Positions 1-38,564 are shown, numbered from the stretch's first letter. The stretch is DNA of 38,564 nucleotides from Solirubrobacterales bacterium (GCA_019240655.1 JAFAXX010000171.1:1-38564), one strand, 5' to 3'. Made by a program: numbers and translations. Notes: generated from the letters alone by a model not told the origin.

Positions 1-126
1 CGGGCCGGCGCCGAGGTCGTGCGCGAGTTGACCGACACCGACTACGGCTCGCGGGAGTTCAGCGTTCGCGATCCCGAGGGCAACCTGTGGTCGTTCGGCA
101 CGTATGACCCGTACGGCGGCGGGTAA
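1..126 (+). CDS. VOC/glyoxalase-like protein, C-terminal fragment (5' end off window)
   Basis: Frame 1 reads RAGAEVVRELTDTDYGSREFSVRDPEGNLWSFGTYDPYGGG*; the 'SREFSVRDPEGNLWSFGTY' ending is typical of VOC-family proteins. Confidence 0.8.
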   Translation, partial: RAGAEVVRELTDTDYGSREFSVRDPEGNLWSFGTYDPYGGG

Positions 127-135
127 TCGGAAGCC

Positions 136-459
136 GTGACGCGGAGGGCCAGGATCCGCGGCTATGGGAGCGCGGCGCTGCTGGTGCTCGCCGGGGCGGT
201 CGGCGCCGCGGTGATCGGCGGGGGCCTCGGCCAGATCCTCGCGCTGGCTCTGATCGGGCTCGGCTTCGTGACCGCGACCAGCCTGATCTTCCTAGAGGTC
301 GGGCTGAGCGAGGATCGCGACCGCGCCCGGGAGGAGGCGGCGGCTCGGGCCCGCGCTGGGCGGGAGGGCGCCGCGCGCGGCGCCGCGCGCGTGACGCGCC
401 CGCGTCCGGGCCGGCCGAGGCTCGACCGCAGCCGCGGCCGGCGCCGGCGGCTCGATTGA
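136..459 (+). CDS. small membrane protein with Arg-rich C-terminus, unknown function
   Basis: ORF 107 aa with two hydrophobic stretches (SAALLVLAGAVGAAVIGGGLGQILALALIGLGFV) followed by a basic tail. Confidence 0.55.
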   Translation: MTRRARIRGYGSAALLVLAGAVGAAVIGGGLGQILALALIGLGFVTATSLIFLEVGLSEDRDRAREEAAARARAGREGAARGAARVTRPRPGRPRLDRSRGRRRRLD

Positions 460-614
460 GGGCGGCGACCTCCGATCGGCGAGCCGACGTAGCGCAGCCT
501 CGGAATCCGTCGATCGCGTGGCGCCCGCGTGGGCGAGACGCCGCCGCGTCGGAGCTCGCGCAGGTGAATGCCCAACACCCGCTCGATGCGCGGCTCGGTG
601 CTCCGCGTCGCGGC

Positions 615-1718
615 TCATTTGAGAAGCTCAGAGGTGAGGAACTGGCTGGCGACCGTGGCGGGGCTGCGGTGGTCTAACACCACCTCGGCGTTCATGTGCT
701 GCATCGTTGAGGTGGTGAGGCGGCTGCTGACCGCGTTGAGCGTCTGGGCGAAAGCGGGACCTTCGCGGCTGAGCACGTCCTTTGAGACGACCGGCGCGAC
801 GTTCTGGTAGCCGAAGATGTTCTTCGGGTCGCTGAGGATGGCGTAGCGGCGTGCCAGCAGCTGGCCGTCGGTGGTGAAGATCGCGATCGTGTCGACGCGG
901 TGCTGGTTCAGTGCCTGGTATTGGTCGCCGATCGGGAACGGGACGAAGGTCGCGTTGGTCAGCCCGTAGGCTTGGCGCATGCCGACGACGCCTTCATAGC
1001 GGGTCTGGTTCTCGGGCGGCCCGCCGTAGGTAAACGGCCTGAGCTTGGCGAGGTCGCTCATCGTGTGCAGTCCGTGCGCCTCGGCGTACGCCGGCAGCGT
1101 CGCGACCCGGTCGGCGTCTTGGAACGGCGTGGGCTGAAGCAGCGTGAAGCCCCGATGGTCCTCGAAGCGAGCCGCTTCCTCATAGGCCTGCGCGGCCGAC
1201 TTGGGCGGCGACGTGGCGCTCGCCGCCCCGCCGCCCCCGGGGGCGCCCGCGTTGATGTTGGCCAGTGTGGAGAGGATGACGCCGGTGTACTCGGGGTAGA
1301 GGTCGATCTGGCCGGAGATGAGCTCGGGGTCGACCGTTTCGGTCGGCCCGATGTTCTCGACGAGGTGGACGGTGTACCCCTTCGCCTCGAGCGCCTGGGC
1401 GTAGAGCTGGCCGAGGATGAATTCCTCGGTGAAGTTCTTGGTGCCAAGCGTCACCGCGGGCTTGCCGTGGCCCGGCTCGCCGCTGGGAAAGCTGGCCAGC
1501 GTCGTGCTCGGCGCGAAGCTTTTGCCACCACACCCGGCCAGCACTACGGGGATCAGGAGCGCGAGGGCGATGAGCGCCGGGAGACGGGATCGGGGACCCG
1601 CGCCGGCCGCCGAGTGCGCCGCGCCGCGGCCACCGCGATGCCGACTCGACCCCTGTGGGCGGACGGGGGACCGCGCTTTTGCCGGCGCCGGCGGCGAAGC
1701 CAGACTCGCCGGCGTCAT
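615..1718 (-). CDS. glycine betaine/choline-type (OpuAC/ProX/OsmF-like) ABC transporter substrate-binding lipoprotein
   Basis: Motifs VTLGTKNFTEEFILGQLYAQALEAKGYTVHLVENIGPTE and ELISGQIDLYPEYTGVIL; lipobox-like VVLAGCGG. Start at internal Met 1718 preferred over ORF start 1889. Confidence 0.88.
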   Translation of the reverse strand: MTPASLASPPAPAKARSPVRPQGSSRHRGGRGAAHSAAGAGPRSRLPALIALALLIPVVLAGCGGKSFAPSTTLASFPSGEPGHGKPAVTLGTKNFTEEFILGQLYAQALEAKGYTVHLVENIGPTETVDPELISGQIDLYPEYTGVILSTLANINAGAPGGGGAASATSPPKSAAQAYEEAARFEDHRGFTLLQPTPFQDADRVATLPAYAEAHGLHTMSDLAKLRPFTYGGPPENQTRYEGVVGMRQAYGLTNATFVPFPIGDQYQALNQHRVDTIAIFTTDGQLLARRYAILSDPKNIFGYQNVAPVVSKDVLSREGPAFAQTLNAVSSRLTTSTMQHMNAEVVLDHRSPATVASQFLTSELLK

Positions 1719-1817
1719 CGATGCAAAGCCAGGGTGATCGTCGATGGCTGATCTTGACTTGTGGTGGCGAATCTGCAAAGTATGCCAGACGTATATCACA
1801 GCCGGGGTGGTTCGCCA

Positions 1818-3230
1818 ATGACCAACGGGACGGATAAGCCGAGCAGCTCCGATACGCCTGAAGGCAGCGCACCGGGCGTGTTCATACACGTGCCGCCGAC
1901 GGTCAAGTCCAACAAGGGCTTTCTGCGGCGCGTGACTGCGGCGACGGCGCTCGGTGAGGGGCTGGACGGATATGACCTCGGGATCATCAGCGTGGTGCTA
2001 CCGCAGATCACCCACGAGCTCGGTCTCTCGGCCGCGATGGTCGGGCTCATCGGCGCCTCGACATTGATCGGGATCTTCTTCGGCAGTCCGGTCGTCGGTT
2101 ATCTAACCGACCGCTTTGGCCGCCGCAAGCTGTTCACGGTCGACATCGTGTCGTTCGTGATCCTCGGTGTCGCGCAGCTGTTTGTCGCCACCGGGTGGCA
2201 GCTTCTGATTGTCCGGCTGCTGTTGGGGATGGCGATCGGTGCCGAGTATGCGATCGGGTCAGCGATGCTGGCTGAGCTGTCGCCGTCGCACGGGCGCGGC
2301 GGGCGCCTGTCCTGGCTCCAGACGATGTGGTATGTGGGCTTCTTGGCGGCGGTGGTACTCGCCTACGTGCTTACCAGCGCCAATGTGTCCTGGCGCTGGA
2401 TCCTGGCCACCAGCGCGGTTCCCGCGATCTTCACGCTGATCCTGCGCTACGGCCTGCCGGAGTCCCCCCGCTGGCTGATGAGCCGCGACCGGATCGAGGA
2501 GGCGCGCCGGATCGTCAACCAGTACCTCGGCGGCGAGGCCTACTTCACCAGCGAACAGCTCGCGGGCGAAAGCGTCAAGCCCGGGAGGCTGGCCGACCTG
2601 TTCGCGCCGGGGATGCGCTCGCGGACCGCGTTTGCCTGCATCTTCTGGTTCTGCCTGGTCGCACCGTATTTCGCGATCTTCACCTTCGCGCCGCTGGTGT
2701 TCTCCACGCTGAACATCTCAAACGAGCGCGTCAGCACGATTGCCGCCAACGGCGTCGCCGCGCTGGGAGCGCTCGCAGGGACGCTGGTCATCGAACGGAC
2801 CGGACGGCGCCCGTTGCTGATCGTGTCCTTCTGGGTGATGACGATCACGCTCGCGGTGATCGGCGGCTGGACGGGCGCCCCGGGGATGATCATCGTCATC
2901 TGCTTCGCCTTCTTCTCGTTCTTCAACGCGATCTCGGGCGATTTGTGCGGCGTGTACCCCAGCGAGCTGTTTCCCTCGGAGTTGCGCGCCAGCGGGATTG
3001 GGCTTGCCGCCGCGTTCAGCCGCATCGGCGCCGCCGGCGGCACCTTCCTGCTCCCACTCGGCATCACCCACATCGGTATCGGCGCGAGCGTGCTGATCGG
3101 AGCGGCGCTATGCGCGATAGGCCTGTTCGTGACCTACATCTGGGCGCCCGAGACGACGGGCGTCTCGCTCACCAGAACCAGCGCGGTCGGGGAGCTCGCG
3201 ACTCCCGCCGTGCTCCCGGCTTCCTCATAG
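1818..3230 (+). CDS. MFS transporter, sugar-porter type
   Basis: 12-TM-like sequence with YLTDRFGRRKLF, PESPRWLMSRDR, ERTGRRPLL and YPSELFPSELRASG motifs. Start at Met 1818 (MTNGTDK) preferred. Confidence 0.9.
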   Translation: MTNGTDKPSSSDTPEGSAPGVFIHVPPTVKSNKGFLRRVTAATALGEGLDGYDLGIISVVLPQITHELGLSAAMVGLIGASTLIGIFFGSPVVGYLTDRFGRRKLFTVDIVSFVILGVAQLFVATGWQLLIVRLLLGMAIGAEYAIGSAMLAELSPSHGRGGRLSWLQTMWYVGFLAAVVLAYVLTSANVSWRWILATSAVPAIFTLILRYGLPESPRWLMSRDRIEEARRIVNQYLGGEAYFTSEQLAGESVKPGRLADLFAPGMRSRTAFACIFWFCLVAPYFAIFTFAPLVFSTLNISNERVSTIAANGVAALGALAGTLVIERTGRRPLLIVSFWVMTITLAVIGGWTGAPGMIIVICFAFFSFFNAISGDLCGVYPSELFPSELRASGIGLAAAFSRIGAAGGTFLLPLGITHIGIGASVLIGAALCAIGLFVTYIWAPETTGVSLTRTSAVGELATPAVLPASS

Positions 3231-3395
3231 ACGAGAACAACGGATGCCCGCGGACCCTGTCCGTCGACCGCAGTGCAGTGGCGTTTGACTGAGCGGCACT
3301 GCCGGGCTTCCGGCAACGGGAATCGAGAGCTTCCTGTGTCCGCGACGGCCGCGGCGGCGGTGGTGCCGAAGACCGCCCTGGTCGCGGTGAGCTGA

Positions 3396-4625
3396 ATGTC
3401 GCCCACCGCGCAGGCCCGAACGTCGCTCGAGGAGCTCCGGCGCATCCACGCGGCCGCCGGCGCGATCGTCCGGCATACGCCGGTGTTCAGCCTCAACAGC
3501 GTCAGCGAGCGCTGCGGGGGACACATCGTGCTCAAGGCCGAGAACCTCCAGCGCACCGGCTCGTTCAAGCTGCGCGGCGCACTCTCCAAGCTCGCCACGC
3601 TCGCCGAGCGCACGCATGGCGTGGTGGCCGGCAGCGCCGGCAACCACGCCCAGGCGCTCGCCTACGCGGCCCGCGCCCGCGGTATTCGCTGCACCGTCCA
3701 TATGCCGGCCGGCGCCGCGATTTCCAAGATCGCCGCCGTTCGCGCCTACGGTGCGCGCGTCGAGCAAGGCGGGGAGTCGGTCGACGACTGCGTCGAGCGC
3801 GCCCGCGCGGACGCCGAGGCGCACGGGTGGGTGTTCGTGCACCCCTTCGACGACGAGCACATCGTCCGCGGCCAGGCCGGCGTGGGCGTCGAGCTGCTCG
3901 GCGACGTCCCCGACCTCGCCCATGTGATCGTGCCGATCGGCGGCGGAGGACTGGCCGCGGGCGTCGCGATGGCCATCAAGCTGGCGCGCCCGGAGGTCCG
4001 GATCACCGGAGTACAGGCCGCCGCCTGCGCTCCGTTTCTCGCTTCCTTGCGTGAGCATCGCCCGATCCCCGCGCCCGCGGTCGCGACGATCGCCGACGGC
4101 ATCGCGATCAAGCGCCCAGGCCAGCTCACGCTCGGCCTGATCGAGCGCTGGGTCGACGATCTCGTCACCGTTGACGACGACGGCATCGCGGAGGCCATGA
4201 TCGTGCTGCTCGAGCGCGGCAAGCTGCTCGCCGAGGGCGCCGGCGCGGCCACCACCGCGGCCCTGCTCACCGGCGCGGTCACGCCCGCGCCCCGAGGCGT
4301 GACGGTCGCGATCGTCTCGGGCGGAAACGTCGACGCCAACGTCCTGGCCCGGCTGATCACGCGCCGCGAGACCCGCGTCGGCCGGCGCCTGCGGCTGCAC
4401 GCCCGCGTGCCCGATCGCCCCGGCGGCCTCGCGGGCCTGCTGGATACCGTCGCGGCGGCCGGCGCGAACGTGATCGAGCTCGTCCACGTGCGCGACGACC
4501 CGGACCTGCCGCTCGCGCAGACCGGCGTCGAGCTGCTGCTCGAGGTCCGTGGCGACGAACATGCCGACGCCCTCGCCGAGCGGCTTCAAGCCGCCGGATA
4601 CTCGACGCGGGGGCTCCAGCCTTAG
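3396..4625 (+). CDS. ilvA: threonine ammonia-lyase (threonine dehydratase) with C-terminal ACT domain
   Basis: PLP motif ENLQRTGSFKLRGA, VAGSAGNHAQALAYAAR, GGGGLAAGVAMAIK; C-terminal ACT-like segment LHARVPDRPGGLAGLLDTVAAAGANVIELVHVR. Confidence 0.9.
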   Translation: MSPTAQARTSLEELRRIHAAAGAIVRHTPVFSLNSVSERCGGHIVLKAENLQRTGSFKLRGALSKLATLAERTHGVVAGSAGNHAQALAYAARARGIRCTVHMPAGAAISKIAAVRAYGARVEQGGESVDDCVERARADAEAHGWVFVHPFDDEHIVRGQAGVGVELLGDVPDLAHVIVPIGGGGLAAGVAMAIKLARPEVRITGVQAAACAPFLASLREHRPIPAPAVATIADGIAIKRPGQLTLGLIERWVDDLVTVDDDGIAEAMIVLLERGKLLAEGAGAATTAALLTGAVTPAPRGVTVAIVSGGNVDANVLARLITRRETRVGRRLRLHARVPDRPGGLAGLLDTVAAAGANVIELVHVRDDPDLPLAQTGVELLLEVRGDEHADALAERLQAAGYSTRGLQP

Positions 4626-4750
4626 GGTTCGCCGTGATGCCCGCACGCCGACAGCCGCAAAGCGGCGGGCGATGGCGTCCTCGCGCGTGCGGCCGGACGT
4701 CGCGATAGGATCGCGGGTGAATTCCGATTCACAACCGATCCGGAGCGCAC

Positions 4751-5962
4751 GTGGACCTGAACGACACCCCCGAGCAGGCCGCCTACCGCCAGAAGGTGCG
4801 GGAGTGGCTAGAGGCCAATCGCCAGTCGGCCCCTTCGAAATCCGGCTCCTATGAGGATCCGCGCTACGTCGACGCGCGGCGAGCGTGGCAGCGCCGCCTC
4901 GCCGAGGCCGGCCTGGCCGGCGTGACGTGGCCGCGCGAGTACGGCGGCCAGGGCCTCGGGCCGATCGAGCAGGTCACGCTGAACCAGGAGATCTCCCGCG
5001 CCGACGTCCCCGGGATCCTCGACGTGATCGGGATCGGCATGCTCGGGCCGTGCCTGATCGCCCACGGCAGCGAGGAGCAGAAGGCTAGGTATCTCGGGCC
5101 GATGCTGCACGGCGATGAGGTCTGGTGCCAGCTGTTCTCCGAGCCGGCCGCCGGCTCAGACCTGGCCGCCGTGCAAACCCGCGCCCGCCCCCAGGAGGAC
5201 GGGTCGTGGCTGCTCAGCGGTCAAAAGGTGTGGACGACCAACGCCCAGTTCGCCGCCTACGGTCTGCTGCTGGCGCGGACCGATCCGGACGTGCCCAAGC
5301 ACAAGGGCCTGACGATGTTCGTCGTGCCGATGGACGCGCGCGGCGTGGTCGTACGGGGGTTGCGCCAGATCTCGGGTGAGGCCGAGTTCAACGAGGTCTT
5401 CTTCGACGATGTCCGGCTCGACGCCGACACCGTCGTGGGCGGCGTCGGCAATGGCTGGGGGACCGCGCTGACGGTGCTGATGTTCGAGCGGCTGACGATC
5501 GGCTTCGGCTCGGAGACCTACGGCTCGCCGAGCCGGCTCTCGGCCGCGATCGGCGCCGATCCGGACGCCCGCGGCGACCTGGTCGTCCGCCGGCGGCTCG
5601 GCGAGATCGTCGGCGAGTTGCTCGCCGTGCGCTTCAACGGCTACCGCGCGCTCACGGCGCTCTCCCGCGGACAGATCCCGGGCCCGGAGGCCGGTCTCGC
5701 GAAGGTGACGATGGTCAACGCGGCGATCGCCGCGGCCGACCTGGCCACGGACGTGATCGGCCCGGACGCGCTGGCGGAGAGCAATCGGTGGAGCTATCTG
5801 ACCTCGTTCCTGCCCGGCCTGAAGTCAGCCGGCGGGACCGAGCAGATCCTGCGCAACACGATCGGCGAGCGGGTGCTCGGCCTGCCGCCCGAGCCGCGGC
5901 TCGACAAGGGAATTCCGTTCAGCGAGCTCCGCGCGCGGGAGAAGGAGGCGTCGGTTTCATGA
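4751..5962 (+). CDS. acyl-CoA dehydrogenase
   Basis: WPREYGGQGL, QLFSEPAAGSDLAAVQTRA, GQKVWTTNAQFAAYGLLLARTD, GGTEQILRNTIGERVLGLP. GTG start. Confidence 0.93.
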   Translation: MDLNDTPEQAAYRQKVREWLEANRQSAPSKSGSYEDPRYVDARRAWQRRLAEAGLAGVTWPREYGGQGLGPIEQVTLNQEISRADVPGILDVIGIGMLGPCLIAHGSEEQKARYLGPMLHGDEVWCQLFSEPAAGSDLAAVQTRARPQEDGSWLLSGQKVWTTNAQFAAYGLLLARTDPDVPKHKGLTMFVVPMDARGVVVRGLRQISGEAEFNEVFFDDVRLDADTVVGGVGNGWGTALTVLMFERLTIGFGSETYGSPSRLSAAIGADPDARGDLVVRRRLGEIVGELLAVRFNGYRALTALSRGQIPGPEAGLAKVTMVNAAIAAADLATDVIGPDALAESNRWSYLTSFLPGLKSAGGTEQILRNTIGERVLGLPPEPRLDKGIPFSELRAREKEASVS

Positions 5963-7092
5963 ACTTCGCCCTATCCGACGAGCAACGGTTCCTGCGCGAG
6001 GCGGCTCAGGGAACGCTCTCGCGCTTCAAGACGATCGAGGCCGCGCGCGGGGCGCTCGAGGACGGACCTGCGGCGCTGCCCGACCTGTGGCCGGTGGCGG
6101 TCGACGCCGGGTGGCCGGGGCTGCTGATCGGCGAGGCGCACGGCGGCGCCGGCCTCGGGGTCTTCGAGTCCCTGCTCGTCGCCGAGGAGTGTGGCCGTGT
6201 GCTCGCCTCGGTTCCCCTGCTCGGGCTATGGCCCGCCAGCGCCGTGCTCGACGCCGCCGGCGACGGCGGCGCCCTGGCCGCGGTGGCCGCCGGCGAGCTG
6301 CGGCCGGCCTACGTGCCGGCGCGGCCGCCCGGTGACCTCGACCCGGGCTGGACCGTCGAGCCGCGGGCGGGGACGCGTCGCGCCGAGGCCCCGCGGGCGA
6401 GCGTCGACGGAGACGAGGTCGAGCTCGAAGGGTCGGCGTGTTTCGTGCCCGACGCGCCCGGCGCGGGGCTGCTCGTGGTGGTCGGCGAGTCGCAGGACGG
6501 CCGTCCCGTCGCCGCCGCGCTGGCCGCCGACGCTCCGGGCGTGTCGATCGAGGCGGTGATGCGCTACGACGCCACCCGTTCGCTCGGCCACGTCAGCCTG
6601 GCCTCGGCCCGCGGCCGCCGGCTGGCCGTCCCGCCCGGCGTGCTCGCTGACGCCTGGTATCTGGCGCACGCGCTGATCGCCGCCGAGTCGCTCGGGGCCG
6701 CCGAGACGTGCCTCGAGCTCAGCGTCGCATACGTCAAACAACGGTTCACCTTCGGCCGGGCGATCGGGTCCTACCAGGCGATCAAGCACGAGCTCACCGA
6801 GGTGCTCCGGCAGCTCGAGAACGCGCGCGGTCTGCAGTACTACGCCGGCTGGGCCGGTTCAGATCGACGGGCCGAGTTTCCGCTGGCGGCGAGTGCCGCC
6901 CGCGCCGTGGCGGGGCACGCGCTCGACTTCGCGGCCCGCTCGATGATCAACGTGCACGGCGGCATCGGCGCCACCTGGGAGCACGACGCGCCGCTGTTCT
7001 TCCGGCGGGCGCAGCTGTCCCGGCGACTGCTCGGCGGCACCGAGGACGCCACCGACCGGCTGGCGGAGCGGTCGCTGGCCGAGGTGGCGTAA
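5959..7092 (+). CDS. acyl-CoA dehydrogenase, probable partner subunit of the upstream gene
   Basis: MNFALSDEQRFLREAAQG, YVKQRFTFGRAIGSYQAIKHELTEV, MINVHGGIGATWEHDAPLFFRRA. ATGA overlap with upstream stop; ORF track start 5788 rejected. Confidence 0.9.
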   Translation: MNFALSDEQRFLREAAQGTLSRFKTIEAARGALEDGPAALPDLWPVAVDAGWPGLLIGEAHGGAGLGVFESLLVAEECGRVLASVPLLGLWPASAVLDAAGDGGALAAVAAGELRPAYVPARPPGDLDPGWTVEPRAGTRRAEAPRASVDGDEVELEGSACFVPDAPGAGLLVVVGESQDGRPVAAALAADAPGVSIEAVMRYDATRSLGHVSLASARGRRLAVPPGVLADAWYLAHALIAAESLGAAETCLELSVAYVKQRFTFGRAIGSYQAIKHELTEVLRQLENARGLQYYAGWAGSDRRAEFPLAASAARAVAGHALDFAARSMINVHGGIGATWEHDAPLFFRRAQLSRRLLGGTEDATDRLAERSLAEVA

Positions 7093-7113
7093 CGCCGTGG
7101 AGGGGAGAGCGCC

Positions 7114-8733
7114 GTGAGCACCACGCAGGTGGGCGACCCGGCCCGGGAGGTGCTGAATCAGCCGGAGCCGCTGCAACCGGTCAACCTGTTCGACGTCGAC
7201 CTCGCCATGAGCGAGGCGCTGGCCCGGGAAGGCGGAGGCTGGGGCGTGGATCGTGCGCGCGAGGCCGGGGCGGTGGCCGGCGGCGCCGAGGCGCTCGAGC
7301 ACGGACGGCGGGCCGAGCGCAACCTGCCGATCCTCCGCACCCACGACCGATTCGGCCGACGGGTCGACGAGGTGGAGCTCGATCCCTCTTGGCACTGGTT
7401 GCTGCGGGGAGCGGTGGAGCGGGAGATCCACTCGCTGCCGTGGCGGGATCCGCGCCGCGGCGCCCACGTTGTCCGCGCCGCGCTGTTCATGCTCTGGAGC
7501 AACGCCAACGACGGCGTCATGTGCCCGGTCTCGATGACCTACGCCGCGGTGCCGGCGTTGCGCGACGGCGCGCCGGAGATCGCCTCGGATTGGGAGCCGC
7601 GCCTGACCCGGCCGGACTACGAGACCGGCGCGCTGGCCGGCATGGCGATGACCGAGCGCCAGGGCGGCTCGGATGTCCGCGCCAACATCTCGCGGGCCGA
7701 GCCGGCGGGCGACGGCCGCTACGAGCTTCACGGCCACAAATGGTTCTGCTCGTATCCGCCCTGCGATGTCTTCCTGGTGCTCGCCCAGGCACCCGGCGGC
7801 CTCTCGTGCTTCTTCGTCGAGCGCGGCCCGGGCATGGAGTTCCAGCGTCTCAAGGACAAGCTCGGCACGCGCTCGCTTCCGTCCTCGGAGGTCGAGTTCC
7901 GGGGAGTCCCCGGCCGCCTGGTGGGAGAGGAGGGGAGGGGCGTGCCGGCGATCATCAGGATGGTCAACCACACCCGCCTGGACTGCCTGCTCGGCTCGAC
8001 CGCGACGCTGCGGCGGGGCACGCTGGAGGCGATCCACCACGCCCGCAGCCGCGTCGCGTTCGGGGCGCGGCTGGTCGAGCAGCCGGTGATGCTCAACGTG
8101 CTGGCCGACCTCGCGCTCGAATCGGAGGCCGCGACCGCGGCCGCGCTGCGGGTGGCGCGCAGCTACGACTCGCCCTCGGAGGCTGGGTTTCGCCGCTTCG
8201 CGACCGCGGTGATGAAGTACTGGGTGTGCAAGCGCGCGCCCGGCCACGCCGCCGAGGCGCTCGAGTGTCTCGGCGGGAATGGCTTCGTCGAGGACTCCGG
8301 GATGCCGTTGCTGTATCGCGACGCGCCGCTCAACTCGATCTGGGAGGGCTCTGGGAACGTGCTCGCCCTCGACGTTCTGCGGGCGATGGTGCGCGAGCCG
8401 AGCGGCCTCCCGGCGTTCATGGCCGAGTGCGAGCTGGCGGCCGGAGCTGACCCGCGCCTCGATGCCCACCTCGAGCGGGTGCGGGCCGACGTGCAGGCGC
8501 TGTTCTCCGGCTCGGGCGACAGGCTGTACCAGAGCCAGTTCGGCGCGCGGCGTATCGTCGGCGGCCTGGCGCTGGCCCTGCAGGGATCGCTGCTCGTCCG
8601 CCACGCCCCGCCGGAGGTCGCCGATGCCTTCTGCGCCGCGCGGCTCGACGGCCACGCGGCCGGCCGGGTGTACGGGACGCTGCCCGCCGGCGTCGCCGCC
8701 CGGCCGATCGTCGAGCGCGCCCACCCGGTATGA
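7114..8733 (+). CDS. aidB: AidB-like acyl-CoA dehydrogenase family protein
   Basis: N-terminus NQPEPLQPVNLFDVDLAMSEALAREGGGW, plus AMTERQGGSDVRANISRAEP and CLGGNGFVEDSGMPLLYRDAPLNSIWEGSGNVLALDVLRA, characteristic of AidB-type proteins. Confidence 0.85.
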   Translation: MSTTQVGDPAREVLNQPEPLQPVNLFDVDLAMSEALAREGGGWGVDRAREAGAVAGGAEALEHGRRAERNLPILRTHDRFGRRVDEVELDPSWHWLLRGAVEREIHSLPWRDPRRGAHVVRAALFMLWSNANDGVMCPVSMTYAAVPALRDGAPEIASDWEPRLTRPDYETGALAGMAMTERQGGSDVRANISRAEPAGDGRYELHGHKWFCSYPPCDVFLVLAQAPGGLSCFFVERGPGMEFQRLKDKLGTRSLPSSEVEFRGVPGRLVGEEGRGVPAIIRMVNHTRLDCLLGSTATLRRGTLEAIHHARSRVAFGARLVEQPVMLNVLADLALESEAATAAALRVARSYDSPSEAGFRRFATAVMKYWVCKRAPGHAAEALECLGGNGFVEDSGMPLLYRDAPLNSIWEGSGNVLALDVLRAMVREPSGLPAFMAECELAAGADPRLDAHLERVRADVQALFSGSGDRLYQSQFGARRIVGGLALALQGSLLVRHAPPEVADAFCAARLDGHAAGRVYGTLPAGVAARPIVERAHPV

Positions 8734-9359
8734 GCGCGGTCGCGGGCGAGGCGGTCGGGACCCGCGAGAGGTTGCTCGACGCGGCGCGGGCCGTGATCGA
8801 GGAGCGTGGCTACGGCGCTGCTTCGGTGGTCGCGATCGTCGCACGGGCGGGCGTGGCGGCGGGCACGCTATACCGCCACTTCGCCTCCAAGGAGGAGCTG
8901 TTCGTCGAGGTCTTCCGCTCGGTGTGCGCGGGCGAGGAGCGTGCGATGCGGCTGGCCGCCGCGCGGGCGGCGCCGGAAGCGAGCCGGGTCGCGGTGCTCG
9001 AGGCGGTGCTGGCCACCTTCGCCGAGCGCGCCCTGCGCAACCCGCGGCTGGCCTGGGCGCTGATCGCCGAACCGGTCGACCGGCGGGTCGATGCCGAGCG
9101 CCTGCGCCACCGCGAACGGTACGCGAGGACGGTAGCCGAGATGCTGCGCGCCGCCGTCGCCGCCGGCGAGGTGCCGCCTCAGCGCGTCGAGTTCACGGCA
9201 GCGGCGCTCATCGGCGGCTGCGGCGAGGCGCTGGTGGGGCCGCTCTCACCGGTGGCCGGCGCCCGTCCGGCGCCGGCGGAGGTCGCGGCGGCGCTACGGA
9301 TGTTCGTACGCCGAGCGGTCGGCGCTCGGGTGGAGGGTGGTGACGGGCGGTGCGAGTGA
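8730..9359 (+). CDS. TetR/AcrR family transcriptional regulator
   Basis: TetR HTH: RERLLDAARAVIEERGYGAASVVAIVARAGVAAGTLYRHFASKEELFVEVF; ATGA overlap with 7114..8733. Confidence 0.93.
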   Translation: MSAVAGEAVGTRERLLDAARAVIEERGYGAASVVAIVARAGVAAGTLYRHFASKEELFVEVFRSVCAGEERAMRLAAARAAPEASRVAVLEAVLATFAERALRNPRLAWALIAEPVDRRVDAERLRHRERYARTVAEMLRAAVAAGEVPPQRVEFTAAALIGGCGEALVGPLSPVAGARPAPAEVAAALRMFVRRAVGARVEGGDGRCE

Positions 9360-9362
9360 ACG

Positions 9363-9473
9363 CGACCGTTCGGTGAACGGCTAGTGGCGTCGCCGGTGCG
9401 AATCGAGCGCGACGGTTCGGTGAACGGCTAGTGGCGTCGCCGGTGCGAATCGAGCGCGACGGTCCGGTGTTCA
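9363..9473 (+). repeat. 47-bp tandem repeat (about 2.2 copies, plus a diverged half copy upstream) spanning the start of the enoyl-CoA hydratase gene
   Basis: gttcggtgaacggctagtggcgtcgccggtgcgaatcgagcgcgacg starts at 9368 and recurs at 9415; a partial third (gtccggtg) begins at 9462. Spacing is exactly 47. Confidence 0.95.
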
Positions 9474-10201
9474 CCGTGCTGCTGTCCCGGCCGGAGCGGC
9501 GCAATGCGGTGGACGGGCCGACCGCGGCGGCGCTGTCCGAGGCCTTCGACCAGTTCGATGGCGATGACGCCGCGTCCGTGGCGGTGCTGCACGGCGAAGG
9601 TGGCGTGTTCTGCGCCGGCGCCGATCTCCGCGCCGTGGGGTCGGCGTCGGGCAACCGCGTGGCCGCGGACGGCGACGGCCCCATGGGCCCGACGCGAATG
9701 CGGCTCTCGAAGCCGGTGATTGCCGCGGTGGCCGGGGCGGCGGTGGCGGGCGGGCTGGAGCTCGCGCTCTGGTGCGACCTCCGAGTGGTGGAGGCTGGAG
9801 CGGTGTTCGGAGTGTTCTGCCGGCGCTGGGGCGTGCCGCTGATCGACGGCGGGACCGTCCGCCTGCCCCGGCTGATCGGCGCCAGCCGCGCCATGGACCT
9901 GGTGCTGACCGGCCGGCCGGTAGACGCGGAGGAGGCGCTCGCCATCGGCTTGGCCAACCGGCTGGTGGCCGACGGCACCTCTCGGGCAGAAGCCGAGTCG
10001 CTGGCGCGATCGCTGGCGGCGTTCCCGCAGACCTGCCTGCGGGAGGACCGGCTGTCCCTGCTCGAGCAGGAGGGCCTCAGCGAGGAGGCGGCGATGGCGG
10101 GTGAGTTTCACCGCGGGGTGCGCTCGCTGGCCCAGGCAGAGACCGGAGTCGCGCGGTTCCGCGCCGGCGAGGGCAGACACGGCGGCTTTTCGCCGGCGTG
10201 A
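9431..10201 (+). CDS. enoyl-CoA hydratase/isomerase (crotonase) family protein
   Basis: SRPERRNAVDGPTAAALSEAF, GEGGVFCAGADLRAVG, KPVIAAVAGAAVAGGLELALWCDLRV. Confidence 0.92.
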   Translation: MASPVRIERDGPVFTVLLSRPERRNAVDGPTAAALSEAFDQFDGDDAASVAVLHGEGGVFCAGADLRAVGSASGNRVAADGDGPMGPTRMRLSKPVIAAVAGAAVAGGLELALWCDLRVVEAGAVFGVFCRRWGVPLIDGGTVRLPRLIGASRAMDLVLTGRPVDAEEALAIGLANRLVADGTSRAEAESLARSLAAFPQTCLREDRLSLLEQEGLSEEAAMAGEFHRGVRSLAQAETGVARFRAGEGRHGGFSPA

Positions 10202-10214
10202 ACGGCCCGTCTTT

Positions 10215-10312
10215 GCGCGGCGCGCCGTCAGACCAGACCGGGCGCGCGGCGCGCCGTTAGACCAGACCGGTACGGACCGGTGCGCGCGCGGCGCGCCGTC
10301 AGACCAGACCGG
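10215..10312. repeat. three copies of GCGCGGCGCGCCGTYAGACCAGACCGG overlapping the 3' end of the response regulator gene
   Basis: Copies at 10215-10241, 10244-10270 and 10286-10312, the last overlapping the regulator stop codon. Confidence 0.92.
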
Positions 10313-10940
10313 TGCGGACCGCCCGCACCGCGGCCTGAAGGCGGTTTTCGACCTGGAGCTTGATCAGGATGCTCGAGACGTGGTTCTTCACCGTGTGCTG
10401 GCTCAGATACAGCGCCTCGCCGATCGCGGCATTGTCGAGCCCGCGACACAGAAGCGCGAGCACCTCGAGCTCACGCGGCGTCATTCCCTCGCTCCAGTGG
10501 ATCGGCTCGATGTGCGCGGGCTCGCGCAGACGGGTGACCAGCCGGCTCGCGACGCGCGGGGAGATCAGCGACTCCCCGCGGGCGGCGGCCCGCACGCCTT
10601 CGGTGATCTGATCTATCGGAGCGTCCTTGACGAGGTACCCGCATGCGCCCGCCAGGAGCGCATTCATGACGTACTCGTCGTCGGTCATCATGGTCAGGAC
10701 GACCACGCGGGCCAGCGGCGCGGCGGTGGTGAGCCGCTGGGTGGCCTCGATCCCGGACATGCCCGGCATGTTGAGGTCCATGAGCACGACTCCGGGACCC
10801 ATCCTGGCCGCCAGAGGGATCGCGTCGGCGGCCATGGCCGCCTCGCCGAACACTTCGATGCCACGTTCGGCCAGCAGCCCCGACAGGCCGCGGCGGTACA
10901 GCTCGTGGTCATCCACCACGATGACTTTGACGTCGCCCAA
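10299..10940 (-). CDS. NarL/FixJ-type response regulator with canonical receiver
   Basis: VIVVDDHELYRRGLSGLLAE, VVLMDLNMPGMSG (phospho-Asp present), GYLVKDAP (Lys present), LuxR HTH MTPRELEVLALLCRGLDNAAIGEALYLSQHTVKNHVSSILIKL. TTG start. Confidence 0.93.
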   Translation of the reverse strand: MGDVKVIVVDDHELYRRGLSGLLAERGIEVFGEAAMAADAIPLAARMGPGVVLMDLNMPGMSGIEATQRLTTAAPLARVVVLTMMTDDEYVMNALLAGACGYLVKDAPIDQITEGVRAAARGESLISPRVASRLVTRLREPAHIEPIHWSEGMTPRELEVLALLCRGLDNAAIGEALYLSQHTVKNHVSSILIKLQVENRLQAAVRAVRTGLV

Positions 10941-11068
10941 CTTCGCCCCAATTCTCCGTATTCCGTTACGTTGAGAGACCGCGGCCGCGTCCTGCGGCCA
11001 AGTCCCTATTCCTTTCTACAGCTCATCATACCGGACGCCGCCGCCGTCGTGAAGCCCTGGTTACGAGC

Positions 11069-12352
11069 TCACGAATGAGCCACCATCTGGGCCGGCGGGT
11101 CGACGCCGGGCAGGTAGCCCGCCGCACACGGTGAGCTGTCGAACTCCTCGGCGGCCGGCCCCTCTCCGAAGTAGTGCGCGATCGCGGCGACCGACCGCTG
11201 AGCGGCGAGGCCGTCGCCGTAGGGATTGACCGCGTTGGCCATCGCCGCATAGGCATCGGCATCGGTCAGCAGGCGGCCGACCATTGCGGCGATCAGGTCC
11301 TCGTCGGTTCCGACCAGGCGGACGGTGCCCGCGTGCACCGCCTCGGGTCGCTCGGTCGTCTCGCGCATCACCAGCACCGGCTTGCCAAGGCTCGGGCCTT
11401 CCTCCTGGACGCCGCCGCTGTCGGTGAGGATGACCGTGGCCCGGTTCATCAGCCGGGAGAATCCACCGTAGGGCAGCGGCTCGGTCACGGTCACGTTCGC
11501 GAGCCGGCCGATCGCCGGCAGCACCGCATCCCGGACGAGTGGGTTGCGGTGGATCGGGAAGACGATGCGCAGGTCGGGGTGCGAGCGTGCGATCCGGGCC
11601 AGCGCGCGGCCAACCGCGCGCAACGGGGCACCCCAGGACTCGCGCCGGTGTGCGGTGACCAGCAGCACCGGTCCAGGCGCCGCGTCCAGCGCTGCGAGCG
11701 CCGGATCGCCGTAGTCGAGTCGACAGGCGACCGCCCACAGCAGCGCGTCGATGACCGTGTTCCCGGTCACCACCACCGAGCTCGGGTCAACGTTTTCGGC
11801 CAGCAGGTTCGCGCGGCTGGTGGCGGTCGGAGCCAGGTGCAGCGCCGCCAGGCGCGTGGCCAGGCGCCGGTTTATCTCCTCCGGATAGGGCGCGTAGACG
11901 TCCCCGGTGCGCAGGCCGGCCTCGAGATGGAACACCGGGATCTTCTCGTAGAAAGCGGCCAGAGCGGCGGCGAAGACCGTCGTCGTATCACCTTGGACGA
12001 CGACGGCGTCCGGGGCCTGATCTGCCAGCAGCCTCCGCACGCCGGTGAGCGCGCGGGTCGTGATATCGGTGAGCGTCTGGCCGGGCTCGTGGATGTCGAG
12101 GTCGTAGTGGGGCGTGATTCCGAATACCTCATTGACCTGATCGAGCATGCTGCGGTGCTGGGCGGTGACCGCGACCAGCGGCGTGAACAGCGGTGAGTCG
12201 TCCAGGGCCCGGATCAGCGGTGCGACCTTGACCGCCTCCGGTCGTGTTCCGTACACGACCATGATGCGGCGCGGAGGCCCGGGTCTGACCGGCTCGGGCG
12301 CGGCGACCAGGTGGGGCTTCGACGGATTGCGGTGGCGGTCGGCGGCAGGCAT
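11069..12352 (-). CDS. wecB: UDP-N-acetylglucosamine 2-epimerase (non-hydrolysing)
   Basis: VYGTRPEAVKVAPLIRAL, VVQGDTTTVFAAALAAFYEKIPVFHLEAGLRTGDVYAPYPEEINRRLATRLA, ILTDSGGVQEEGPSLGKPVLVMRETTERPEAV. Confidence 0.95.
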   Translation of the reverse strand: MPAADRHRNPSKPHLVAAPEPVRPGPPRRIMVVYGTRPEAVKVAPLIRALDDSPLFTPLVAVTAQHRSMLDQVNEVFGITPHYDLDIHEPGQTLTDITTRALTGVRRLLADQAPDAVVVQGDTTTVFAAALAAFYEKIPVFHLEAGLRTGDVYAPYPEEINRRLATRLAALHLAPTATSRANLLAENVDPSSVVVTGNTVIDALLWAVACRLDYGDPALAALDAAPGPVLLVTAHRRESWGAPLRAVGRALARIARSHPDLRIVFPIHRNPLVRDAVLPAIGRLANVTVTEPLPYGGFSRLMNRATVILTDSGGVQEEGPSLGKPVLVMRETTERPEAVHAGTVRLVGTDEDLIAAMVGRLLTDADAYAAMANAVNPYGDGLAAQRSVAAIAHYFGEGPAAEEFDSSPCAAGYLPGVDPPAQMVAHS

Positions 12353-12362
12353 TACTTGCTCC

Positions 12363-15300
12363 TCATGGTTTGGGGTTGGCGGCGGCGGCCGACCCGGCGG
12401 GCAGCGCCTGAACGTGGATGTCGTCGAAGCGCGCGACCGAGTCCTCGGCGTAGACGCCGAAGCCGCCGGTCAGATACGGCCGCTCGGTGTCGACGAACTT
12501 GGTCAGCACACGGCCTTCGGCCGAGACCGTGATCTGATTGCCGCTCTGAACCACTCCCACGCGGTGCTCGGCGCCGATCGGGAACTGCGGAAGCTTGCCC
12601 GAGGCCAGGAATCGCTCACCGCCGGGATACGCCGGATCCTGCTTGGAGAGCAGCCAACCGGTCGGTTCGAGCGTCAACGCGTAGAAACGCTGCGGCGAGC
12701 TGTAGTGCCACACCACCCAGCCGACCTCCCACGGGTTGGGGGTACCGGCCGCCCCGTGACGCAGCTGGCGCGTCGTGCGAACCTGCGCGCCGGCGACGAA
12801 GTCCTGATACCAAGTCCGGCTCAGCACCAGGGCCGCGTGCGTCACCCGCGGGGATTGGGTGGTCGCGACCGAGAGGGTGATGGCCTGGCTCGGCCCGGAT
12901 CCGGTGAGCGACGTGTGGCCGTAGCCGCTGAACACCTGATACCAGTCGCTCCGCACGGGGCGGCTGTGGCCGCCGAACGACAGGAGGGCCACCCCGAGCG
13001 CCGCGAAGCCGACCGCGGCCGCCACCGACACCGTGCGGACGGACTTCTGCAACGGCGCACGCCGGCGCCCCGGCGGCCGAGGAGCACCCGAGGGCGAAGG
13101 CGCGGGTGCAGGGATGACGGCGAGGCGTCGATCGCCGTTTTGAGCGAACCGCGCCTGCGAGCTGTCCGGGCCTCGCTCGAGCGCCACCAGCGGAGCCTCA
13201 GCCACCCGATCGGTCTTAGACCAGTTGGTGCGGCGGCGCAGCGTGCGGCCGACCGCCCACCAGCCGGCGGCGTACCACATCAGGCAGTAGCCGACGTACA
13301 GATGGGCGAGCCCCGCAGTGCGGGCCAGCGACATACCGCGGTCGCGCTCGCGCAGCCAGTAGGTGTAGCTGTAGAGCACGGCCGGTCCGAAGGCCAGCGC
13401 GTAGGTCGAGAGCACCCACCAGCCGAGCGGGTTGCCCCCGTCGGCTGCGACGACTCCACTGCCGAGCAGCGAGCAGGCGAACGATGCGGTCAGTAGCGAG
13501 CCGATCAGCAGCAGCGCCGGGCTCGACAGGTGATAGAGGAGATCGACCCGCGCCGGCCGCGGCGCACCGCGCAGGATCCGCGGGATGAGCTTCCACGACT
13601 GCAGGTGGCCCTGGAACCAGCGCGAGCGTTGCCGGATCAGCCTTCGCAGCTCGATCACGCCCTGCTGATGGACAGCCGCCGTGTGGCAGTACTCGTTGCG
13701 CCAGCCCGCGGTGAGCAGGCGGATGCCGAGGTCGAGGTCCTCGGTCAGGCTGCGGGTCCACGGCGCCTCGCCGAGCGAGCGGAGCGCCGAGAGCCGCATG
13801 AACTGGCCGTTTCCACCCAGCCCGACACTGCCGAGATGACGCCGGCCGCGCTGGAAGACCTCGGTGTAGATGACGAACTCCATGTCCTGCATCCGGGCCA
13901 ACCGGCTCATCTCGCGGTTGTTGATGCGGACGCCGATCTGCACCGCGCCCACGGTCGGGTCGGCGAAGTACGGCGCGACCGCCGACAGGCTGTGCGGATC
14001 GACGCGGCCGTCGGCGTCGACGACCACGACGACGATCCGGTCGGGATCGCGACCCTCGAGCCACGAGCTCTCCGACAGCCGGGCGATGGCGGCATTCAGC
14101 GCCTCGCCCTTGCCCTGCCGGGCGTTCGGAGGCGTGCGCTGCATCAGCCGGACGCGCTCGTCCGCCACCCCCCTGACCGCTGCCGCGGTCCCGTCGTCGG
14201 AGCCGTCGTCGATCACCATCACCCCGAAGTTCTCGCCCGGCAACGAGAGCAGGCGCCGAAGGCTGTTGAGGATCACCTTCTCCTCGTTCAGGCACGGCAG
14301 CAGGAAGACGAAGAACAGCTCGTGCGCAGCGGCCGGCGGCGAGGCGCTCGCCATCGGCGCTCGGCGCCGGCGCCGGCGGCCGCGGGGCTCACGCCGCGAG
14401 GCGCCGAGCATCGTCAGTCCGTAGACGATCAGCAGTCCCACCGCGACGAGTGCCGCGATGGCCAGCGGCACCACCGCAGCGGCCCGTGAAGCCGACGCGA
14501 CCGGCGCGAGCGGCGGCGCGGTCGGGTTGGCGGCGGGCAGGGTGGCGACTGCGGTGGCCGTCCCGGCGGGTGTCCGGACGTTGATGCGCGCCTGCGCCGG
14601 CAGCGGGGCCGTGTCGGTGAAGCGCACGTAGTACTGACGGTTCAAGTCGGCACCGATTCGGCGCAGCGCGCCGGGCCAGTCGCCGGCCGTGCGGATGCGG
14701 GTGACGAAGCCGCCGTTTCCGGCGACGAGCGCCGTGTAGGCGGGCGCGCCCGTAGGGGAGGCGTCGAGCAGGTACAGCGAGGTGCCGCTGGCGGCCAGTT
14801 GCCGGCGCAGCCGCGCGCTCGCTGCCGCGCCGAGCGGTTCGTTCGCGCTCAGCACGAGAACCACCGTGCGCCGCACCGAGGCGCCCGGCGAGAACGCCGA
14901 CAGCGCCTCGGTGAGCCGGAGCGCCGCTGGCTCGCGCGGTCCGCGCGCGAGCGCGAGGTCGCTGGTCACCGCCGCGGCGGGATCGCCAGTCAGCTGGCCG
15001 GTGGCGGAGACCGCGGCCTCCGCGCCGGCGGGCAGCCCGGCGAGAAAGCCGGCGCCGGCGGAGCGCTCGAGCCCGAGCTCCGAGCTCCGCACGTGCAGGT
15101 CGGGCGAGAAGACGATCTGCAGATCGCCCGGGGAGAGCTGGCGGACGCTCGGGTGCTGCGACGCGCCCCCGACCTGGACAGTGATGTCCTTGCCGGTCAA
15201 CGGTCGCGAGGCCTGCGGCACGGTGATCACCATCCCGATCTCGGGCCGGCGCGAGACGTCGACCCGGAACGGCATGAGCGCAGTCGACAGTGCGCTCGCC

Positions 15301-15599
15301 GGCGAGGGCACCGGATTCATGGAGGCGTTGGTGGGGGGCCGGGCGGGCGGCGTCGAGCCGCCATGGGGTGCGCTGCTCTGACGTGCACTCGTGTGACGAG
15401 CGCTGGTGTGGCGGGGGGTGCTCTGGCGTGGGCTTCCCTGACGTCGGCCGCTGTGACGCGGGCTGCTCTGGCCGGGGCCGCCGTGGGCCGAGACGGCGGC
15501 CGCCGCCGTGACCGTCGCCAAGGCGGCGATCGCCAGAGCTGCGATCGCTAGAGCGGCGATCGCCAGGATCCCCGCGATCCGTCGGTGAAACCGCCTCAT
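12363..15599 (-). CDS. large fusion protein: signal/TM and VWA-like extracellular N-terminus, GT2 processive glycosyltransferase, C-terminal DUF1080/LamG-like domain
   Basis: GT2 motifs FVFLLPCLNEEKVILNSLRRLL, VMVIDDGSDDGT, VVVVDADGRVDPHS, LTEDLDLGIRL, RQRSRWFQGH. N-terminus MRRFHRRIAGILAIAALAIAALAIAALATV and RTVVLVLSANEP...GTSLYLLDASP. C-terminus DFVAGAQVRTTRQL...WEVGWVVWHYSSPQRFYALTLEPTGWLL...FGVYAEDSVARFDDIHVQAL. Start 15599 gives 1078 aa. Confidence 0.85.
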   Translation of the reverse strand: MRRFHRRIAGILAIAALAIAALAIAALATVTAAAAVSAHGGPGQSSPRHSGRRQGSPRQSTPRHTSARHTSARQSSAPHGGSTPPARPPTNASMNPVPSPASALSTALMPFRVDVSRRPEIGMVITVPQASRPLTGKDITVQVGGASQHPSVRQLSPGDLQIVFSPDLHVRSSELGLERSAGAGFLAGLPAGAEAAVSATGQLTGDPAAAVTSDLALARGPREPAALRLTEALSAFSPGASVRRTVVLVLSANEPLGAAASARLRRQLAASGTSLYLLDASPTGAPAYTALVAGNGGFVTRIRTAGDWPGALRRIGADLNRQYYVRFTDTAPLPAQARINVRTPAGTATAVATLPAANPTAPPLAPVASASRAAAVVPLAIAALVAVGLLIVYGLTMLGASRREPRGRRRRRRAPMASASPPAAAHELFFVFLLPCLNEEKVILNSLRRLLSLPGENFGVMVIDDGSDDGTAAAVRGVADERVRLMQRTPPNARQGKGEALNAAIARLSESSWLEGRDPDRIVVVVVDADGRVDPHSLSAVAPYFADPTVGAVQIGVRINNREMSRLARMQDMEFVIYTEVFQRGRRHLGSVGLGGNGQFMRLSALRSLGEAPWTRSLTEDLDLGIRLLTAGWRNEYCHTAAVHQQGVIELRRLIRQRSRWFQGHLQSWKLIPRILRGAPRPARVDLLYHLSSPALLLIGSLLTASFACSLLGSGVVAADGGNPLGWWVLSTYALAFGPAVLYSYTYWLRERDRGMSLARTAGLAHLYVGYCLMWYAAGWWAVGRTLRRRTNWSKTDRVAEAPLVALERGPDSSQARFAQNGDRRLAVIPAPAPSPSGAPRPPGRRRAPLQKSVRTVSVAAAVGFAALGVALLSFGGHSRPVRSDWYQVFSGYGHTSLTGSGPSQAITLSVATTQSPRVTHAALVLSRTWYQDFVAGAQVRTTRQLRHGAAGTPNPWEVGWVVWHYSSPQRFYALTLEPTGWLLSKQDPAYPGGERFLASGKLPQFPIGAEHRVGVVQSGNQITVSAEGRVLTKFVDTERPYLTGGFGVYAEDSVARFDDIHVQALPAGSAAAANPKP
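15523..15567 (-). repeat. three 15-bp repeats within the GT2-fusion signal/TM segment (AIAAL repeats)
   Basis: gcggcgatcgccaga / gctgcgatcgctaga / gcggcgatcgccagg at 15523, 15538 and 15553. Confidence 0.9.
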
Positions 15600-15796
15600 C
15601 GCGCTCGGCGGCGGTCGTTGAAGCGTCCCACGCTGCCAGCGACGAGCAGCCCGACGACGATCAGGAAATAGAGCGCGAACAGCGCCCCCGCCGCGTCGAG
15701 CAGCACCCAGGCTCCGCTCCAGAAGACCGCCGCGTGGCGAAGCTCGGTCGCCGAGGCGACCATGGTCAAGCTCGCTGGCCCAGCTGAGTAATGCAT
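15596..15796 (-). CDS. small single-TM protein translationally coupled to the GT2 fusion
   Basis: MHYSAGPASLTMVASATELRHAAVFWSGAWVLLDAAGALFALYFLIVVGLLVAGSVGRFNDRRRAR*; its stop overlaps the 15599 ATG (ATGA). Confidence 0.6.
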   Translation of the reverse strand: MHYSAGPASLTMVASATELRHAAVFWSGAWVLLDAAGALFALYFLIVVGLLVAGSVGRFNDRRRAR

Positions 15797-16002
15797 AGTT
15801 GCCCCGCGCCCGCCGGCGGTGAGCCGTCCGTGGATTTGGCCGTCTCCGGCGAGCGTTCTGCGTCGTTGGTCGAAATTCGACCGGGCGGAGCGGTCGTTGC
15901 GACCGGGCACGGAGGTGCCAGGTGCGGGTGACCGCGCCAACCCAATCGGCGGAAGCTTGGCAGCCGAGGTGTGACACCTGAAGGGGTCGGCCCGGCGAGT
16001 TT

Positions 16003-16018
16003 GCGTTCACGCTTGAAC
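16003..16018. promoter_or_regulatory. candidate operator GCGTTCA-CGCT-TGAAC
   Basis: GTTCA-N4-TGAAC palindrome in the divergent intergenic region between 15796(-) and 16115(+); matches palindromes at 20054, 20077 and 36689. Confidence 0.6.
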
Positions 16019-16114
16019 ATCACCCTGCGATGCCCGAGGTGATGCCGGTGACTCGGGCCTTCGACGGCCTGGTGGAAGGGGTCGGCGTGCCCGGCGGCCG
16101 CTAGATTGGCGGCG

Positions 16115-17101
16115 GTGAAGTTCAAGCGTGTTCGTGGCTCGGCCGCAGCCGTGACCTTGGGGGTCGCGGGATTGGCGACACTGGCGCTGAGCGGCCCGGC
16201 CGTTACGTCGAGTATTAAGTCGCAAGCCGCTCCTCCGCCGGCCAGCGCCGTGTCGCCGCAACGACTCCCCGGTCCGCTATACGGGGTCACGGTCGACGGC
16301 ATCGACAACCTCGGTCAGGTGCTCGATGCCCTGCGGGCAATGCCGCAGCGGCCGACCACGCGGATCGTCTTCGACCGTCAGCAGTCGCCCGGGTACTACG
16401 CCTCCGCCGTGGGAGCCATGCACCCGGTTAGTTACGTGATGGGCGAGCTGCTCGACTCCTCCGACGCATCACGGGTCAGCACCACGGCGTTGCGGCGGCG
16501 CGTGGACGCGTATCTCGCGGCACTCGGCGGCCGGATCGACGTCTGGGAGATCGGAAACGAGGTCAACGGAAACTGGCTCGGCCCGTACCCAGAGGTGGAA
16601 GCCAAGCTGGTGACCGCCTACGACGCGGTCTCGGCCGCCCGCCGGCGGACCGCGCTCACGCTCTACTACAACGTCGGCTGCGGCGACGGCGCGAGCGAGC
16701 TCGATCCGCTCAGCTTCAGCCGGCGGTTCGTGCCGGCTCGGGTCCGCGACGGGCTGAACTTCGTCCTGCTGAGCTACTACGAGCAGAACTGTCGCGGGCT
16801 ACGTCCGAGCGCCTCGGCGTGGACAAGTTACTTCGCCGCGCTGCACCGGCTGTATCCGAACGCGAGGCTTGGCTTCGGCGAGGTCGGGTTGACCGAACCG
16901 GCACGCTGGTCCACCCTGGGCTACGCAGAGGGAATGATCCGCTATTACTACGGGCTGGCGATCCGCCTGCCGTACTACGTCGGCGGTTACTTCTGGTGGT
17001 ACTGCGACGAGGACTGCGTGCCTTACCGCTCCGCGCCGCTGTTTGCCGCGGTGCGCCGCGCGTTGCGCTCCGAGGCCGCAACTCTGCGCCCCGAACGGTG
17101 A
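16115..17101 (+). CDS. secreted glycoside hydrolase-like (TIM-barrel) protein
   Basis: Signal-like N-terminus; RIDVWEIGNEVNGNWLGPYPEVEAKLVTAYDAV (W-E-x-G-N-E as in clan GH-A enzymes), NARLGFGEVGLTEP, YYVGGYFWWYCDEDCVP. GTG 16115 or TTG 16106 start. Confidence 0.75.
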   Translation: MKFKRVRGSAAAVTLGVAGLATLALSGPAVTSSIKSQAAPPPASAVSPQRLPGPLYGVTVDGIDNLGQVLDALRAMPQRPTTRIVFDRQQSPGYYASAVGAMHPVSYVMGELLDSSDASRVSTTALRRRVDAYLAALGGRIDVWEIGNEVNGNWLGPYPEVEAKLVTAYDAVSAARRRTALTLYYNVGCGDGASELDPLSFSRRFVPARVRDGLNFVLLSYYEQNCRGLRPSASAWTSYFAALHRLYPNARLGFGEVGLTEPARWSTLGYAEGMIRYYYGLAIRLPYYVGGYFWWYCDEDCVPYRSAPLFAAVRRALRSEAATLRPER

Positions 17102-17586
17102 TCGGTCTCGTCGCGGGTGTAGCTGCACGGGATCCGAGGGCACCGCTGCGCTGCTGTGTGCGCTCGTACTGGTACGGGTCAGCGCCCTGATACACAGCAG
17201 CTCGCCGACCGTCTCGCTTCCAACCTCGTCTCGCTCGCCACGGGACTCGAGACCAGCAAGGCCGGGATGCTGTTCGCCAGCTTCATGGTCACCGGTTACA
17301 CCGACGCCTACCCAGCCCAGCCGCCGGTCGTGGCGGCTTTTGTCGGGATGGCCGGACTTTTTCGCCACGCCCAGGCCGGACGCGGCGGCCTCGACCACGT
17401 CCCCCTCGTGCGACCGAACTCGGCGCTCATTCCCTACCTCAGGCGGGACCGAGGCCGCGATTCCAAGGCAGCGCCCTCGAACAACTGCTCGACGCTCCCG
17501 AGCGGGGGAGTCGCTGCCCGTACGGACGGAAAAACACGGATCGGCGCCCGCGCCTGGCCGGGCGCGAGCGCCGAGTCCGCGTCTGA

Positions 17587-19917
17587 TCAGCCCCCGGTTA
17601 CGGTGGGATCAGTTGGTCCGACGAATGTGTAGCCGAGGTTCTTGATCCCGGTCACGATCGTCTGGAGATTGGCCAGCGGGTTGTCGTTAGCGTCGTAGAA
17701 GAAGCTCGCGAAACCCTGCCGGACGGCGAGGTTCACCTTCGCCTCGTTGATGATGTCGGACTCCACTCGCGGCGGATTGCCGTTCTGGGCCGTGGGCTCG
17801 TAGTCACCCAGGTTCTCCGGGAGGATTTCCTCGCCGTACGCGTCGTGAACCACGTAGGGGAAGAACTGCCCGAAGGTGTGGCTGTAGTCGAGCGCGGCGC
17901 CCGGCGTGATCAGTCCGCTCGGGAACGTCTCGCGCTCGTAACGGACTGGGAACTGGCTGTCGATGGCCGCGTAGTCGGGGGCCGAGGCGAAGTAGTGCGG
18001 CGTGATCCACACCGACGGCACCGTCAGCCCCGCCTGCTGGAACAGAGCTTTCCCGGTGGTGACCCGCTCGGTCGCCCAGGCCTGTGAGTCTCCGTCGACC
18101 GGGCCCGTCCAAACGACGTAGTCGGTGGTCGGGCACGGGCTGGTTGCCGTGACGGTCACCGGCGTCGCTGTGTTTTGTGTGCTGGAGCACACCGCCTTGT
18201 AGAACTCCGCGTCATCGCCGCTGATCCCGGTGTACGGGTTCGGGACGTTGGAGTACTGGTGGGTGTAGCCCTCCTCGTTCAGCGTCCCGCCTTTGGACTC
18301 GATGTACTTGAGGGCGGCGACGACCCCGGGCTCGTCCGCGAGCGTCTTGGTGCACGGCGCTCCCGCCGGGATTCCCGCGCAGGCCGCGACGTTGGCGTTG
18401 TCGACCCCCAGCGGGTCGGTGTACTCCGGGATCACGTTGACGCTGAACGGCACGTTCTGCGAAGCCATGTAGTCCGCAAACGACTGCAGCGTGGCGGGGT
18501 TGGAGGCCGGCGAAACGTCCTCGAGCCGGACCATCGCCTGGTGCGACGGCGTCGCCGACGGATCGAGGGCATCGAACAGCAGGTCCGAGAAGATCAGGTA
18601 ACGATCGGTCTCGGAAATGTACGAGAACGGGTCCTCGCCGACGTAGGTCAGGTTGGACGACCGGATCGCCCACGGGAACGTCGATCCGACGCTGGCGCCC
18701 GGTGCCTGCGAGGCGCAGTTGGCGGGCGGCGTAGCGGTGCTGCAGTTGGCCTCCGCCAGCACCTTCACGGTCGCCGAGTTAGTGATGTGCGGCTGGAGCA
18801 TCTGGCCGGTGCCATTCAGGGCGTTCCGGGTGAACGTCTGGCCGTTGTAGGTGACCGTGGTCGGGTTGTCCAGTGTGTCGAAGTAGGACGAGGACGGGTC
18901 CCAGCCGTACTTGGCGATGAAGGCGGAGTTCGCGCTGCCGCCCGCGGTCCCGGACAGCTGCCAGATGTTTTGTCCCGCCCAGATCACCGGGTGGCTGGTG
19001 GCGAGCACGTCGTTCAGGAATGCGGTCGGGATCGGCTCGTTGTACGTCGAGCCGACGTAGACGGTCGCGGTGTACTGGTCGATCTGGCCGGACTGGTAGT
19101 CCGCGACCGGCTCGGCGGTGATCTTGCCGAAGTGGGTGGCCAGGTTGCCCGCGGCGATGGCGTCGAGCTCGCCGATCCAGCCGTACTGGCCGGTGGTGTC
19201 GTAGACGACCAGCGTGGTCGCCTTGCCGCTCGCACCCCACGTCTTAGCCTGGGGAGGTGTGACCGGCGTCGGCGTCGGAGTGGTCGTCGTGGGGGTTGGC
19301 GTGGTCGTGGTGGTAGTCGGTGTCGTCGGGCTCGGGCTCGGGCTCGGAGTCGGATTCGTGTAGTGGGGCGGCGGCGCCGGCACCTTCGGCGCCGCGGGCG
19401 GCGCCGGAATCGGCTTGTTGGCGACCGGAGGCGTGGGCGTCTTCGGCGCGCTCGTCAGCTTGAACCTCAGCGTGTGGCGCGCGGAGTTGCGTCTCGCATT
19501 CTGGGCCACCACGGTGGCGAGGTACTGACCCGCCGGCAACCCGGCGAGGGTCACCTTGAAGTGGTTCTTGCCGCGAGCGCCCTGGTAGACGTGCATCGCG
19601 ACCTGGACGGTGACGCTGCACGGCTTGCCCTTACCGGGCCGCGTCTGACAACGGCCGTGCGCTCGGTGGCCTGCCAGTGTGCGTCCAATCGCCACGGTGA
19701 CCCGGGCCCGGCCTGACAGCGTCATGTTCAGAGTGCGGGTGACGCCCGACCCGGAGAGGTTCAGATGCGTGATCACGGGCGGCGCGGGATGCTTGGCCGC
19801 GACCGAAGCCGAGGGCCACAGCAGCGCTGACGGCGCGAGCGCGGCGAGCGCGAGAAGCGCGCGGACGCACCCGGTTCGCGTCGCGGACCCGCGAAACGAG
19901 GAGAGAAAACTGCCCAC
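17587..19917 (-). CDS. secreted DUF2334 (polysaccharide deacetylase-like) protein with Pro/Thr-rich linker
   Basis: MVRLEDVSPASNPATLQSFADYMASQNVPFSVNVIPEYTDP...GGTLNEEGYTHQYSNVPNPYTGISGDDAEFY, DUF2334-like; low-complexity linker PSPSPSPTTPTTTTTTPTPTTTTPTPTP. GTG 19917 start (VGSFLSSFRG) is inferred. Confidence 0.8.
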   Translation of the reverse strand: MGSFLSSFRGSATRTGCVRALLALAALAPSALLWPSASVAAKHPAPPVITHLNLSGSGVTRTLNMTLSGRARVTVAIGRTLAGHRAHGRCQTRPGKGKPCSVTVQVAMHVYQGARGKNHFKVTLAGLPAGQYLATVVAQNARRNSARHTLRFKLTSAPKTPTPPVANKPIPAPPAAPKVPAPPPHYTNPTPSPSPSPTTPTTTTTTPTPTTTTPTPTPVTPPQAKTWGASGKATTLVVYDTTGQYGWIGELDAIAAGNLATHFGKITAEPVADYQSGQIDQYTATVYVGSTYNEPIPTAFLNDVLATSHPVIWAGQNIWQLSGTAGGSANSAFIAKYGWDPSSSYFDTLDNPTTVTYNGQTFTRNALNGTGQMLQPHITNSATVKVLAEANCSTATPPANCASQAPGASVGSTFPWAIRSSNLTYVGEDPFSYISETDRYLIFSDLLFDALDPSATPSHQAMVRLEDVSPASNPATLQSFADYMASQNVPFSVNVIPEYTDPLGVDNANVAACAGIPAGAPCTKTLADEPGVVAALKYIESKGGTLNEEGYTHQYSNVPNPYTGISGDDAEFYKAVCSSTQNTATPVTVTATSPCPTTDYVVWTGPVDGDSQAWATERVTTGKALFQQAGLTVPSVWITPHYFASAPDYAAIDSQFPVRYERETFPSGLITPGAALDYSHTFGQFFPYVVHDAYGEEILPENLGDYEPTAQNGNPPRVESDIINEAKVNLAVRQGFASFFYDANDNPLANLQTIVTGIKNLGYTFVGPTDPTVTGG

Positions 19918-20053
19918 TGGAGACCTTCCTTGTCTTGAGGAGCGCGACGTCCACGCCCGGATTCGGGGAGCCATGTGCTCGGCGCCCCATTGCTGGCGCG
20001 CAGTGTGGACGAGACGACACGACGCCGCCAATGGCCTCAGCCGGCCGTTCCGC

Positions 20054-20091
20054 GTTCAGGTCTGAACGCTTATCGCGTTCAACCTCTGAAC
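20054..20091. promoter_or_regulatory. clustered palindromes GTTCAGGTCTGAAC / TGAACGC-TTATC-GCGTTCA / GTTCAACCTCTGAAC
   Basis: Four alternating GTTCA/TGAAC half-sites in the divergent intergenic region between 19917(-) and 20210(+). Confidence 0.75.
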
Positions 20092-20209
20092 GGCGATCCC
20101 GCCATGCGACCCCTCGACACCGTCGCGCGGCGGGCTACGGTGTACCGACGGATTCGGTCCAGGGCGGGACCGATCAAGGGGCAAGACGAGCGAAGTAGGC
20201 AGACCCGAC

Positions 20210-20962
20210 ATGGAACAGTTGAGCGTGCTCCTGGCCGATGACCACGTGCCCGCACGGGTGGGCATCCGGCAGGCGATTGAGCCTCACGGACTGCGCGTCG
20301 TCGCCGAGGCGGCCAGCGCGGCAGAGGCAGTTCACCGAGCGCTGGAGTCCCGGCCACAGGTCGCCGTGGTGGCGGTCGCCATGGCCGGCAGCGGCATCGA
20401 GGCGGCGCGTCTGATCTTCCGTGCCTTGCCGGAGACGAAGATCGTGATGACGACCACCTCCGTGTGCGAGGACGAGTTCTTTGCCGCACTCAGAGCCGGC
20501 GCCGAGGGATATGTGCCGATGAGCACCTCCGCCGCGCGGCTGCCCTACGCCATCCGCGGAGTAGTGGCCGGCGAGGCGGCCATCCCCCGGACCCTGACCG
20601 CTCGCCTGATCGGGGAGTTCCGTGAGCGGGGTACGCCGCGGCGTCTGGCCCTGCCGGCCGGCGGCGAGGCGAAGCTGACCGCACGCGAGTTCGAGGTCCT
20701 CGCCCGGATGCGCCAGCACGAGCGCACCGCGCAGATCGCCGCTCGCTTGGGGATCTCGGAGGTGACCGTACGGCGGCACGTGTCCTCGGCGGTGCAGAAG
20801 CTGGGGACGCGCAGCCGCCGAGAGGCGATCGAGCTGATCGAGCGGACCGAACAGGCGGAGCTACAGGCCGGCGCGCCGGCCAACGATGTGATCAACCCAC
20901 GTAGCCAGGCTGAACAGCAAGGAAAGGAAGTTCACGGATGTGCGGAATCATCGGCTATGTAG
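20210..20962 (+). CDS. LuxR/NarL-family regulator with atypical (Asp-less) receiver domain
   Basis: SVLLADDHVPARVGIRQAIE and QVAVVAVAMAGSGIEAAR (Ala where Asp is expected), GAEGYVPMST (no Lys); HTH KLTAREFEVLARMRQHERTAQIAARLGISEVTVRRHVSSAVQKLG. Confidence 0.88.
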   Translation: MEQLSVLLADDHVPARVGIRQAIEPHGLRVVAEAASAAEAVHRALESRPQVAVVAVAMAGSGIEAARLIFRALPETKIVMTTTSVCEDEFFAALRAGAEGYVPMSTSAARLPYAIRGVVAGEAAIPRTLTARLIGEFRERGTPRRLALPAGGEAKLTAREFEVLARMRQHERTAQIAARLGISEVTVRRHVSSAVQKLGTRSRREAIELIERTEQAELQAGAPANDVINPRSQAEQQGKEVHGCAESSAM

Positions 20963-22788
20963 GCGGCCGGCCCTGTCAGCGGCTGCTCCTCGATGGCCTG
21001 AGGAAACTGGAGTACCGGGGCTACGACTCCGCCGGGATGGCCTGGCGTGAAGGTGAGATGGCGCGGTGCATCAGGGCGGTAGGAAACCTCGACTCGCTCG
21101 AGTCGGTGCTCGCCTGCGCAGTTGGTGATGGCGGTGTGGCGACGGCGACGGCAACCGTCTCGGCCGGCATCGCGCACACGCGGTGGGCCACCCACGGAGG
21201 AGTAACCGAGATCAACGCACATCCGCACGAGGACGCCAGCGGCCGCTTCCGCATCGTCCTCAACGGGATCATCGAGAACCACCTGGAACTGCGCGACCGT
21301 CTCGCCGCCGACCTGGTCACGCTCCGCTCGGACACCGACGCCGAAGTGGTGGCGCATCTTCTGGCGCTGCACTATGACGGCAACCTGGCCGAAGCCGTCC
21401 GCCGCTCGCTCGATGAGCTCGAAGGCCATTACGCGCTGGTGGCGATGTGCGACGAGGAGCCCGACACCTTGGTCGGGGTCCGGCGCGAGTGCCCTCTCGT
21501 CGTCGGCCTCGGCGACGGCGAGCAGTTCATCGCCTCTTCGATCTCCGCTTTCCTCGCCCACACGCGCGAGGCGGCGGTGCTGAGCGACGAGGAGATCGCT
21601 GTGCTGCGGCCCCACGAAGTCGAGGTGTTTGACGTCAAGGGGCTTCGACACCGGCCGGCTTCGACGCAGGTTGAGTGGGATGAGGATCGCTGCGAGAAGG
21701 ACGGCTTTGAGACGTTCATGCTCAAGGAGATCCACGAGCAGGGCAGCGCGGTGCGGGAGACGCTCTCTCAGTGGCGCGCCAATCCTGAGCTGAGTGAGGA
21801 CGGCGCGCTCGCCGCCGAGCGCCTGGCTGCGGTCAAGCGAATCGTCATCGTGGCGTGCGGCACCTCGTACCACGCCGGCCTGGCCGCGCGGAACGCGATC
21901 GAGCGATGGGCTCGGATTCCGGTCGAGGTCGAGGTGGCCTCCGAGTTTCGCTATCGAGAGCCGATCGTCGCGGACGGCGCCCTGGTGCTGGGAATCTCGC
22001 AATCCGGCGAGACTGCCGACACCCTGGCCGCCATGCGTCTCGCCAAGGCGCAGGGGGCTACCGTGCTGGCGGTTACCAATACTCCCGCGAGCCAGGCGAC
22101 CCGCGAGGCCGATGGAGTGCTTTTCACCCGGGCCGGGCTCGAGATCGGCGTCGCCGCGACCAAGACCTTCGTCGCTCAGGTGGTGCTGCTATACGAGCTC
22201 GCGCTCCGGCTCGCCGCCGTAACCGGAGCGCAGTCGCCCGCCACGATGGCCGAGCTGCACGATCAGCTCGAGCAGCTCCCGCAGCTGATCGACCAGGTGC
22301 TGAGCTCGGTGGATGAGCCGATCCGTGGGCTCGCCGGGCGCCTGGCGCTCAGCCCCTTCTTCCTCTACCTCGGCCGGCTGGCCGGGCTGCCAGTCGCGCT
22401 CGAAGGCGCGCTCAAGCTCAAGGAGATCTCCTACGTGCCAACCGACGCCTACGCGGCCGGTGAGATGAAGCATGGCCCGATTGCCCTGCTCAGCCGGGAG
22501 ACGCCCGTGATCTGCGTGGCCACCGATGAGCGCGTGCTCCCGAAGCTGCTCTCGAACCTGTCCGAGGTCAGGGCCCGGGGCGCCCGGGTCCTGGCAATCG
22601 CCACGGAAGGCTCGAGGGAGATCGCCGAGCACGCCGAACACGTCGTCTACATCCCGCGCGCCGACCCGCTCATGCAGTGCGTGCTGGCGATCGTGCCGCT
22701 GCAGCTTTTCGCATATCACCTCGCGCGAGCCCGCGGCCTCAACGTAGATCAGCCTCGGAACCTGGCCAAGACCGTCACCGTCGAGTAG
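20938..22788 (+). CDS. glmS: glutamine--fructose-6-phosphate aminotransferase (isomerizing)
   Basis: MCGIIGYVGGRPCQRLLLDGLRKLEYRGYDSAG, IAHTRWATHGGVTEINAHPH, two SIS domains, C-terminal ARGLNVDQPRNLAKTVTVE. Confidence 0.98.
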   Translation: MCGIIGYVGGRPCQRLLLDGLRKLEYRGYDSAGMAWREGEMARCIRAVGNLDSLESVLACAVGDGGVATATATVSAGIAHTRWATHGGVTEINAHPHEDASGRFRIVLNGIIENHLELRDRLAADLVTLRSDTDAEVVAHLLALHYDGNLAEAVRRSLDELEGHYALVAMCDEEPDTLVGVRRECPLVVGLGDGEQFIASSISAFLAHTREAAVLSDEEIAVLRPHEVEVFDVKGLRHRPASTQVEWDEDRCEKDGFETFMLKEIHEQGSAVRETLSQWRANPELSEDGALAAERLAAVKRIVIVACGTSYHAGLAARNAIERWARIPVEVEVASEFRYREPIVADGALVLGISQSGETADTLAAMRLAKAQGATVLAVTNTPASQATREADGVLFTRAGLEIGVAATKTFVAQVVLLYELALRLAAVTGAQSPATMAELHDQLEQLPQLIDQVLSSVDEPIRGLAGRLALSPFFLYLGRLAGLPVALEGALKLKEISYVPTDAYAAGEMKHGPIALLSRETPVICVATDERVLPKLLSNLSEVRARGARVLAIATEGSREIAEHAEHVVYIPRADPLMQCVLAIVPLQLFAYHLARARGLNVDQPRNLAKTVTVE

Positions 22789-22839
22789 CCGCAGGGCGAG
22801 ATGGAGCCACAACCTGGCCGGGACCTCGTCCGCGACCGG

Positions 22840-22932
22840 GTTCGCGCGCGCGAGTAACAGGTCGTTCTCGCGCGCGAGTCACGCGGGCCGTTCTCGCGCT
22901 AACGGGGGTCGTTCTCGCGCGCGCGAGTAACC
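22840..22932. repeat. imperfect tandem repeats (GGTCGTTCTCGCGCGCGAGTMAC-like, ~4 units) between glmS and the nucleotidyltransferase-like gene
   Basis: Repeated gttctcgcgcgcgagt with perfect palindromes CTCGCGCGCGAG (22867-22878) and CTCGCGCGCGCGAG (22914-22927). Confidence 0.85.
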
Positions 22933-22958
22933 GGGGTCAGCGGCCGTTCCTTAACCGC

Positions 22959-24017
22959 ATGGGCGCTGAGCTCGTAGGGATCATGGTTGTCCTGGACAGC
23001 GATGCGGAAGCCTCGGGCCGCATCCCAGCCCTGGAGCAGGTCGCGAACCGGCCGATCGCCGACCACGTGCTGAGCGCGCTCGACGCGGCCGGCGTGACCG
23101 AGGTCCTCGTGCTCTGCCCGGCCGCGCGCGCGGCGGAGATTCGCGACTGTCTTGGCTGTGAGCGGGCGGGCGGCGCGCCGCTCCGCTATGTCGAGGATCC
23201 GGGCCCATTCGAGCTCCGACGCGCTCTCCAGCTGGCGGCCGACTCGATCGGCAGCGCACCCTGCATCGTCCATCTGGCCGGCGGCCTGCTCAGCGAGCCC
23301 CTGTCGCCGTTTGTCGAGCGTGTCGTGCGTGGCGCGGCTGATGTGGTGCTGTTCGTCCATCAGAGCGAAGCGGCGGACGGGCACCTGAGTCCGGCCACCC
23401 AAGAGATGCTGCACCTGGCCGAGCTCGATCCCGACCGCGCCGCGCTGAGGCTGGCCGGCGTGTGGCTGTTCGCCGGTGCGGCTCTGAGCCGGGCTTGCGC
23501 CGCGCCCGGTCGATCGCTCAGCGGAGGCGACCTGCCGTCGGTGGCCGAGCAGATCACCGCCGACGGCGGAAACGTGCAAGTCGCGCTGGTCGACGCCTGG
23601 CGGCGATACACCGGCGCTCCGCTGGATCGGCTCGAGCTGAATCGAATTGCCCTCGATCGCCTCGAGTCTGATCCTCGCCGTCCGTCCAACAACGGCAACC
23701 TGATCGAAGGGCGCGTGTGGATCCACGAAAGGGCTTCGGTTCGAGCAAGTGTGCTCGTCGGCCCGGCAGTGATCGGCCCGGGCGCTCGCATCGCCGACGC
23801 CTACATCGGACCGTACACCTCGATCGGCGCGGGAGCGCGGGTCGAGGGAGCGGAGATCGAACGATCGATCATCTCCCCGGGTGCGAGCGTGCTGCACATC
23901 GGCGGCCGGCTGGCGGCCAGCGTTGTCGGGCGCGATGCCCGCATCTTCCGGGACTTCTCGCTTCCCCGCGCGTTGCGACTCCGAGTCGGGGACGGAACCG
24001 AGGTGGCGCTGTCCTGA
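22959..24017 (+). CDS. RmlA/StrD-like sugar-phosphate nucleotidyltransferase homologue with left-handed beta-helix C-terminus and degenerate N-terminal active site
   Basis: IPALEQVANRPIADHVLSALDAAGVTEVLVL and hexapeptide repeats ASVRASVLVGPAVIGPGARIADAYIGPYTSIGAGARVEGAEIERSIISPGASV; no GGxGTRL motif at the N-terminus. Confidence 0.75.
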   Translation: MGAELVGIMVVLDSDAEASGRIPALEQVANRPIADHVLSALDAAGVTEVLVLCPAARAAEIRDCLGCERAGGAPLRYVEDPGPFELRRALQLAADSIGSAPCIVHLAGGLLSEPLSPFVERVVRGAADVVLFVHQSEAADGHLSPATQEMLHLAELDPDRAALRLAGVWLFAGAALSRACAAPGRSLSGGDLPSVAEQITADGGNVQVALVDAWRRYTGAPLDRLELNRIALDRLESDPRRPSNNGNLIEGRVWIHERASVRASVLVGPAVIGPGARIADAYIGPYTSIGAGARVEGAEIERSIISPGASVLHIGGRLAASVVGRDARIFRDFSLPRALRLRVGDGTEVALS

Positions 24018-24107
24018 GCGGCCCACGAAGCGGCCGGCCGCTGACGCAGCCTACCGGGAGGTGGCAGTAGCGACCGCATTCCGTCGAGACGCCACATGAA
24101 GATCGCC

Positions 24108-24143
24108 GGGCTCGGTGAAGCCGTACTGCACAGCCCCGAGCCC
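24108..24143 (+). other. inverted repeat GGGCTCGG-N20-CCGAGCCC in the intergenic leader
   Basis: Perfect 8-bp arms at 24108-24115 and 24136-24143. Confidence 0.6.
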
Positions 24144-24246
24144 AGAAGCGCTACACTTTCGTATCCAGGTGCTAGCAGGTCGGTGGAGGTCCGAAAGGGG
24201 GCACAGATGCCTCTGAAGCGACGAGTGGGCAACTAGGGCAACTTGC

Positions 24247-26148
24247 ATGGGTGGGGGCAATCCGTCAATCGTGTGTGCCGGCCGCGAGACGCCGCCGCGT
24301 GCCGCCGCGAGGAGAACCCGGACGTGGTGGGCCGCCGCGTTCGCTGTGGTCCTCGTCCTGGCCCTGCTCGCGCCGAGCGCGTGGGCTGACGCAGCATCAG
24401 CTGGGGCGGCGGCTGGCGTTGCGAGCCGGACGCCGTCCGACCCGGCCGCTGGCGTTGCGAGCCAGACGCCGTCCGACCCGGCCGCTGGCGTTGCGACCCA
24501 GACGCCGTCCGACCCGGCCGCTGGCGTTGCGACCCAGACGCCGTCCGACCCGGCCGCTCCGGGGCCGACGATCGGCGGCTCGACTCCGTCGACGCCGGCG
24601 GATCGCGGCGGTTCGGTGGATCAGGGCGCTCCCGCGTCGAGCGGCGACGGAGGCCGTGTCGCGGCTTCCCTCGCCCGCCGTGTCGCGGCCAACATCAGCG
24701 AGGTCGCGGCCAACAGCACCGTGTCGAGCGTCGGCGACTCGGCAACATCGGCGCCGGGCATGCTGGTCGGCGTCGCGACGGCGAGCTCGAGCGAGTCTCG
24801 GGCGGCGAATGCGCCGACGAACTCCGACACCGCCAAGCCGCCGGCTCAGAGCGCCGCCGCCACCGGAGCGCCGCTGACGCCGACTCCGGCGCAGGGCCTC
24901 GGGGGGGCGGCAGCGCCGACGGCGCCGACGCCCGCGCCGGCTGAGAGCATGGGCACCACGAGTACGTCGCCTCCAACCCCGGCCAGCGCGAACACTGCCG
25001 CCAAGGCACCATCGACTCCGAGCGCGGGCGCCTCCGCCGGATCGGGACAGGCGGCGAAGCCACCCGCTCAGAACGCGCTTGGCCCATCCGGTCCCGGCGC
25101 CCCGGATCACGGCCCGACCTCGCAGAATGCCCAGCTCGCGGATGCGGGCGCGGGATCGGCTCGTTCCGCCGCTGCCCTGAACCCCGCTGAAGCTCCTCCC
25201 TCGGCGCCGAACGTCGGGACCGCCGCTTCGACCCTGCCGCCCGCCACGACGATTCCCGCCGCCACGCCCGCGAGCACGGCGGCCAACGCTCCGCTCCGGG
25301 CGGCCATGCCGGCAGCGGCAGCGAAAGCGTCAACTGCAGTGGCCGCCGCCGCCGTGCAGCGGGGACAGCAATACCAAGCCGAGATCGTGACGATCGTCGA
25401 GCAGCTCGCTGCGCTGCCGCCCGAGCTGCAGGCGACGACGTCGTTCCGCAACGGGCTCGAGGCCCTGATCACTGGACTCCAGTCGCTGAGCCAGTCCGAT
25501 CCCGCCCTGAGCCCGTTCATCGCCGCGCTGCGGACAACCGGCCGCTCGCCGACCGGGCGGTCGGTGTTCGCCCAGGTCGCCCTCATCGTGCGCCTCCTCA
25601 CCGACCTGAGCCGAGCCGATCCAGCGGCCGCTCGGCGCCTGACCCTAGCCCTGCCTGCGCTTCACTTCGTGGTCAGCGACCTGCTCGCAGCCGTCAGCGG
25701 CGGGATCCCCTTGCGGCCGCTTGCCGTCGCCGCCAGCGGCCCCTTCGACCCGCTCCGCACTGTTCTGGTGCCGTCGCGGTGGCGGGAGACGATCCTCCCG
25801 GCGGGGGTCACGGTGACCGTGACCACGTCGGCGCAGCCACCGGCAGAGGCGACGCCGGCGCAAGCATCATCGACGACCGCCCACGGCATCCGTCGCCGCG
25901 TCATCTCTCGCGGCTCCTCGGCTCCCGCGACGGGCCTGCCGGAGCCTCCGCCGGCGACTGCGCCACCGCTCGGCGGCGCCGCGGCCGGGGCGAGCGGAGG
26001 CATCGGCGCCGGCGCCGCGGCCGGAGGCCTCCTGCTGGCCGTTCTCATCGGCTGGCTGATCGACGCGCTCGCCGCAGGCCGCCTTCAGTTCCACCTCGTC
26101 CCGCGGCCGGCGATGCTGCTTGCCGGCCGGCTAGAGCGCCCGGGGTAG
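24247..26148 (+). CDS. secreted/membrane-anchored Ala/Pro/Ser/Thr-rich surface protein, unknown function
   Basis: Signal peptide (TWWAAAFAVVLVLALLAPSAWA), long low-complexity region, conserved-looking segment QQYQAEIVTIVEQLAALPPELQATTSFRNGLEALITGLQSL, C-terminal TM GGLLLAVLIGWLIDAL. Confidence 0.75.
   Translation: MGGGNPSIVCAGRETPPRAAARRTRTWWAAAFAVVLVLALLAPSAWADAASAGAAAGVASRTPSDPAAGVASQTPSDPAAGVATQTPSDPAAGVATQTPSDPAAPGPTIGGSTPSTPADRGGSVDQGAPASSGDGGRVAASLARRVAANISEVAANSTVSSVGDSATSAPGMLVGVATASSSESRAANAPTNSDTAKPPAQSAAATGAPLTPTPAQGLGGAAAPTAPTPAPAESMGTTSTSPPTPASANTAAKAPSTPSAGASAGSGQAAKPPAQNALGPSGPGAPDHGPTSQNAQLADAGAGSARSAAALNPAEAPPSAPNVGTAASTLPPATTIPAATPASTAANAPLRAAMPAAAAKASTAVAAAAVQRGQQYQAEIVTIVEQLAALPPELQATTSFRNGLEALITGLQSLSQSDPALSPFIAALRTTGRSPTGRSVFAQVALIVRLLTDLSRADPAAARRLTLALPALHFVVSDLLAAVSGGIPLRPLAVAASGPFDPLRTVLVPSRWRETILPAGVTVTVTTSAQPPAEATPAQASSTTAHGIRRRVISRGSSAPATGLPEPPPATAPPLGGAAAGASGGIGAGAAAGGLLLAVLIGWLIDALAAGRLQFHLVPRPAMLLAGRLERPG
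24412..24555 (+). repeat. four 36-bp tandem repeats encoding AGVA[ST][QR]TPSDPA
   Basis: Units begin at 24412, 24448, 24484 and 24520, nearly identical. Confidence 0.97.
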
Positions 26149-26512
26149 GCCTCGCATCTGTGCTCGATTGGCGTTCGTCCCAAGGCTGAGGACGCTCGCC
26201 CGCGCCGGCGGAGGCACGGCTTCCGCAGCGCTACACGACCGCCGGACAGCCCGTGGCGCGACGCCGGGCGGGGCGGACTCTCTACAACGGAGTGCAGCAA
26301 TGCGATCGAACAAGGATTGTGCTGATGTTGGCGTCTTCGAATTCTGCGCCCGCCTGCTACGGGCATGGCCGACGCGAGCTGGGACGCAGACAGTAAAAAT
26401 CAGGCGAGACGGAGGAACCGGATCCTCGACACGGGCCGCGGCGAGGACGCGGGCAGCGACGCCGGCCCGCTCCCCCCTGCAGGCGCGGAATCCGAACGGT
26501 TCCCACGGGACC

Positions 26513-27889
26513 GTGATCACCTTCTCGACGGCGACCGATCGGCTTGCACTCGCCGTGGCGGTGTTTTCGGCGGGAGTGCTCGGCTTCGAGGCCTTCGGGC
26601 CCGCGCATCTCGATGCTCCCGGCGTACGGACGGCTCTGGAGACGGCGATCGGTCTGTGCGCGCTGGTGGGCGTTTCGCTGCTGGCGCTCGTCTTGCATCA
26701 TCGACGCCGGCTGTCCGACCTGCTGCTGCTGATCGCGCTGGCTACGCTGGCTCTGGCCGACCTCAGCTTCGTCGGCCTGCCGGTGTTCCGCGGCGCCAAC
26801 GTCGTCGTCGAGGGCAGCGTTGCGCAATCGATTTGGGCAGTCGCGGTCTCGACGGCGCTCGCCGCGGCTGCCCTGGCGCCCTCGGCGACGCTGGTAGCGC
26901 GAAGGCGCCGCCTCCTGCCGGTGATCGCCGGCGCGGTGGCGCTCGTCGCGCTGATCGCGGTGGTGGCCGGGCGGCACTGGGCGCCCGATACGCTGCCCGA
27001 AGCCAACCTCGGCAACGTCGGCGATCCGCTGCTGATCACCGCGCAGCTGCTCTCGAGCGGCGTACTGATCGTGGCCGGGACCATGTTCGCCGCGCAAGCG
27101 GGCTCGAGAGATCGGGATGCGGGTCTGCTAGCCGGAGCGGCGTTCCTTCTCGCCGCCGCGAGGCTCGAGTGCGTCGCCATGCCGACTGTCTCAGCTCACT
27201 GGGTCACTCCGGGAGTGGGAATGCGGTTCGCCGCCTACGGGCTGTTGCTGGTCGTGGCGTTCAGGCGCGAGGAGAAGTCGCGTCAAGAGGAAAGGTGGGC
27301 GGCGGTGACCACGGAGCGCCAGCGGATCGCCCGAGACCTTCACGACGGGATCGCCCAGGACCTCGCCGTGATCGCCGTCCATGGGCCGCAGTTCGCCTCC
27401 CAGCTCGGCGCCGACCATCCCGTGGTAATCGCCGCGCAGCGCGCGCTGGCCACGTCGCGAGGGGCGATGGTCGACCTTTCCGCCTCGACCGCGCCCAACA
27501 CCGGCGCGGCGCTTCGTCAGGTTGCTGACGAGCTCGAGGGCCGCTTCAGCGTCCGCGTCAACGTCACCGTGAAGCCCGAGGGCGGCCCAGCCGGTGGCGG
27601 CGATCTAGACCCCGCTGAGCGTGAAGAGGTGGTGCGCATCACCCGTGAAGCGATCGCCAACGCGATCCGGCACGGAGCGGCGCGCCGCATCGATGTGGAG
27701 CTCGACTATGGTGGGCCGGAATTGCTCCGGGTCTGCGACGACGGTTGTGGAATCGACGCGAGCCCGGCGCGGTCGGGCAGCGGGTTCGGCCTTCCGACCA
27801 TGCGAGCGCGCGCGGAAGCGATCGGAGGAAGGCTGGTCACGCGCCGCAGGGTCGACGGGGGTACCGAGATCATGGTCCGCGTCCTGTGA
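26513..27889 (+). CDS. NarL-family sensor histidine kinase (HisKA_3 + HATPase_c) with multi-TM N-terminus
   Basis: TERQRIARDLHDGIAQDLAVIAVHG, ITREAIANAIRHGAARRIDVELDY, VCDDGCGID, GSGFGLPTMRARAEAIGGRL. Start uncertain (ORF opens at 26168; GTG 26513 precedes TM1). Confidence 0.88.
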   Translation: MITFSTATDRLALAVAVFSAGVLGFEAFGPAHLDAPGVRTALETAIGLCALVGVSLLALVLHHRRRLSDLLLLIALATLALADLSFVGLPVFRGANVVVEGSVAQSIWAVAVSTALAAAALAPSATLVARRRRLLPVIAGAVALVALIAVVAGRHWAPDTLPEANLGNVGDPLLITAQLLSSGVLIVAGTMFAAQAGSRDRDAGLLAGAAFLLAAARLECVAMPTVSAHWVTPGVGMRFAAYGLLLVVAFRREEKSRQEERWAAVTTERQRIARDLHDGIAQDLAVIAVHGPQFASQLGADHPVVIAAQRALATSRGAMVDLSASTAPNTGAALRQVADELEGRFSVRVNVTVKPEGGPAGGGDLDPAEREEVVRITREAIANAIRHGAARRIDVELDYGGPELLRVCDDGCGIDASPARSGSGFGLPTMRARAEAIGGRLVTRRRVDGGTEIMVRVL

Positions 27890-28097
27890 GCGCCGCAAGC
27901 CAACTCGTCGTCTGCTTCAACGTGGGGAATTGCTGCGAACATTGCGCCACGTCCTAGTCCGCACTGGCCTGTAGACGGACGGCGCAAGTCGACCGAAGGT
28001 CACCTCGTTGATTGGCCAATGGTCGTCGAACGCCCACCGTGCCGGCACCCGCAGGCCGAGGAGCCTGAGCCGGCGGCGGAAGGAAGGGCTTCGCCTG

Positions 28098-29123
28098 ATG
28101 AGTGAATCCCGGTCGCTGAACGGCGACGGACCGGCCCGGCGTACGTCCGGGCGAGCATGGGTATCAGGCCGTGCCCGCCATTCACTCGACGCCCCCCAGC
28201 GGGCAATGCCTGATTCGGCCGAGGATCTTCTCGGGCCGGACGCTCCAGTCGACAACGCCGATGTTCGCGACGCCGCGCCGCCCGAGGCCGGGGCCCTAAA
28301 GCCCCGGCGCTTCGAGGTCCGCACGATCACAGAGACCGGGCTGCCCTGCGAGCCCGAATGCGCTTCCGAGCGTGACAGTAACGACGAGGTAGCGGCAGCC
28401 GCGCTCCCCCTCGCGGTCGAGCCCACCGTGGAGACGCTGGGCGGAGCAGACGGCATCAGAGGCCGGAGCGCGCATCCGGCGGGCGATGGCATCAAGGCGC
28501 CAATGGAGCCGTCCGTGGACCAATGCCTGAGCGAGCCGCATCGAGACGGGCGCGGGGACACGCAGCGGTGCACCGTCGCGCTGGTGCGACACGAGCGCAC
28601 CGCGGAGTTTCGGGTCGTCGTCCTCGACAACAGTGGCCGGCGGCGCGTGGCGGCGGTTTCCCCGACGTTTCGCGTGCGCCGCTGGAGACGGGTCCGCAAC
28701 CGCGGGGAGCCTCGCGCCGCCCATGCCGCGCTCGTGAAGCAGCTCCTCGATTCGGGTTGGACTCCGCTGGAAGTTCGCGGACAGTGGTATGACACCGCGT
28801 TCGTGCGTGAGCCCGATGAGCCCCGGGTGCCGACACGGCAGCTGCGCGTCGGTTGCCGCCACGACGGCACCGAGGGCCGGTTCTATGCCGAGGAGGTGGC
28901 CGACTCCGGGGATCGGAGATTCCGGTTCAGCTCGACGCGGTTCACGGTCGAGCTCAGAGGGTCGCGGGTGTGTCCCACCGAAGCGGCGATGAATGCCCAC
29001 GATGCGCTGATCGACGAGCTACAGGAAGCCGGATGGACCGCAACCGATGCTGGGCGCCCAGAGTGGTATTCCCGCGTGTACGAGCGGCCGCAGGAGGCGG
29101 AGCAGCGTTCCGCCGGAGGCTGA
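28098..29123 (+). CDS. hypothetical protein with two tandem ~70-aa repeats at the C-terminus
   Basis: ORF 28008..29123, Met 28098 (MSESRSLNGDG) preferred; duplicated segment ending ALVKQLLDSGWTPLEVRGQWYDTAFVRE / ALIDELQEAGWTATDAGRPEWYSRVYER. Confidence 0.65.
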   Translation: MSESRSLNGDGPARRTSGRAWVSGRARHSLDAPQRAMPDSAEDLLGPDAPVDNADVRDAAPPEAGALKPRRFEVRTITETGLPCEPECASERDSNDEVAAAALPLAVEPTVETLGGADGIRGRSAHPAGDGIKAPMEPSVDQCLSEPHRDGRGDTQRCTVALVRHERTAEFRVVVLDNSGRRRVAAVSPTFRVRRWRRVRNRGEPRAAHAALVKQLLDSGWTPLEVRGQWYDTAFVREPDEPRVPTRQLRVGCRHDGTEGRFYAEEVADSGDRRFRFSSTRFTVELRGSRVCPTEAAMNAHDALIDELQEAGWTATDAGRPEWYSRVYERPQEAEQRSAGG

Positions 29124-29181
29124 GGCCGAAACATCGGCCGCCGGTGACTAACGGTGATCACCGACGCCGTCGGCGGTGATC
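29124..29181 (+). terminator. hairpins directly after the 29123 stop: GGCCGA-AACA-TCGGCC and GATCACCG-N10-CGGTGATC
   Basis: Perfect arms at 29124-29129/29134-29139 and 29156-29163/29174-29181; no U-tract. Confidence 0.5.
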
Positions 29182-29311
29182 GGAGAGACACGATCGGCGA
29201 CACTGCATGCGGGACGTGGTGGTGGGCCACCCGGCCGTTCGCGGCTGAGGTTGCTCTCACTCCGCCCGAACGGCGGCCTCGCGGTCGCCTCGTCGACTCT
29301 CAAAAATTCCT

Positions 29312-30355
29312 TTGCGGGTTCTCGTCACCGGACACAACGGCTACATCGGCTCGGTCCTCCTGCCGATCCTGCAGGCAGCCGGCCACGACGTGGCCGGACT
29401 CGATGCCGACCTCTTTGCTCGCTGCGTGATGGGCGACCCGCCGGCCGACGTCGAGTCGGTTCGGAAAGACATCCGCGCCGTCGAGACCGAGGACTTTCTT
29501 GGCTTCGACGCGGTGATCCACCTGGCCGCCGTTTGCAACGACCCGGTGGGCGATCTCAACCCGCAGGCGACCTACGACATCAACCACCGCGGTTCGATTC
29601 GCGTCGCCGAGAAGGCCAAGGCGGCCGGCGTGCCCCGTTTGCTGTTCTCTTCCTCCTGCAGCCTGTACGGCAGGGCGGGCGAGCGGATGCTCGACGAGAC
29701 GGCCCGCTTCGCGCCCGTGACTCCCTACGGTCGCTCGAAGGTTCTGTCCGAGCGCGACATCTCTGCCCTCGCCGATCAGGATTTCTGCCCGACCTACCTG
29801 CGCAATGCCACCGCCTACGGCTTCTCGCCGCGTCTGCGTCTCGATGTCGTGGTGAACAACCTCGTCGGATACGCGCACACGATCGGCGTGATCCTGATGC
29901 AGAGCGACGGCACGCCTTGGCGTCCGCTGGTTCACGTCGAGGACATCGCCCGGGCGTTCCTGGCCGTGCTGGACGCACCGCCAGAGCTCGTGCACGACCA
30001 GGCTTTCAACGTGGGGGCCAGTTCGGAGAACTACCGGATCCGGGAGGTGGCGGAGATCATCGCCGACGTGATGCCCGGTACTCGCGTCGCGTTCGCCCAG
30101 GGCGGCGGACCCGACAAGCGCTCATATCAGGTCGACTGCTCGAAGCTGGCTCGTGTGTTGCCTGCCGCCGCCCCGAAATGGACGGTACGCCGCGGAGCGG
30201 AGGACCTGCGCGACACCTATGCGCGCCATGGTTTGACCGAGGAGGACCTCAGCGGGTCGCGCTTCGTGCGCATCAAGCGGGTGACCGAGCTGCAAACGGC
30301 CGGACGCCTGGACGACGATCTGCGCTGGCGGGTGCCCGCCGGCTCGGCGCGATGA
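29312..30355 (+). CDS. NAD-dependent epimerase/dehydratase (extended SDR, sugar-nucleotide type)
   Basis: [18 protein letters not shown] (GxxGxxG), [35 protein letters not shown] (YxxxK). TTG start. Confidence 0.9.
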
Positions 30356-30485
30356 TCTTTACGCCCGCCGTATCGGGGTGTTGAGGACTCCGGGGGTCCG
30401 CCCTCGAGCGGCGGTGGGTGACGAGCGGTTCCGGTTCTCACCCCTGTTCGGACAGAAGTTCTGGAATCCGGTGTGCGTTTGATCG

Positions 30486-32606
30486 TTGAAAGCGTGGCGG
30501 GCGGGCGCTTTTGCGTCCCCAATCCCAGTCAGAACCCGAAGGCCGACCTTGCCAGAGATCCCGAACCCTCGGCGACGGCTCCGCGGAAGCGCTCGCCTGC
30601 GCGCGACGCCCACCGGACCGGAGGCCGACCCCGGCCGCGACGCGGCCGCTCCGGTTCTGCGGACATATCGACAGAGCTGGTCTCAGGGCCGTGCTGGGAA
30701 TTTCCGTGAGGACGCGGAGGGGACGCTTTCGCCCTTCCCGTGGCCACCTGGGGCCCGCAACGACGGCAGCGAGCAGCCGCCGAGCATCGGCGGGCGCCCG
30801 GGTTCGGGCGGCGAGCAACTTTTGCTCGCGCCGGAGCCGGAGCAGGCCGCCTACGACTACGAGCGGTACGCGCAGCTCACCGGGCCGCTGATCGAGCCGC
30901 TGTCGGCCGAGGCCCCCGTCCGATATCAGCGGCTTCCCGATGCCCGCCCCCGGCGACACCTGCTCGGCGCGATAGCGGTTCTGCTGATCCAGTCCGCCTT
31001 CCTGGTGTGGCTGCTGCTTCCAAGCCACCTTCCGCTGCACAACTCGTCACCGGTGCTCGCGGTGGCGTCGATCGTGATGCTCACCTCGATCTATCTGATT
31101 GAGGTGTTTCGGCTGTTGAACGTGACCAGCCTCTGCCTGGCGTCAGCTCTGGCGAGGGACCCGGTGCCGATGGTGCCGCTGCGCGGCACCCGCGTCGCCT
31201 TCCTGACCACGATCGTGCCGTCCAAGGAGCCGATTTCGGTCGTCGAACCGACACTACGCGCGGCGCTGGAAGTGCGCCACGCCGGCACGCTCGACGTTTG
31301 GCTGCTCGACGAGGGCAACGATCCGGCGGTTCGGAGAATCTGCGCCGGACTCGGGGTTCGCCACTTCAGCCGGCACGGCATCAAGCGCTGGAACCAGCCC
31401 GATGGGCGGTACAAGGCGCGGACGAAGCACGGCAACTACAACGCATGGATCGACTGCTACGGGGACGGATACGACTTCTTCGTCTCGGTCGACCCTGACC
31501 ACGTTCCGCTCCCGAGCTTCTGCGAGCGGCTGCTGGGCTACTTCCGCGATCCCGAGGTTGCCTTCGTGGTCGGCCCCCAGGTCTACGGGAATTACGACAA
31601 CTTCGTGACTAAGTGCGCCGAATCTCAGCAGTTCGTATTCCACGGCCTGATCCAGCGCATGGGCAACTACTTCCGCTGCCCCATGTTGGTCGGCACCAAC
31701 AACGCGGTACGGATAGCCGCGCTCAAGGACATCGGCGGCTTGCGAGACAGCATTACGGAGGATCTGGCCACCAGTCTGGTCTGTCATTCGACGCGCAACC
31801 CGCGCACGCGCCGATCGTGGCGGTCGGTGTACACGCCGGACGTGCTGGCGATCGGGGAGGGGCCGGCGAACTTCACGGACTTCTTCAGCCAGCAGCACCG
31901 GTGGAGCCGGGGGACGTTCGAGAACCTGCGCGGCCATTTCTGGCACTCCCTCCGCTCACTCTCGCGCGGCGCGCGGCTTCACTACTCGCTCATCACGTCT
32001 TACTACCCGACCGCTGCGATCGGATGGATCTTAGGTGCGGTCAACTGCATGCTCTACCTGCTGCTGGGGGCCTCGGGCATACGCGTGCAGCCGCATATCT
32101 GGATCGCGGTATACGTCGACCTCGCCATGGTCCAGTTCTCCCTCTACGCCTCCAATCGCAAGCACAACGTCTCGCCGCACGAGTCGAGCGGCTCCTCCGG
32201 CGTCGCCGGCATGTTCATCTCCGTGCTCGCCGCTCCGATCTACGTGGTCGCCCTAATCGGCACGCTCGTCCGGACCGGGAGCAGCTTCGTGGTCACGCCC
32301 AAAGGTGCTTCCCGATCGGTCGACCGGCTGGCGACGTTCCGCTGGCACCTGGGCTGGGGCGCGGTGCTGGCAATGGCGCTCGGTGCCTCGCTGTGGATGA
32401 ACCACCCGCAATCAAGCATGCGGCTGTGGTCCCTGACTCTGATCGCGGTTTGCCTCACGCCGCTCACCATTACGCTGACCTCGCGGGCGCTCTTGCGACG
32501 GCGAACCGCTCCGGCGCGCGAGACGGCCGCGAAAGTCACGCCGGTGGCGAGCCGAGGCCGCAGTCGCGACCACGGATTCGCCAGGGCTGCCGAAGACGCG
32601 AGATGA
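30486..32606 (+). CDS. CslA-like GT2 processive beta-glycan synthase (cellulose synthase-like)
   Basis: VAFLTTIVPSKEPISVVEPTLRAAL, VWLLDEGND, FFVSVDPDHVPLPSF, RDSITEDLATSL, FFSQQHRWSRGTFEN (Q-x-x-R-W), multiple TM segments. True start uncertain. Confidence 0.88.
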   Translation: MKAWRAGAFASPIPVRTRRPTLPEIPNPRRRLRGSARLRATPTGPEADPGRDAAAPVLRTYRQSWSQGRAGNFREDAEGTLSPFPWPPGARNDGSEQPPSIGGRPGSGGEQLLLAPEPEQAAYDYERYAQLTGPLIEPLSAEAPVRYQRLPDARPRRHLLGAIAVLLIQSAFLVWLLLPSHLPLHNSSPVLAVASIVMLTSIYLIEVFRLLNVTSLCLASALARDPVPMVPLRGTRVAFLTTIVPSKEPISVVEPTLRAALEVRHAGTLDVWLLDEGNDPAVRRICAGLGVRHFSRHGIKRWNQPDGRYKARTKHGNYNAWIDCYGDGYDFFVSVDPDHVPLPSFCERLLGYFRDPEVAFVVGPQVYGNYDNFVTKCAESQQFVFHGLIQRMGNYFRCPMLVGTNNAVRIAALKDIGGLRDSITEDLATSLVCHSTRNPRTRRSWRSVYTPDVLAIGEGPANFTDFFSQQHRWSRGTFENLRGHFWHSLRSLSRGARLHYSLITSYYPTAAIGWILGAVNCMLYLLLGASGIRVQPHIWIAVYVDLAMVQFSLYASNRKHNVSPHESSGSSGVAGMFISVLAAPIYVVALIGTLVRTGSSFVVTPKGASRSVDRLATFRWHLGWGAVLAMALGASLWMNHPQSSMRLWSLTLIAVCLTPLTITLTSRALLRRRTAPARETAAKVTPVASRGRSRDHGFARAAEDAR

Positions 32607-34552
32607 CGAAGCCGAGGCGTTCGGCGCATCTGCGGAGGGTCCACGGCGTCGTCGCCGCGGTGCTCGTCTGTGCGTTACTGGCCGTCAACGGCCCGCCGGT
32701 GGTCGCTTTCATCCGCGACGCCTACCACAACATCGTTATCAACACCGCGTCGTACAAGCGGCGCTACGGCCACTGGTCGGTGCTCCCCGTGCCGTCCAAC
32801 ATGCGAGTGAACGCGGTGCACGCAATCATGCTTCACACCGGCAAGGTCCTGATCATGGCCGGTTCGGGCAACGACGCGGCTGAGTTCGCGGCCGGCAAGT
32901 TCGTGTCGGTGATCTGGAACCCGGCGAACAACAGCTTCAAGAAGATCACGACGCCGACCGACATGTTCTGCGGCGGTCACGTCATCCTGCCCGACGGCAA
33001 GGTCCTGATCGGCGGCGGGACGACGCGCTATGAGGTGGAGCGAAGCCAGATCGAATACGCCGCCGGCGTGATGACGGTCACCAACACGAGCCCGACCGCC
33101 AGTACGACGCTTCCCGCCGGCACGGTTTTCCGCTCCCGGTCGGGGTACCTGTTCAAGTCGGTCAGCGCGACGGCGATCCCGAAGGCGCAGAGGAAGTTCG
33201 TCGGCGCCGGCGCGCAGCGCAAGGCAGTCGTCGTACCGAGCAACGCACCGCTCTGGGTGACGGCGACTGAGCGCGGCGACGCGCCCGTCAGCCGGACCTT
33301 CCGGACGTACGGGATCGAGGGACTCGCGTCCGGATACGCGGCGGCCATGACGGCCACATCGTGGAATCTCACGCGTGATATCCAGACTTTCTGGGGATCC
33401 CGCGTGACCTATCTCTTCGACCCCGTGACCGAGCGCTACGAGAAGCTCTCGGACATGAACCTGGCGCGGTGGTATCCGAGCCTTGTGGGCCTGACGAACG
33501 GGAAGGTGCTCGCGGTCTCCGGACTCGACGGCCTTGGCCAGATGATCGACGGAAACACCGAGGAGTGGGATCCAGGCACGCACGAGTGGACGATCGACAA
33601 GACACTGACCCGGCCGTTTCCGACCTATCCGGCGCTCTTCTTGTTGCCAGACGGGAATCTCTTCTTCACCGGATCGTCCGCCGGCTACGGCCCTGTGACC
33701 GCCGCGTGGCGGACGCCCGGCATCTGGAATCCCATGACCAACGCCTTCACTCCGGTATACGGAATGCGCGACGCCGATCTCACCGAGACGAGTGCGAGCG
33801 TGCTGCTCCCACCGGCGCAGAACCAGCGCTATGCGATCATCGGCGGAGGGGGAGCGGGCCAGACGAATACCGGGACCGGGCGCATCGACGTCGTCGACCT
33901 CAATTCCCGTAATCCCCGCTGGCAGCCGGCCGGCTCGCTTCCCGAGCAGACGCGCTATCCCGAGGCGATCGTAACCCCCGACGACCGAGTCGTGATCGCC
34001 GGTGGCTCCAAGTACTACCGGGGCGAAGAGCAGAGTGACATCTTCGAATGCCATCTGTACAACCCCCAGACCGGGAAGGTCAGTACCCTGGCATCGCCGA
34101 CCGTCGGACGCGACTATCACTCCGAGGCGCTGCTGCTTGCCGACGGACGCATCCTCACGCTGGGCGGGAATCCGCTGTTCGGCAATAAAGCCGACACCAC
34201 GCCGGGCTACTTCGAGCAGCGGATCGAGATCTATTCACCCCCCTACCTGTACCGCGGTGCGCGGCCGCGTCTGACCGCTGGTCCCACTGAGGTTCGGCAC
34301 GGCCAGACCGTACTCTTCGCGACCCCGGATGCCGCCAAGATCGCGACGGCGCGGTTGATCCGGCCAAGCGCCGTGACCCACGTTACGGATCTCGAGCAGC
34401 GGTCGATCGCCCTCGGGTTGCGGCGAATGGACTCCGCCGTCGCTCTGACCGTCCCGACGGGCTCAGGTCTGGTGCCGCCAGGCTGGTACATGCTGTTCGT
34501 GACCGCCGCCAACGGGACGCCTTCGGTGGCGCGGTGGGTTCACGTCGACTAG
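32603..34552 (+). CDS. glxA: GlxA-like copper-radical oxidase (galactose/glyoxal oxidase family, kelch repeats plus DUF1929 early-set domain)
   Basis: MFCGGHVILPDGKVLIGGG, ARWYPSLVGLTNGKVLAVSGLDG, RDYHSEALLLADGRILTLGGNP, AVTHVTDLEQRSIAL. N-terminal TM; ATGA overlap with the CslA-like gene. Confidence 0.88.
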   Translation: MTKPRRSAHLRRVHGVVAAVLVCALLAVNGPPVVAFIRDAYHNIVINTASYKRRYGHWSVLPVPSNMRVNAVHAIMLHTGKVLIMAGSGNDAAEFAAGKFVSVIWNPANNSFKKITTPTDMFCGGHVILPDGKVLIGGGTTRYEVERSQIEYAAGVMTVTNTSPTASTTLPAGTVFRSRSGYLFKSVSATAIPKAQRKFVGAGAQRKAVVVPSNAPLWVTATERGDAPVSRTFRTYGIEGLASGYAAAMTATSWNLTRDIQTFWGSRVTYLFDPVTERYEKLSDMNLARWYPSLVGLTNGKVLAVSGLDGLGQMIDGNTEEWDPGTHEWTIDKTLTRPFPTYPALFLLPDGNLFFTGSSAGYGPVTAAWRTPGIWNPMTNAFTPVYGMRDADLTETSASVLLPPAQNQRYAIIGGGGAGQTNTGTGRIDVVDLNSRNPRWQPAGSLPEQTRYPEAIVTPDDRVVIAGGSKYYRGEEQSDIFECHLYNPQTGKVSTLASPTVGRDYHSEALLLADGRILTLGGNPLFGNKADTTPGYFEQRIEIYSPPYLYRGARPRLTAGPTEVRHGQTVLFATPDAAKIATARLIRPSAVTHVTDLEQRSIALGLRRMDSAVALTVPTGSGLVPPGWYMLFVTAANGTPSVARWVHVD

Positions 34553-34675
34553 CTGCTGGCCGAACGGAAAGCTCTCCCGTCACCGGCGGGTGCGGATCGC
34601 CGGACCTATAGCCACGCTGCGTGCCCGACATCGAAGCCCGGGCGCAACGTGTCGCATGAGTTGTGCCGCAGTCCC

Positions 34676-35695
34676 TCAGTGCCCACCGCGGGCGAGCGCC
34701 AGCGCGTAGGCCGGCCACCAGTTGCCGGCGGGGGGATCGCCGGGATTACACTGCCCGTCTGACGCGCCGGGATACTTAACCCATAGCAGGGCGTCGACCA
34801 GTGGATTTCCGGTGTCGGTCGTGGGCGGCGTGCCGAGAGCACGGCCGGGCGGGTTGCACCAGTGATTGGATCCGGAGCCCGGAGGGGGGCCGTTGCCGTT
34901 GCGGCTGGTGTCGATGATGAAGTGGCGGCCGCCGAGGCGCTCCGACAGGGTTTGGCCGTAGGCAATCGAGGCGCTGGTGGTCTGAAAGTTCGCGACATTG
35001 AGCGCGAAGCCGTCGGCGTCGGCGATGCCGGATCGCTCGAGCGGACCGACGATCCGCGCGGCCGGAAGCCAAGCGGCGTTGCCGGCGTCGAGGTAAACGT
35101 GCACGCGCGCCAGCCGCTTCAGGGTGCTCACCGCTTGCGAGAGCAGGCTGTAGCGGAGGGATATCTGGTCACCCGGCAGGCAGCCGGAGACCGCCTGGTC
35201 GACGGCATCGGGCTCGACGATGAATATGGCGGGATTCCGACCGATGCCCGCGGCGACCGCACGCACCCAGTCCAGGTAGCCGCTTGCCGTGCTCGCGCCT
35301 CCGGAGGAATAGTTCTGGCAGTCCCGGTCGGGGATGTCGTAGAGCACGAACTGTCCGGCGGCGCCGCCGCGGGCGGCGGCGGCGACCGTCTGGGTGGTGG
35401 TGCGCACGGATTCCGGGTCGCCGGTGAGCCACACGGCGGTGGGCTCCCTGGCGATGCGCTGCACCGCTGCAGCCGGCGCGGTGTTGCCCTGCGAGCGCCA
35501 GACCGCCGCCTGCACGGCCGCCGGGTTGTTCGGATCCACCCACAGGCGAAGGCCGCCGAGCGGGCCCGTCGGTCTCGCCGGCCGGGCGGGATGCTTCGAT
35601 TGCTCGCCGCATCCCGCCGCTGCGAGCGCGACGCACCCCGCTAAGAGGGTCGCTGTAGGGAGCCGAGCTCGCCGAAGGAAGCAGAATCTTGCCAA
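34676..35695 (-). CDS. glycoside hydrolase family 6 (endoglucanase/cellobiohydrolase-like), secreted or lipoprotein
   Basis: FVLYDIPDRDCQNYSSGG, IFIVEPDAV, HVYLDAGNAAWL, FIIDTSRNGNGPPPGS...WCNPPGRALGTPPTTDTGNPLVDALLWVKYPGASDGQC: GH6 hallmark motifs. Confidence 0.93.
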   Translation of the reverse strand: MARFCFLRRARLPTATLLAGCVALAAAGCGEQSKHPARPARPTGPLGGLRLWVDPNNPAAVQAAVWRSQGNTAPAAAVQRIAREPTAVWLTGDPESVRTTTQTVAAAARGGAAGQFVLYDIPDRDCQNYSSGGASTASGYLDWVRAVAAGIGRNPAIFIVEPDAVDQAVSGCLPGDQISLRYSLLSQAVSTLKRLARVHVYLDAGNAAWLPAARIVGPLERSGIADADGFALNVANFQTTSASIAYGQTLSERLGGRHFIIDTSRNGNGPPPGSGSNHWCNPPGRALGTPPTTDTGNPLVDALLWVKYPGASDGQCNPGDPPAGNWWPAYALALARGGH

Positions 35696-35850
35696 TTAGC
35701 TACGCGCCGCGCCGGCGCGCTCAGCACCGGAGGATCGATCCAAGCGTAGCTAACACGGTGTGCGTTCGGCCGCCGAGACCCCTGCCACCGGCTTGGGGGC
35801 GCCGCCGCCGTACAGCGTCGCCGCGCGCGGCGGCTTGCGGCGGCCACCTC

Positions 35851-36489
35851 TCAAGCTGCGACCGGTTGCCGCGGCGCGCGCGTCAGCGGCGTCGACCCGA
35901 GGCGCTGCAGCTCCCGCTGCAAGGCTCGCCGGCCGCGGTGATGCAGGCCGTGGATCGCGCCTTCCGAGCGGCCCATCCGGTCGGCGATCTCGCCGGGTGT
36001 GAGGCCGACGACGTGACGAAGGATCACGACCTGACGCTGCTCGTCCGGCAGCGTGGCCAACGCGACCTTGACCGCGTCCGCGCAGTCGGAATCCGCCCGG
36101 TAGCTCGCGTCCGGATCGACGACCGTCTCGGTGGGCGTCAGCCGGTTGGCCCGGAGATGATCGATGGCCGCGTTGCGGGCAAGGCGCAGCAGCCACGCGA
36201 AGAACGGCACGCCGCGGTCGTCGTAGCGGACGAGCGTCGTCATCAGCTTCGCGAAGACGTGCTGGGTCACGTCCTCGGCTTCGTGGTCGTCGCGCACGAT
36301 CGAGCGCACGTAGCCGTAGATGTTGTGCGAGTAAGTGACGTACAGATAGCGGATCGCCTCCTGATCACCCTCCTTGGCGCGTGCGACCGCGAGCCGCGTC
36401 CTGTCGCGCGTCTCGTGGGACTCGTCCAGCGACGTCCGGCTTCTGAAGCCGATAGTCCCTGGCGTCGCCGAAAATGCTTCCTTGATCAC
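35851..36489 (-). CDS. ECF-type RNA polymerase sigma factor
   Basis: RYLYVTYSHNIYGYVRSIVRDDHEAEDVTQHVFAKLM, LPDEQRQVVILRHVVGLTPGEIADRMGRSEGAIHGLHHRGRRALQREL. GTG 36489 preferred over 36630. Confidence 0.88.
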   Translation of the reverse strand: MIKEAFSATPGTIGFRSRTSLDESHETRDRTRLAVARAKEGDQEAIRYLYVTYSHNIYGYVRSIVRDDHEAEDVTQHVFAKLMTTLVRYDDRGVPFFAWLLRLARNAAIDHLRANRLTPTETVVDPDASYRADSDCADAVKVALATLPDEQRQVVILRHVVGLTPGEIADRMGRSEGAIHGLHHRGRRALQRELQRLGSTPLTRAPRQPVAA

Positions 36490-36686
36490 GTCGTCCCCCT
36501 TGCTGAAACGTCCTGTGCCCGGCAGCCACGCATACCCTCGCCACCGACGACCGCCGTGCCCACTCGATCCGACGAGCCGGCTGCGGTCGTACCCCGGCCT
36601 TCCTGTTCGGAAGCGGGGTACTGCCCTCACGCCTGAGTATTAGGACGCGAGGCTGCGGGGTCAATGACCGAGCAGGCGCATTTGCA

Positions 36687-36705
36687 GCGTTCACCGGATG
36701 AACGC
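36687..36705. promoter_or_regulatory. candidate operator GCGTTCA-CCGGA-TGAACGC
   Basis: Perfect 7-bp arms, 5-nt spacer, ~70-80 bp upstream of the second atypical LuxR regulator. Confidence 0.7.
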
Positions 36706-36772
36706 GTTCTGGGGCTTTGCGCCTACCGACGCCGGCGAGGTCGTCCGCGCGGCAGCCCGGAGATGTGCTCCA

Positions 36773-37402
36773 ATGAACGCTCCGATGCGCTTGCTCCTCG
36801 CCGATCACCCCGCCACACGAGCGGGAATCCGGATTGCGCTCGCGGGTCGAGCCGATGTGTGCGCGGAGGTCGGTGACGCCGAGGCAGCGACCCGAGCGGC
36901 GGAGCGCGAGCAGCCGGACGCGTGCCTGCTCAGCCGCGACATCCCGGGTGATTGGGTGGCCGCTGTGCGTGGCATCGGCGCCGTCGCCCCGCACGCGGCG
37001 GTCGTCGTGCTGTCGGAGCTCGGTGAGGCTGCGGAGCTACTGACCGCGGTGCGCGCCGGCGCCGTGGGGTACGTGCCCGGCACGCTGGACGCGAACCGCG
37101 TGCAGCGGATCATCGCGGCGATCGCCGCCGGCGAGGCGGTGGTGCCGCGGGCTATGGTCGCCGATCTCCTGCTCGCGCTGCGCGTTGGAGGCGGCGCCGC
37201 GAACGGGCTGACCGCGAGGGAGTCACAGGTGCTGGCCATGCTCCGCCGTGGGAGCACCACGGCCGCGATCGCGACGCAACTGGGTATCGCGCCGGTGACG
37301 GTGCGCCGGCACATCTCCGGGCTGGTACAGAAGCTCGGCGTCGAGGATCGCGCCGCGCTTGCCAACGCCGGCTCGCAGTCAGAAGGCGGACGCCGCGAGT
37401 AA
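36773..37402 (+). CDS. LuxR/NarL-family regulator with atypical (Asp-less) receiver domain
   Basis: MRLLLADHPATRAGIRIAL, PDACLLSRDIPG (Ser at the expected phospho-Asp position), GAVGYVPGTL (no Lys); HTH GLTARESQVLAMLRRGSTTAAIATQLGIAPVTVRRHISGLVQKLG. Start 36773 or 36785. Confidence 0.85.
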   Translation: MNAPMRLLLADHPATRAGIRIALAGRADVCAEVGDAEAATRAAEREQPDACLLSRDIPGDWVAAVRGIGAVAPHAAVVVLSELGEAAELLTAVRAGAVGYVPGTLDANRVQRIIAAIAAGEAVVPRAMVADLLLALRVGGGAANGLTARESQVLAMLRRGSTTAAIATQLGIAPVTVRRHISGLVQKLGVEDRAALANAGSQSEGGRRE

Positions 37403-37436
37403 AAGGAATTCCGTCCGGCCGGCGTTGGTTCGGCAC

Positions 37437-37709
37437 GTGAATCCCCCGGGCAAAGTCACGCCGGCGCCGGACTGCATCGAGTCAGCCCTCGACGCCGGAT
37501 GTGCAGCACTGATCACGCTGGAGTCGATTTGCGTCCGCCCTGGGGAAGGTCCGAACGAAGACGTCCGGCACCCGCTGCAGCAGGCGATCGAGTCGCTCCG
37601 GCAAGCCATCGCGGAGTTGCGCTCGGCGAGCGCGGGTACGACGAGGAGGCTGCCCGACGCGTTCGTGCTCCGGCCGCAGGGCTCCGAACTGAGCGCGGGG
37701 CCGCGCTAG
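37437..37709 (+). CDS. small hypothetical protein
   Basis: VNPPGKVTPAPDCIESALDAGCAALITLESICVRPGEGPNEDVRHPLQQAIESLRQAIAELRSASAG; helical C-terminal half; start uncertain. Confidence 0.4.
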   Translation: MNPPGKVTPAPDCIESALDAGCAALITLESICVRPGEGPNEDVRHPLQQAIESLRQAIAELRSASAGTTRRLPDAFVLRPQGSELSAGPR

Positions 37710-37722
37710 CGGCTAGCCGAGT

Positions 37723-38564
37723 CTACGCCTCGGCAACAGCCTCGGTGACCCCCCGCGCCACGTCGCGCTCGAGGTCGATCAGGTCCTGCACGCTCTCGTC
37801 GAGGGGCCGCCTGCCCCATCCGCAGGAGGTCGCGAGTCCGAACGACGAAAGGTGCCGGCGGGCTACCTCGTAGCGGCGCATGGCACCGCCGACGCCGTCA
37901 CGCGAGTCGATCAGTCCGAGATACACCCTCGCGTCCGGGACATCGAGGCCCTTGAGCGCGGCGTAGTGCTCATCCTGCTCGCCGCGGGCAAACTGGATCG
38001 GCATGTGCACGAACTCGACCGACCGCCCGCACGCCTTCGCTCCGCGGTTGACCATCTCGACGCCCACCCGCAGGTCCCTGATCGGGACGTAGTGCGCGCT
38101 GTCGGGCGACTCGCCGGCTTTGTGCCCCAGCGATCCGTAGCACACGTGGAGCCCCAGCCACACGTCCTGCGGTACAGCTGCCGCGAGCTCGCCCACCGAG
38201 ACGCAGTAACGCTCCATCGCGTCGTGCGGGAGTCGCTCGAAGTCCGCGTCGGCAAAGTTGAACTCGACGTGCTCTACGGCCGCAGTCTCGCGCGCCAGGT
38301 CAAACTGGATGGCCAGATCCTCATGCGGGATGACCGCAGCAAGATCGGCAATTTCACGCGCAACCGCGTCGTTGTACGCGCGCGCCACCAGCTCGAACTC
38401 CCGCGCGCTGCCGAAGAACGCGCGAACTGCGCTCTCGGTGCCGGGATAGGCAACCAGGAAACGGATGCCCGCGGGGATCACGCCGGCGTCGCGCAGGCCG
38501 CGGAACACCTCATAGGAAGCCTTCGCCTCCCCGGCGTATCCGATCTTCTCGAAGTAAATCTCCT
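37723..38564 (-). CDS. MetE/UROD-superfamily-like protein, 5' end off window
   Basis: Frame continues through the window edge (EIYFEKIGYAGEAKASYEVFRGLRDAG...); QFDLARETAAVEHVEF, LGLHVCYGSLGHK, VEMVNRGAKACGRSVEFVHMP, YLGLIDSRDGVGGAMRRYEVARRHLSSFGLATSCGWGRRP resemble the methionine synthase C-terminal barrel (His/Cys, SCGWG). Confidence 0.6.
   Translation of the reverse strand, partial: EIYFEKIGYAGEAKASYEVFRGLRDAGVIPAGIRFLVAYPGTESAVRAFFGSAREFELVARAYNDAVAREIADLAAVIPHEDLAIQFDLARETAAVEHVEFNFADADFERLPHDAMERYCVSVGELAAAVPQDVWLGLHVCYGSLGHKAGESPDSAHYVPIRDLRVGVEMVNRGAKACGRSVEFVHMPIQFARGEQDEHYAALKGLDVPDARVYLGLIDSRDGVGGAMRRYEVARRHLSSFGLATSCGWGRRPLDESVQDLIDLERDVARGVTEAVAEA

What the first reader, a model, noticed from the sequence alone, without database searches (positions are those of the whole stretch)
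30486..35695. CslA-GlxA-GH6 module: beta-glycan synthase, copper-radical oxidase and cellulase
The CslA-like GT2 gene overlaps the oxidase gene by ATGA, and a convergent GH6 gene lies just downstream. In Streptomyces, cslA-glxA with a nearby GH6 gene (cslZ) makes a tip-localised glycan needed for morphology (established). The oxidase retains all expected copper-radical ligands by motif: Cys123 (MFCGG) and Tyr291 (RWYPS) for the Cys-Tyr cofactor, Tyr505-His506 (RDYHS) and His593 (VTHVTDLEQR), numbered from ATG 32603. If this organism is a non-filamentous deep-branching actinobacterium, the module would need another role such as cell envelope or biofilm.
Basis: partly seen in the sequence, partly recalled or inferred. 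Interest (0 to 1): 0.68.

Follow-up and report, generated by a model that had tools for sequence, protein, structure and literature searches.

The report
Streptomyces-type cellulose-synthase module in Solirubrobacterales
A soil bacterium that is only distantly related to Streptomyces carries the three-gene set (cellulose-type synthase, copper-radical oxidase, cellulase) that Streptomyces uses to coat its growing tips, so this machinery is not confined to thread-forming bacteria of the Streptomyces kind.

Summary
cslA (probable start 30822, not 30486) overlaps glxA (32603-34552) by ATGA, and a convergent GH6 gene follows (34676-35695, minus strand). The oxidase is a true GlxA: it passes NCBI's GlxA equivalog cut-off (821 against 800 bits), its modelled fold is closest to S. 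lividans GlxA (TM 0.78/0.82), and Cys123, Trp290, Tyr291, Tyr505, His506 and His593 are invariant in 33 GlxA sequences. CslA has a seven-helix cellulose-synthase fold with its catalytic motifs. The GH6 has a likely lipoprotein signal and its catalytic aspartates. The host is a Solirubrobacterales (Thermoleophilia) MAG, not a streptomycete. Full-length GlxA and CslA occur in exactly the same 6 of 399 Thermoleophilia genomes; their GlxA forms its own clade, apart from Streptomyces and Micromonosporaceae. A 2013 paper said the three-gene linkage occurs only in Streptomyces; that no longer holds. None of the six carriers has an LPMO or SsgA; all have the copper chaperone Sco. Most likely it is a membrane beta-1,4-glucan (cellulose) synthase complex with a GH6 that helps the glycan through the wall. 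Product and host shape are inferred, not shown. New member of a known kind, unexpected lineage.

The parts
30822..32606 (+). cslA: GT2 cellulose-synthase-like glycosyltransferase, about 594 aa, 7 predicted transmembrane helices; probable start TTG 30822 (the open frame reaches back to TTG 30486)
   Evidence: Pfam GT2; BcsA/CesA hits; codon-position GC; homology start; AF2 model
31491..32306 (+). CslA catalytic motifs (numbered from 30822): DPDH 224, TED 312, QQHRW 357, FVVTPKG gating loop 489
32603..32606 (+). ATGA overlap: cslA stop and glxA start
32603..34552 (+). glxA: membrane-anchored radical copper oxidase, 649 aa
   Evidence: NCBIfam NF052501 821.5 bits against cut-off 800; Pfam GlxA barrel and E-set; 4unm
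32630..32704 (+). GlxA N-terminal transmembrane anchor (residues 10-34)
   Evidence: hydropathy; helix 9-29 in model
32969..32971 (+). Cys123 of the Cys-Tyr cofactor (S. lividans C121)
33470..33475 (+). Trp290 (stacking Trp, S. lividans W288) and Tyr291 (cross-linked Tyr)
34115..34120 (+). Tyr505 and His506, copper ligands
34379..34381 (+). His593, copper ligand
34676..35695 (-). GH6 beta-1,4-glucanase (cslZ-like), convergent with glxA; probable lipoprotein (AAAGC, Cys29)
   Evidence: Pfam E=1.1e-65; M. tuberculosis Cel6 1uoz E=1e-67; signal sequence read
34910..35323 (-). GH6 catalytic aspartates Asp125, Asp163, Asp262
   Evidence: Asp163 and Asp262 in 34 of 34 GH6 rows, Asp125 in 33 with a gap in the other; alignment with Cel6
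35851..37402 (.). flanking ECF-type sigma factor (-) and LuxR/NarL response regulator (+): neighbours also present without the module in other species of the genus, so not counted as module genes

Best explanation
This is a CslA-GlxA(-CslZ) beta-glucan synthase module of the kind known from Streptomyces, carried by a Solirubrobacterales bacterium. CslA, a membrane GT2, polymerises UDP-glucose (or a related sugar nucleotide) into a beta-1,4-glucan and moves it across the membrane. GlxA is anchored beside it by its N-terminal helix, is loaded with copper (probably by a Sco chaperone) and forms the Cys123-Tyr291 cofactor; it is needed for synthesis and may oxidise primary alcohols of the chain. 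The lipoprotein GH6 sits outside the membrane and trims the glucan and/or opens the wall so that it reaches the surface. Shown here: gene content, order, fold, catalytic residues, co-occurrence and ancestry. Inferred from Streptomyces: complex formation, cellulose as product, export role of GH6. Guess: in this host the glycan is an envelope or biofilm coat, not a hyphal-tip coat.
For: GlxA equivalog cut-off passed; fold and sequence nearest S. lividans GlxA; copper-site residues invariant in 33 GlxA sequences. CslA motifs and BcsA/CesA fold with 7 TM helices, as reported for S. lividans CslA (PMC11022532). GH6 catalytic set complete. CslA and full-length GlxA in exactly the same 6 of 399 class genomes. 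Same linkage in 16 Micromonosporaceae and 10 streptomycete-like loci. Sco homologues in all six carriers, one beside the module in G183. Purified S. lividans CslA-GlxA makes cellulose in vitro (PMC11022532).
Against: No LPMO (PF03067) in any of the six carriers, and no DyP peroxidase in the window's genome; both serve this pathway in Streptomyces. CslA scores far below the CelA equivalog cut-off (95.5 against 699 bits), so the polymer is not settled by sequence. Purified GlxA from S. lividans shows no significant activity with galactose and various mono- and disaccharides (PMC4736821), so its reaction on the glycan is unknown anywhere. The genome is a 91.5% complete MAG, so single absences are soft.
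Confidence: 0.82

Rival explanations
1. The synthase makes a beta-glycan other than cellulose (mixed or substituted), and GlxA oxidises its primary alcohols, so this is an oxidised exopolysaccharide system.
For: CslA is well below the CelA cut-off. The copper-radical site is intact, which is hard to explain if GlxA were only a scaffold. The in vivo glycan is unproven even in Streptomyces (PMC11022532).
Against: S. lividans CslA-GlxA makes cellulose from UDP-glucose in vitro. The DxD, TED, QxxRW and FxVTxK motifs of cellulose synthases are kept. The partner is a GH6, a beta-1,4-glucanase family.
Confidence: 0.25
2. The module was recently acquired from Streptomyces or Actinoplanes relatives, or the contig is mis-binned.
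For: Patchy: 2 of 28 same-genus and 6 of 399 class genomes. cslA and glxA have lower G+C (66%) than the window (70%), the pattern read as transfer in Streptomyces (PMC3543389).
Against: Nearest GlxA is from the same genus (62%), and Thermoleophilia GlxA is one clade (97/92) outside the Streptomyces and Micromonosporaceae clades. The sigma factor next door is 63-75% identical to those of eight same-genus genomes. The other carrier in the genus has the module in the same place.
Confidence: 0.07
3. The GH6 is a secreted scavenging cellulase that lies beside cslA-glxA by chance.
For: Its orientation and number change between carriers.
Against: A GH6 adjoins or lies within about 3 kb of cslA-glxA in all 16 Micromonosporaceae and 10 streptomycete-like loci and in every Thermoleophilia carrier where linkage can be read. 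It has a lipoprotein signal and no binding module. CslZ is needed with LpmP for glycan deposition in S. coelicolor (PMC9040799).
Confidence: 0.08

Closest known systems
cslA-glxA-cslZ of Streptomyces (SCO2836-2838; S. lividans SLI_3187-3189)
   Same: Same three families and order; translationally coupled pair here; GH6 convergent as in Streptomyces; all copper-site residues; 7-TM CslA; lipoprotein GH6.
   Different: Host is Solirubrobacterales; no LpmP (LPMO), no SsgA, no DyP peroxidase found in this genome; the upstream neighbour is an NAD-dependent epimerase rather than the SCO2833-2835 genes; the CslA tail before the first conserved motif is very short.
cslA-glxA-GH6 loci of Micromonosporaceae (Actinoplanes, Couchioplanes, Catenuloplanes and others)
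   Same: Same gene set, about 44-57% identical proteins.
   Different: GH6 mostly co-oriented with glxA (14 of 16 loci); separate GlxA clade.
cslA-glxA-GH6-GH6 of Solirubrobacterales MAG CP_BM_RX_R8_24 (JAFAYV01, locus L031)
   Same: Same genus, same site next to the sigma factor and LuxR genes; GlxA 62%, CslA 66-69%.
   Different: Two GH6 genes, one co-oriented and one convergent; the window has only the convergent one.
bcsA-bcsB-bcsZ of Gram-negative bacteria
   Same: Synthase, membrane-anchored extracytoplasmic partner, endoglucanase; CslA shares the BcsA fold.
   Different: GlxA is unrelated to BcsB; no Pfam PilZ domain in CslA; curated CelA/BcsA cut-off not met.

Membership tests
GlxA radical copper oxidase (NF052501) | score above the curated equivalog cut-off over full length | tested here: met
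   821.5 bits against 800, residues 6-648
GlxA radical copper oxidase (NF052501) | Cys-Tyr cofactor pair, stacking Trp, axial Tyr, two His | tested here: met
   C123, W290, Y291, Y505, H506, H593 invariant in 33 GlxA; aligned with 4unm
GlxA radical copper oxidase (NF052501) | fold: kelch propeller, GlxA barrel domain, E-set | tested here: met
   Pfam; best fold match 4unm, TM 0.78/0.82
GlxA radical copper oxidase (NF052501) | copper binding and oxidase activity | not testable with these tools
   needs purified protein
CslA-type cellulose synthase | GT2 motifs DxD, TED, QxxRW, FxVTxK and 7 TM helices | tested here: met
CslA-type cellulose synthase | operon with, and dependence on, GlxA | tested here: inconclusive
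   ATGA-coupled and perfect co-occurrence; dependence not testable
UDP-forming cellulose synthase CelA/BcsA (TIGR03030) | curated cut-off of the equivalog model | tested here: not met
   95.5 against 699 bits; not filed as BcsA
GH6 (CslZ-like) | GH6 domain, catalytic Asp residues, lipoprotein signal, linkage to glxA | tested here: met
Streptomyces apical glycan pathway | LPMO partner LpmP | tested here: not met
   no PF03067 in G000 or five other Thermoleophilia carriers; found in both streptomycete-like controls
Streptomyces apical glycan pathway | Sco copper chaperone | tested here: met
Streptomyces apical glycan pathway | DtpA-type DyP peroxidase | tested here: not met
   none in G000; present in G011, G366, G179
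Streptomyces apical glycan pathway | deposition at hyphal tips in a sporulating mycelium | not testable with these tools
   SsgA absent; DivIVA-like proteins present but weak

The most novel reading that the evidence does not exclude
The CslA-GlxA glucan synthase is an old actinobacterial cell-envelope system that also works in single-celled, non-sporulating Thermoleophilia, with the GH6 alone (no LPMO) taking the glycan through the wall; its role at hyphal tips is a later use in Streptomyces.
Probability: 0.45. Interest if true: 0.55.

Novelty: new member of a known kind. Interest (0 to 1): 0.42.

Why it matters
CslA-GlxA is a cellulose synthase complex whose partner subunit is a copper-radical enzyme, and the work I found studies it only as a morphogenesis system of Streptomyces. 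A 2013 survey concluded that the cslA-glxA-endoglucanase linkage exists only in Streptomyces and that glxA came from fungi (PMC3543389). Finding the intact set in Solirubrobacterales, with its own GlxA clade and strict co-occurrence with CslA, widens the system across two actinobacterial classes. It also offers natural variants without LPMO and SsgA, which would help separate what the glycan does from what hyphal growth does.

Tried and rejected
Considered a regulatory link to the adjacent sigma factor and LuxR genes and dropped it: both occur near each other in eight same-genus genomes without the module, mostly with a histidine kinase gene between them. Tried to define the empty site; the left flanks of non-carriers share no gene with either carrier apart from loosely similar asparagine synthases (34%), so the site could not be closed. 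Tested whether Thermoleophilia CslA is polyphyletic: the free tree splits it, but one clade is not rejected (p-AU 0.109). Searched plasmids for a mobile carrier: one Streptomyces plasmid record only. Looked for papers on cellulose synthesis in Solirubrobacterales or on this module outside filamentous genera: none relevant in the library. Model coordinates are not in the box, so distances in the copper site were not measured. One alignment failed on a stop codon and was redone without that row.

Full report
Observation. A GT2 frame runs 30486-32606 (+), an oxidase frame 32603-34552 (+), and a GH6 frame 34676-35695 (-). The sequence at 32600-32609 reads gagATGAcga, so the stop of the first gene and the start of the second share ATGA. 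One coordinate needs correcting. The GT2 frame is open from 30483, but its first 100 or so codons show no codon-position bias; G+C at the second position drops to about 0.5 and at the third rises to about 0.9 only from about 30786. Matches to other CslA proteins also start just after the TTG at 30822 (residues 4-9 of the 594-residue version). I take 30822 as the likely start; the only other in-frame starts are the TTGs at 30486 and 30549.

The oxidase. It passes NCBI's equivalog model for GlxA (NF052501, 821.5 bits against a cut-off of 800, residues 6-648). Pfam finds the GlxA barrel domain and the galactose-oxidase E-set domain. The best solved relative by sequence is S. lividans GlxA, 4unm, E=5.7e-172 over residues 39-648; fungal galactose oxidases follow much further down, over the C-terminal part only. 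An AlphaFold2 model built from 19 aligned sequences (mean pLDDT 79.8, pTM 0.76) matches 4unm best (E=8e-68, TM 0.78/0.82). They and Trp290, the counterpart of the S. lividans Trp288 that governs cofactor formation (PMC13094651), are the same in all 33 GlxA sequences compared. The sequence alignment puts C123 on S. lividans C121 and W290 on W288.

The synthase and the hydrolase. CslA hits cellulose synthases BcsA of E. coli and Rhodobacter by sequence (E about 1e-15) and by fold (E=3.6e-21 for E. coli BcsA, TM 0.61/0.45; hyaluronan synthases and plant CesA follow). The fold model is of moderate confidence (pLDDT 70) and shows seven long helices that fit membrane spans, two before and five after the catalytic domain; S. 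lividans CslA is also described with seven (PMC11022532). DPDH, TED, QQHRW and FVVTPKG are present. The protein is far below the curated CelA/BcsA cut-off (95.5 against 699 bits), so it is not filed as BcsA. The GH6 protein is closest among solved structures to M. tuberculosis Cel6 (E=1e-67). It keeps the three catalytic-region aspartates found across the linked GH6 proteins, has no binding module by Pfam, and begins with a signal sequence ending in AAAGC that I read as a lipobox. S. coelicolor CslZ is a lipoprotein too (PMC9040799).

The host. The window is a whole contig of a 4.06 Mb, 91.5% complete assembly. Genome G011, placed in the same genus, has the module on a 42,624-base contig that matches in length and content the named record JAFAYV010000044, Solirubrobacterales bacterium CP_BM_RX_R8_24. 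The host is therefore Solirubrobacterales, class Thermoleophilia. The contig is not a stray: the sigma factor beside the module is 63-75% identical to those of eight other genomes of the genus, and the nearest GlxA and CslA are from G011 (62%; 66%).

Distribution. Full-length GlxA is in 2 of 28 genomes of the genus and in 6 of 399 sampled genomes of the class (a seventh match, G139, covers only the C-terminal part and groups with other galactose-oxidase-like sequences). A separate search with CslA returns exactly the same six genomes. Among 397 genomes drawn from the phylum, full-length GlxA appears only in the window's genome and in one other genus, g152. A pattern scan of named genomes adds 16 loci in Micromonosporaceae, in every one of which cslA precedes glxA and a GH6 follows. 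The 2013 statement that this linkage is present only in Streptomyces (PMC3543389) therefore no longer holds. The 2022 survey (PMC9040799) shows clusters of filamentous actinobacteria in a figure that could not be read here, so I cannot say that the Micromonosporaceae cases are new.

Ancestry. In the GlxA tree, Thermoleophilia sequences are one group (97/92), Streptomyces another (100/100) and Micromonosporaceae a third (98/99); inside the first, the branching follows relatedness at genus and family level. The outgroup branches are long, so the order of the three groups is not settled. The CslA tree puts the window, G011 and G179 together (98/98) and two same-family genomes elsewhere (92/86), but a single Thermoleophilia clade is not rejected (p-AU 0.109). 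The GH6 of the window groups with both GH6 genes of G011 (100/94). G011 has one GH6 in line with glxA and one facing it; the window has only the facing one. GH6 faces glxA in all ten streptomycete-like loci and follows in line in 14 of 16 Micromonosporaceae loci. The cslA and glxA genes have lower G+C (66%) than the GH6 gene (71%) and the window (70%). The same contrast in Streptomyces was used to argue for transfer; seeing it in a separate lineage suggests it may come from protein composition instead, but I did not test that.

Partners. Sco copper chaperones are in all six carriers; in G183 a Sco gene lies next to the GH6 genes of the module, as reported for Frankia (PMC4736821). No LPMO (PF03067) was found in any of the six carriers, while both streptomycete-like control genomes have several. 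A DyP peroxidase is absent from the window's genome but present in G011, G366 and G179. SsgA, the sporulation family of mycelial actinomycetes, is absent from all the Thermoleophilia genomes tested. DivIVA-like matches are present but weak (30 bits). GGDEF proteins, the source of the cyclic-di-GMP needed for full activity in S. lividans, are present, four in this genome.

How it most likely works. In S. [quoted passage not shown] Sco and DtpA mature GlxA (PMC4736821); CslZ and LpmP together let the glycan through the peptidoglycan (PMC9040799). The Solirubrobacterales module has the residues and domains needed for synthesis and for the copper-radical site, and the hydrolase for export. It lacks the LPMO; but single deletion of either lpmP or cslZ in S. 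coelicolor reduces and does not abolish tip staining, so a GH6 alone could suffice. Complex formation, product and export are carried over from Streptomyces and are not shown here. That the glycan serves as an envelope or biofilm coat is a guess: cultured Solirubrobacterales known to me are rods (own knowledge, not tested), and I found no description of cells of this organism.

Verdict. The finding is a new member of a known system, of moderate interest for its host and for the missing LPMO.

Noticed in passing
window 11069-16010 (-): A 1215-aa protein with a second GT2 domain next to a UDP-GlcNAc 2-epimerase: another polysaccharide locus in the same contig.
   Followed up: no
window 17587-20031 (-): 814-aa protein with a DUF2334 domain, not far from the GT2/epimerase pair.
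   Followed up: no
window 29312-30355 (+): NAD-dependent sugar epimerase/dehydratase directly upstream of cslA; not next to cslA in the other carrier of the genus, so not counted as part of the module.
   Followed up: partly
L071 16362-17102 (-): Sco copper chaperone gene directly after the two GH6 genes of the cslA-glxA locus in genome G183.
   Followed up: partly
L071 12286-12873 (-): Truncated second CslA copy beside the intact one in G183, apparently decayed.
   Followed up: partly
L069 and L070: The palsa_649 genome (G366) has two full-length GlxA genes on different contigs, one linked to cslA and a GH6 pair, the other on a 5.7 kb contig.
   Followed up: no
L073 7998-12828 (-): In G179 (another family of the class) the GH6 lies upstream of cslA instead of downstream of glxA, all three on one strand.
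   Followed up: no
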